A DNA stretch of 39,589 nucleotides, taken from contig JAEUPF010000109.1 in NCBI GenBank assembly GCA_016790425.1, positions 1 through 39,589 of the forward strand, read 5' to 3'. Numbering within the stretch: position 1 is the stretch's first letter; each line of letters opens with the position of its first letter. Positions 1 to 39,589 of this stretch are shown piece after piece. The position numbers and the translations under genes were made by a program. This stretch comes from Rubrivivax sp. Its GTDB lineage: Bacteria > Pseudomonadota > Gammaproteobacteria > Burkholderiales > Burkholderiaceae_C. A model generated the notes under the pieces. That model searched no databases and had not been told where the DNA came from. It saw only the letters and a program-made list of their open reading frames with translations.

Positions 1-870
1 CGCACCGACCCGCGGCGCGCCGGCGGCGGCGAGTGCGCGGCCGGCGAAGATGGCCGCGGCCGCGGCGACGACGCCGCGCGTGGCGTGCAGCGGCGCCGCC
101 GGCGCGCCTTCGCCGAAGCCCGAGCCCGCCCCCAGCGCGGCCTGCAGCAGCCACAGCCCGAGGCCGATGGTCGCGCTGCGAGCGGCGCGCCGCCGCAGCG
201 CCGGCGGCGCAGCGGTGGCTGCAGCGGCCAGTGAAGGCAGCGGCCAGCCACCGCGCGCGCTCAGCCGAGCGGCCAATGCCGCCATCACCAAGCCGCCGAG
301 CTGGTTGCCCAGCAGCACCGCGAACGAGCGCGAGCCCGGCGTCACGATGCCCAGCGCCGACAGCGCCAGCGCCAGCGCCAGCAACGCGAAAGCGTCGCGC
401 GCATCGGCGCGGGCGCGCGGCAACTCGGCGGCGCCGAGGTCCGCGTCGCCGCTGCGCGAGCGCTCCGTCCGTTCCGTCCGTTCCGTCCGCTCCGTGCGCT
501 CCGTGCGCTCCGTGCGCTCGGCGTGCTCCGTTCGCTTCGTGCGCGGCCGGCGCGCCAGGCCCGCCGGCACCCGCAGCAGCACCAGCGCGAGCGCAGCCAG
601 CAGCGCCGCGCTGGCGGCAACACGATGGGTGCCGCGCACCGTGGCCAGCACGCCCGGGGCGCCCAGGCCCGGCGGCTGCACCGGCGCCGCCAGGCGTGCG
701 CCGGCGCCGCGGCAGGCGGGCCAGTCGCTGCACGGCGCGCGCGGCTGCGCCAGGCGCAACCAGGCGCTCGCCGCCGACACGATCAGCATCAGCCCCAGCG
801 CCAGAACCGCCAGCCGCTGCCGCATGCGGGCGCGCCGCCCGGCTCGCGCCGCGCTGTCGGAATGACCCAT
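1..870 (-). CDS. ctaA: Heme A synthase-like (COX15/CtaA) membrane protein, C-terminus cut by window edge
   Basis: The frame is open from the ATG at 870 to base 1 (290 codons, no stop), so the C-terminus lies outside. The start is supported by AAAGAGG (complement of 878-884) seven bases upstream. The N-terminal part shows a membrane segment, a short periplasmic stretch with a DWPxCxG-like motif (CSDWPACRG), then GTHRVAAS at the head of the next helix, resembling the conserved heme-ligating His-Arg of COX15/CtaA proteins; further hydrophobic helices follow. The family converts heme O to heme A in the inner membrane. The gene is divergent from the oxidase/NO-reductase-like operon that carries heme O synthase (3498-4418), which fits a role in supplying modified heme. 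An Arg/Glu/Thr repeat interrupts the loop after the second helix. The family call is moderately sure; enzymatic activity is inferred. Confidence 0.68.
   Translation of the reverse strand, partial: MGHSDSAARAGRRARMRQRLAVLALGLMLIVSAASAWLRLAQPRAPCSDWPACRGAGARLAAPVQPPGLGAPGVLATVRGTHRVAASAALLAALALVLLRVPAGLARRPRTKRTEHAERTERTERTERTERTERTERSRSGDADLGAAELPRARADARDAFALLALALALSALGIVTPGSRSFAVLLGNQLGGLVMAALAARLSARGGWPLPSLAAAATAAPPALRRRAARSATIGLGLWLLQAALGAGSGFGEGAPAAPLHATRGVVAAAAAIFAGRALAAAGAPRVGA
464..544 (-). repeat. Nine tandem 9-bp units inside the CtaA-like gene
   Basis: On the plus strand the unit reads TCCGTSCGY and repeats nine times with decay toward 544. Read in the gene's frame on the minus strand it gives nine tripeptides, TKR-TEH-AER followed by six TER. 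Since 9 is a multiple of 3, copy-number change would keep the frame. The repeat sits in a loop between membrane segments and adds a highly charged patch not expected in this family. Confidence 0.9.
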
Positions 871-1057
871 GTCAAAACCTCTTTGCATGCCTGTGGCGAG
901 CGCGCCGCTCGGGCCCGCAAACACTTGACCTGGTTCATTTTCCTACGCAGCATGCGCGCCGCAGAATGAGCCGAGCGAACCGGTGCGGGTATGCCCTTGC
1001 ATGCCCTTCGCGCGCAGCCACCGGCGTCCCGACGAAAAGCCCACGAAGGAGAAACCG

Positions 1058-1216
1058 ATGAGCGCACCACACGACGACGACAAGGGCCCGGTGCCCTGGA
1101 TGCAGCAACTGCTGGACAACCCGTTCCTGTTGTTGTTCCTCGGCGTGTTCATCCCGATGGTGGTCTACACCGTCTGGGGCGTGTACGACATCCTGACGCT
1201 GCCCCTGGCCAAGTGA
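1058..1216 (+). CDS. Small single-helix membrane protein, putative oxidase subunit
   Basis: This 52-aa product starts at ATG 1058, seven bases after an AAGGAG-type ribosome-binding site (1046-1051). Residues 1-20 are polar and acidic (DDDKG) and roughly residues 22-48 form one hydrophobic helix ending in LPLAK. It is the first gene of the plus-strand operon and lies 17 bases before the CuA subunit gene. Small one-helix subunits are common in heme-copper oxidases of the B and C families, so an accessory or assembly subunit is the natural inference. I do not recognise a specific family. Confidence 0.75.
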   Translation: MSAPHDDDKGPVPWMQQLLDNPFLLLFLGVFIPMVVYTVWGVYDILTLPLAK

Positions 1217-1233
1217 CGCGAAGGACCTGACCC

Positions 1234-1773
1234 ATGAGCGCCATCCTTCCACCGAGCGAACGCCTCTGGTACAAGCACCCCATCGACCGCGTCGAGGGCA
1301 CCTGGATCGCCATCGCGCTGACCTGGTGCCTGATCATGTTCTTCATGATGGTCGGCTGGCACATCTGGGGCAAGCAGAACCTGTCCACCGAGACCTACCG
1401 CACCACGCCCGACCAGTACTCGGCCAAGGTCGAGGCGATGGTCGCCAAGTACAAGGTGCGCGAGGAGACCGACGAGAAGATCCCGGTCGTCAAGCCGCCG
1501 CCCGGCAGCGACGTCTACCTGCTGGCGCGCCTGTGGGCCTTCTACCCGATCCTCGAGCTGGAGAACGGCAAGACCTACAAGCTGCACCTGTCGGCGATGG
1601 ACTACAACCACGGCTTCTCGCTGCAGCCGGCCAACATCAACATCCAGATGGTCCCGGGCTTCGAGCACGTCGTGACCATCACCCCCAACCAGAGCGGCCA
1701 GTACTCCGTCGTGTGCAACGAGTACTGCGGCATCGGCCACCACAAGATGGTCGGCCGCATCTACGTCAAGTGA
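1234..1773 (+). CDS. CuA-containing subunit II of a heme-copper oxidase/NO reductase (NorY/CoxB-like)
   Basis: The 179-aa product has one N-terminal membrane helix (about residues 24-45) and a periplasmic cupredoxin domain. All CuA ligands are visible: His126 (DYNHGFSL), then Cys161, Cys165, His169 and Met172 in CNEYCGIGHHKM, with Glu163 as the usual carbonyl ligand. CuA accepts electrons from cytochrome c and passes them to the subunit I hemes. The short length and single helix resemble B-family (ba3-like) and sNOR/eNOR-type subunit II rather than the two-helix A-type CoxB. It lies between the 52-aa protein and catalytic subunit I, 16 bases before the latter, in the usual II-I order of B-family operons. 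An intact CuA site implies a cytochrome c or cupredoxin donor. Confidence 0.9.
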   Translation: MSAILPPSERLWYKHPIDRVEGTWIAIALTWCLIMFFMMVGWHIWGKQNLSTETYRTTPDQYSAKVEAMVAKYKVREETDEKIPVVKPPPGSDVYLLARLWAFYPILELENGKTYKLHLSAMDYNHGFSLQPANINIQMVPGFEHVVTITPNQSGQYSVVCNEYCGIGHHKMVGRIYVK

Positions 1774-1789
1774 GGAGGAGGTGACGAGC

Positions 1790-3484
1790 ATGGCTACCAC
1801 CTATCGCACCTGCCCGCGCTCGGGCCTGCAGTTCGAGCGCAACGCCGAGAACCTGATGAAGGCCAACGCCTTCGTCGCCGTCGTCTGGCTGCTCATCGGC
1901 GGCCTGCTGGCCATCGGCGTCGTGCTGACGCGCTGGCCGGCCTTCCGCTGGCTCGAGGCCGACACGTTCTACATGACGCTGACGGCGCACGGCATCGACA
2001 TGCTGATCTTCTGGATCATCTTCTTCGAGATCGCCGTGCTGTACTTCTGCGCCTCGACGCTGCTGCGCAGCCGCCTGGCGACACCGAAGATCGCCTGGCT
2101 CGCGTTCGCGCTGATGCTGATCGGCTCCATCACCAACAACGTCGCCGTCTTCCGCGGCTCGTCCAGCGTGATGATGACCAGCTACGTGCCGATGATGGCC
2201 GAGCCGAGCTTCTACCTCGGCCTGATCCTGTTCGCCGTCGGCGCGCTGATCGGCTGCTTCGTCTTCTTCGGCACGCTCGTCGTCGCCAAGCGCGAGAAGA
2301 CCTACGAGGGCTCGGTGCCGCTGGTGGTGTTCGGCGCCATCACGGCGGCGATCATCGCGGTCTTCACCATCGCCTCGGGCGCGATCATCCTGATCCCGAC
2401 CTGGCTGATGTCGATGGGCATCGTCAAGGAAGTCAACGCGCTCGTCTACCGCACTATCTGGTGGGCGTTCGGGCACAGCTCGCAGCAGATCAACGTCGCC
2501 GCCCACATCTCGGTGTGGTACCTGGTCGCCGCGGTCGCCTTCGGCGCCAAGCCGATGAGCGAGCGCGTCAGCCGCGTCGCGTTCCTGCTGTACATCCTGT
2601 TCCTGCAGCTCGCCAGCGCCCACCACCTGCTGGCCGACCCGGGCCTCAGCACCGGCTGGAAGGTCGTCAACACCAGCTACTTCATGTACTTCGCGGTGCT
2701 GGCGTCGATGCTGCACGGCCTGACGATCCCCGGCGCGATGGAAGTGGCGCAGCGCCAGAAGGGCTTCACCAAGGGCCTGTTCGAGTGGCTGCGCAAGGCG
2801 CCGTGGGGCAACCCCACGTTCGCCGGCGTGTTCATCGCGATCATCGGCTTCGGCTTCCTCGGCGGCATCTCCGGCGTGATGATGGGCACCGAGCAGCTGA
2901 ACATGATCATCCACAACACGATCTATGTTCCGGGGCACTTCCACGCCACGGTGGTCATCGGCACCACGCTCACCTTCATGGCGCTGACGTACTACCTGAT
3001 CCCGGTGCTGTTCAAGCGCGAGGTCATCTCGCCGAAGCTGGCCAGCCTGCAGCCGTACCTGTTCGGCTTCTCGATGTACGCCTTCACGCTGGTGATGATG
3101 GGCGCGGGCACGCTGGGCGTCGCGCGCCGGCACTGGGACATGGCGTTCCAGGGCGCCGCGCTCGCCTACGAGTGGCCCGGCGCCGCCTACCTGATGATGG
3201 GTCTGGTCGGGCTGACCGGCATCGCAGCCATCACCGGCGGCGTGATCTTCATCTACATCACGGTGGGTTCGCTGCTGTGGGGCAAGAAGCTCGACAACGG
3301 CGTCGAGAGCCCGAACTTCACGCCGGTCGGGCGCGCCACTCCCGCCGCCGCCGCGCAGAGCTACGGCTCGATGGGCTTCGCCGCACCGGGGACGTTCACG
3401 CTGGCGATGGTCTTCCTGCTCGCCTTCGTGCTGTACTACTTCATCAACTGGAAGTACCTGTCCACGTTGTGGGGCCTGAGCTGA
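1790..3484 (+). CDS. Heme-copper oxidase superfamily catalytic subunit I, Tyr-to-Gln variant; probable NO reductase (sNOR/eNOR-like)
   Basis: A polytopic protein of 564 aa (about 13 helices). I chose ATG 1790 over a GTG at 1781 because GGAGGAGGTG (1774-1783) then sits at ideal spacing. All six canonical His are present: His67 (low-spin heme), His229, His278-His279 (in HHLLADPG, a B-family signature) and His383/His385 in VPGHFH. In O2 reductases of A and B families the residue four after the first CuB histidine is the cross-linked Tyr; here it is Gln233 (GHSSQQ). In cNOR that position is the FeB-ligating Glu. NO reductases lack this Tyr, so a NO-reductase function in the sNOR/eNOR group is likely, as in the norSY-senC clusters of ammonia oxidisers that also carry a CuA subunit and SenC. 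An O2 reductase with an altered site is the alternative. The superfamily is certain; the substrate is inferred. Confidence 0.85.
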   Translation: MATTYRTCPRSGLQFERNAENLMKANAFVAVVWLLIGGLLAIGVVLTRWPAFRWLEADTFYMTLTAHGIDMLIFWIIFFEIAVLYFCASTLLRSRLATPKIAWLAFALMLIGSITNNVAVFRGSSSVMMTSYVPMMAEPSFYLGLILFAVGALIGCFVFFGTLVVAKREKTYEGSVPLVVFGAITAAIIAVFTIASGAIILIPTWLMSMGIVKEVNALVYRTIWWAFGHSSQQINVAAHISVWYLVAAVAFGAKPMSERVSRVAFLLYILFLQLASAHHLLADPGLSTGWKVVNTSYFMYFAVLASMLHGLTIPGAMEVAQRQKGFTKGLFEWLRKAPWGNPTFAGVFIAIIGFGFLGGISGVMMGTEQLNMIIHNTIYVPGHFHATVVIGTTLTFMALTYYLIPVLFKREVISPKLASLQPYLFGFSMYAFTLVMMGAGTLGVARRHWDMAFQGAALAYEWPGAAYLMMGLVGLTGIAAITGGVIFIYITVGSLLWGKKLDNGVESPNFTPVGRATPAAAAQSYGSMGFAAPGTFTLAMVFLLAFVLYYFINWKYLSTLWGLS

Positions 3485-3497
3485 GGAGCGGCCAGCC

Positions 3498-4418
3498 ATG
3501 CGACCCTCGACCACCACTTCGCTGACGGCGGCAACGCCGGCCACGCCGGCCACCCTGGCCGGGTGGCTGCGCGTGGTGCTCGGCATCTTCAAGCTGCGCA
3601 TCGCGGTGCTGATCATGATCACCGCGCTGGGCGGCCTGGCGGTCGCGCCCGCGGGTGCCTTGACGGTCGTGCAGGCCACCGTGCTGGCGCTGTCGGTGCT
3701 GGTGGCTGCCGGCAGCGCCGGCGCCTTCAACCAGTTCTTCGAGGCCGACAGCGACCGCCTGATGGCGCGCACGCGCCAGCGCGCCTTCGCCAGCGGCGCG
3801 CTGCCGCGCAACGCCGCCTGGCTGACGGTCATCGTGCTGCTGGGGGTGCTGGCCGTGGCCGCGGCAGCGTGGGTGGTCAACGGCGTCGCCGCGTTCTTCG
3901 TCGCGATGGGCGCCCTCACCTATGCCGGCGTATACACGGTGGGCCTGAAGCGGCGCACGCCGTGGAACATCGTCATCGGCGGCCTGGCCGGCAGCTTCGC
4001 AGTGCTGGCCGGCGCAGCGGCGGTCGACCCCACCGTCGGCGCCCCGGCGTGGATGCTGGCGCTGGTGCTGTTCCTGTGGACGCCGCCGCATTTCTGGAGC
4101 CTGGCCATCGCCAACGAGGCCGAGTACCGCGCTGCCGGCGTGCCGATGCTGCCGGTGGTGGTGGGCGCCGAGCGCGCCGCGCGCATCGTGCACTGGCATG
4201 CGCTGGCGCTGGTGGGCTCGTCGCTGGCGCTGGTGCCGCTGGGCGGCGGCTGGCCGGTGGCCATCGGTGCCGGCGCGGGTGGCGCCTACTTCCTCAGCAA
4301 GACGGCAGCGCTGGCGCGCCGGCCCGAGCGGCGCACCGCGATGGCCGCGTTCTTCGCGTCGATGGTGCAGTTGAGCGCCCTGCTCGCTGCGGTGGCCGTG
4401 AATGCGGCGATCCGCTGA
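3498..4418 (+). CDS. cyoE: Protoheme IX farnesyltransferase (heme O synthase, CyoE/CtaB)
   Basis: This 306-aa UbiA-superfamily prenyltransferase adds a farnesyl group to heme B to make heme O in the inner membrane. The first Asp-rich site is intact (NQFFEADSDRLMARTRQR), followed by the characteristic YTVGLKRRTPWNIVIGG loop and the second site around residues 192-212 (WTPPHFWSLAIANEAEY). Length and about nine helices are normal. It starts 13 bases after the catalytic subunit (GAGGAG upstream) and its end overlaps the SCO gene by 17 bases, so translation is probably coupled. Its location inside the operon, with a CtaA-like gene across the promoter, suggests the neighbouring enzyme uses heme O or A rather than only heme B, which is notable if it is a NO reductase. 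Confidence 0.94.
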   Translation: MRPSTTTSLTAATPATPATLAGWLRVVLGIFKLRIAVLIMITALGGLAVAPAGALTVVQATVLALSVLVAAGSAGAFNQFFEADSDRLMARTRQRAFASGALPRNAAWLTVIVLLGVLAVAAAAWVVNGVAAFFVAMGALTYAGVYTVGLKRRTPWNIVIGGLAGSFAVLAGAAAVDPTVGAPAWMLALVLFLWTPPHFWSLAIANEAEYRAAGVPMLPVVVGAERAARIVHWHALALVGSSLALVPLGGGWPVAIGAGAGGAYFLSKTAALARRPERRTAMAAFFASMVQLSALLAAVAVNAAIR

Positions 4419-5439
4419 AAGCCATGGCCTGGCGCGCGCTGCAACCGCCGCCGCCTGTGCCCTGCTGCTGCTGCACGGCCTGAACGCGCCGGCCGCGGCC
4501 GGCGAAGCGACCGCGGCCACGCTCGTTCCGGCAACCGCGCAGTCAGCCGCGGTCGTTGCGACAACCGTTGCGACAACCGTTGCGACAACCGTTGCGGCAA
4601 CCGCTGCGGCGCCCGCCGAGTCTGGCGCCGCCGAGGCGGCCGGCGCCAAGGCCGGCGCGCTCGACGAGAACGAAGCACTGCGCCTGAGCCAGGCGGCCAT
4701 CGGCCGCACCGTCCCCGACCTCACCCTGCTCGACCGCGAAGGCCGCCCGGTGCGGCTTTCGGCCTACCGCGGCAAGCCGCTCCTGGTGAGCTTCATCTAC
4801 ACCGGTTGTTTCCAGATCTGCCCGACGCAGACGCGCACGCTGCACGAAGCCGTCGCGGGCCTGGACCGCATGGTCGGCCCCGGCCAGTTCAACGTCGTCA
4901 GCATCGGCTTCAACCAGCCGTTCGACGACCCGGGCGCGATGCGCTCGTTCGCGCGCCAGCACCGCATCGACCGCGCCAACTGGGAGTTCCTGAGCCCGCC
5001 GCGCGACACCGTGCGGGCGCTCACCGAGGCGTTCGGCTTCAGCTTCGTGGCCACGCCGGCCGGCTTCGACCACCTCGTCGGCGTGACCGTGGTCGACGCC
5101 GAAGGCCGCATCCATGCGCAGGTCTACGGCGAGCGCATGCGTGCCGACGCGCTCGGCCGCCCGCTGCGCGCGCTGCTGCTCGAAGCACCGTGGCCGGCCG
5201 AGGCGCGCTCGACGCTGGCCGCGGTGGTCGAACGCGTGCGCATCCTGTGCACCATCTACGACCCCGACACCGGCGAATACCGCTACGACTGGAAGCTCAT
5301 CTTCGAGTTGATCGGCGGCCTCCTCTTCTTCGGCAGCGTCGCGATCTACCTGTTGCTCGACTGGCGCGACCGGCGCCGTGCGAGAAGGGCGCTGCCATGC
5401 CCGGCCCCGGCATCGAGTCCTTCCGGCAGCGCGGCCTGA
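4402..5439 (+). CDS. SCO1/SenC-family copper chaperone with C-terminal membrane anchor
   Basis: 345 aa. An N-terminal signal sequence (about residues 10-33) is followed by an Ala/Thr/Val linker with tandem VATT repeats (52-67), then a thioredoxin-fold SCO domain (about 98-265). The copper ligands Cys136 and Cys140 (GCFQICP) and the distal His224 (GFDHLVG) are all present. A hydrophobic helix near residues 300-319 and a basic tail end the protein; a C-terminal anchor is unusual because most SCO proteins are anchored only at the N-terminus. SCO proteins deliver copper to or reduce the CuA site, consistent with the CuA subunit four genes upstream. The start overlaps cyoE, and the end overlaps the next gene by 43 bases. 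Confidence 0.9.
   Translation: MRRSAESHGLARAATAAACALLLLHGLNAPAAAGEATAATLVPATAQSAAVVATTVATTVATTVAATAAAPAESGAAEAAGAKAGALDENEALRLSQAAIGRTVPDLTLLDREGRPVRLSAYRGKPLLVSFIYTGCFQICPTQTRTLHEAVAGLDRMVGPGQFNVVSIGFNQPFDDPGAMRSFARQHRIDRANWEFLSPPRDTVRALTEAFGFSFVATPAGFDHLVGVTVVDAEGRIHAQVYGERMRADALGRPLRALLLEAPWPAEARSTLAAVVERVRILCTIYDPDTGEYRYDWKLIFELIGGLLFFGSVAIYLLLDWRDRRRARRALPCPAPASSPSGSAA
4555..4602 (+). repeat. Four tandem 12-bp units in the SCO linker
   Basis: Unit GTTGCGACAACC, three exact copies and one with a single change, followed by a decayed fifth. Translated in frame it gives VATT-VATT-VATT-VAAT in the periplasmic linker between the signal/anchor and the SCO domain. Expansion or loss by 12 bp would change linker length without breaking the frame. 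Confidence 0.92.
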
Positions 5440-7046
5440 GCGCCTGGCGCGCCGCCGAGCGCGCACTGGACCGCCTCGCCGGCGCCGCGGCCAATCCGCT
5501 GCGGCACCTGGGCGCGGTGGGGATGCTCGCGTTCTGGCTCGTCACCGCCAGCGGCGTCGTGCTCTACATCTTCTTCGAAACCTCGGTCGGCGAGGCCTAC
5601 CCGTCGGTGGCGCGGATGGCCCGCTGGCCCTTCGCCGCGGGCGCGCTGCTGCGCGGGCTGCACCGCTACGGCACCGACCTGCTGGTGCTGGCCACGGCGC
5701 TGCACCTGCTGCGCGAGTGGCTGCACGGGCACGAGCGGGGCTTCCGGCGCTTCTCGTGGCTCACCGGCACCGGCCTGATCGCCTTCGTCTTCGTCGCCGG
5801 CATCGGCGGCTACTGGCTGCCCTGGGACCGCCTGGCGCAGTACTCGGCCACCGCCACCGCCGAGTGGCTCGACGCGCTGCCGCTGGTCTTCCCCACGCCG
5901 TTCGCGCGCAACTTCCTCGCCGCCGTCGACGACCGGCTCTTCTCGCTGTTCATCTTCGTGCACGTGGGCGTGTCGCTGCTGATGCTGTTCGCCTTGTGGT
6001 TCCACGTGCAGCGCATCTCGCGCCCGGCGGCGTGGCCGGCGCGCGCCGTGGCGTGGCCGATGTGCGCCGTGCTGGTGGTGGTGTCGCTGGCGCTGCCGGT
6101 GCAAAGCGCGCCGCCGGCGGCGCTGGCCACGGTGCCCGCCACGCTGCCGTTCGACTGGATCGTGCTCTTCGTGCACCCGCTCGTCGACGCCACTTCCCCT
6201 GGCGTCGTCTGGGCCGCCGTCGGCGCGGCAACGGTCGTGCTCTTCGGCCTGCCGTTCATGCCCACGCAACGGCGCGCAGCGCGCTCGCCGGTGGCGGTGG
6301 TCGATGCCGGCAACTGCAATGGCTGCAAGCGCTGCCTGGCCGATTGCCCCTACGAGGCGGTGCGCATGGTGCCGCACCCGAACCAGCGCATCGGCCGCAC
6401 GCTGGCCGTCGTCGACGCCGACCTGTGCGCCGGCTGCGGCATCTGTGCCGGTGCCTGCCCTTCCTCGACGCCTTTCCGCAGCGCCGCCACGCTCGTCACC
6501 GGCATCGACATGCCGCAGCTCGCCGTGGGTGCCTTGCGGCAGCGGCTGCAAGGCGCGCTCGCCGCTTGCAGCGCGCCACGGCCGCTGGTCGTGTTCGGTT
6601 GCGAGCAAGGCGCGCGCGCGGCCACGCTCGCCGGCGACGATGTTTGCTCCTTCGAGCTGCTGTGCGCCGGCCAGCTACCGCCATCGTTCGTCGAGTACGC
6701 CTTGCGCGACGGCGCCGCGGGCGTGCTGGTGGCCGCGTGCGGCGAAGGCGGCTGCGAGTTCCGCCTCGGCGAGCGCTGGACGCGCGAGCGGCTGAAGGGT
6801 CTTCGCGAACCGCACTTGCGCGCCAGCGTCGAAGCCCGCAGGATCGAGCTCGCCTTCGCCGGCGCCGGCGACGAACGCTCGCTCGCCGGCGCGCTGCAGC
6901 AGCTGCGCCAGCGCGTGCAGGCGCTGCCCCGGCCCGTGCCCGAAGGCGCGCCAACGCTGACCGGGCCCGTGCCCGTACCCGAGCGCGTGCAAGCGCTGCC
7001 ACCGCCCGTCGCGGCGCTGCCGCCCGGAAGACAACACCATGCCTGA
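5397..7046 (+). CDS. Fusion: diheme cytochrome b6-like domain + 2x[4Fe-4S] ferredoxin + MvhD/FlpD-like domain
   Basis: 549 aa from ATG 5397 (GAAGGG seven bases upstream). Residues about 35-290 are membrane helices with the cytochrome b6 heme pairs His89/His103 and His189/His203, each 14 residues apart, and the YWLPWD motif after the third helix. Residues 305-356 hold two [4Fe-4S] sites: Cys307/310/313/317 and Cys344/347/350/354. Residues about 395-520 resemble MvhD/FlpD, the delta subunit of methyl-viologen hydrogenase that passes electrons to heterodisulfide reductase, with Cys402, 417, 423, 448 and 453 and a GVLVAACGEGGCEF core. The protein could move electrons between a soluble cytoplasmic donor and the membrane hemes. 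The domain order is directly visible; direction and partner are inferred. I do not know a characterised protein with this arrangement. Confidence 0.85.
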   Translation: MPGPGIESFRQRGLSAWRAAERALDRLAGAAANPLRHLGAVGMLAFWLVTASGVVLYIFFETSVGEAYPSVARMARWPFAAGALLRGLHRYGTDLLVLATALHLLREWLHGHERGFRRFSWLTGTGLIAFVFVAGIGGYWLPWDRLAQYSATATAEWLDALPLVFPTPFARNFLAAVDDRLFSLFIFVHVGVSLLMLFALWFHVQRISRPAAWPARAVAWPMCAVLVVVSLALPVQSAPPAALATVPATLPFDWIVLFVHPLVDATSPGVVWAAVGAATVVLFGLPFMPTQRRAARSPVAVVDAGNCNGCKRCLADCPYEAVRMVPHPNQRIGRTLAVVDADLCAGCGICAGACPSSTPFRSAATLVTGIDMPQLAVGALRQRLQGALAACSAPRPLVVFGCEQGARAATLAGDDVCSFELLCAGQLPPSFVEYALRDGAAGVLVAACGEGGCEFRLGERWTRERLKGLREPHLRASVEARRIELAFAGAGDERSLAGALQQLRQRVQALPRPVPEGAPTLTGPVPVPERVQALPPPVAALPPGRQHHA

Positions 7047-7641
7047 ACCGACCCGCTCCCCTGCCCCGCCCGGGCCCGCAGCGGCCGCCGCAGCGGCCGC
7101 ATCGACATCGAAGAACGCAGCGTCCGGCACGCACGCGCGCACCACGCCCGCGGCGCTGGCCGGCCAGCTCGTGCTCTACGGCCTGTTCGCCGCCTTCATC
7201 GGCGTGTTCTCGCAGTGGCCGTCGTACCACCACCTCGGCCCCGACGAAGCCGTCGTCAAGGTCAGCTTCGTGCGCGTGGGCAAGCCGGTGGGCGACTGCC
7301 ACAAGCTCACCGACGCCGAACTCGCGCGCCTGCCGCCGAACATGCGCGCGGCCACCTCGTGCCCGCGCGAGCGTTCGCCGGTGGCGGTGAGCGTGCGCAT
7401 CGACGGCAAGACGGTGCTCGAGCGCAGCGCCCCGCCGTCGGGCCTGAAGAAGGACGGCGCCTCGGCGCTGTACGAGCGCCTGGTGGTGCCGGCCGGCGAG
7501 CGGCGCATCGAAGTGCACCTGTCCGACGACGTGCGCGCGCGCGAAGCCGGCTGGCGGCGCGACGAGACGCGCAAGCTCGCGCCCGGCCAGGTGCTGGTGA
7601 TCGACTTCGATGCCGAGAAGGGCGGCATCACGCTGCAATGA
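7039..7641 (+). CDS. Membrane-anchored protein of unknown function in the oxidase-like operon
   Basis: 200 aa. A Pro/Ala-rich N-terminus (1-45) precedes one hydrophobic helix (about 48-66, LVLYGLFAAFIGVFS), then a soluble domain of about 130 residues, predicted periplasmic, containing two Cys (about 83 and 108) and a conserved-looking HLGPDEAVVKVSF segment. The end is rich in beta-like alternation (RIEVHLSDDVRAR, VLVIDFDAEKGG). The gene overlaps the preceding cytochrome b fusion by 8 bases and the following heme-copper-like gene by 4 bases (ATGA), so it is co-translated with both. I do not recognise a family; a structural or assembly subunit of the same complex is an inference from position. 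Confidence 0.8.
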   Translation: MPEPTRSPAPPGPAAAAAAAASTSKNAASGTHARTTPAALAGQLVLYGLFAAFIGVFSQWPSYHHLGPDEAVVKVSFVRVGKPVGDCHKLTDAELARLPPNMRAATSCPRERSPVAVSVRIDGKTVLERSAPPSGLKKDGASALYERLVVPAGERRIEVHLSDDVRAREAGWRRDETRKLAPGQVLVIDFDAEKGGITLQ

Positions 7642-9143
7642 ACAACGCAAGACCCGTGGACATGAACACCCTCGGCCTGCACCGCGCCGGCCCTGCGCAG
7701 GCACAGGCCGCCGCTGCCGGCGCGGCCGCTGCCCCGGCGGCCGCCGCTGCCAGCGGCCGGACCACCTTCTCGCTGCCGGCCATCGCGCCTGCGCAGCGGC
7801 TGCTGGTGCGCTGCTGGCTGTGGCTGGCACTGGCCGCGCTCGCCGGCTCGGGCCTGTTCTCGGTGCTGCTGGTGCTGGCGCGCACGCCCTACGCCAACGC
7901 GTTCCTGCCGGCCGGCGACTTCTTCCGCGTCGCGCTGGTCGTGCACGTCGACCTGTCGGTGCTGGTGTGGTTCGTCGCACTGGCCGGGCTCTTGTGGAGC
8001 ATCAACCGCCGCCCGGCGACGGCGGGCACGGCCTCGCCGCCGCCGCGCGCGGCCTGGCTCGCCTGGGGCCTGTGTGCCGCGGGCGCCTTCGGCATGGCGG
8101 TGGCCGCGTTCGTCGAGCCCGGCACGCCGGTGATGGCCAACTACGTGCCGATGCTCGAGAGCGCCACCTTCCGCAGCGCGCTGCTCGTGTTCGCCGCCGG
8201 TGGCGCCGTGCTGGTGGCGCGCTCGCTGTGGCGCCCCGCCCCGGTGGGCCCGGCGCCCGATGGCACCGCGGCGCTGCGCTTCGGGTTGCACGCCAGCGTC
8301 GTCGCCGCGGGCGTGGCGCTGCTCGCCTTCGCCTGGTCGATCGCCACCGTGCCTGCCTCGCTGCCGGCCAAGGCCTACTACGAGATCCTGTTCTGGGGCG
8401 GCGGCCACGCGTTGCAGTTCACCTGGACGCTGCTGATGCTGGTGGGCTGGCTGGTGCTGGCCAGTGCCTGCGGCGCGCGCGTGCCGCTCAGTCCGCGCGT
8501 GGTGCTGCTGCTGTTCGCGGTGGCGCTGGTCAGCGTCTTCACCACGCCGCTGGCGTACCTGGTGCACGACGTGAGCACCGTCGAGCACCGCGACATGCAC
8601 ACCTGGGGCATGCGCTTCGGCGGCGGCCTGGCCATCCTGCCGCTGGTGCTGGCGGTGGGCCTGGCGGTGGCACCGCTGCGCCGGCTCGAACCGGCGCAGC
8701 GGCCGCTGCGCGCCGCGCTGCTGGCTTCGATGCTGCTGTTCGTCGCCGGCGGGCTCATCGGCCTGACGATCGACGGCAGCAACGTCAAGATCCCGGCCCA
8801 CTATCACGGCTGCATCGTCGGCGTGACACTGGCCTTGATGGGCCTGGTCATGCACCTGCTGCCGCAACTCGGCTGGCGCGCGCCGGCCGGGCGGCTGGCG
8901 GTGGCGCAACCGTGGCTGTACGGCGTCGGCCAGTTGCTGCACATCGTGGGCCTGGTCTGGTCGGGCGGCTACGGCGTGCAGCGCAAGGTGGCCGGCGGCG
9001 AGCAGGTTCTTCGTTCGACTGCAGAGGTGGCCGGCATGGGTCTGATGGGCTTGGGAGGCCTGCTGGCGATCGCCGGCGGGCTGCTGTTCGTGATCGTGGT
9101 GCTGCGCGCGATGCGCGGTGCGCCGGAGGCCGCCGCGCAATGA
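7638..9143 (+). CDS. Second heme-copper-oxidase-like subunit I, degenerate metal site
   Basis: 501 aa, about 12 helices after an Ala-rich N-terminus; start ATG 7638 overlaps the previous stop. Similarity to subunit I encoded at 1790-3484 is visible by eye: NYVPMLESATF against SYVPMMAEPSF at the same relative place. His103 (VVHVDLSVLVW) matches the low-spin heme ligand, His257 (GGGHALQF) the first CuB histidine, and His388/His390 (IPAHYHG) the helix-X pair. The His-His pair of helix VII is not intact; His310, His317 and His321 lie there instead. No Tyr follows His257 at +4 (Phe261; Gln260 at +3). It may bind hemes with a different or absent third metal. It could be a divergent NOR-type catalytic subunit or an electron-transfer subunit. 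Confidence 0.75.
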   Translation: MNNARPVDMNTLGLHRAGPAQAQAAAAGAAAAPAAAAASGRTTFSLPAIAPAQRLLVRCWLWLALAALAGSGLFSVLLVLARTPYANAFLPAGDFFRVALVVHVDLSVLVWFVALAGLLWSINRRPATAGTASPPPRAAWLAWGLCAAGAFGMAVAAFVEPGTPVMANYVPMLESATFRSALLVFAAGGAVLVARSLWRPAPVGPAPDGTAALRFGLHASVVAAGVALLAFAWSIATVPASLPAKAYYEILFWGGGHALQFTWTLLMLVGWLVLASACGARVPLSPRVVLLLFAVALVSVFTTPLAYLVHDVSTVEHRDMHTWGMRFGGGLAILPLVLAVGLAVAPLRRLEPAQRPLRAALLASMLLFVAGGLIGLTIDGSNVKIPAHYHGCIVGVTLALMGLVMHLLPQLGWRAPAGRLAVAQPWLYGVGQLLHIVGLVWSGGYGVQRKVAGGEQVLRSTAEVAGMGLMGLGGLLAIAGGLLFVIVVLRAMRGAPEAAAQ

Positions 9144-11077
9144 TCCGTCTGCTCCAGCGCGCGCTGCGCGCCGCCTTCATGGCTGCCGAGGCGGTCTTCA
9201 ACCGCGCCTTCGGCGACCGGCTGAACCCGCTGTACCACCTCGGCTCGATCAGCTTCTTCCTGTTCTGGGTGGTCGGCGCCACCGGCATCGTTCTGTACGC
9301 GTTCTTCGACACCAGCGTCAGCGGCGCCTGGCGTTCGGTGCAGGCGATCACCGAAGGCGGCTTCGGCCTGGGCAGCGCCATGCGCACCGCGCACCGGCAC
9401 GCCACCGACGCGATGCTGCTGACGATGCTGCTGCACCTGGTGCGCCACTTCGCCTTCGACCACCTGCGCGGCTTCCGCTGGTTCAGCTGGGTCACCGGCG
9501 TCGTGCTGCTGTGGCTGGCCTACATCGCCGGCGCCAACGGCTACATGCTGCCGTGGGACCGGCTGGCGCAGTACGTCACGCAGACGAGCTTCGAGTGGCT
9601 GGACTGGCTGCCCGGATTCGGCGGCACGCTCATCCGCAACTTCATCGCTCCCGAGCACGTCAACGACCGCCTGTTCTCGCTGCTGGTGTTCATCCACATC
9701 GGCGTGCCGCTGGGCATGCTGCTGTTGCTGTGGGTGCACGTGCAGCGCGTGCCCAAGGCCGCCACGCAGCCGCCGCGGCCGATCACGCTGGCGCTGTTGG
9801 CGATGCTCGTCGTGCTGGCGGTGCTGGCGCCGGTGGCCAGCCACCCGCCGGCCGACCTGCACACGGCGCCGCAGACGCTGTCGATCGACTGGTTCGTGCT
9901 GCCGATCTTCACGCTCGTGCACCAGTGGTCGCCGCGCACGGTGTGGCTGCTGGTGGGCGGCGCGACGCTCGTGCTGGCCGTGCTGCCGTGGCTGCCGCCG
10001 CGGCGCGCCGGGCGGCCGCTGCAAGTGACGATGCACCCGGGCCCGGTGCGCGTGTCCGCGCGAAGCGGCGAGACGCTGCTCGAAGCGGGCCTGCGCGCCG
10101 GCGTGGCGCTGCCCTACGACTGCCGCGCCGGCGGCTGCGGCTTGTGCGTGTGCACGGTGCTCAACGGCAAGGTCGATCTCGGCCCCTACCAGGCCGCGGC
10201 GCTGACCGAGCCGATGCGCGCGCGCGGCCAGGCGCTGATGTGCTGCGCCGTGGCGCAGGAAGACGTCGAACTCGAAGTGCCCGACGTGCCCACGCTCAGC
10301 ACCGCCGCGGCGGCGGCGGCAGCGCCCAGGCGCTGGCAAGGCACCGTGCGCACGATGCAGCGGCTGGGGCCCGACCTGATGCGCCTGCACGTCGCGTTGC
10401 CGCCGGGCCAGCACATCGACTTCGTCGCCGGCCAGTACATCAACATCGTTCTCGAAGACGGCGCCAAGCGCGCCTTCTCGTTCGCCAACGCGCCGGCCGC
10501 GCCCGGCGCCCCGGCGCGCACCGACGGCGACGTGATCGAACTGCACGTGCGCCGCATCCCCGGCGGCCGCTTCACCGGCCATGTCTTCGAGGCCATGCGC
10601 GAAGGCGACCGCATCGACTTCGAAGGCCCGCTCGGCCGCTTCGCGCTCAACGACAGCGCGCGCCCGATCCTCTTCGTCGCCGGCGCCACCGGCTTCGCAC
10701 CGATCAAGAGCATTCTCGAAGACGCCTTCCGCCGCGGCATCTCGCGGCCGATGAAGCTGTACTGGGGCGTGCGCACCGCCGCCGACCTGTACCTGCTGGA
10801 CGAGCTGGCGCGCTGGCAGCGCGAGCACGCCAACTTCGGCTTCGTGCCGGTGCTCTCGCACGCCGAGGCCGACACCTCGTGGAGCGGCCGCCGCGGCCTG
10901 GTGCACGAGGTGCTGCTGGCCGACAACCCCGACCTGCGCGGCAAGGAGATCTACGCCTGCGGCTCGGTGAAGATGGTCGAAGCAGCCGTGCCCGACTTCG
11001 TGGCGCACGGCATGGAAGAGGAGTTCTGCTTCTCCGACGCGTTCACGCCCAGCGCCGCGAAGCCGGCGGGGACCTGA
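9140..11077 (+). CDS. Fusion: diheme cytochrome b6-like domain + [2Fe-2S] ferredoxin + FAD/NAD(P)H ferredoxin reductase
   Basis: 645 aa, start ATG overlapping the previous TGA. Residues 30-285 are membrane helices with b6-type heme pairs His85/His99 and His186/His200 and GYMLPWD. Residues 293-385 form a plant-type [2Fe-2S] domain, Cys328-x4-Cys333-x2-Cys336 with the fourth ligand Cys368 or 369. Residues about 398-635 are a ferredoxin-NADP reductase-type module: RAFSFANAP (FAD), GATGFAPIKSI (nicotinamide nucleotide) and a terminal YACGSVKMVEAA. The tail is like phenol hydroxylase P5 or CDP-6-deoxyglucoseen reductase. The polypeptide should take electrons from NAD(P)H through FAD and [2Fe-2S] to two b hemes in the membrane, or the reverse. 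It shares its cytochrome module with the fusion at 5397-7046, pointing to duplication with different soluble partners. Last gene of the operon. Confidence 0.88.
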   Translation: MIRLLQRALRAAFMAAEAVFNRAFGDRLNPLYHLGSISFFLFWVVGATGIVLYAFFDTSVSGAWRSVQAITEGGFGLGSAMRTAHRHATDAMLLTMLLHLVRHFAFDHLRGFRWFSWVTGVVLLWLAYIAGANGYMLPWDRLAQYVTQTSFEWLDWLPGFGGTLIRNFIAPEHVNDRLFSLLVFIHIGVPLGMLLLLWVHVQRVPKAATQPPRPITLALLAMLVVLAVLAPVASHPPADLHTAPQTLSIDWFVLPIFTLVHQWSPRTVWLLVGGATLVLAVLPWLPPRRAGRPLQVTMHPGPVRVSARSGETLLEAGLRAGVALPYDCRAGGCGLCVCTVLNGKVDLGPYQAAALTEPMRARGQALMCCAVAQEDVELEVPDVPTLSTAAAAAAAPRRWQGTVRTMQRLGPDLMRLHVALPPGQHIDFVAGQYINIVLEDGAKRAFSFANAPAAPGAPARTDGDVIELHVRRIPGGRFTGHVFEAMREGDRIDFEGPLGRFALNDSARPILFVAGATGFAPIKSILEDAFRRGISRPMKLYWGVRTAADLYLLDELARWQREHANFGFVPVLSHAEADTSWSGRRGLVHEVLLADNPDLRGKEIYACGSVKMVEAAVPDFVAHGMEEEFCFSDAFTPSAAKPAGT

Positions 11078-11243
11078 ACGGAGCCAGGGGATGAGCGATC
11101 GGCGGCGCTGGTTCTCGGCCGCCGCTGTCGCATCGCAGTCGCGGCCGCGGCCGCCATTTCGAAGCCGAGCGCATTGACCGCCGCGCGCATCCCCTCGTGA
11201 CGCCGCAGCGGCGCGCGGCGCGGCCGCCCAGCGGCCTCGCGCC
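11078..11243. other. Convergent intergenic stretch
   Basis: 166 bases between the end of the plus-strand respiratory operon and the end of the minus-strand catabolic operon. It is GC-rich with several GGCCGC/GCGGCC palindromic words that could fold, but I see no T-tract and no convincing reading frame. Confidence 0.6.
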
Positions 11244-12212
11244 TCAATCGAGCACGATCTTCGCCTTCTCGATCACCTCGGCCCAACGCTTGCGCGAGTC
11301 GCGCATCCAGGCTTCGGCCTGCGGCTGCGTCAGGCCGGTGGCGGCGTAGTCGGCAGCGCGGTTGAGTTCCCTCACCTCGGGCGTCTGCATCGCCGCTTCG
11401 ACCTCGCGCGCCAGCGCCTGCACGATGGCATCGGGCGTGCCGGCCGGCGCCAGCAGCGCGTAGGCGAAGCTGGCCTGGAAGCCGGAGTAGCCGGCCTCGA
11501 CCACCGTGGGCACCTCGGGTGCCGCCGGCGTGCGTTGCGTCGAAGACACCGCCAGCGCGCGCAGCTTGCCGGTCTTCACGTGCGGCATCACTCCCGAGCC
11601 CACCGCGAACAACGCGTCGACCTGGCCGGCCACCACGTCGAGCACCGAAGCGCCGGTGCCCTTGTAGGGGATGTGCGTCATGTCGGCGCCGGCGGCGACG
11701 AGGAACGCCGCCATCGTCAGGTGGCTGGGCGAGCCGTTGCCGCCGGAGGCGTAGGTCATCTTCGAGCCCCTGGCCAGCTTCACCAGGTCTGCCACGCTGT
11801 TCGCCTTGACTTTCTCGTTGACGACGAGCATCTGGTTGTAGGTGACCGGCACGGCGATCGTCGCGAAGTCCTTTGCCACGTCGAAGGGCATCTTGCGGTA
11901 CAGCGCCGGGTTGACGGTGAACGTGGTGTCCAGCGCGAACAGCAGCGTGTAGCCGTCGGCCGGCGCCTTGGCGACGATGTCGGCGCCGAGATTGCCGCCT
12001 GCGCCGGCCTTGTTCTCGACCACGAAGGTGGCCTTCATGCGCTTGCCCATCTGCTCCAGCACCGCACGCGCGAACGCGTCCAGCGGGCCGGGCACGGTGG
12101 TGACCACCACCTTCACCGGCTTGTCGGGGTAGGTGCCCTGAGCCGCGGCGCCGAACGTGGCCAGCACGACGGCCGACGCGATGGCGATGCGCTTGACGAA
12201 CTGGGATGTCAT
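11244..12212 (-). CDS. Bug/TctC-family tripartite tricarboxylate transporter binding protein
   Basis: 322-aa secreted solute-binding protein: signal peptide of about 24 residues ending AAAQG, then YPDKPVKVVVTTVPG, the usual start of Bug proteins, and the PADGYTLLFA and IPYKGTGASV segments that line the ligand pocket. The usual GG of the first motif is replaced by the sequence VPGPLDAFAR. Ribosome-binding site AGGAGAGGAG lies just upstream of ATG 12212. No TctA/TctB membrane subunits are nearby, which is common in Burkholderiales where orphan Bug proteins are abundant. It is the last gene of the HDO-aldehyde dehydrogenase-GlcG operon, so it probably binds that pathway's carboxylate substrate; the ligand is unknown. 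Confidence 0.92.
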   Translation of the reverse strand: MTSQFVKRIAIASAVVLATFGAAAQGTYPDKPVKVVVTTVPGPLDAFARAVLEQMGKRMKATFVVENKAGAGGNLGADIVAKAPADGYTLLFALDTTFTVNPALYRKMPFDVAKDFATIAVPVTYNQMLVVNEKVKANSVADLVKLARGSKMTYASGGNGSPSHLTMAAFLVAAGADMTHIPYKGTGASVLDVVAGQVDALFAVGSGVMPHVKTGKLRALAVSSTQRTPAAPEVPTVVEAGYSGFQASFAYALLAPAGTPDAIVQALAREVEAAMQTPEVRELNRAADYAATGLTQPQAEAWMRDSRKRWAEVIEKAKIVLD

Positions 12213-12288
12213 GGGTTCTCCTCTCCTCGTTGTGACTCCGTGAATCCGAGCCGGCGTCTGCGAGCTCCGTGCGGCCCCGCGTCCACAG

Positions 12289-12768
12289 CTACTGCTTGAT
12301 GTCGGCCTGCACCAGCACCGCCAGCCCGTGCGGCGCCAGCCGCTCCTTCAACGCCTGCAATGCCGCCAGGCCGCAGGCGGTGTCCTGCTCGCCGTTGCCG
12401 CCCGAGAGCCCCACGCCGCCGACCACCGCGCCATCGACGACGACAGGGAAGCCGCCGACGAAGGCGGCGAAGCGCCCTTCGAAGCTCCACTGGATGCCGA
12501 AGGCCTCGTTGCCCGGCAACGCCGGGCCGCCTGGCGGGTGGTTGAACAGGTGCGTCGAGCGCTTGTGCCCGCCGGCGGTGAAGGCCTTGTTCCAGGCGAT
12601 CTGCGGCCCGGTGATGCGGGCGCCGTCCATGCGCTCCATGGCGACGGGATGGCCGCCCTCATCGACGACGCAGACCGTCTCGAGCACGCCGATCTCGGCC
12701 GCCTTGGCGATGGCCGCGGCGATCATGGCGCGCGCGTCGCCGAGTTCGAGTCGCAGTGCCTGCTTCAT
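12289..12768 (-). CDS. GlcG/HbpS-family protein
   Basis: 159 aa from ATG 12768 (MKQALRLEL). The length and whole sequence fit the GlcG/HbpS (DUF336) family: early A-x-AAAIAKAAEIG helix, CVVDEGGHPVAMERMDGA strand pair, IAWNKAFTA, and the VVGGVGLSGGNGEQDTACG C-terminal segment. Members bind heme or small ligands or occur as unexplained partners in glycolate, diol and aromatic catabolic operons; the molecular role is often unknown. It lies 23 bases after the aldehyde dehydrogenase gene, in the same orientation, and 76 bases before the Bug protein gene. A frame extending upstream to 12879 would overlap the dehydrogenase and is not needed. Confidence 0.88.
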   Translation of the reverse strand: MKQALRLELGDARAMIAAAIAKAAEIGVLETVCVVDEGGHPVAMERMDGARITGPQIAWNKAFTAGGHKRSTHLFNHPPGGPALPGNEAFGIQWSFEGRFAAFVGGFPVVVDGAVVGGVGLSGGNGEQDTACGLAALQALKERLAPHGLAVLVQADIKQ

Positions 12769-12791
12769 CGGGTGGGGGCTCGCGTGTGTGT

Positions 12792-14243
12792 TCAGAGGCC
12801 GCGGTAGACGGTCTTGACCTGCGTGAAGAACTCCAAGGCCGCGCGGCCCGACTCGCGGAACGTCGAGGTGCTCGACCACTTGAGGCCGCCGAACGGCGCA
12901 TTGATCAGGTTGCCGGTGGTGGTGCGGTTGATCTTCACCGTGCCGGCCTGGATGTCGCGTTCGAAGGCATGCATCAGGCGCGGGTCGCGCGTGGCGATGG
13001 CGGCCGCGAGGCCGTAGCGCGAGTCGTTGGCCTGAGCGATGGCTTCGGCGTAGCTGGCAACCTCGATGACCGCCAGCACGGGTCCGAAGATCTCCTCCTG
13101 CGCGATGCGCATGTCGTTGCGCACGCCGGTGAACAGCGCCGGGCGCACGTACCAGCCGTGCGCGTGCTCGCCGTGCGTGAGCCGCTCGCCGCCGAGGACG
13201 TGCGTGGCTTCACGCTTGCCGATGGCCACGTACTCGAGCACCGTCTGCAGCTGTGCCGCCGTGGCCAGCGGGCCGATGTCCATGCCGGCGGTCAGGCCGC
13301 TGCCGACCCGCAGCGAACGCATCGCCGCGGCGAGCTTGTCGACGAATGCGCCGGCCACCGCCTGCATGACGAAGATGCGGCTGGTGCCGGTGCAGGCCTG
13401 GCCGCTCAGGCTCAACCCACCCTTGACCGCCAGGTCGACGGCCTGGTCCAGGTCGGCATCGTCCATCACGATCAACGGGTTCTTGCCGCCGAGCTCCAGC
13501 TGCACGCGCGTGGTCAGCGGCGCGCTGCGGTGGATGCGCTCGCCCGCGGCGGTGGAACCGGTGAAGGTGATGGCCCGCACCGCGGGCGCTTCGACCAGCG
13601 GCGGCCCCACTTCGGCGGCACTGCCGGTGATGAAGTTCAGCGCGCCGGGCGTCAAGCCCGATTCGACCAGCGCCTCGGCGAGCCGGTACCCCGACAGCGG
13701 CGCGTCCGACGAAGGCTTGAAGACGACCGTGTTGCCGCTGATGAGCGCCGGTGCGATCTTGCGCGAGGGGATCGAGACCGGGAAGTTCCACGGCGAGATG
13801 ACGCTCACCACGCCCAGCGGCTCGCGCAGGCTGTAGACCTGCATCTGCGGGTCGTCGTTCGGATAGACCTCGCCGCCGAAGGTCTGGCCTTCCACGGCAT
13901 AGAAGCGCAGCGTCTGCGCGGCGCGCAGGAACTCGTCCTTCGCCTGCGCCAGCGGCTTGCCTTCCTCGCGCGTGAGCTCGGCGGCGTACTCGCCGGCACG
14001 CGCTTCGAGCCGCGCGGCAGCCTCTTGCAGCACCTTGGCGCGGCGCGTGACGGGCGTGGCGCGCCAGGCGGCGAAGCCCGCCTGCGCCGCCTCGACCGCG
14101 GCGCGCGCTTCGGCGGCCGACGATGCCGGGAAGCGCGCCACCACCTCGCGCGTGTCGTGCGGATTGAGGTCGTCGAACAGACGCCCGCCGGCGCTCTCGA
14201 CCCAGCGGCCGCCGACGTGGTTGCGGAAGACCTCGACGGCCAT
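12792..14243 (-). CDS. NAD(P)-dependent aldehyde dehydrogenase
   Basis: 483 aa, normal family length. The oxyanion Asn153 (SPWNFP), general base Glu250 (LELGGKNP) and nucleophile Cys284 (GQACTGTSR) are all present, along with FTGSTAAGERI for cofactor binding and EEIFGPVLAV near the end. The GQxCTxTSR context resembles alpha-ketoglutaric semialdehyde and related semialdehyde or aromatic aldehyde dehydrogenases, but the substrate cannot be fixed. Start ATG 14243 lies 38 bases downstream of the HDO gene stop. It probably oxidises an aldehyde made by the diiron enzyme or by a later step of the same pathway. Confidence 0.93.
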   Translation of the reverse strand: MAVEVFRNHVGGRWVESAGGRLFDDLNPHDTREVVARFPASSAAEARAAVEAAQAGFAAWRATPVTRRAKVLQEAAARLEARAGEYAAELTREEGKPLAQAKDEFLRAAQTLRFYAVEGQTFGGEVYPNDDPQMQVYSLREPLGVVSVISPWNFPVSIPSRKIAPALISGNTVVFKPSSDAPLSGYRLAEALVESGLTPGALNFITGSAAEVGPPLVEAPAVRAITFTGSTAAGERIHRSAPLTTRVQLELGGKNPLIVMDDADLDQAVDLAVKGGLSLSGQACTGTSRIFVMQAVAGAFVDKLAAAMRSLRVGSGLTAGMDIGPLATAAQLQTVLEYVAIGKREATHVLGGERLTHGEHAHGWYVRPALFTGVRNDMRIAQEEIFGPVLAVIEVASYAEAIAQANDSRYGLAAAIATRDPRLMHAFERDIQAGTVKINRTTTGNLINAPFGGLKWSSTSTFRESGRAALEFFTQVKTVYRGL

Positions 14244-14281
14244 GCGTGCTGCGTCGTCGTGCGGCGCCCTTGCGACGCGCT

Positions 14282-15055
14282 TCAGGCCTGCAGCAACTGC
14301 GCCTGGCCCGAAGGCGCCGCGGCCATGTCCAGCGCCGACAGCGGCAGGTCGGCGGCCACGTAGTCGTGGTACAGCGCCGTGGTGTACAGCAGCCGCATCT
14401 GGGCGCCGATTTCGCAGATCTTCAGGCAGCGGCGCTGCAGATCGGGCGTGTCGGCGTGCTGCAGCACGATCTGGTAGCCGCGCTCGCCGTGGATCTCGTC
14501 GGAGACGATGTGCAGGTCGAAGAACTCGACCTCCTCGTCGGTGAACTTGTACTTCTCGCGCAGCGTCGGCGTCTGCCGGCGGTAGATGGAGGGCACCTGC
14601 GACTCCAGCCCGACCACGAGCCCCGCCACCGCGACGACCGGGTCCTCGCGCATTGCCACCGCGTAGCACCAGCTTTGCAGGCCGCGGGTGGTGGGCGACA
14701 TGTTGTCGGGGTCGACGACGCGCTGGCGCGTCGTGCCGCAGGCCTCGGCGAAGCGGATCAGCAGGTCGGTGTGGCGGTCGCCGCCGATCTCCTCCTCGTA
14801 CATGTTGGACAGCAGGAAGTCCTTGGCGTCGGTCAGGTGGTCGGGCATGCGGCCGTAGATCAGCGCCAGGTAGTCGGCGAACGGGCCGACGTAGTGGTAG
14901 TGGTTCTCGGCCCAGCGCGCCAGGTGGGCGCGCTGCAGCTTGCCGCTGGCCCAGGCCACCGAGAACGGCGCCTTGTTGGCGCTGCGGCCCTTGATCGCCT
15001 CTTCGAGCGCGGTGCGGAATTCGTCGGGACCCATCAGCGTCGTCGGTGTCGCCAT
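14282..15055 (-). CDS. Heme-oxygenase-fold diiron enzyme (HDO; TenA/PqqC/CADD-like)
   Basis: 257 aa, all-helical. The diiron ligand pattern of heme-oxygenase-like diiron oxidases/oxygenases is complete: Glu88-x6-His95 (EEIGGDRH), Glu151 (GLESQVP) and His182-x3-Asp186-x2-His189 (HIVSDEIH). This matches the spacing in Chlamydia CADD. The early WAENHYHYVGPF segment is typical of the TenA/PqqC fold. Members do O2-dependent C-C cleavage, N-oxygenation, desaturation or self-sacrificial chemistry. It is the first gene of the minus-strand operon; the shared 13-bp operator begins 47 bases upstream of its ATG (15055). A metal-free PqqC-like oxidase is the alternative, but PqqC lacks these ligands. The reaction is unknown. 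Confidence 0.85.
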   Translation of the reverse strand: MATPTTLMGPDEFRTALEEAIKGRSANKAPFSVAWASGKLQRAHLARWAENHYHYVGPFADYLALIYGRMPDHLTDAKDFLLSNMYEEEIGGDRHTDLLIRFAEACGTTRQRVVDPDNMSPTTRGLQSWCYAVAMREDPVVAVAGLVVGLESQVPSIYRRQTPTLREKYKFTDEEVEFFDLHIVSDEIHGERGYQIVLQHADTPDLQRRCLKICEIGAQMRLLYTTALYHDYVAADLPLSALDMAAAPSGQAQLLQA

Positions 15056-15101
15056 GCGCGCGCTCCTTCGGGCGGTTCGAGGGGTCCGCCGGCCGTGATT
15101 C

Positions 15102-15114
15102 GAATACTGTATAC
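15102..15114 (+). promoter_or_regulatory. Putative GntR operator, copy 1
   Basis: The 13-mer GAATACTGTATAC, centred on the palindrome GTATAC, lies between the divergent HDO and gntR genes. Its exact reverse complement occurs at 18211-18223 in the other divergent promoter of this locus. In a region this GC-rich the AT-rich word stands out. It overlaps TATACT (15110-15115), a good -10 candidate for gntR, and on the minus strand TACAGT, a -10 candidate for the HDO operon, so binding would block both. GTATAC-centred sites are typical of FCD-type GntR regulators. Recognition by the adjacent regulator is inferred. Confidence 0.7.
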
Positions 15115-15148
15115 TGCGGCGCATCGTGATCGCTGCGTGCTTCCCCTG

Positions 15149-15949
15149 ATGGCCCGCTCCGCCACGCGGGCAATCCGGGCCGGCCAGGCCGGCCTCGCCG
15201 CCGCCGGTCCCACGGCCGGGCCGACGACCGGCGCGCGCATCGAGAAGCTCGGCGACGCGCACTCGCCGCTCACCAAGCTCGCGGCCGACGCCATCCGCAA
15301 GCGCATCCTCGACGGCACGCTCGCCCCCGGCGAGCGGCTGGTCGAAGCGCAGCTGTCGGCCGAGCTGGGCATCTCGCGGATGCCGGTGCGCGAGGCACTG
15401 CGCACCCTGGCCGCCGAGGGCGTGGTGACCATCGAGCCGCGCCGCGGCGCCGCCGTCACTGCCTACACGCCCGAGCAGGTGCAGGAGCTGGTCGAAGTGC
15501 GCGCGACGCTGGAAGCGCTCAACGCCCGACTGGCCGCGCGCCGGCGTGACCCGGCGCAGCACGCGCGCCTGGCGCAGATGCTGGCCGCCGGCTCGAAGGT
15601 CTCCTCGCGCAGCGACCTGATGCAGGTGCACCGCGAGAACACCGAGTTCCACGAGGCCATCGCGCAGGCGGCTTCGAACTCCGTGCTGCGCGAGCTGGTA
15701 CGCATGCTGCGCGAACGCACCGCGGTGATCTTTGCCCCGCACGCGCCGCGCCGCGCGGCGCAGACCTGGGCCGAACACGGTGCCATCCTGCGCGCGGTGC
15801 TCGACGGCGACGCCGAGCTGGCCGCCCTGCTGGCGCAACGGCACGTCTACAGCGCCGCGCAGGCGCTGCCGCCTGGTCTGCGCGCCGCTTCTGCGGACAC
15901 CCACGCCCACGCCACCGCGCGCCCGGCAGCGCGCCGGCGGCGCGCCTGA
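15149..15949 (+). CDS. GntR-family transcriptional regulator, FCD (FadR/VanR-like) subfamily
   Basis: 266 aa. An N-terminal extension of about 35 residues precedes a winged helix-turn-helix (about 40-105: LAADAIRKRILDGTLAPGERL, ISRMPVREALRTLAAEGVV), then the helical FCD ligand domain with the metal-type residues in HRENTEFHEAI and HGAILRAVLDGD. FCD regulators are mostly repressors released by an acidic catabolite. ATG 15149 has no strong ribosome-binding site and could have a short leader of about 27 bases if TATACT at 15110 is the -10. It is divergent from the HDO-aldehyde dehydrogenase operon and probably autoregulates through the operator at 15102 and controls the second copy at 18211. Confidence 0.93.
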   Translation: MARSATRAIRAGQAGLAAAGPTAGPTTGARIEKLGDAHSPLTKLAADAIRKRILDGTLAPGERLVEAQLSAELGISRMPVREALRTLAAEGVVTIEPRRGAAVTAYTPEQVQELVEVRATLEALNARLAARRRDPAQHARLAQMLAAGSKVSSRSDLMQVHRENTEFHEAIAQAASNSVLRELVRMLRERTAVIFAPHAPRRAAQTWAEHGAILRAVLDGDAELAALLAQRHVYSAAQALPPGLRAASADTHAHATARPAARRRRA

Positions 15950-16045
15950 ACACACCGCGCCTGAACACGCCGCGCCGCCAACGCTGCCGCGGCGTCTTCG
16001 CGCCGCGCCGTGCGCCGGGCCGGCCTGTGCCTGCCTCTGCCCGGT

Positions 16046-16798
16046 TCAACCCAGCGCGGCCTTGCCCAGCACCAGCAGCGCGCTGCCGGCCACCAGCGCC
16101 AGCAGCAGCCGGCGCGTGTGCGCGGCAGGGATGCGCTTGACGAGGCGGCTGGAGACTCGAAAGCCCGCCCACACCCACGGGAACAGCGAAAGCCCGAGCA
16201 CGAGCTGTGTCCCTCCGAACAGGCCCGCCCACGCCAGCATCACCAGCGAAGCCGCGGCGCCGAGCGCGATGATGCCGCCGATCGTGGCGCGGATCGTCGG
16301 CGCCGGCAGCCGCTGCGTCAGCAGCCCCAGCGGCGGCGCACCAACCGAGGTGATCGTGCCCATCAGGCCCGACAGCGTGCCGGCGCCCCAGGCGTTGGCG
16401 CGCGTGGGCTCGATGCGCCAGCCCAGCAGCGACAAGGCGACGCCGGCCAGCAGCAACACGCCGAACGCCGCCGCCAGCGGCCGCGGCGGCAGCACCAGCA
16501 TCACCGCCGCGGCGAGCGCCGCGCCGACGACGCGCCCGCCGATGCAGCGGCGCGCCAGCGTCCAGTCGATCGCCGCCGGCTCGCGCAGCGCCGCCAGCGC
16601 CGAGACGATGCCGCCCAGCAGCAACAGCGGCCCGGGCACCATCACCGGCGCCAGCAGCACCGCCACCGGTGCCGCGAACATCGCGAAGCCGATGCCGCCG
16701 ATGCCTTGCAGGCAGGCGCCCACCAGGACCAGCGCGCCCAGCGCCGCATAGCCCAGCGGCGTGATGCCGGCCGGCCACCCGGCCAGCGCCTCGGTCAT
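16046..16798 (-). CDS. TauE/SafE-family sulfite/anion exporter
   Basis: 250 aa with about eight hydrophobic helices in two halves, each beginning with a Gly/Pro-rich motif (GACLQGIGGIGFAMFAAP; MGTITSVGAPPLGLL) as in the TauE/SafE permeases. The family exports sulfite, sulfoacetate or related organic anions, and some members transport other carboxylates. ATG 16798 overlaps the stop of the upstream ferredoxin gene by four bases, so it is translationally coupled to it. It ends 96 bases before the end of the convergent gntR gene. Its presence hints that the pathway handles a sulfur-containing or strongly anionic compound, but this is inference only. Confidence 0.87.
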   Translation of the reverse strand: MTEALAGWPAGITPLGYAALGALVLVGACLQGIGGIGFAMFAAPVAVLLAPVMVPGPLLLLGGIVSALAALREPAAIDWTLARRCIGGRVVGAALAAAVMLVLPPRPLAAAFGVLLLAGVALSLLGWRIEPTRANAWGAGTLSGLMGTITSVGAPPLGLLTQRLPAPTIRATIGGIIALGAAASLVMLAWAGLFGGTQLVLGLSLFPWVWAGFRVSSRLVKRIPAAHTRRLLLALVAGSALLVLGKAALG

Positions 16799-17202
16799 GG
16801 CGGTGCGGCGGCAGCGCCGGGCGGCGCCGCGTCGGCCGCTGCTGGCGCTGGCGCTGGCGCTGGCGCTGGCGCTGGCGCTGGCGCGCGGACCGGCTTGGCG
16901 AAAGGCGGCTTGCGTTGCGGGTCCCAGGACAGCGCCACGTCGCCGCCGCTGACGAACGTCTGGCACGCCATGCGGTAGCCCTCGCGCAGTTCGTCATCGC
17001 TCAGGTGGTCCAGCTCCTTGGGCTTCACCGCATCGGTGTGCTCGCGGCCGGCCTCGATGCGCACGCGGCAGGTGCCGCACTTGCCGCCGCCGCACTTGAA
17101 CGGCACGCCGCCCTGCCAGCGCAGCGATGCATGCAGGAGGTTGTTGCCGTCGGGCACTTGCGCGGTCTTGCCGCCGCTGGTGATGAAGGTGATGGTCGGC
17201 AT
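16795..17202 (-). CDS. [2Fe-2S] ferredoxin with Ala-Pro repeat tail
   Basis: 135 aa. Residues 1-95 form a plant/adrenodoxin-type [2Fe-2S] domain, with CGGGKCGTC (C-x5-C-x2-C, slightly different from the plant spacing) and the fourth Cys in RMACQ. The tail (about 96-135) is low complexity, dominated by Ala-Pro repeats coded by a 6-bp tandem repeat. It is downstream of the 103-aa unknown protein and coupled to the TauE-like gene. A ferredoxin beside a diiron oxygenase and an oxidoreductase could serve as the oxygenase's electron donor. A second related [2Fe-2S] protein is encoded at 17655-18044. Confidence 0.9.
   Translation of the reverse strand: MPTITFITSGGKTAQVPDGNNLLHASLRWQGGVPFKCGGGKCGTCRVRIEAGREHTDAVKPKELDHLSDDELREGYRMACQTFVSGGDVALSWDPQRKPPFAKPVRAPAPAPAPAPAPAPAAADAAPPGAAAAPP
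16841..16882 (-). repeat. Seven tandem 6-bp units in the ferredoxin tail
   Basis: GCTGGC repeated seven times without change on the plus strand, coding an Ala-Pro run in the minus-strand ferredoxin. The perfect array suggests recent slippage; unit length keeps the frame. Confidence 0.93.
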
Positions 17203-17215
17203 CGGCGCCTTGCGG

Positions 17216-17527
17216 CTAGACGGCGGCGCGCACGAGGCGCGTGTCGGCGCCCGCGACGGGCACCGCGAGGCAGGCGATCTCGTCGCGCGCCGCTTGCAGC
17301 GTCGCGAAGCGCGGCAGCAGCCTGGTGGGGATGCGGTTCACCGGCCGCGGCGGCGCTTCGTCGGTGATCTCGATGCGCGTCTCGGCATCGAGCCGCGCGA
17401 TGACGAAGCGCGCCCGCAGGCGGCCGCCGAACCAGTACTCCCACGCCTCGATGGGCTGCAGCCCGCGGCCCGCAACGGTGCTGAACTGCCCGGGCTTGCT
17501 GGTGAGGATGACGTGCGGCGCGTTCAC
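17216..17527 (-). CDS. Small conserved-looking protein of unknown function
   Basis: 103 aa from a GTG at 17527 (MNAPHVILTSKPGQF), preceded by GAAGG. An upstream ATG at 17665 would add a basic, low-complexity N-terminus overlapping the neighbouring ferredoxin gene and looks false. The protein is compact and mixed alpha/beta in look, with EAWEYWFGGRLRARFVIA, DEAPPRPVNRIPTRLL and FATLQAARDEI segments; one Cys near residue 83 and no signal or membrane helix. It sits between two [2Fe-2S] ferredoxin genes in the same orientation, so a role with those ferredoxins is possible. I do not recognise the family. Confidence 0.7.
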   Translation of the reverse strand: MNAPHVILTSKPGQFSTVAGRGLQPIEAWEYWFGGRLRARFVIARLDAETRIEITDEAPPRPVNRIPTRLLPRFATLQAARDEIACLAVPVAGADTRLVRAAV

Positions 17528-17654
17528 TGCGAGCCTTCGCCCTGCGCGCTGCGGTGCGCACCGTTCGAGCGGCCCGCCGCGGGCCCGGCGTGCCTCGGAT
17601 CGGCCGCGCGGCGAGGCGGCTGCGCCGGCGGCCTTCCTGGCAGCACTGCGGGCC

Positions 17655-18044
17655 TCATGCGCCACCGGCCGGCCGCGGCGGCGCCGGGTTGTCGTGCACC
17701 CCGGCAGCCGGCGCGGCCGCGTTCAGGGTCGCCAGGGGTGCCAGCGGCTCGTCGGGCTGCGCGATCTCCAGGTCGTGCTCGATCCACAGCTGGCACATCA
17801 GGCGCCAGCCGTCGGCCAGGCGGGCCTCACCCAGCACCCGCTGCTCCTTCCAGTTGGGCGGCGGCAGGTGCTCGGCGCCGCCCAGCACGCGGCTGGCGCA
17901 CTTGCCGCACTTGCCCATGCCGCAGCCGTAGCGCAGGTGCGGAAACGGGAACTGCTTGATGCCGGCGCGCACGACCAGGTTCACGTTGTCCTTGACCTCG
18001 CCGGCGTGGGCCTGGCCGAGACGGTGGATGACGATGCGCGGCAT
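17655..18044 (-). CDS. [2Fe-2S] ferredoxin, first gene of the middle minus-strand operon
   Basis: 129 aa from ATG 18044 (MPRIVIHRLG). The [2Fe-2S] loop is YGCGMGKCGKC (C-x4-C-x2-C), with the fourth Cys in LMCQLW; residues 100-129 are an Ala/Pro-rich tail. The FPHLRYGCGMGKCGKC context is closer to ferredoxins that partner oxygenases or act as fused domains than to Isc ferredoxin. A longer frame from 18233 runs through a tandem repeat and is rejected as the start. The gene is divergent from the ornithine-cyclodeaminase-like gene and probably shares its regulatory region with the operator at 18211. Confidence 0.9.
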   Translation of the reverse strand: MPRIVIHRLGQAHAGEVKDNVNLVVRAGIKQFPFPHLRYGCGMGKCGKCASRVLGGAEHLPPPNWKEQRVLGEARLADGWRLMCQLWIEHDLEIAQPDEPLAPLATLNAAAPAAGVHDNPAPPRPAGGA

Positions 18045-18065
18045 GCGGCGGGCGCCTTTCGTGGC

Positions 18066-18117
18066 CGGGTCGTGGGAACGGGTCGTGGGAACGGGTCGTG
18101 GGAACGGGTCGTGGGAA
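18066..18117. repeat. Four perfect 13-bp tandem repeats in the ferredoxin leader
   Basis: CGGGTCGTGGGAA occurs four times head to tail, then decays into GGTCGTGGCC-like units to about 18170. The array lies between the ferredoxin start (18044) and the operator (18211), so it would be in the 5' untranslated leader of the ferredoxin operon. Unlike other repeats here the unit is not a multiple of three, consistent with being noncoding. It could vary leader length or structure. Confidence 0.9.
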
Positions 18118-18210
18118 CGGGTCGCGGACGGGTCGTGGCCAGGTCGTGGCCGGGTCGTGGCCGGTCGCTGGCGATCGTGGCCGGGTTTGACCCTGCGCAA
18201 GCGGCCCTCG

Positions 18211-18223
18211 GTATACAGTATTC
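18211..18223 (-). promoter_or_regulatory. Putative GntR operator, copy 2
   Basis: GTATACAGTATTC here is the exact reverse complement of 15102-15114. It lies 63 bases upstream of the cyclodeaminase-like gene (18287) and 166 bases upstream of the divergent ferredoxin gene. TTGACC at 18187-18192 with TATACA at 18212-18217 is a possible plus-strand promoter (19-base spacer, longer than ideal). This links the 2-oxoacid oxidoreductase operon, and perhaps the ferredoxin operon, to the gntR regulator at 15149. Confidence 0.7.
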
Positions 18224-18286
18224 TATCGTCCACTTTCCCTCCCTGCTCCGGCGCGCCGCGCCATCCCCTATCGCCAGCGAGCGCTC

Positions 18287-19240
18287 ATGCAGCATGTCAG
18301 CGACGCGACGTTGGACGCCCTCGTCGGCCCCGACGAGGCGATGGCGGCACTGCGCGACGCGTTCGCGCAGTTCGCAGAAGGCGCGGCGGCGATGCAGCCG
18401 CGCGTGCGCACCGAAGCGGCGGGCGTCAAGCTGTCCACCCTCGGCGCGGTGCTCCCGGGCAGCAACGCGGTGGGCGCCAAGGTCTACACCACGGTGGCGG
18501 GGCGCTTCTCGTTCGTCATCATCCTCTTCGCCGCCGACAGCGGCGCGCCGCTGGCCACCTTCGACGCCGCGGCCATCACGCGACTGCGCACCGCCGCCTG
18601 TTCCGCGATCGCAGCGCAGCACCTGGCGCGCCGCGGTGCCCGTTCGCTGGCCGTGCTCGGCCTGGGCGTGCAGGGGCGCGCGCACGCGCGGCAGTTCGCG
18701 CGCGCGTTCGACTTGCGCGAGATCCGCGTGCAGGGCCCGCATCTGACCGACGACGACGCTCGCGCCCTGCAGGCCGACACCGGCGTGGCGGTGCGGCGTT
18801 GCGCGGCGGCGGCCGAGGCGGTCGATGGCGCCGACCTGGTCGTCACCGCTTCGCGCGCGGCCACGCCGTTGTTCGATGGCGCCGGCCTCGCCCGCGGCGC
18901 CTTCGTGGCCGCGGTCGGTTCCAGCCTGCCCGGCACGCGCGAGCTGGACGACACGGCGCTGGCGCGCGCGGCCATCGTCGCCGTGGAATGGCGCGAGCAG
19001 GCCCTGCGCGAGGCCGGCGACCTGGTGCTCGCCGCGCCGGCGGCGCTGCCGCCCGGCAAGGTGGTCGAGCTGGGAGAGCTGGTCAGCGGCCGGGCGCCGG
19101 GGCGCACGGACGAGGACCAGCTCACGATCTACAAGTCCGTGGGCGTCGGCCTCGAAGACGTGGCCGTCGCGGCGCTGGCGTGGCGCAAGCTGAACGCCCT
19201 CGGCGCCGGCAAGGCGCCAGCGCAGGGAGCCGCGCGTTGA
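18287..19240 (+). CDS. Ornithine cyclodeaminase/mu-crystallin-family NAD(P) enzyme, probably not a true cyclodeaminase
   Basis: 317 aa, normal for the family. The N-terminal substrate domain has Lys65 (GAKVYTT) and TRLRTAACSAIAAQHLA; the Rossmann domain has GLGVQGRAHARQF. In ornithine cyclodeaminase the catalytic Asp lies in a GGDCPGKTEL-like motif; the matching segment here is GSSLPGTREL, with Ser instead of Asp. This favours an imine reductase or amino-acid dehydrogenase-like reaction, as in mu-crystallin or archaeal alanine dehydrogenase. It leads the plus-strand operon and its stop overlaps the TTG start of the next gene. An attractive inference is that it interconverts an amino acid and the 2-oxoacid used by the following oxidoreductase. 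Confidence 0.88.
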   Translation: MQHVSDATLDALVGPDEAMAALRDAFAQFAEGAAAMQPRVRTEAAGVKLSTLGAVLPGSNAVGAKVYTTVAGRFSFVIILFAADSGAPLATFDAAAITRLRTAACSAIAAQHLARRGARSLAVLGLGVQGRAHARQFARAFDLREIRVQGPHLTDDDARALQADTGVAVRRCAAAAEAVDGADLVVTASRAATPLFDGAGLARGAFVAAVGSSLPGTRELDDTALARAAIVAVEWREQALREAGDLVLAAPAALPPGKVVELGELVSGRAPGRTDEDQLTIYKSVGVGLEDVAVAALAWRKLNALGAGKAPAQGAAR

Positions 19241-20157
19241 AACTGCAGAACTCGTTCATCCTGCGCGAGTACCTGCGCCCGCAGGTGCTGCCCAGCACCT
19301 GGTGCCCGGGCTGCGGCCTGGGCATCGTGATGAGCTCGATCGCGCAGGCGGTGCACTACCGCGGGTTGCCGAAGCGCGACGTGGCGATGGTGTCGGGCAT
19401 CGGCTGCACCGGCCGCATGTCGGGCTACGTCGACTTCAACACGCTGCACACCACGCACGGCCGCGCGCCGGCGTTCGCCACCGGGCTGAAGCTGGCACGG
19501 CCGGACATGACCGTGCTGGTGGTGATGGGCGACGGCGACTCGATGTCGATCGGCGGCAACCACCTCGTGCACGCGATGCGGCGCAACATCGGCCTCACCG
19601 CCATCGTCGTCAACAACGCCGTCTACGGGCTCACCGGCGGCCAGGCATCGCCGACCACGCCGGTGGGCGGCCGCACCACCACGTCGCGGCCCGGCGCTTT
19701 CGAGCGGCCGATGAACCTGGAAGCGCTGGCGCGCGCCGCCGGCGCCACCTTCTTCGCCCGCGCCACGGTGAACCACACCGCGGCGCTGGTGAAGATGATC
19801 GAGCGCGCTCTGGCCGTTCCGGGCTTCGCGATGGTGGAGATCGTCAGCAACTGCCACGTCCTTTACGGCCGCATGAACGACCTCGGCGACGCGGCGCAGA
19901 TGATGAAAGGCATGGACCCGATGACGCGGCGGGTCAACCCGGTGCTGCTCAAGCGCGCCACGCTGCCGCAGCGGCTGGGTGCCGTCGAAGCCGGCCCCGC
20001 CGCGCAGTCTGGCGGCGCGCCACACACACCGTTCGCCGACGACCCGCGCCTGCCGCGCGGCGTGATCTTCGAGCGAGCGCACGGCGGCGACTACGCGCAG
20101 CGCTGGCGCGAACTGGCCGCGCCGCGCGCGGCCGCCGGCGAGGAGACGGCGTCGTGA
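19237..20157 (+). CDS. 2-oxoacid:ferredoxin/NAD oxidoreductase, beta (thiamine-diphosphate) subunit
   Basis: 306 aa from a TTG at 19237 that overlaps the previous stop (TTGA), giving MKLQNSFILREYL. The family signature is clear: TWCPGCG near the N-terminus, GIGCTGR, the Mg/ThDP motif GDGDSMSIGGNH and NNAVYGLTGGQ. With the alpha subunit (20540) it oxidatively decarboxylates a 2-oxoacid to acyl-CoA. The first Cys pair (CPGC) is consistent with the proximal Fe-S ligands of beta subunits. The gene order beta-delta-alpha-gamma-FAD protein and the presence of a FAD subunit recall CoA-acylating phenylglyoxylate:NAD+ oxidoreductase, but 2-oxoglutarate or branched-chain oxoacids are not excluded. Confidence 0.93.
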   Translation: MKLQNSFILREYLRPQVLPSTWCPGCGLGIVMSSIAQAVHYRGLPKRDVAMVSGIGCTGRMSGYVDFNTLHTTHGRAPAFATGLKLARPDMTVLVVMGDGDSMSIGGNHLVHAMRRNIGLTAIVVNNAVYGLTGGQASPTTPVGGRTTTSRPGAFERPMNLEALARAAGATFFARATVNHTAALVKMIERALAVPGFAMVEIVSNCHVLYGRMNDLGDAAQMMKGMDPMTRRVNPVLLKRATLPQRLGAVEAGPAAQSGGAPHTPFADDPRLPRGVIFERAHGGDYAQRWRELAAPRAAAGEETAS

Positions 20158-20543
20158 GCGCGGCCATCGCCAGCGCCACCGGCGCCGTCAACGCCGTCAA
20201 CGCCGTCAACGCCGTCAACGCCGTCAACGCCGTCAACACAGCCAGCGCCGCCAACGCCGCGGTCACCGCGGCCGCCGCTGCGCGGCCTGCCGCCGCCGAG
20301 CCGCCCCGCGCGCCCGTGGTGCCGCGCGGCATCTATCGCATCGAACTGACGCGCGCGCTGTGCAAGGCCTGCGGCCTGTGCGTGGCCTGGTGCCCGCAGA
20401 AGGTGCTCGAAGCCGACGACCGCGGCTACCCGCGCGTGGCGCGCATCGCCGACTGCGTGAACTGCAAGGCGTGCGAGCGCCACTGTCCCGACTTCGCGAT
20501 CGAGGTCATCCCGCCACACGAGCCGGAGGAACGCTCACGATGA
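20154..20543 (+). CDS. 2x[4Fe-4S] ferredoxin subunit (delta) of the 2-oxoacid oxidoreductase
   Basis: 129 aa from a GTG overlapping the previous stop (GTGA). Residues 1-55 are Ala-rich and include a VNA tripeptide repeat. The C-terminal half is a bacterial-type ferredoxin with two clusters: CKACGLCVAWCPQ and CVNCKACERHCPD, each C-x2-C-x2-C-x3-C-P/D. It should carry electrons from the thiamine-diphosphate subunit to the FAD subunit. Its TGA overlaps the alpha-subunit ATG. A downstream in-frame Met to start a shorter protein is not evident before the Fe-S part, so the repeat appears to be translated. Confidence 0.9.
   Translation: MSAAIASATGAVNAVNAVNAVNAVNAVNTASAANAAVTAAAAARPAAAEPPRAPVVPRGIYRIELTRALCKACGLCVAWCPQKVLEADDRGYPRVARIADCVNCKACERHCPDFAIEVIPPHEPEERSR
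20184..20237 (+). repeat. Six perfect 9-bp tandem repeats in the ferredoxin subunit gene
   Basis: GCCGTCAAC repeated six times, coding (Ala-Val-Asn)6 near the N-terminus of the delta-type ferredoxin. Perfect identity of units suggests recent expansion; frame is kept. Confidence 0.94.
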
Positions 20544-21685
20544 GCAGGGTCTGCTTCATGCACGGCAACGAGGCCGCCGCGGAAGGCGCCATCGCCGCCG
20601 GCTGCCGCTTCTACGCCGGCTACCCCATCACGCCTTCGACCGAGATCGCCGAGATCCTCTCGACGCGCCTGCCCGAGGTCGGCGGCACCTTCATCCAGAT
20701 GGAAGACGAGATCGCCAGCATGGCCGCTGTGATCGGCGCCTCGCTCGGCGGCCTGATGAGCGCCACGGCCACCAGCGGCCCCGGCTTCTCGCTGATGCAG
20801 GAGAACCTGGGCTTCGCGGTGGCCAGCGAGATCCCGTGCGTCATCGTCAACGTGCAGCGCGTCGGGCCGAGCACCGGGCTGCCGACCAAGGCCGCGCAGG
20901 GCGACATGATGCAGGCGCGCTGGGGCACGCACGGCGACCACCCGATCATCGCCCTCACGCCCTCCAGCGTGCAGGAATCGTGGCGCCTGGCGGTGCGGGC
21001 GTTCGCGCTGTCGGAGCGCTACCGCACGCCGGTGCTGCTGATGATCGACGCCATCGTCGCGCAGCTGAAGGAGAAGGTGGAACTGCCCGAGGGCGACGTC
21101 GCGGTGCAGCGGCCGCAGCCGGCCGAGCCGCCGGCGAGCTACAAGCCGTTCGCGTTCCTCGATGGCGCGGTGCAGCCGCTGGCGGCCTTCGGCGGCGACT
21201 ACCGCTACCACGTCACCGGGCTGCTGCACGACGAGCACGGCTTTCCCACCGAGAACCCCGAGATCGTGGCGCGCTGGTGGCAGCACATGACGAGCAAGAT
21301 CGACGCCAACCTCGACGACATCCTGGAGTGGGAGGAAGACGGCCTGGACGACGCCGATGTCGCCGTGGTCAGCTACGGCGCCAGCGCGCGCGCCGCGCAG
21401 CACGCCGTGACGCTGTTGCGCGAGCGCGGCCTCAAGGCCGGCTGGCTGAAGCTGCTGACGGTGTGGCCGTTCCCCGAGGCGCGCATGCGCGCGCTGGCGG
21501 CGAAGGTGCCGCGCATCGTGGTGCCCGAGATGAACCTCGGCCAGATCCGCCTCGAAGTCGAGCGCCTGGCCGCCGGGCGCGCCCGCGTGCAGGGCGTGCA
21601 CCGCGCCGACGGCCTGGCGATCACGCCCGAGCAGATCGTGGCCGCGATCGTCGCTGAGAACGCCGGCGCCCCCCTGGGCGCGTGA
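20540..21685 (+). CDS. 2-oxoacid:ferredoxin/NAD oxidoreductase, alpha subunit
   Basis: 381 aa. The pyrimidine-binding domain has AGYPITPSTEIAEIL and QMEDEIASMAAVIGASLGG, with the catalytic-type Glu in MEDE; TSGPGFSLMQENLG follows; the C-terminal domain has VVSYGASAR and VPEMNLGQI, the usual end of KorA/PorA proteins. The separate alpha and beta genes with a delta ferredoxin and a gamma domain elsewhere match the four-part KOR/POR architecture. It starts in an ATGA overlap and ends nine bases before the gamma fusion. Cytoplasmic, oxygen-sensitive in most known relatives, which is notable next to an O2-using diiron enzyme. Confidence 0.94.
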   Translation: MSRVCFMHGNEAAAEGAIAAGCRFYAGYPITPSTEIAEILSTRLPEVGGTFIQMEDEIASMAAVIGASLGGLMSATATSGPGFSLMQENLGFAVASEIPCVIVNVQRVGPSTGLPTKAAQGDMMQARWGTHGDHPIIALTPSSVQESWRLAVRAFALSERYRTPVLLMIDAIVAQLKEKVELPEGDVAVQRPQPAEPPASYKPFAFLDGAVQPLAAFGGDYRYHVTGLLHDEHGFPTENPEIVARWWQHMTSKIDANLDDILEWEEDGLDDADVAVVSYGASARAAQHAVTLLRERGLKAGWLKLLTVWPFPEARMRALAAKVPRIVVPEMNLGQIRLEVERLAAGRARVQGVHRADGLAITPEQIVAAIVAENAGAPLGA

Positions 21686-21694
21686 GCGGGCGCC

Positions 21695-22948
21695 ATGGCC
21701 TACGACCGCCGCTTCGCCAGCACGTGGCAGCTGCTGCTGGACAGCATCTGCACCTCGATGGGCGCCCTCGACAGCGCCGATCCGCCGATCGTCTTGTCGA
21801 GCCTGCCCGACCTGCCCTACGCGCGCGAAGGGCGCGAAGGCGCGGCGCCACTGACGCTGATCCAGGGCCCGCCGGGGCGCAACATCGCGCTGGCGATCGG
21901 GCTGCGCGCGGCGCGGCCGGCGACGCCGATCGTGCTGTTGATGAACGCCGACAGCGTGACGCTGGGCACCAACCACCTGATCCACGCCGCGCGGCGCAAC
22001 ATCGGCATGACGCTGCTGCTGCTGCGCTCCGAGCTGACGCGCGACGTCGAGCGCGGCGCCATCGACCGCGCAGCCTGGAGCGTGCCGGCGCTGCAGCAGC
22101 GCATCGAAGCGCCGACGCGGCCGCTGCAATGGGTGAGCGCGCTCGACGCGGCCTTGGTCGGCCGCGCCAACCTGAACCAGCCCGACGACCTGGCCGTGCT
22201 GCTGACGCGCGCCTTGCGCACGCCGGGCTTCTGCGTGCTGGGCGTGACCACCGACGCCAGCCTGCCCACCGGCGTGCTCAGCACCTGCGAGTGGCCGGAG
22301 TACTTCAGCGCCTACCGCGAGTGGTCGGCGCCGCTGCGGCGGAGCGCGCCCGGCGCTGCGGCGGGCAACGTCGATGCGCCGAGCCCTTCCCGCCGCCCCG
22401 TGGCGCGGCTGGAACTGCGCATCGCCGGCCTCGGCGGCCAGGGCGTGAAGCTGGCCGGCAGTGTGCTCAGCGAAGCGGCCGGCCTGCACGAAGGCCTGTG
22501 GGCCACGCAGCGCGGCGACTACGGCTCGGCCACGCGCGGCGGGCCGAGCATGGTGGACGTGGTGATCGGCAGCGAGCCGATCACCTACCCCAACGCCGAC
22601 TACCCCGACGTGCTGGTGCTGCTCACGCAGGCCGCGGCCGACCGCTGGGGCCGCGGCGCCCGGCCCGGCGCGGTGGTCATCGCCGACACCGGCGAGGTGG
22701 CCTCGCCGCCGGAGGGTGCCATGGGCGTGCCGATCAGCGCCCTGGCCCGCGAGCACACCGGCAAGCCCATCGCCGCGGGCATGGTGGCCGCGGGCTGCGT
22801 CGCCGCCGCGGTGCGCGGCGCCATCGGCCTGCCGGCGCTGGCGCGCAGCATCGCCGAGAACATGCCGCAAGGGCTGGTGGCTGCCAATGTGGCGGCATGC
22901 CGCGCCGGGCATGCGGCCGTCGAAACCGTGTTGAAGGAGGTGGCCTGA
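21695..22948 (+). CDS. Fusion of a degenerate beta-like domain with the gamma subunit of a 2-oxoacid oxidoreductase
   Basis: 417 aa. Residues 238-417 are a gamma subunit (LRIAGLGGQGVKLAGSVL, GDYGSATRGGPS, DVLVLLTQ), the CoA-interacting part. Residues 1 to about 210 align by eye to the beta subunit at 19237: MNADSVTLGTNHLIHAARRN here against MGDGDSMSIGGNHLVHAMRR there. The GDGD of the Mg/thiamine-diphosphate site is replaced by NADS and the later NNAVYGLTGGQ by RSELT, and the CPGC motif is absent. The domain therefore should not bind cofactor and is probably structural or regulatory. The stop overlaps the next ATG by one base. Confidence 0.85.
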   Translation: MAYDRRFASTWQLLLDSICTSMGALDSADPPIVLSSLPDLPYAREGREGAAPLTLIQGPPGRNIALAIGLRAARPATPIVLLMNADSVTLGTNHLIHAARRNIGMTLLLLRSELTRDVERGAIDRAAWSVPALQQRIEAPTRPLQWVSALDAALVGRANLNQPDDLAVLLTRALRTPGFCVLGVTTDASLPTGVLSTCEWPEYFSAYREWSAPLRRSAPGAAAGNVDAPSPSRRPVARLELRIAGLGGQGVKLAGSVLSEAAGLHEGLWATQRGDYGSATRGGPSMVDVVIGSEPITYPNADYPDVLVLLTQAAADRWGRGARPGAVVIADTGEVASPPEGAMGVPISALAREHTGKPIAAGMVAAGCVAAAVRGAIGLPALARSIAENMPQGLVAANVAACRAGHAAVETVLKEVA

Positions 22949-24255
22949 TGGGCGCACAAGGCAACAGGGGCCAGAGGATCGTCATCGTCGGCGGCGGCTG
23001 GTCGGGCTGCGCCGCCGCGATCGCCGCGCGCCAGGCCGGCGCCGAAGACGTGGTGCTGCTGGAGCGGACCGACAGCCTGCTGGGCACGGGGCTCGTGGGC
23101 GGCATCATGCGCAACAACGGCCGCTACACCGCCGCCGAGGAGATGATCGCGCTCGGCGGCGGGGCGCTGTTCGAGGCCTGCGACGAGAACGCGCGGCACA
23201 CGAACCTGGCCTTCCCGGGCCACGCGCACGCGACGATCTACGACGTCGGCCGCATCGAGCGCGCCGTCAAGGACCGCGTGCTCGGCGCCGGCGTCCAGGT
23301 GTGGCTGCAGGCGCGCGTCAACGGCGCCGAGCGTCGCAACGGCTCGATCGGCGCGGTGACCCTGGAGAACGCGCAGCGCATCGAAGCCGACGTGTTCGTC
23401 GACACCACCGGCTCGTTCGGCCCGCAGAGCTACTGCACCGAATACGGCAACGGCTGCGTGATGTGCGTGATGCGCTGCCCCACGTTCGGGCCGCGCGCCA
23501 GCCTGGCGGCGCTGGCCGGCGTGACCGAGCGCGTGGGCCGCAAGGCCGACGGCACCGTCGGCGCGATGAGCGGCGCCTGCGAGCTGCCCAAGGACATGAT
23601 CGACCCCGAAGTGGTGCACGAGCTGGAAGCGGCCGGCGTGCTCGTGCTGCCGCTGCCGAGCGACGCCGTCGACGAGAGCAAGCTCGGCGCCAAGGTGTGC
23701 CAGCAGTATTCGTCGGCCGAGTACGCGCACAACGTCGTGCTGCTGGACACCGGGCGCGTCAAGCTGATGACCACGCACGTGCCGCTGGCCCAGTTGCGCC
23801 GCGTGCGGGGCCTGGCCAACGTGCGCTACGGCGACCCTTACGCCGGCACCATCGGCAACTCGATGCGCTTCGCCGCGCTCTCGCCGCGCGACGACTGCAT
23901 GCAGGTGGCCGGCGTCGTCGACAACCTGTTCTGCGGCGGCGAGAAGGCCGGGCTGCTGGTCGGCCACACCGAGGCCATCGTCACCGGCACGCTGGCCGGC
24001 CACAACGCGGCGCGCGCCGCGGCCGGCCGGCCGCTGCTGAAGCTGCCGGCCACGCTGGCGGTGGGCGATGCGATCACGCACGTGCGCGAGAGCATGGCCA
24101 CGCCCGAGGGCATGGGGCTGAAGTACACCTTCTCGGGCGCCGGGTACTTCGAGCGCATGAAGAAGCTCGGCCTGTACAGCACCGACCGCGCCGAGGTCGC
24201 CCGGCGCGTCGAAGCCGCAGGCCTGGCCGGCGTGTTCGCGCGGGCGCTGCACTGA
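22948..24255 (+). CDS. FAD-dependent oxidoreductase subunit with four-cysteine Fe-S-like motif
   Basis: 435 aa. Residues 11-45 are a Rossmann FAD-binding start (IVIVGGGWSGCAAAIAARQ ... LLER). The C-terminal FCGGEKAGLLVGHTEAIVTG resembles the second FAD contact of GidA/TrmFO-type flavoproteins. In the middle, Cys163-x6-Cys170-x2-Cys173-x3-Cys177-Pro looks like a [4Fe-4S] site. In the phenylglyoxylate:NAD+ oxidoreductase of Azoarcus a FAD subunit of similar size (PadH) passes electrons to NAD+, and this gene sits in the equivalent place, so it probably makes the complex NAD(P)-linked. A stand-alone dehydrogenase or a substrate-oxidising flavoprotein is the alternative. Confidence 0.82.
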   Translation: MGAQGNRGQRIVIVGGGWSGCAAAIAARQAGAEDVVLLERTDSLLGTGLVGGIMRNNGRYTAAEEMIALGGGALFEACDENARHTNLAFPGHAHATIYDVGRIERAVKDRVLGAGVQVWLQARVNGAERRNGSIGAVTLENAQRIEADVFVDTTGSFGPQSYCTEYGNGCVMCVMRCPTFGPRASLAALAGVTERVGRKADGTVGAMSGACELPKDMIDPEVVHELEAAGVLVLPLPSDAVDESKLGAKVCQQYSSAEYAHNVVLLDTGRVKLMTTHVPLAQLRRVRGLANVRYGDPYAGTIGNSMRFAALSPRDDCMQVAGVVDNLFCGGEKAGLLVGHTEAIVTGTLAGHNAARAAAGRPLLKLPATLAVGDAITHVRESMATPEGMGLKYTFSGAGYFERMKKLGLYSTDRAEVARRVEAAGLAGVFARALH

Positions 24256-24287
24256 CAGAGAGAGAGAGCACGAGGGAGCCGCGCGCC

Positions 24288-24554
24288 ATGGCCTACATGA
24301 TCTCGTGCGAGTGCATCAATTGCTCGGCCTGCGAGGTGGAGTGCCCGGTGCGCGCCATCGCGCCGGCGGCGAGTCAGTTCGTCATCGATGCGCGCACCTG
24401 CGTCGAGTGCGACGGCTACTTCCCGGTGCCGCGCTGCAAGAGCGTGTGCCCGGTGGGCGCCTGCCAGCCCGAACGCGCGGCGTACCTGTACAAGATGGGC
24501 GCGCTGGCCCATCGCGGCGGCGCGCCGCTGCGGCTGCGCCCGGACGGCGCATGA
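24288..24554 (+). CDS. Small 2x[4Fe-4S] ferredoxin (YfhL-like spacing)
   Basis: 88 aa, ATG 24288 preceded by GAGGGAG. First cluster: CINCSACEVECP. Second cluster has an insertion of the YfhL/alternative-ferredoxin type: CVECDGYFPVPRCKSVCPVGAC, that is C-x2-C-x8-C-x3-C with an additional Cys. Such ferredoxins have low potentials and an extended loop. It follows the FAD subunit by 32 bases that include an AG-dinucleotide run (24255-24267), and overlaps the next gene by four bases. It is probably a further electron carrier of the 2-oxoacid oxidoreductase. Confidence 0.9.
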   Translation: MAYMISCECINCSACEVECPVRAIAPAASQFVIDARTCVECDGYFPVPRCKSVCPVGACQPERAAYLYKMGALAHRGGAPLRLRPDGA

Positions 24555-24754
24555 GCCGGCCTGATGACGACAGCGTGCGGCAGCTGCGCGAGCGGCTTGC
24601 AGCGGCGCAGCGGGCTCTGGAGCTGCTCACCAGCAAGCCGGCGCGCGCCGAATGCCTGCGCGAGATCGCACGGCTGCGCTGGCAGCTCGGCGAGATCGAC
24701 GACGAGGCGCTGCGCCGCGCCGAGGACTTCGCCGACGGCTTCAGCTACGAGTAG
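24551..24754 (+). CDS. 67-aa helical protein of unknown function ending the oxidoreductase operon
   Basis: ATG overlaps the ferredoxin stop (ATGA). The product is charged and helical, with heptad-like Leu/Ala spacing (LRERLAAAQRALELL, LREIARLRWQLGEI), suggesting a short coiled-coil or helical hairpin; it ends in FADGFSYE. No signal, metal motif or membrane segment. The coupled translation with the ferredoxin and its last position suggest a small subunit or assembly factor for the oxidoreductase. No family recognised. Confidence 0.72.
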   Translation: MSRPDDDSVRQLRERLAAAQRALELLTSKPARAECLREIARLRWQLGEIDDEALRRAEDFADGFSYE

Positions 24755-25055
24755 GGCTGAGGGCGGCGCGCCCGCTCGTCGAGGGGCGCGGGCTCCAGGC
24801 CCGCGAGCCGCCGCGCCTTCGTCGGGACCCGTGCTGCCGGGCCGCTCGAACGGCAAACGCGCTCGCCCGGTCCGCTACAGTTTGGATTCGGCATCGACTG
24901 CTCGCCTGCCAAAGCCGCATCGCTCGAAGCACCGGCATGCCAGGCGGGACGCCGTTCCCGCTTCCCGGGGCGGGTGGAATGACCGGGTTGGCCGACGCGC
25001 GGCGCCCACGCGGCACCATGGGCGCTTCAGGAATGGACCGAGGCGGTGCCCGACC
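24755..25055. other. 301-base intergenic region between the oxidoreductase operon and the two-component operon
   Basis: I see no credible gene here. It contains a GC-rich hairpin at 24787-24805 and, further on, CTACAGTTT (TACAGT at 24882-24887), a reasonable -10 for the response regulator gene with a leader of about 160 bases; no clear -35 accompanies it. Confidence 0.55.
24787..24805 (+). terminator. Possible terminator hairpin after the oxidoreductase operon
   Basis: CGCGGGC-TCCAG-GCCCGCG: a perfect 7-bp GC stem with a 5-base loop, 32 bases after the last stop codon of the operon. There is no T-tract, so intrinsic termination is uncertain; it might protect the 3' end or pause polymerase. 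Confidence 0.4.
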
Positions 25056-25724
25056 ATGCGCGTGTTGATCGTCGAAGACGACGGGATGATCGGCGAGAGC
25101 CTGCGCGAGGCGCTGCGCGGCCAGGGCTTCGCCGCCGACTGGGTGCGCGACGGCCGCGCCGCCGACGCAGTGCTGGCCAGCGAGCGTTTCGACGCCGTGC
25201 TGCTCGACCTGGGCCTGCCGCACAAGAGCGGGCTGCAGGTGCTGACCGCGCTGCGCGCACGCGGCGACGCGACGCCGGTGATCGTGGTCACCGCGCGCGA
25301 CGCGCTGAGCGACAAGGTGGCGGGCCTGGACGCCGGCGCCGACGACTACCTCGTCAAGCCGTTCGAGCTCGATGAACTGCTGGCACGGCTGCGCGCGCAA
25401 GGCCGCCGCGTTGCCGGGCGCGCGAACCCGGTGCTCGCGGTGCTCGACCTGCGCCTGGACCCGGCCACGCGCGAAGTCACGCGCGGCGGCCGGCCGGTGC
25501 TGCTGTCGGCGCGCGAGTTCGCTTTGCTGCAGGCGCTGCTGGAGCGCCCGGGCGCCATCCTCTCGCGCGCGCAGCTCGAAGACCGGCTTTACGGCTGGGG
25601 CGAGGAAGTCGAGAGCAACGCCATCAGCGTCTACATGCACCAGCTGCGGCGCAAGCTCGGCGACGACCTGCTGCACACCGTGCGCGGCCTGGGCTACTAC
25701 GCCGGCCCGGCCAAGGACGCCTGA
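25056..25724 (+). CDS. OmpR-family response regulator (QseB/PmrA/TctD-like)
   Basis: 222 aa. Receiver domain residues 1-115 with the acidic pair Asp8/Asp9, phospho-acceptor Asp51 (LLDLGLPHKSG), Thr79 and Lys101 (DYLVKPF); then a winged-helix DNA-binding domain (about 128-218) with LSAREFALLQALL and the RRKLGDDLLHTVRGLGY ending. All functional residues are intact. Eleven bases separate it from the kinase gene, so the two form one operon. The downstream protease gene has 11-bp-spaced direct repeats that fit binding by a tandem dimer of an OmpR-type regulator. Confidence 0.95.
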   Translation: MRVLIVEDDGMIGESLREALRGQGFAADWVRDGRAADAVLASERFDAVLLDLGLPHKSGLQVLTALRARGDATPVIVVTARDALSDKVAGLDAGADDYLVKPFELDELLARLRAQGRRVAGRANPVLAVLDLRLDPATREVTRGGRPVLLSAREFALLQALLERPGAILSRAQLEDRLYGWGEEVESNAISVYMHQLRRKLGDDLLHTVRGLGYYAGPAKDA

Positions 25725-25735
25725 GGCGCCGCCCG

Positions 25736-27121
25736 ATGCGCTCGCTGCGCGCGCGGCTGTTCGTGCTGCTGCTGGCGCTCGCCGGCCTGGCCGCGCTGGC
25801 CGTGGCCGGTGCCACCTACCTGGGCGTGCGCGGCGAGATCGACGAGCTGTTCGACTACCACCTGCGGCAGATGGCCTTGTCGCTGCGCGACCAGGGCCGC
25901 ATCGCCGATGACGAGCGCGCTGCGCTGCAGAACCCCGAGTTCGACTACGTGGTGCGCGTGTGGTCGATCGACGGCGTGACGCTGTACGCCAGCCGCCCCG
26001 AGGCGCTGATGGGCCCGATGCCGCCGCGCGTGGTGCTCGGGTTCAGCGACGTGGCCCTGGCCGGCGAGACCTGGCGCGTGTTCAGCGCCGCCACGCCTTC
26101 GCGCGTGGTGCAGGTGGGCCAGCCGCTTTCGCTGCGGCAGCGGCTGGCCGCCGCGGCCGCCTGGCGCAGCGTGCTGCCCATCGTCGTCGCCGTCCCGATC
26201 GTCGCGCTGTCGCTGTGGGCGCTGGTGTCGCTGTCGCTGGCGCCGCTGAAGCGCGTGGCCGACGAAGCACGCTCGCGCGACGAGCGCCATCTGCAGCCGT
26301 TGCCGCTGGCCGGCATGCCGGCCGAGGCCGAGCCGCTGGTGCTGTCGTTCAACGCCCTGCTCGAACGGCTGCAGGTGGCTTTCGAAGCCCAGCGCGCGTT
26401 CGTCGCCGACGCCGCGCACGAGCTGCGCTCGCCGCTGACGGCGCTGAAGCTTCAGCTCGGCCTGCTGCGCGACGCGGCCAGCGAGGAGCAGCGGCAGTCG
26501 GCGATGCAGCGGCTGCGCGCCGGCGTCGACCGCGCCTCGCACCTGGTGGAGCAACTGCTGGCGCTGGCGCGCGCGCAGCCCGAAGCGGCGGCCGCGTCGT
26601 TCGAGTCGATCGACCTCGTGGCTGTGGCGCGGCAGGCGATCGCCGACGCGGCGCCGCTGGCGGCCGAGCACGGCGCGACGGTGACGCTGCATGCGCCGGC
26701 GCGCGCGCCGGTGAGCGGCGACGCGCTTTCGCTGCGCGGCCTCGTGCGCAACCTGCTCGACAACGCTGTCGTCCACGGCGGGCGGCGGCCGCGCGTCGAG
26801 GTATCGATCGAGGCCACCGGCGTCGGGGTCGCGGGTGGCACCGGCGGGGCCGGCGGCGCCGGCGGCGCCGGCGGCGCCAGCGGCGCCAGCGGCGACATCG
26901 GCACCACGCTGCGCGTGGACGACAGCGGCCCCGGCATTCCCGCCAGCGAACGCGAGCGCGTCTTTGCGCGCTTCCACCGCAGCGAAGGCAGCGCCAGCGG
27001 CGGCAGCGGCCTCGGCCTGGCGATCGTGCGCGCCGTGGCGCAGCGCCATGGCGCGCAAGTGGCGCTGGCCGACTCGCCGCTCGGCGGCCTGCGCGCCGCG
27101 GTGACCTTCCCGCGGCCCTGA
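25736..27121 (+). CDS. Sensor histidine kinase (QseC/TctE-like)
   Basis: 461 aa. Membrane segments at about 7-30 and 148-168 flank a periplasmic sensor loop of about 115 residues. The HAMP-like linker is followed by the H-box with His228 (AAHELRSPLTAL), the N-box NLLDNAV and the G boxes VDDSGPGIP and GSGLGLAIV. A Gly/Ala-rich insertion (about residues 365-388), coded by a 9-bp tandem repeat, lies between the N-box and first G-box where the ATP domain normally has two short strands. It would phosphorylate the response regulator encoded just upstream. The input signal is unknown; the downstream HtrA-type protease suggests envelope stress. Confidence 0.95.
   Translation: MRSLRARLFVLLLALAGLAALAVAGATYLGVRGEIDELFDYHLRQMALSLRDQGRIADDERAALQNPEFDYVVRVWSIDGVTLYASRPEALMGPMPPRVVLGFSDVALAGETWRVFSAATPSRVVQVGQPLSLRQRLAAAAAWRSVLPIVVAVPIVALSLWALVSLSLAPLKRVADEARSRDERHLQPLPLAGMPAEAEPLVLSFNALLERLQVAFEAQRAFVADAAHELRSPLTALKLQLGLLRDAASEEQRQSAMQRLRAGVDRASHLVEQLLALARAQPEAAAASFESIDLVAVARQAIADAAPLAAEHGATVTLHAPARAPVSGDALSLRGLVRNLLDNAVVHGGRRPRVEVSIEATGVGVAGGTGGAGGAGGAGGASGASGDIGTTLRVDDSGPGIPASERERVFARFHRSEGSASGGSGLGLAIVRAVAQRHGAQVALADSPLGGLRAAVTFPRP
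26843..26896 (+). repeat. Six 9-bp units in the kinase ATP-binding domain
   Basis: GGCGGCGCC-type units (first GGCGGGGCC, last two AGCGGCGMC), coding a Gly-Gly-Ala/Ser-Gly-Ala run inserted in the catalytic ATP-binding domain. In frame and partly decayed. Confidence 0.88.
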
Positions 27122-27154
27122 CCCGCCCGGACGCGGTCGCGCCGAGGCGGCTGC

Positions 27155-27250
27155 CACGCACGCAGCGCGTGCAGCGCAGGCACGCAGTGCACGCACGCCA
27201 GCGCACGCCAGCGCACGCCCGCGGCGCACGCAAGCAGCGCAGCGCACGCC
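27155..27250. repeat. Degenerate CACGC/CAGCGCACGC repeat tract between kinase and protease genes
   Basis: About 95 bases dominated by GCACGC and CAGCGCACGC words, with two consecutive 10-bp GCACGCCAGC units near 27192-27211. It lies immediately upstream of the putative regulator-binding repeats and shows no reading frame of interest. Confidence 0.65.
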
Positions 27251-27254
27251 TCGC

Positions 27255-27292
27255 CTAACGTTGGCTTCACCGTGGACTCATCCAGCCCTCAC
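27255..27292 (+). promoter_or_regulatory. Four pentamer direct repeats with exact 11-bp period upstream of the protease gene
   Basis: CTAAC (27255), TTCAC (27266), CTCAT (27277) and CTCAC (27288) recur every 11 bases, one helical turn, so all lie on the same DNA face. OmpR-family regulators bind such head-to-tail repeats as dimers, and the regulator gene is two genes upstream. TAGATT at 27303-27308 is a possible -10 just after the array, placing the repeats at about -20 to -55, a class II activator position. The site is seen; the binder is inferred. Confidence 0.6.
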
Positions 27293-27373
27293 GCGCGCCG
27301 CCTAGATTGCCTCTCGTCGCCGCCGCCGGCGGCAGCAACAAGGCAACGCACAGGAGCCAAGGGAGCAATGGGC

Positions 27374-28852
27374 ATGAACAGCAAGCATTGGATCGCAGGC
27401 GCCGCCGCGCTGGCCGTGGCTGGCGCCACCGCCGCCGCGGACGGCTGGCATCTGCCGGCATGGCTGCACCACTCGGCACCGGCCACGACGCAGGTCGCGG
27501 CCGCCGCCCCGGCAACCGCCACCGCGCCGCCGCGCGTCGAGCCGTTGCCGGCGGCCAGCGTCCCCAACTACCGCGAGGTCGTGCAGCGGCAGGGCCCGGC
27601 GGTGGTGGGCGTCACCGTCTCGGGCTTGCGCAATGCCGACGACGACGACGCCGCGGCGTCGCTCGACGACGACCCGTTCTTCGGCTTCTTCCGCGGCCTG
27701 CCCGGCTGGCGCCACGCGCCGCGCGGCGCGCAGCCGTTCCGCGGCCAGGGCTCGGGCTTCATCATCAGCAGCGACGGCCTGGTGCTGACCAACGCGCACG
27801 TGGTGCGCGACGCCAAGCAGGTGACGGTGAAGCTGAGCGACCGCCGCGAGTTCGCCGCCAAGGTGCTGGGCAGCGACACCGCCACCGACATCGCCGTGCT
27901 GCGCATCGAGGCCAAGGGCCTGCCCACCGTGACGCTGGGTGACCCGTCGACGGTGCAGGTGGGCGACTGGGTGCTCGCCATCGGCTCGCCCTACGGCTTC
28001 GAGCAAAGCGCCACGCAGGGCATCGTCAGCGCCAAGGGGCGCTCGCTGCCGGGCGACGGCGTGGTGCCGTTCATCCAGACCGACGCTGCGGTCAACCCCG
28101 GCAACTCGGGCGGGCCGCTGTTCGACGCCGCCGGGCGCGTGGTCGGCATCAACGCCCAGATCTACTCGCAAAGCGGCGGCTTCCAGGGCCTGGCGTTCGC
28201 GATCCCGCTGGACGTGGCGCTGCGCGTCAAGGACGAGATCGTCGCGCACGGGCATGTCGACCACGCGCGGCTGGGCGTGACGCTGCAGGACCTGTCGGCA
28301 CCGCTGGCGGCGTCGTTCGGCATGAAGTCGCCTGATGGCGCGCTGGTGTCCAGCGTCGCGCCCAACAGCGCAGCGGCGAAGGCCGGCCTGAAGGCGGGCG
28401 ACGTCATCACGGCCGTCGACACCGCCGCCGTGCACGTTGCCGGCGACGTTTCGAGCCGCATCGGCCAGGCGCGGCCCGGCGAGCGCATGACGCTGGCGCT
28501 GTGGCGCGACAAGGCTCGCGTCGAGGTGCCGGTGGTGCTGGGGCGCAGCGAGAAGCCGACGGCCCAGGCCGCCGCCCCGGCCGAGGGCGAACGCCTGGGC
28601 CTGGCGCTGCGGCCGCTGGAGCGCGCCGAGCTGCGCAATGCCGGCCTCGACCACGGCTTGCTGATCGAGGGCGTCAGCGGGCCGGCGCGCATGGCCGGCC
28701 TCGAGCCGGGCGACGTGCTGCTGGCGCTGAACGGCAAGCCGGTGCAGCGCGTCGAGCAGGTGCGCGACGCGATGCGCGCGCACCCGAAGCAGGTGGCGCT
28801 GCTGGTCTCGCGCGAAGGCCAGCAGATCTTCGTGCCGGTGGAACTGGGCTGA
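27374..28852 (+). CDS. DegQ/HtrA-family periplasmic serine protease
   Basis: 492 aa from ATG 27374, chosen because GGGAGC (27361-27366) is well spaced; ATG 27368 is equally in frame. A signal/anchor (about 6-22) precedes a trypsin-like domain with the triad His142 (TNAHVV), Asp172 (TDIAVL) and Ser245 (NPGNSGGP), then two PDZ domains (about 300-385 and 405-488). An acidic insertion (NADDDDAAASLDDDPFFGFF, residues 88-106) corresponds to the LA-loop region. It degrades or refolds misfolded periplasmic proteins. It is downstream of a two-component pair, a common arrangement in Burkholderiales, and probably part of its regulon. Confidence 0.94.
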   Translation: MNSKHWIAGAAALAVAGATAAADGWHLPAWLHHSAPATTQVAAAAPATATAPPRVEPLPAASVPNYREVVQRQGPAVVGVTVSGLRNADDDDAAASLDDDPFFGFFRGLPGWRHAPRGAQPFRGQGSGFIISSDGLVLTNAHVVRDAKQVTVKLSDRREFAAKVLGSDTATDIAVLRIEAKGLPTVTLGDPSTVQVGDWVLAIGSPYGFEQSATQGIVSAKGRSLPGDGVVPFIQTDAAVNPGNSGGPLFDAAGRVVGINAQIYSQSGGFQGLAFAIPLDVALRVKDEIVAHGHVDHARLGVTLQDLSAPLAASFGMKSPDGALVSSVAPNSAAAKAGLKAGDVITAVDTAAVHVAGDVSSRIGQARPGERMTLALWRDKARVEVPVVLGRSEKPTAQAAAPAEGERLGLALRPLERAELRNAGLDHGLLIEGVSGPARMAGLEPGDVLLALNGKPVQRVEQVRDAMRAHPKQVALLVSREGQQIFVPVELG

Positions 28853-28955
28853 CCGCCGAACAGCGGACCTCGGCCCCCGCGCGCCGGGTCGCGGCGGCGC
28901 GCGTCGATGTACCCCGCGGCGCAACCGCGGCGCCGCCGTCGAAAGGCAGATGACG

Positions 28956-29456
28956 ATGAACACCCCCCGACTCCTGATGGCGCTGCTGAGTGCGCCGCTG
29001 CTGGCCGGCACGGGCCTCGGCGCCGCGCAGGCCGCCACGACCGGCGCCACGCCAGCGCCGACGCCCGCCGCCGCAGCCACCGGCAAGGCGCAGCCCGCGG
29101 CCGCCCAGCACCCGCAGCCCGCCGCGCATCGCCGGCACGCCGCCTTGCCGCCGCTGAGCCCGATGGCCATGGACCGCGCCCACGAACACGTGGCCCTGCT
29201 GCGCGAAGCCGAGCAGCGGCGCTGGATCGACGCCCAGGCGCGGCAGGGCCGGCTCGACCGCGCCCAGGCGGCCACGTTGCGCCAGGCCGCCGTGCAGCTC
29301 GAGCGCGAGCAGCGCTCGCTCGCCCGGCGCGGCCACGAGAGCGTCGACGAAGCGCTGGCCATGAGCCACCGCGAGGACCTGCTCGACTGGGTGATCAAGA
29401 GCGGCCAGGTGCAGTACGAACCGCTCGTGCTGCAGCAGCAGCACGAGCGGGCCTGA
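28956..29456 (+). CDS. Small secreted/periplasmic protein of unknown function
   Basis: 166 aa from ATG 28956 (GAAAGG nine bases upstream; ATG 28950 is too close). Signal peptide about residues 1-24 ending AQA, then an Ala/Pro/His-rich linker (25-62) and a helical, charged domain (about 65-160) rich in Arg, Gln and Glu (HVALLREAEQRRWIDAQARQGRLD, SHREDLLDWVIKSGQ). No Cys and no recognised motif. It follows the protease gene by 103 bases, and could be a periplasmic adaptor, chaperone or stress protein of the same unit. Function not recognised. Confidence 0.78.
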   Translation: MNTPRLLMALLSAPLLAGTGLGAAQAATTGATPAPTPAAAATGKAQPAAAQHPQPAAHRRHAALPPLSPMAMDRAHEHVALLREAEQRRWIDAQARQGRLDRAQAATLRQAAVQLEREQRSLARRGHESVDEALAMSHREDLLDWVIKSGQVQYEPLVLQQQHERA

Positions 29457-29509
29457 GCAGCGGCCCGGCGGCGGAAAACGGGATACTCGGGCAGCGCGTT
29501 GGAGCCGCC

Positions 29510-31162
29510 ATGCCCGAGATCACGCCCAGGACCGCACCCGCCACGACGATCTACCGCGCTCGCCGCATCCTGACGATGGCCCCGGCGCGGCCCGAGGCCA
29601 CGCATGTGGCGGTGCGCGACGGCCGCATTCTCGGCACCGGCACGCTCGATGAACTCGCCGGCTGGGGACCGCACACGCTGGACGACCGCTTCGCGAGCAA
29701 GGTGCTGATGCCCGGGCTCGTCGAAGGTCACAGCCATCTGATGGCGGGCTCGCTGTGGCGCCACACGTACTGCGGCCTCTTCGAGGTGTGCGACCCCGAC
29801 GCCCGGCTCGTGCGCGGCGCGAAGTCGCTCGCCGACGTGGTGGCCGCTCTGGCCAAGGCCGCCGCAAGCGGCGACGGCCCGGTGCTCGGCTGGGGCCTGG
29901 ATCCGATCTACTTCGACGGTGCCCGCTGCACGCGCGCCGACCTCGACCGGGTGAGCCCGGCGCGTCCCGTGGGCGTGCTGCACGCCAGCGGCCACATCGT
30001 CAACGTCAACAGCGTCGTGCTCGAACGCGCGGGCTTCCTGCGCGCGGGCATCGACCACCCGGCGTTCCCGCTCGGCGCCGACGGCCTGCCAACCGGCGAG
30101 CTCAGAGGCCCCGAGGCGATGTTGCCGGTCTTCGCGCACCTCGGGCTGGAGCGCGGCTTCCTCACCTGCGACGAAGCGGGCACGCGCGCCTTCGGCAAGC
30201 TGTGCGTGCGCGCGGGGGTCACCACCGCCACCGATCTCGCCGCGGCGCTGACCGAGCCCGAACTCGAGGTGATGCTCGGCGTCACCGGCCAGGCGGACTA
30301 CCCGGTGCGCGTGGTGCCGATGCTGCGCCTGCTCGGCATGACGCCGGCCGAAGCGGTGGCGCGCGCGCTGGCGCTGAGCGAGCGCTCGACCGACCGCTTG
30401 CGCCTGGGCTGCATCAAGGTGGTGGCCGACGGTTCGATCCAGGGCTTCTCGGCCCGGCTGCGCTGGCCGGGCTACTACAACGGCGCCCCGAACGGCCTGT
30501 GGTACACACCGCCGCAGACCGTCGAGGAGGCCTACCGCCTCGCGTTGCACTCCGGCGTGCAGGTGCACACGCACACCAACGGCGACGAAGCCACCGATAT
30601 GGCGCTGGACTGCATGGCGCGCGCGCTGCTGCGCTCCCCGCGCGCCGACCACCGCTTCATGCTTCAGCATGTCCAGCTCGCCGGCGCGGCGCAGTTCCGC
30701 CGCATCAAGGCGCTGGGCATGGGCGTGAACCTCTTCGCCAACCATCACTACTACTGGGGCGACCAGCATCGCGCCATCACCGTCGGGCCCGAGCGCGCCG
30801 AGCGCATGAACGCCTGCGCCACGGCGCTGCGCGAAGGCGTGCCGCTGGCCATCCACTCCGACGCCCCGATCACGCCGCTGGCGCCGCTGGTCACCGCCTG
30901 GTGCGCCGTCAACCGCCGCACCGCCAGCGGCCATTTGCTCGGCGCGAACGAGCGCATTGCCGTGGCCGACGCGTTGCGCGCCATCACGCTGGGCGCGGCG
31001 TGGTCGCTCGGCCTGGACGACGAGATCGGCTCGATCGAATGCGGCAAGCGCGCCGACTTCTGCGTGCTCGACGACGATCCCACCGCCGTGCCGCCCGAGG
31101 CGTTGAAGGACGTGCCGGTGTGGGGCACGGTGCAAGGCGGGCGCGTGTTCGCGGCCGGCTGA
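29510..31162 (+). CDS. YtcJ-like metal-dependent amidohydrolase (Amidohydro_3 family)
   Basis: 550 aa. The TIM-barrel metal sites are visible: His74/His76 (VEGHSHLM), the Lys region GCIKVVADGSIQG, HTHTNGDEATD, the LQHVQL His and the terminal HSDAPITPL Asp; a small beta-sandwich flanks the barrel at both ends (YRARRILTMAPARPEA and GKRADFCVLDDDP). The family hydrolyses amide-type bonds in unusual N-acyl or cyclic substrates and mostly has no assigned substrate. No signal peptide; cytoplasmic. ATG 29510 follows GGAG closely. GATACT at 29482 may be a -10, so it may have its own promoter. The CobW-type gene 53 bases downstream could load its metal. Confidence 0.9.
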   Translation: MPEITPRTAPATTIYRARRILTMAPARPEATHVAVRDGRILGTGTLDELAGWGPHTLDDRFASKVLMPGLVEGHSHLMAGSLWRHTYCGLFEVCDPDARLVRGAKSLADVVAALAKAAASGDGPVLGWGLDPIYFDGARCTRADLDRVSPARPVGVLHASGHIVNVNSVVLERAGFLRAGIDHPAFPLGADGLPTGELRGPEAMLPVFAHLGLERGFLTCDEAGTRAFGKLCVRAGVTTATDLAAALTEPELEVMLGVTGQADYPVRVVPMLRLLGMTPAEAVARALALSERSTDRLRLGCIKVVADGSIQGFSARLRWPGYYNGAPNGLWYTPPQTVEEAYRLALHSGVQVHTHTNGDEATDMALDCMARALLRSPRADHRFMLQHVQLAGAAQFRRIKALGMGVNLFANHHYYWGDQHRAITVGPERAERMNACATALREGVPLAIHSDAPITPLAPLVTAWCAVNRRTASGHLLGANERIAVADALRAITLGAAWSLGLDDEIGSIECGKRADFCVLDDDPTAVPPEALKDVPVWGTVQGGRVFAAG

Positions 31163-31215
31163 GGCAGGGCCCGAGCCGCTGCCACGATCGACGTCCGCGT
31201 TGGCGGCACTGGCGC

Positions 31216-32139
31216 ATGGCCTCGACCCCTGTGGTCGTCATCGGCGGCTACCTCGGCGCCGGCAAGACGACGCTCGTCAACCACCTGCTGCGCCACGCCG
31301 ACGGGCGGCGCGTGGTCGTGCTCGTCAACGACTTCGGCTCGATCAGCATCGACGCGGACCTCATCGAAGGCAGCGCCGACGGCGTTCTGGCGCTGGCCGG
31401 CGGCTGTGCCTGCTGCAGCTTCGGCGCCGACCTGGTCGGCACGCTGCAACGGGCGCTGGCGCGAACGCCGCCGCCCGACGCGGTGCTGCTCGAGTGCAGC
31501 GGCGTCGGCCTGCCCGGCGCCGTGGCGCGCAGCGCGAGCCTGGCCGTCGGCGCCGCGGTGCAGGGCGTCGCCGTGGTCGTCGATGCCGTCGAGGCACCGC
31601 GCCTGGCGCGCGACCGGTATGTCGGCGACACCGTTGGCCAGCAGTGGCGGCAAGCCGATCTGCTGATCGTCAACCAGGCCGACCGCGCCAGCGCGGCCGC
31701 CCTGGCGGCCGTCGAGCGCGAGCTGGCCCTGGCCGCGCCCGGCACGCCGCAGGTGGTGTGCAGCCAGGGGCGCATGCCGCCCGAGCTGGTGTTCGGCCTG
31801 CACGACGGGGCCGCCGCGGCGGCGAGCGCGTGGTCGGCCCGTGCCGGCGCCGGCCGCTACGCCGCCGCCACCGGCGTACCGGCCGCCGAGCGGCTGCGCT
31901 TCTTCGACCACCGCGTCACCGGCCCGACCGATGTGCACGCGCTCGCCGCCGAACTGGCCGCGCCGGAAAGCCGCCTGCTGCGCGCCAAGGGGCTGGTGCG
32001 CGGGCTCGATGGCGCGCTGTGGCTGATCCAGGTGATGGGCCGGCGCTGCGAGGTCGCGCTGGCGCCGGCGTCGGCGGCCGCCGCGGCCGCCGACGAAGGC
32101 CGCGTGGCCTGCATCGCGCTCGCCACCGCGGCCGCGTGA
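31216..32139 (+). CDS. CobW/COG0523-family metal chaperone GTPase
   Basis: 307 aa. P-loop GGYLGAGKTTLVNHLL at residues 9-24, switch region VLVNDFGSISIDADLI, the family metal motif GGCACC (C-x-C-C), ECSGVGLP (Walker B region) and VNQAD as the guanine-specificity motif (usually NKxD). The C-terminal domain is short. COG0523 proteins deliver Zn, Co or Fe to enzymes. Its position just after a metal-dependent amidohydrolase suggests that enzyme as client; this is inference. The Asn-Gln-Ala-Asp in place of NKxD is slightly unusual. Confidence 0.9.
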   Translation: MASTPVVVIGGYLGAGKTTLVNHLLRHADGRRVVVLVNDFGSISIDADLIEGSADGVLALAGGCACCSFGADLVGTLQRALARTPPPDAVLLECSGVGLPGAVARSASLAVGAAVQGVAVVVDAVEAPRLARDRYVGDTVGQQWRQADLLIVNQADRASAAALAAVERELALAAPGTPQVVCSQGRMPPELVFGLHDGAAAAASAWSARAGAGRYAAATGVPAAERLRFFDHRVTGPTDVHALAAELAAPESRLLRAKGLVRGLDGALWLIQVMGRRCEVALAPASAAAAAADEGRVACIALATAAA

Positions 32140-32167
32140 AGAACGGCGGCGACGGGCGCCGCCGCGC

Positions 32168-33367
32168 TCACCTTCGCGGTCGCAGGCCGGGCCCGCCGTC
32201 GAACAACGAGCGCGCCACGATCTCCTTCATGATTTCGGTGGTGCCGCCGTAGATGCGCTGGACGCGCGCATCGACCCAGGCGCGGGCGATTGCGAACTCG
32301 CGCATGTAGCCGTTGCCCCCGAACAGCTGCAGGCAGTTGTCGAGGACCTGGAACTGCATCTCGGTGCACCAGTACTTGGCGATCGACGCGGTGGCGGTGT
32401 CGAGTTCGCCGGCGATGTGGCGGCGCAGGCAGTCGTCGAGGAAGGCGCGCGCCACGCGCGTGTTGGCGTGCGCCTCGGTCAGCCGGTGGCGCACGGTCTG
32501 CTTGTCCGAAAGCGGCGCGCCGAACGCTTCGCGCTGCATCACCTGCTCGCGCGTCCAGGCCACTGCCGCTTCCATCGCGCCCACGGCGGTGATGGCCACC
32601 AGCAGCCGCTCCTGCGGCAACTGGCTCATCATGCAAGCGAAGCCGCGGCCGGCTTCGCCCAGCAGGTGGTCCAGCGGCACGCGCAGGTCGGTGAAGAAGA
32701 GCTCGGAGGTGTCCTGCGCGTGCATGCCGAGCTTGTCCAGCCGCCGCCCGCGCTCGAAGCCGGGCAGGTGCGCGGGCACCAGCAGCAGGCTGACGCCGTG
32801 CGCGCCGCGCGCCGGGTCGGGGTCGGTGCGCGCGGCCAGCAGCAGCAGGTCGCACAGCTGGCCGTTGCTGATGAAGGTCTTCTGGCCGTTGATCTTCCAG
32901 TGCCTGCCGTCGGGCTCGGCTTCGGCGCGCGTGCGCAGCGCCGCCAGGTCGCTGCCGGCGCCGGGCTCGGTCATGCCGATGGCGGCGATGCACTCGCCGC
33001 GGGCCATGCGCGGCAACCACTGCTGCTTCTGCGCTTCGCTGCCGTAGTGCACGAGGTAAGGCGCGACGATGTCGGAGTGCAGGTAGAACAGCGGCCCCGT
33101 CGCCCCGGCGCGCGCCATCTCCTCGGTGACGATGGCCGCGAAGCCGAAGTCGGCCCCGGCGCCGCCGTACGCCTCGGGCACCGTCAGGCACAGCAGGCCC
33201 AGCGCGCCGGCGCGCCGCCAGAGTTCGCGCGGCACCTGGCCCTCGCGCTCCCACTGCGCATGGTGGGGCGCGATCTCCTCGGCGACGAAGCGGCGCACCG
33301 TGGCGCGGAAGGCCGCGTGCGCTTCGCTGTCCAGCGGCGCGGTGGCGGGGTACAGCTCGTCGATCAT
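32168..33367 (-). CDS. Acyl-CoA dehydrogenase
   Basis: 399 aa with the three-domain ACAD layout: helical N-terminus, beta domain with IGMTEPGAGSDLAALRTRA and WKINGQKTFISN, and helical C-terminus with QLFGGNGYMREF and IYGGTTEIMKEIVAR. The position of the MCAD catalytic Glu (YEGT) is Gly here, as in many bacterial ACADs that use a Glu from the earlier helix (isovaleryl/long-chain type). It oxidises an acyl-CoA to the trans-2-enoyl-CoA, passing electrons to ETF. ATG 33367 overlaps the SDR stop; last gene of the Liv-FadD operon. Confidence 0.95.
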   Translation of the reverse strand: MIDELYPATAPLDSEAHAAFRATVRRFVAEEIAPHHAQWEREGQVPRELWRRAGALGLLCLTVPEAYGGAGADFGFAAIVTEEMARAGATGPLFYLHSDIVAPYLVHYGSEAQKQQWLPRMARGECIAAIGMTEPGAGSDLAALRTRAEAEPDGRHWKINGQKTFISNGQLCDLLLLAARTDPDPARGAHGVSLLLVPAHLPGFERGRRLDKLGMHAQDTSELFFTDLRVPLDHLLGEAGRGFACMMSQLPQERLLVAITAVGAMEAAVAWTREQVMQREAFGAPLSDKQTVRHRLTEAHANTRVARAFLDDCLRRHIAGELDTATASIAKYWCTEMQFQVLDNCLQLFGGNGYMREFAIARAWVDARVQRIYGGTTEIMKEIVARSLFDGGPGLRPRR

Positions 33368-34260
33368 CGCGAGAAGGCAGCGAGCAGCGCCGCGCCGGCG
33401 TTGGCGAACGGGCGCGCGCCTTCGCCGGCGCTGATGGCGGCCCAGCGCGCGGCCACGGCCTCGGGCGTGATCTGGTCCGCCGGCAGGTGCACGCCCGGAC
33501 CTTCGACGATGCGCACGGTGGAGAAGTAGCCCGCGCCGGCGGCGAGCACGACGCCGCTGAAATCGCACTGTTCCGACACGAGCCACGCCACGCCGGCGGC
33601 CACGCGCTCGGGCGTGGCCTCGTCGAGCGTGCGCGCGAAAGGCAGCCCCTCGGTCATGCGCGTCAGCGCCACCGGCGCCACGGTGTTGACCCGGATGCCG
33701 AACTTGCCCGCTTCCAGGGCCAGCGAATTCATCAGGCCGACGACGCCGAGCTTGGCCGCACCGTAGTTGCTCTGGCCGAAGTTGCCGTACAGGCCGGCGG
33801 CCGAAGTCGTCATCACGATGCGGCCGTACTGCTGCTGCTGCATCAGCGGCAGCACGGCGCGCGAGCACCACGCCGAGCCGAGCAGGTGCACGCGCACCAC
33901 CGCCTCGAAGTCGGCCGGCGCCATCTTCGCCAGCGTCTTGTCGCGCAGGATGCCGGCGTTGTTGACGAGGATGTCGACGCGGCCGAACGCCTGCGCAGCC
34001 GCATCGACCATGCGCTGCGCGCCCTCGGGCGCGGCGATGTCGTCGAAGCTGGCCAGCGCGCGGCCGCCGGCGGCTTCGATCTCGCGCACGACCTTGCTCG
34101 CGGCGGCGTCGTCGCCGCCCTCGCCATTCAGGCTGCCGCCGAGGTCGTTGACGACCACGGCGGCGCCGCGCGCTGCCAGCAGCAGCGCATGCGCGCGGCC
34201 CAGGCCGCCGCCGGCGCCGGTGACGACGGCCACGCGGCCGTCGAAGCGGATCTCGTTCAT
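33364..34260 (-). CDS. Short-chain dehydrogenase, (3R)-hydroxyacyl-CoA dehydrogenase-like
   Basis: 298 aa. Rossmann motif TGAGGGLG (residues 14-21), NDLGGSLNGEGGD as in the dehydrogenase part of peroxisomal multifunctional enzyme type 2 (HSD17B4), NNAG at 100-103, catalytic Ser153, Tyr166 and Lys170 (YGAAK). A C-terminal extension beyond 250 matches the length of that subgroup. It probably oxidises a 3-hydroxyacyl-CoA in the beta-oxidation of the acid activated by the adjacent synthetase. Four-base overlaps join it to the genes on both sides. Alternative: a generic SDR with a CoA-ester or steroid-like substrate. Confidence 0.9.
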   Translation of the reverse strand: MNEIRFDGRVAVVTGAGGGLGRAHALLLAARGAAVVVNDLGGSLNGEGGDDAAASKVVREIEAAGGRALASFDDIAAPEGAQRMVDAAAQAFGRVDILVNNAGILRDKTLAKMAPADFEAVVRVHLLGSAWCSRAVLPLMQQQQYGRIVMTTSAAGLYGNFGQSNYGAAKLGVVGLMNSLALEAGKFGIRVNTVAPVALTRMTEGLPFARTLDEATPERVAAGVAWLVSEQCDFSGVVLAAGAGYFSTVRIVEGPGVHLPADQITPEAVAARWAAISAGEGARPFANAGAALLAAFSR

Positions 34261-36134
34261 GCGGGTCGTCCTTCGGGTGCGGGGGCCTTGCCGCCGCCGT
34301 ACAGCGCCTCGATGGCGGCGGCGTGCTTCTCGGCGATGCTCTTGCGCTTGACCTTCATCGTCGCCGTCACTTCGCCGTCGTCGTGGTCGAGCTCCTTGGT
34401 CAGCAGGTGGAACCTGCGCACCTGCTGCACCTGCGGCATGCGGGCGTTGACGCGGTCGACCTCGGCCTGCACCAGGTCGCGCACGCGCGGGTGCTCGGCC
34501 AGACTGCGGAAGTGCGTATAGGCCAGGCCCTGCTCCTCGGCCCACTTGCCCACGGTGTCGTAGTCGATCTGGATCAGCGCGCCGACGAACGGCCGGCGGT
34601 CGGCGACGATGATCGCCTCCTTGACGTAGGCGCTGAACTTGAGCGCGTTCTCGATCTCGCTGGGCGTGATGTTCTTGCCGCCGGCGGTGATCATGATGTC
34701 CTTCTTGCGGTCGACGATGCGGAACTCGTCGCCTTCGGGGCCGGGCACGCGCTGCGCCACGTCGCCGGTGTGCAGGAAGCCCTCCGCGTCGATCGCCTCG
34801 CGCGTGGCCGCCTCGTTGCGGTAGTAGCCCTTGAAGACCGTCGGGCCGCGCACGAGCAGCTCGCCGTCTTCGGCCAGTTTCAGCTCCACCCCCGGGATGG
34901 CGCTGCCGACGGTGCCGATCGGCGAGGCGGCGCTGCGCTGCACCGTGGCCACGCCCGCGGTCTCGGTCATGCCGTAGCCCTCGCGCACGGGCACGCCCAG
35001 GGCGCGGAAGAAGCGCAGCATCTCCGGCGCGATCGGCGCCGCGCCCGACAGCGCCAGGCGGCAGCGGCGCAGGCCGATGAAGTTGGTCAGCGCGCGCAGC
35101 ACCAGCCACCAGCCGAGGCGGTGCCGCAGCGCCTGCGCCGGCGTCCAGCGTTCGCGCGGCACGTCGGCGAACGGCAGCGTCGCGGCGAGCGCGCGTTCGT
35201 ACAGCCTGCGCCGCAGCCCTCCCGTCTCGCGCACCTTGATCTCGATGGCCGCGTGCAGCTTCTCCCAGATGCGCGGCACGCCGAGGAACAGCGTCGGCGC
35301 GATCTCGCGCAGGTCGCCTTGCACCGTGCGCAGGCTCTCGGCGAAGTTGACCACCGCGCCCGAGCGCAGTGGCAGGCCGACGGTGTAGATCTGCTCGGCC
35401 ACGTGGCACAGCGGCAGGTACGACACCGTGCTGTCCTCGCTCGTGCAGCGGTAGATCGCGTCGGCGCCGCGCGCCATCGCCGCGAGGTTGCCGTAGCTGA
35501 GCATCGCCGCGCGCGGGCGCCCGGTGGAGCCGCTGGTGAAGACCATCAGCGCCGTGTCGTCCATGCGCTGGCGCTCGAGCCGGTCCTCGACGACGCGCGG
35601 CTTCTCGTGCTCGAACGCGGCGCCGAGCGCGCTCACCTCCTCGAACGTCATCAGCTCGGGCACCTCGTAGTGGCGCAGGCCGCGCGGGTCGATGACGACG
35701 AGGTGCTTCAGCAGCGGCAGGCGGGCGCGCACTTCGAGCACCTTGTCCAGCTGCTCCTGGTCCTCGCACACCACCACCACGGCGTCGGACGCCTGCAGCA
35801 GGTACTCGACCTCGGGCGCCGGCGACGTGGGGTAGACGCCCACCGGGACCGCCCCGACCAGGCCGCAGCCGAGTTGCGCGAAGACCCACTCCTTGCGGTT
35901 CTCGCTGATGACGGCGCAGTGGCCGCCTTCGGGCAGGCCGAGCTTGACCAGGCCGAGGCCGAAGCGGCGCGCCGCCTGCTCGTACTGCGCCCAGGTCACC
36001 GGCTCCCAGATGCCGAAGTCCTTCTGCCGCAGCGCCACTGCGCCGGCGCGCTGGCGCGCCCAGTGGCGCAGCAGCTGCGGCAGCGTCAGCGCGTCGAGGT
36101 CGGCGGCCACACCGGTCGCGGCGACGGCACTCAC
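34257..36134 (-). CDS. AMP-forming acyl-CoA synthetase (long-chain/FAA1-type)
   Basis: 625 aa from a GTG start that overlaps the LivF stop (GTGA). P-loop FTSGSTGRPRAAM at about 199-211 (Arg where most members have Lys), YGMTETAG, and DRKKDIMITAGGKNITPSEIE of the C-terminal hinge region; the tail MKVKRKSIAEKH is typical of the long eukaryote-like branch with a GYGMTE motif. It activates a fatty or related carboxylic acid with ATP and CoA. Adjacent Liv-type transporter and beta-oxidation genes suggest an imported acid substrate, for example a branched, aromatic or isoprenoid acid. Confidence 0.94.
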   Translation of the reverse strand: MSAVAATGVAADLDALTLPQLLRHWARQRAGAVALRQKDFGIWEPVTWAQYEQAARRFGLGLVKLGLPEGGHCAVISENRKEWVFAQLGCGLVGAVPVGVYPTSPAPEVEYLLQASDAVVVVCEDQEQLDKVLEVRARLPLLKHLVVIDPRGLRHYEVPELMTFEEVSALGAAFEHEKPRVVEDRLERQRMDDTALMVFTSGSTGRPRAAMLSYGNLAAMARGADAIYRCTSEDSTVSYLPLCHVAEQIYTVGLPLRSGAVVNFAESLRTVQGDLREIAPTLFLGVPRIWEKLHAAIEIKVRETGGLRRRLYERALAATLPFADVPRERWTPAQALRHRLGWWLVLRALTNFIGLRRCRLALSGAAPIAPEMLRFFRALGVPVREGYGMTETAGVATVQRSAASPIGTVGSAIPGVELKLAEDGELLVRGPTVFKGYYRNEAATREAIDAEGFLHTGDVAQRVPGPEGDEFRIVDRKKDIMITAGGKNITPSEIENALKFSAYVKEAIIVADRRPFVGALIQIDYDTVGKWAEEQGLAYTHFRSLAEHPRVRDLVQAEVDRVNARMPQVQQVRRFHLLTKELDHDDGEVTATMKVKRKSIAEKHAAAIEALYGGGKAPAPEGRPA

Positions 36135-36973
36135 GACAGCCAGCGCTTGCGGCGCTTGTAGTGCTTCACGTGGCGGAAGCTGGCCAGCTCCTCGCTGCCG
36201 TCGCCGTAGCCGAGGTAGAAGCGCTGCACGTCGGCGTCGTCGACGAGCCTGGCCGTGGGGCCGTCGATCACCACCTTGCCGCTTTCCATGATGTAGCCGT
36301 ACTGCGCGATGCCGAAGGCGGCCATCGCGTTCTGCTCCACCAGCAGCATCGCCACGCCTTGCTCGCGGTTGATGCGCTGGATGATCTCGAAGATGCCTTC
36401 CACCACCATCGGCGCCAGGCCGAGCGAGGGTTCGTCCAGCAGCATCAGCGCCGGCTTGCCCAGCAGCGCGCGGCCGATGGCTAGCATCTGCTGCTCGCCG
36501 CCGGAGAGGTAGCCGGCGCGCTGCGTGCGCCGCTCGGCCAGGCGCGGGAAGTACTCGTAGATCAGCGCGTGGTCGGGCTTGCCGCCGCGCCCGAAGAACC
36601 CGAGCGGCGAGCGGCCGCTGCCGCGCCCGATCAGGGCGTTGCCGGCCGCGACGAGGTTCTCCTCCACCGTCAGGTCCTCGAACACGTGGCGGCCTTCGCG
36701 CACGTGGCCGATGCCGCGCCGCGCCAGCAGGTGCGGCGCGACGTGGTCGATGCGTTCGCCCTGGAAGCGGATGGTGCCCGAGCGCAGTTCTCCCACCTCC
36801 AGCGGCAGCAGGCCCGAGACGGCCTTCAGCGTCGTCGTCTTGCCGGCGCCGTTGCTGCCCAGCAGCGCCACGATCTGCCCGGACGGCACCGCCAGCGACA
36901 GGCCGCGCAGCACCTGCACCGAGTGGTGGTAGACCACCTCGATGTTCTCGATGGCCAGCGCGGGCGTGCTCAT
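36131..36973 (-). CDS. livF: Branched-chain-amino-acid-type ABC transporter, LivF ATPase
   Basis: 280 aa. Walker A LLGSNGAGKTTTL, signature LSGGEQQML, Walker B LMLLDEPSLGLAP and the LVEQNA H-loop region characteristic of LivF. A C-terminal extension of about 35 residues (FRHVKHYKRRKRWLS end) is longer than E. coli LivF. The companion LivG ATPase is not in the window and may lie beyond the right edge. It overlaps the acyl-CoA synthetase GTG, strongly tying transport to CoA activation. Confidence 0.95.
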   Translation of the reverse strand: MSTPALAIENIEVVYHHSVQVLRGLSLAVPSGQIVALLGSNGAGKTTTLKAVSGLLPLEVGELRSGTIRFQGERIDHVAPHLLARRGIGHVREGRHVFEDLTVEENLVAAGNALIGRGSGRSPLGFFGRGGKPDHALIYEYFPRLAERRTQRAGYLSGGEQQMLAIGRALLGKPALMLLDEPSLGLAPMVVEGIFEIIQRINREQGVAMLLVEQNAMAAFGIAQYGYIMESGKVVIDGPTARLVDDADVQRFYLGYGDGSEELASFRHVKHYKRRKRWLS

Positions 36974-37014
36974 GCCGGGGGGGATGTCTCGATCGCAGCC
37001 TGGGGCAGCGGGTT

Positions 37015-38250
37015 TCAGGCGGTCTTGATCCACGCGCTGGCCGGCTCCATCAGCTTCGTCTCGGCGTTGTAGGCGTAGATGCGGCCGCTGGCGATCTGGT
37101 GCCCCTTCAGCGAAGCGAGCAGGCCGGTGACGCCGCCGGTGTCCCAGTTGTCGATCGACTCCAGCGCCGCCTTCATGTTGGGCCCGTTGAGCGGCTTGCC
37201 GGCCTTGAGCACGCGCTCCATCACCTCGGAGAAGATCATGCCGACGAGCCAGCCCGAGGTGTAGAAGATCGGGATGTACTTCAGGTCCGGCCGCGCCTTG
37301 GCCGCGTAGTCCTTCATCACCTGCATCGTCGGCGCGCCCTGGGTGTCGTAGCTGTAGCGGTACGGCATCACGCCCATCCAGCCCTGAGCCGCGGCGCCCA
37401 TCGCGTCGACGGTGGTCTTGTCCATGCTCCAGATGGTGCCCATCGGCGTGGTGTTCATCCCCGCCTCGCGCATCTGCTTGATGAACTCGGGGATCGGCGC
37501 CAGCACATAACCGTGGAAGATCACGTAGTCGGGCTTGGCGCGGCGCAGCTTGCTGACCTCGGCCGAGACGTCCACGGCGCCCGGCTTGGTGACGATCTCC
37601 TGCACGATGGGGATGCCCAGCGCCTGCGCCTTGGCCTTGATGCCGGGGATCGGGTCGCGGCCGAACTCGGTGTCGCTGTAGACGACGGCCACCGCGGGCT
37701 TGCTGGCGCCGCGCGAGGTGCGGTTGATGTACTCCAGCAGGATCTCGCCCATCGCCGTGTAGGTGGGCCCGGCCATGAAGTAGTAGGGCACGTTCTTCGG
37801 GTCGGCGAGGTCCGAGCTGAAGCTCGGGCTGCAGGTGAGCGTGCTGCCGAGCTGGCTCACCTCCTTGGCCGCCGCCTTGGCCCAGGCGGTGCTGTCGCCG
37901 TAGAACACCGGCGGCTTGTGCGCGCCCATGATCTTCTTGAACACGGCCATCGCCTGGTCCATCTTGTAGCCGGAGTCTTCGCCCACGTAGCGCAGCTTGC
38001 GCCCGGCGACGCCGCCCTTGGCCTGGTTGCGCCAGTCGCAGTAGTCGCCCAGGCCCTGGTGCAGGCCGACGCCGGCGAAGGCGAAGACGCCGGTGATCGG
38101 CGGCGCCGCGCCGACGACGAGCTCGCCCGTCTGCGCCAGCGCCGCGGTGAGCGGCAGCGCCGAGGCGGCGGCGCCGAGGCCGGCGCCCAGCAGGTGGCGG
38201 CGGTTGAGGCGGTCGAGGCCGCGGGACAGGTCGAACTCGCTCGTGCTCAT
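37015..38250 (-). CDS. Periplasmic substrate-binding protein of the Liv-type ABC transporter
   Basis: 411 aa. The N-terminus (LNRRHLLGAGLG, residues 15-26) carries a twin-arginine and a hydrophobic stretch ending ALAQ, so Tat or Sec export is possible. The mature part is a type I periplasmic binding fold (Peripla_BP_6): GELVVGAAPPITGVFAFAG, VYSDTEFGRD, YVIFHGYVLAPI, and a Trp/Asn-rich C-terminus (IDNWDTGG). Relatives bind branched-chain amino acids, aromatic acids or urea; location beside an acyl-CoA synthetase suggests a carboxylic acid. Forty-one bases before LivF. Confidence 0.93.
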   Translation of the reverse strand: MSTSEFDLSRGLDRLNRRHLLGAGLGAAASALPLTAALAQTGELVVGAAPPITGVFAFAGVGLHQGLGDYCDWRNQAKGGVAGRKLRYVGEDSGYKMDQAMAVFKKIMGAHKPPVFYGDSTAWAKAAAKEVSQLGSTLTCSPSFSSDLADPKNVPYYFMAGPTYTAMGEILLEYINRTSRGASKPAVAVVYSDTEFGRDPIPGIKAKAQALGIPIVQEIVTKPGAVDVSAEVSKLRRAKPDYVIFHGYVLAPIPEFIKQMREAGMNTTPMGTIWSMDKTTVDAMGAAAQGWMGVMPYRYSYDTQGAPTMQVMKDYAAKARPDLKYIPIFYTSGWLVGMIFSEVMERVLKAGKPLNGPNMKAALESIDNWDTGGVTGLLASLKGHQIASGRIYAYNAETKLMEPASAWIKTA

Positions 38251-38289
38251 GGCAGGTCTCCTCGGAGGGCGTGGTGAAGGACGACGGAG

Positions 38290-39330
38290 TCAGGCCCGGA
38301 AAGGCCACAGATGAAAGAGCCGCCGCACGCGCCGCCAGATCTCCAGCAGGCCGTGCGGCTCGAAGACGAGAAAGCCCATGATCAGCAGGCCGAACACCAC
38401 CTGCTGCATCGGGCTGAGCACCTCGGTGGCGCCGGGCGCCCAGGTGGCCACCCAGGCCACGCCGCCGCGCAGCAGCTCGGGCACCAGCGTCATGAACACC
38501 GCGCCCAGGATGGTGCCGAGCATGCTGCCCAGGCCGCCGACGATGATGGCGGCGAGGTAGAAGACCGACAGCTGCAGCGTGAAGTACTCGGGCGTCATCG
38601 CGCGGTAGAAGTAGCCCAGCAGCGCCCCGGCCACGCCGGCGTAGAACGAGCCGAGCGCGAAGGCCGCGAGCTTGTAGTGCAGCAGTTCGATGCCCAGCAC
38701 CTCGGCCGAGATGTCCTTGTCGCGGATGGCGATGAAGGCGCGCCCGACGCGCGTGCGAAAGAGGTTGCGCGCGCCCACCAGCATCAGCGCCGCCACCGGC
38801 ACGATGAGGTAGTACATGCGGTGGTCGTCCAGGAGGTCGAAGCCGAAGAGGCTGGCGTTGGGCACGTTGACGCCGCGCACGCCGCCGGTCACTTCGTCCC
38901 ACTCGCGAAAGACGTAGACGAGCAGGAACTGCGTGGCCAGCGTCGCCACCGCGAGGTACAGGCCCTTGATGCGCAGGCTCGGCAGCCCGACGACGATGCC
39001 GATGGCGGCGGCCACGAGCCCGGCCAGCGGCAGCGTCAGGAAGAACGGCCAGCCGCGCTGCGCGAACCACGCGGCCGTGTAGCAGCCCACGCCCATGAAG
39101 GCCGCGTGCCCGAGCGAGATGAGGCCGGTGTAGCCGGTCATGACGTTGAGCCCGGCGGCGGCGATGCAGTGGATGCCGACGAGGCACGCCAGCCCCACGA
39201 GGTAGCCGTTGGCGCCGAACGGGAAGGCGGCCAGCGCCAACGCCAGCAGCGCGAGCCACGTGCGCTGCACGCGCGTGGGCCACAGCGCCTCGTCGTGCGC
39301 GTAGCTGGCGCGGAAGTCTCCGATGCGCAT
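38290..39330 (-). CDS. livM: LivM-type ABC transporter permease
   Basis: 346 aa, about nine membrane helices. GLNVMTGYTGLISLGHAAFMGVGCY is the usual LivM signature region, and IRDKDISAEVLGI carries the EAA-like loop contacting the ATPase; a basic C-terminus ends in RRLFHLWPFRA. ATG 39330 lies 37 bases downstream of the LivH stop. It forms the membrane channel with LivH. The extended N-terminus (30 residues) before the first helix is soluble. Confidence 0.95.
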   Translation of the reverse strand: MRIGDFRASYAHDEALWPTRVQRTWLALLALALAAFPFGANGYLVGLACLVGIHCIAAAGLNVMTGYTGLISLGHAAFMGVGCYTAAWFAQRGWPFFLTLPLAGLVAAAIGIVVGLPSLRIKGLYLAVATLATQFLLVYVFREWDEVTGGVRGVNVPNASLFGFDLLDDHRMYYLIVPVAALMLVGARNLFRTRVGRAFIAIRDKDISAEVLGIELLHYKLAAFALGSFYAGVAGALLGYFYRAMTPEYFTLQLSVFYLAAIIVGGLGSMLGTILGAVFMTLVPELLRGGVAWVATWAPGATEVLSPMQQVVFGLLIMGFLVFEPHGLLEIWRRVRRLFHLWPFRA

Positions 39331-39367
39331 GGGTCGTCCGTCGGGCTCGAGGGGGTCGCTGCGGCGG

Positions 39368-39589
39368 CTACAGCCGCTCGATCTGCCGCGTGCCGAAGAG
39401 GCCGTACGGCCGGATCAGCAGGATCACGAGCACGATGGCGTAGGGCACGATGTCGCGCACCTTGCCGCCCAGGTAGCCGGCGGTGAGGCTCTCGACCAGC
39501 CCGACGACGAGGCCGGCGACGATGGCGCCGGCAATGCTGTCGAGCCCGCCGAGGATGATGACCGCCAGCACGCCGAGCGCCGCGCCGCC
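39368..39589 (-). CDS. livH: LivH-type ABC transporter permease, C-terminal 73 residues
   Basis: The frame is open at the right window edge. The visible end (VIILGGLDSIAGAIVAGLVV, then VPYAIVLVILLIRPYGLFG) is the typical last two helices of LivH, with the GGxxSxxGA loop. The N-terminus and probably livG lie beyond the window. Confidence 0.93.
   Translation of the reverse strand, partial: GGAALGVLAVIILGGLDSIAGAIVAGLVVGLVESLTAGYLGGKVRDIVPYAIVLVILLIRPYGLFGTRQIERL

Follow-up and report, generated by a model that had tools for sequence, protein, structure and literature searches.

A conserved nine-gene operon associated with nirS combines a probable eNOR-type nitric oxide reductase with two cytochrome b fusion proteins

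Introduction

NO is toxic, N2O is a potent greenhouse gas, and an NO reductase seems to be missing from some nirS denitrifiers. The NO reductases cNOR and qNOR are marked by an HLWVE-type FeB motif. Another family, eNOR, was reportedly described as NO reductases by Murali, Hemp and Gennis in 2024. The eNOR family combines a B-family subunit I, in which Gln replaces the Tyr of the oxidases, with a cupredoxin subunit II. For the cytochrome b proteins treated below, a possible counterpart is the 'novel cytochrome' of Accumulibacter, which is reported (Garcia Martin 2006) to be a cytochrome b/b6 that also carries NAD(P) and flavin domains.

At the Tyr position, Table A4 of PMC8756737 gives Gln for eNOR, Asn for sNOR and CuANOR, and Tyr for O2 reductases. 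Passages of PMC3475470 and PMC6967387 describe the gene clusters of qCuANOR in Bacillus (cbaC-cbaB-cbaA-senC-cbaD) and of sNOR in nitrifiers (norSY-senC). These clusters encode a six-helix protein, and their subunit I has Asn where oxidases have Tyr. According to the same passages, these clusters share their start with the operon that we present here, i.e. a small helix protein, a CuA subunit, subunit I and then SenC. In contrast to them, our operon has Gln at the Tyr position and contains both cytochrome b fusions and a second subunit I, neither of which appears in these passages. Compared to eNOR, subunits I and II are alike, whereas subunit I is here trailed by a heme O synthase, SCO, two cytochrome b fusions, a 200-aa protein and a second subunit I that probably lacks CuB.

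Results and discussion

Layout of the operon

We analysed a stretch of 39,589 nucleotides from Rubrivivax sp. (contig JAEUPF010000109.1), hereafter the window. The original prediction from this DNA was an eight-gene module; ORF translations and a Pfam profile search instead give nine ORFs, all on the forward strand, that span positions 1058–11077. P0001 (1058–1216) is a one-helix protein of 52 aa in a CbaC-like position. Its Pfam profile search returned no match, and every locus that shows the CuA gene (14 of 14 and 80 of 80) has a homologue 5' of it. It is followed by the CuA subunit II P0002 (1234–1773; COX2), the catalytic heme-copper subunit I P0003 (1790–3484; COX1), the heme O synthase (CyoE/CtaB) P0004 (3498–4418; TIGR01473 above cut-off) and the SCO1/SenC copper chaperone P0005 (4402–5439; SCO1-SenC), whose sequence has a CxxxC motif and whose actual start may be 3' of 4402. 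The second half encodes a cytochrome b fused to two [4Fe-4S] clusters and FlpD/MvhD, P0006 (5397–7046; Cytochrome_B, Fer4 and FlpD), the 200-aa protein P0007 (7039–7641), which is without a family, the second subunit I-like protein P0008, or I2 (7638–9143; COX1), and a cytochrome b fused to a [2Fe-2S]-FAD/NAD(P) reductase, P0009 (9140–11077; Cytochrome_B, Fer2, FAD_binding_6 and NAD_binding_1). These profile matches bear out the predicted CuA subunit, copper chaperone, heme O synthase and two cytochrome b proteins with different cytoplasmic modules. All later genes had been said to overlap, which holds from the SCO gene onward (as called, 4402/4418, 5397/5439, 7039/7046, 7638/7641 and 9140/9143), whereas gaps of 13–17 nt separate the ORFs 5' of it.

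The catalytic core

P0003 belongs to the B-family according to a PDB profile match to ba3 and a tree; among solved structures, cytochrome c oxidases, mostly of the ba3 type, match it best. Its six heme and CuB histidines (H67, H229, H278, H279, H383 and H385) are present in 104/104 homologue alignments, as are Q232 and Q233, the latter at the oxidase Tyr position. The CuA ligands of P0002 (H126, C161, E163, C165, H169 and M172) are likewise found in all 104. These and the following residue counts refer to alignments above bit cut-offs, not to genomes. We thus find a B-family subunit I with six His, Gln for Tyr and an adjoining CuA subunit II, so that P0001–P0003 probably belong to the eNOR class, an assignment by residue signature. 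As P0003 shows this signature, the terminal enzyme as such probably represents a known class rather than a new one. The original prediction knew of no described system of this composition. This does not extend to the eNOR-type catalytic subunit; the combination of core, heme O synthase, SCO and cytochrome b fusions was not found in the literature consulted, the main eNOR paper excepted.

Other classes were considered and rejected. Membership of sNOR/qCuANOR, which have the same gene order, is ruled out by Gln rather than Asn at the Tyr position. In ba3 O2 reductases, a Tyr stands four residues after the CuB His of TM6; this position is Gln in all 104 alignments. Four ba3-like relatives aligned together with P0003 read GHxxVY. 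The HLWVE-type motif of cNOR/qNOR is absent from P0003, and we found it in six NOR genes on other contigs. In a plasmid search, one match each from a haloarchaeon, Geobacillus, Deinococcus and Methylobacterium was aligned as Tyr-type. In the plasmid records examined, subunit I relatives carry the annotation cbb3-type or b(o/a)3-type oxidase; surveys based on norB/norZ would thus miss the module.

Conservation and linkage to nirS

We surveyed 200 genomes of the order. P0003 and P0008 were found in the same 19 genomes (E<1e-100; for P0008 this omits G145 at 1.5e-61, the unfiltered tally being 20/200). The original prediction had named fusions that are common without the terminal subunit as evidence against it; in this order they are nearly confined to the carriers. 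Counting solely matches that extend over the cytochrome as well as the C-terminal domain, all 17 genomes with the P0006 fusion and 18 of the 19 with the P0009 fusion lie within the 19-carrier set. Among the best 80 of 549 subunit I relatives, 51 loci have at least 9.6 kb downstream; SCO, the 200-aa protein and one or both fusions are present in all 51, the second subunit I in 50 and the heme O synthase in 43. The nine genes form one conserved unit, beyond chance.

Outside the order, 6 of 20 fetched loci (L324, L325, L327, L328, L329 and L338) carry the ferredoxin/FlpD fusion together with P0007 in the neighbourhood of nirS, the stretch read containing no eNOR core, so that this pair may have a wider role in denitrification. 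A Thermus plasmid carries a relative of the core with 44% identity, the same Gln and nirS about 3 kb upstream; an Rrf2 regulator is next downstream, and a sister plasmid has a DUF542 protein downstream. Around the Thermus and Thermomicrobium relatives of the core, none of the annotated genes encodes a fusion.

We observed nirS in 18/19 carriers compared to 34/181 non-carriers (Fisher 3.6e-11) and, within the 11 families holding both states, in 16/17 carriers compared to 4/35 non-carriers. These counts at E<1e-140 omit d1-biosynthesis relatives and the weaker or shorter matches of G122, G161 and G172 (unfiltered tally at E<=0.001, 119/200). Of the 18 nirS carriers, 8 have nirS on a module contig at a distance of at most about 25 kb, although in G126 the P0009 gene is the only module gene beside it; nirS is also within 21 of the 80 best loci. 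One carrier, G100, has the module without nirS. NosZ showed no association (E<1e-60, which omits G083 at 7.5e-24; 4/19 carriers, 25/181 others, p 0.49), and NirK above cut-off was not significant (0/19 and 21/181, p 0.23). Any denitrification-cluster gene would be expected to associate with nirS.

All 19 carriers have one or more further COX1 matches with high scores. For 11 of the 18 nirS carriers, none of all 32 other COX1-family matches shows the cNOR/qNOR motif; these 32 include two without HH or HxH (G011:C46 and G132:C8) and three fragments too short to tell, and three of the 11 genomes (G000, G126 and G170) are 78–85% complete. Among the remaining carriers, whose COX1 matches were read in part, 7 (of the 18 with nirS) also hold cNOR/qNOR-like genes. 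How some denitrifiers that lack a classical NO reductase get by may be explained by the module.

Cytochrome b fusions, P0007 and P0008

The four histidines that bind two hemes b are present in both cytochrome b parts (98/98 alignments for P0006 and 71/71 for P0009). Equally conserved in P0006 are 12 Cys, D253 and W254, apart from one gap at C313; in P0009, 4 Cys and D250 are found in 71/71, W251 in 70/71 and G515 in 67/71 alignments. Both membrane parts have homology to subunit IV, and their Asp-Trp aligns with the Glu-Trp of the Qo motif. Compared to PEWY, Pro is mostly changed, Tyr is often Phe and Glu is replaced by Asp; Pfam Cytochrom_B_C matched one of the four fusion membrane parts given, weakly (0.014). 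Judged by these residues, the cytochrome b parts look b6f-type and quinone-reacting, and because of the invariant Asp at the position of the Qo-motif Glu, a quinone probably takes part. They resemble cytochrome b6/subunit IV in the four heme His, the subunit IV region and the aligned E/D-W, but form one chain that ends after the Qo region and is joined to reductase domains. The b6f complex moreover has a Rieske protein and cytochrome f/c1, whereas Pfam detected no Rieske protein and no cytochrome c1/f or c family among the nine products.

The ferredoxin and FlpD part of P0006 is similar to the electron transfer domains of HdrA2/MvhD and matches positions 571–771 of the HdrA2 model, below cut-off. 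Unlike Hdr/Mvh, P0006 is membrane bound, and profile searches of the nine products found neither an HdrA flavin domain nor HdrB/C or a hydrogenase. The C-terminus of P0009 has the [2Fe-2S]-FAD-NAD order of BenC/MmoC, with the curated models far below cut-off; here, the reductase is fused behind a cytochrome b. BenC and MmoC run from NADH.

P0007 has an N-terminal helix and a beta domain (structure model, pLDDT 87.7), two conserved cysteines, C87 and C108 (102/104 alignments), and no match in Pfam or, at E<=0.001, in a structure search for its fold. It is probably periplasmic. The fold of P0008 resembles ba3/cbb3, and H103, H257, Q260, H388 and H390 are present in 81/81 alignments. The heme His are kept and the CuB His pair (HH) of TM7 is replaced; P0008 thus probably has two hemes and no CuB and is probably not catalytic. 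Of the two heme-copper-like integral subunits predicted originally, both are COX1 by Pfam, whereas only P0003 has the TM7 pair.

Proposed function

We consider it reasonably probable that the operon serves respiratory or protective NO reduction in NirS bacteria, with eNOR and the cytochromes b linking reductant, quinone and NO. The cd1 nitrite reductase NirS would make NO, of which the operon would dispose. The NO reductase activity of P0001–P0003 is predicted from the ligands and from Gln for Tyr; electrons would pass from CuA to the low-spin heme and then to the high-spin heme/CuB site, where 2 NO would become N2O. By family, P0004 would supply heme O and P0005 copper. P0006 and P0009 would be variants of one b6f-type diheme cytochrome b, through which electrons would pass between a cytoplasmic head and a quinone site close to the periplasm; the head would be FAD/[2Fe-2S] for NAD(P)H in P0009 and [4Fe-4S]/FlpD for a low-potential soluble partner in P0006. 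P0007 and P0008 would dock the cytochromes b to the reductase. The most likely flow would be from the cytoplasmic reductant via the heme b pair to quinone/P0008, CuA and NO, so that NO reductase would be supplied independently of bc1. Support is strongest for the NO reductase step; we infer the docking and the direction of electron flow. Of the predicted chain from NAD(P)H/ferredoxin to NO or O2, NO is favoured because of Gln for Tyr and the nirS linkage; the direction is one of several, since the cytochrome b parts look quinone-reacting and b6f-type. Against the assumed direction, electrons of NAD(P)H or ferredoxin spent on NO look wasteful, and the carriers with cNOR/qNOR-like genes as well as the nirS-free G100 fit the NO reduction reading less well.

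The locus could instead hold two units, eNOR and a separate enzyme of the cytochromes b, P0007 and P0008, e.g. an NAD(P)H or ferredoxin:quinone oxidoreductase that serves nitrite and NO reduction alike. This reading overlaps with the preferred one, and we hold it to be possible though doubtful: core, cytochrome b genes and I2 are on three contigs in Accumulibacter UBA5574, the fusion and P0007 occur near nirS without the core in view, and the Thermus and Thermomicrobium cores have no fusion annotated nearby, but P0008 and P0003 are in exactly the same genomes and the reading frames overlap. That the enzyme is a high-affinity ba3-like O2 reductase with its own electron supply, NO reduction being a side reaction, seems improbable to us given the invariant Gln and the nirS linkage; an additional oxidase is also not obviously needed beside the other COX1 matches of each carrier. 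Its solved relatives would fit an oxidase, as would passages in which the related sNOR is argued to be one (PMC6967387) and in which Accumulibacter expresses a gene called ba3 cbaA, possibly another gene than P0003 (PMC6446978).

The flow might also be reversed or bifurcating and driven by quinol, with oxidation at the Qo-like site and NO reduction paying for the making of reductant. One electron would go downhill via P0008/CuA to NO; the other would cross the heme b pair and end up on NAD(P)+ in the case of P0009 or on a low-potential acceptor in that of P0006. The b6f-type Qo region with its conserved Asp-Trp and the missing Rieske protein and cytochrome c point this way, a low-potential FlpD head is more sensible as a source of product than as a donor to NO, and a passage of PMC2289847 invokes the 'novel cytochrome' for anaerobic reductant supply in Accumulibacter. 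We nevertheless regard it as unlikely, as a Rieske-like acceptor was not found among the nine products, Pro and Glu of PEWY are changed and the FAD/[2Fe-2S] head resembles BenC/MmoC. Less probable still would be a Rieske-free, NO-driven supercomplex in which a (hetero)dimer of P0006/P0009 splits the quinol electrons between NO, via the CuB-less P0008 and CuA/eNOR, and NAD(P)+ or a ferredoxin-level acceptor. For bioenergetics, the operon raises the question of what joins a quinone site, an NO reductase and a redox head in the cytoplasm when it encodes neither a Rieske protein nor a cytochrome c.

The domains ascribed to the 'novel cytochrome' make it a possible counterpart of the fusions; the reported description does not link it to an NO reductase, whereas the fusions here lie in an operon with a probable eNOR. 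The genome of Accumulibacter UBA5574 contains an eNOR core (L210) and P0006-like and P0009-like genes. According to Camejo et al. 2019 (PMC6446978), UBA5574 is without Nor.

Upstream region

The divergent ORF P0010 (1–924) looked CtaA-like. Pfam gave no CtaA match, its lone match being DUF4337 at 0.16, i.e. at chance level, and partial tblastn matches were found in 15/101 other sequences searched; P0010 is thus not counted as part of the module. An FNR/Dnr-type box with three mismatches (TTGACctggTTCAT; 925–938, forward strand) lies about 120 nt 5' of the first gene and is not significant in the window alone. Among 102 sequences given to the scan, 96 had a usable CuA gene, and 31 of these 96 upstream regions contain a box with at most one mismatch compared to 1.3 expected from shuffles, the 96 being related sequences and hence not independent cases. 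The better boxes of the relatives sit at the same place, where close relatives retain similar sites.

Gene content of the module

The stretch 1058-11077 contains nine genes on the plus strand, and not eight as stated in the original prediction. Pfam families were matched by seven of the nine products: in order, COX2 (CuA subunit II, P0002), COX1 (catalytic subunit I, P0003), UbiA, SCO1/SenC, Cytochrome_B with Fer4 and FlpD (FlpD fusion, P0006), a second COX1 (P0008) and Cytochrome_B with Fer2, FAD_binding_6 and NAD_binding_1 (FAD fusion, P0009). The UbiA product is a heme O synthase (TIGR01473 above cut-off), and the 52-aa (P0001) and 200-aa (P0007) products have no Pfam match. The predicted overlap of the later genes was confirmed, as the called frames overlap by 4 to 43 nt from the SCO gene onward.

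The catalytic core resembles eNOR

P0003 has all six heme and CuB histidines, and Gln233 occupies the position of the cross-linked Tyr of oxidases, where Gln is found in 104/104 homologue alignments. In the part of PMC8756737 that tabulates this residue, eNOR has Gln, sNOR and CuANOR have Asn, gNOR has Asp and O2 reductases have Tyr. Judged by this published residue rule, the signature of P0003 suggests an eNOR. The CuA ligands of P0002 are likewise complete in 104/104 alignments. In a PDB profile search, P0003 groups with the ba3-type oxidases (B family). In the tree, which has good support for 19 of its 30 inner branches and is flagged for long branches and skewed composition, it lies with Gln-bearing plasmid relatives from Thermus, Thermomicrobium and Defluviimonas, and four Tyr-type relatives stand apart. 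We consider it very probable that P0001-P0003 reduce NO. The enzyme class is already known, as is the core of small protein, CuA subunit, subunit I and SCO.

Some relatives deviate in detail. In the subunit I gene at 8983 of two Thermus plasmids (L212 and L213), the HxH motif has Lys in place of its second His (GHFK). On a Defluviimonas plasmid, a hemerythrin-family gene (L211, 14517-14921) follows the core, a cytochrome b protein and a hypothetical protein.

The second COX1 protein, P0008, retains the His of TM2, TM6 and TM10 in 81/81 alignments and lacks the TM7 His pair. It would thus bind two hemes without CuB and is therefore not expected to perform classical catalysis. A sequence-profile search with P0008 found no PDB chain at 0.01; its structural model (pLDDT 82.8) aligns in Foldseek with ba3 and cbb3 subunit I along almost its entire length (best E 1.9e-7, TM about 0.6-0.7). 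The tree places the P0008 group, which has a long branch, as sister to the Gln-bearing group (99/97). P0007 and P0008 may serve to dock the cytochrome b proteins to the reductase. P0008-like genes with 39-46% identity also occur at three loci (L049, L050 and L051) with no eNOR core within the fetched stretches.

The cytochrome b fusions

The four heme histidines and the Fe-S cysteines are kept in 98/98 alignments of P0006, save one gap at one Cys, and in 71/71 of P0009. The four-helix part of the fusions matches cytochrome b6 (1.5e-31), and the next 91 residues, as a profile, match b6f subunit IV (1.6e-5); Pfam Cytochrom_B_C gives a weak match in only one of four fusion proteins. In this Qo-like region, a conserved Asp-Trp aligns with the Glu-Trp of the Qo PEWY motif (Asp in 98/98 and 71/71, Trp in 98/98 and 70/71 alignments of P0006 and P0009, respectively). 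Because of these matches and the aligned Asp-Trp, both proteins appear to be b6f-type with differing cytoplasmic heads, and they probably react with quinone. A functional link between the cytochrome b units and the reductase seems fairly likely; we only slightly favour an electron flow from the cytoplasm to NO over the reverse.

In one family, whose genomes are small and in part incomplete, three loci (L326, 7632-11523; L323; L330) have two tandem FlpD-type fusions beside P0007 and P0008 instead of the FlpD and FAD pair.

Distribution of the module

To describe named loci, we used the best 80 of 549 relatives of P0003; in 51 of them, the sequence downstream of subunit I extends for at least 9.6 kb. 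Among these 51, both fusions occur in 44, only the FAD fusion in four, only the FlpD fusion in three and neither in none; P0007 is present in 51, P0008 in 50, SCO in 51 and heme O synthase in 43. With at least one fusion at each of the 51 loci, it looks as if the two are alternative heads of one machine. Examples of named carriers within the best 80 of 549 are Rubrivivax, Piscinibacter, Acidovorax sp. 210-6, Castellaniella defragrans, Curvibacter, Simplicispira, Paucibacter, Herbaspirillum and Candidatus Accumulibacter vicinus UBA5574.

One set of 200 genomes, covering 51 families of the order, was searched with four proteins. P0003 was found in 19 genomes (carriers) and P0008 (E<1e-100) in the same 19. 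The full P0006 fusion occurs in 17 genomes, all of them carriers, and the full P0009 fusion in 19, of which 18 are carriers. Fusions without the terminal subunit, which would have spoken against the original prediction, were thus found within the order only in G153, a genome with 7% contamination.

In a draw from the phylum, the FlpD fusion (E<=1e-50) was found in 34/398 genomes, and loci were fetched for 20 of the 33 remaining after exclusion of the window's own genome. The eNOR core is present at 10 of the 20 loci, nirS at 11 and either or both at 18; the other two are short contigs (6.0 and 5.1 kb). Since only four of these stretches contain P0008 and one contains the full FAD fusion, the wider unit looks like core, FlpD fusion and P0007. 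In six long stretches, the FlpD fusion and P0007 lie close to nirS and the sequence covered shows no core, which speaks against an exclusive tie of the fusion and P0007 to eNOR.

The nine-gene combination was not described in the literature covered, most of it in excerpt (including part 1 of section 15 of PMC3475470). The sections covered of PMC10734462 report eNOR in four of six Gallionellaceae narGH genomes with nirK or nirS and do not mention the fusions.

The module is associated with nirS

Across the 200 genomes, nirS (E<1e-140) is present in 52, namely in 18/19 carriers compared to 34/181 non-carriers. Within the 11 families having both states, it occurs in 16/17 carriers compared to 4/35 non-carriers. 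NirK was above cut-off in 21/200 genomes, none of them carriers (p 0.23), and nosZ (29/200 genomes, four of them carriers) showed no association with the module. In seven genomes (G022, G118, G039, G055, G092, G010 and G065), nirS lies on the module contig within about 25 kb; in G126 it is beside the P0009 gene, and the genome of the window itself carries it on a separate contig (C137). At the named loci, nirS with at least 58% identity, in some cases cut at a contig end, occurs in 21 of the best 80 of 549. The sole carrier without nirS, G100, has a further heme-copper gene near the module (L252, G100:C226:44727-46055), in which the Tyr position is taken by Asn (GHVFIN) and which has a very long branch.

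Genes of cNOR/qNOR-like type occur in seven of the 18 nirS carriers and were identified in six of them by the HLWVE motif and in G055 by resemblance. The motif is absent from all 32 non-module COX1 matches of the other 11; apart from two unclassified matches and three short fragments, these matches resemble P0008-like proteins or oxidases of the A or cbb3 type. Completeness is 92-100% for eight of these 11 genomes and 78-85% for G000, G126 and G170.

FNR/Dnr-type boxes with at most one mismatch were found in 31/96 upstream regions compared to 1.3 expected from shuffles; the box of the window (925-938) has three mismatches and lies at the conserved place. The divergent ORF P0010 (1-924, minus strand) contains a TER repeat and possibly encodes a membrane protein; it has weak partial matches in 15/101 other sequences and no real Pfam match.

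In the part of Camejo et al. (2019, PMC6446978) covered, Accumulibacter UBA5574 is listed among the genomes without Nor. On three contigs of this genome we found an eNOR core with GHSSQQ (L210), the FlpD fusion, P0007 and FAD fusion in a row (L284), and a P0008-like gene. The eNOR core is thus a direct prediction for the missing NO reductase of UBA5574.
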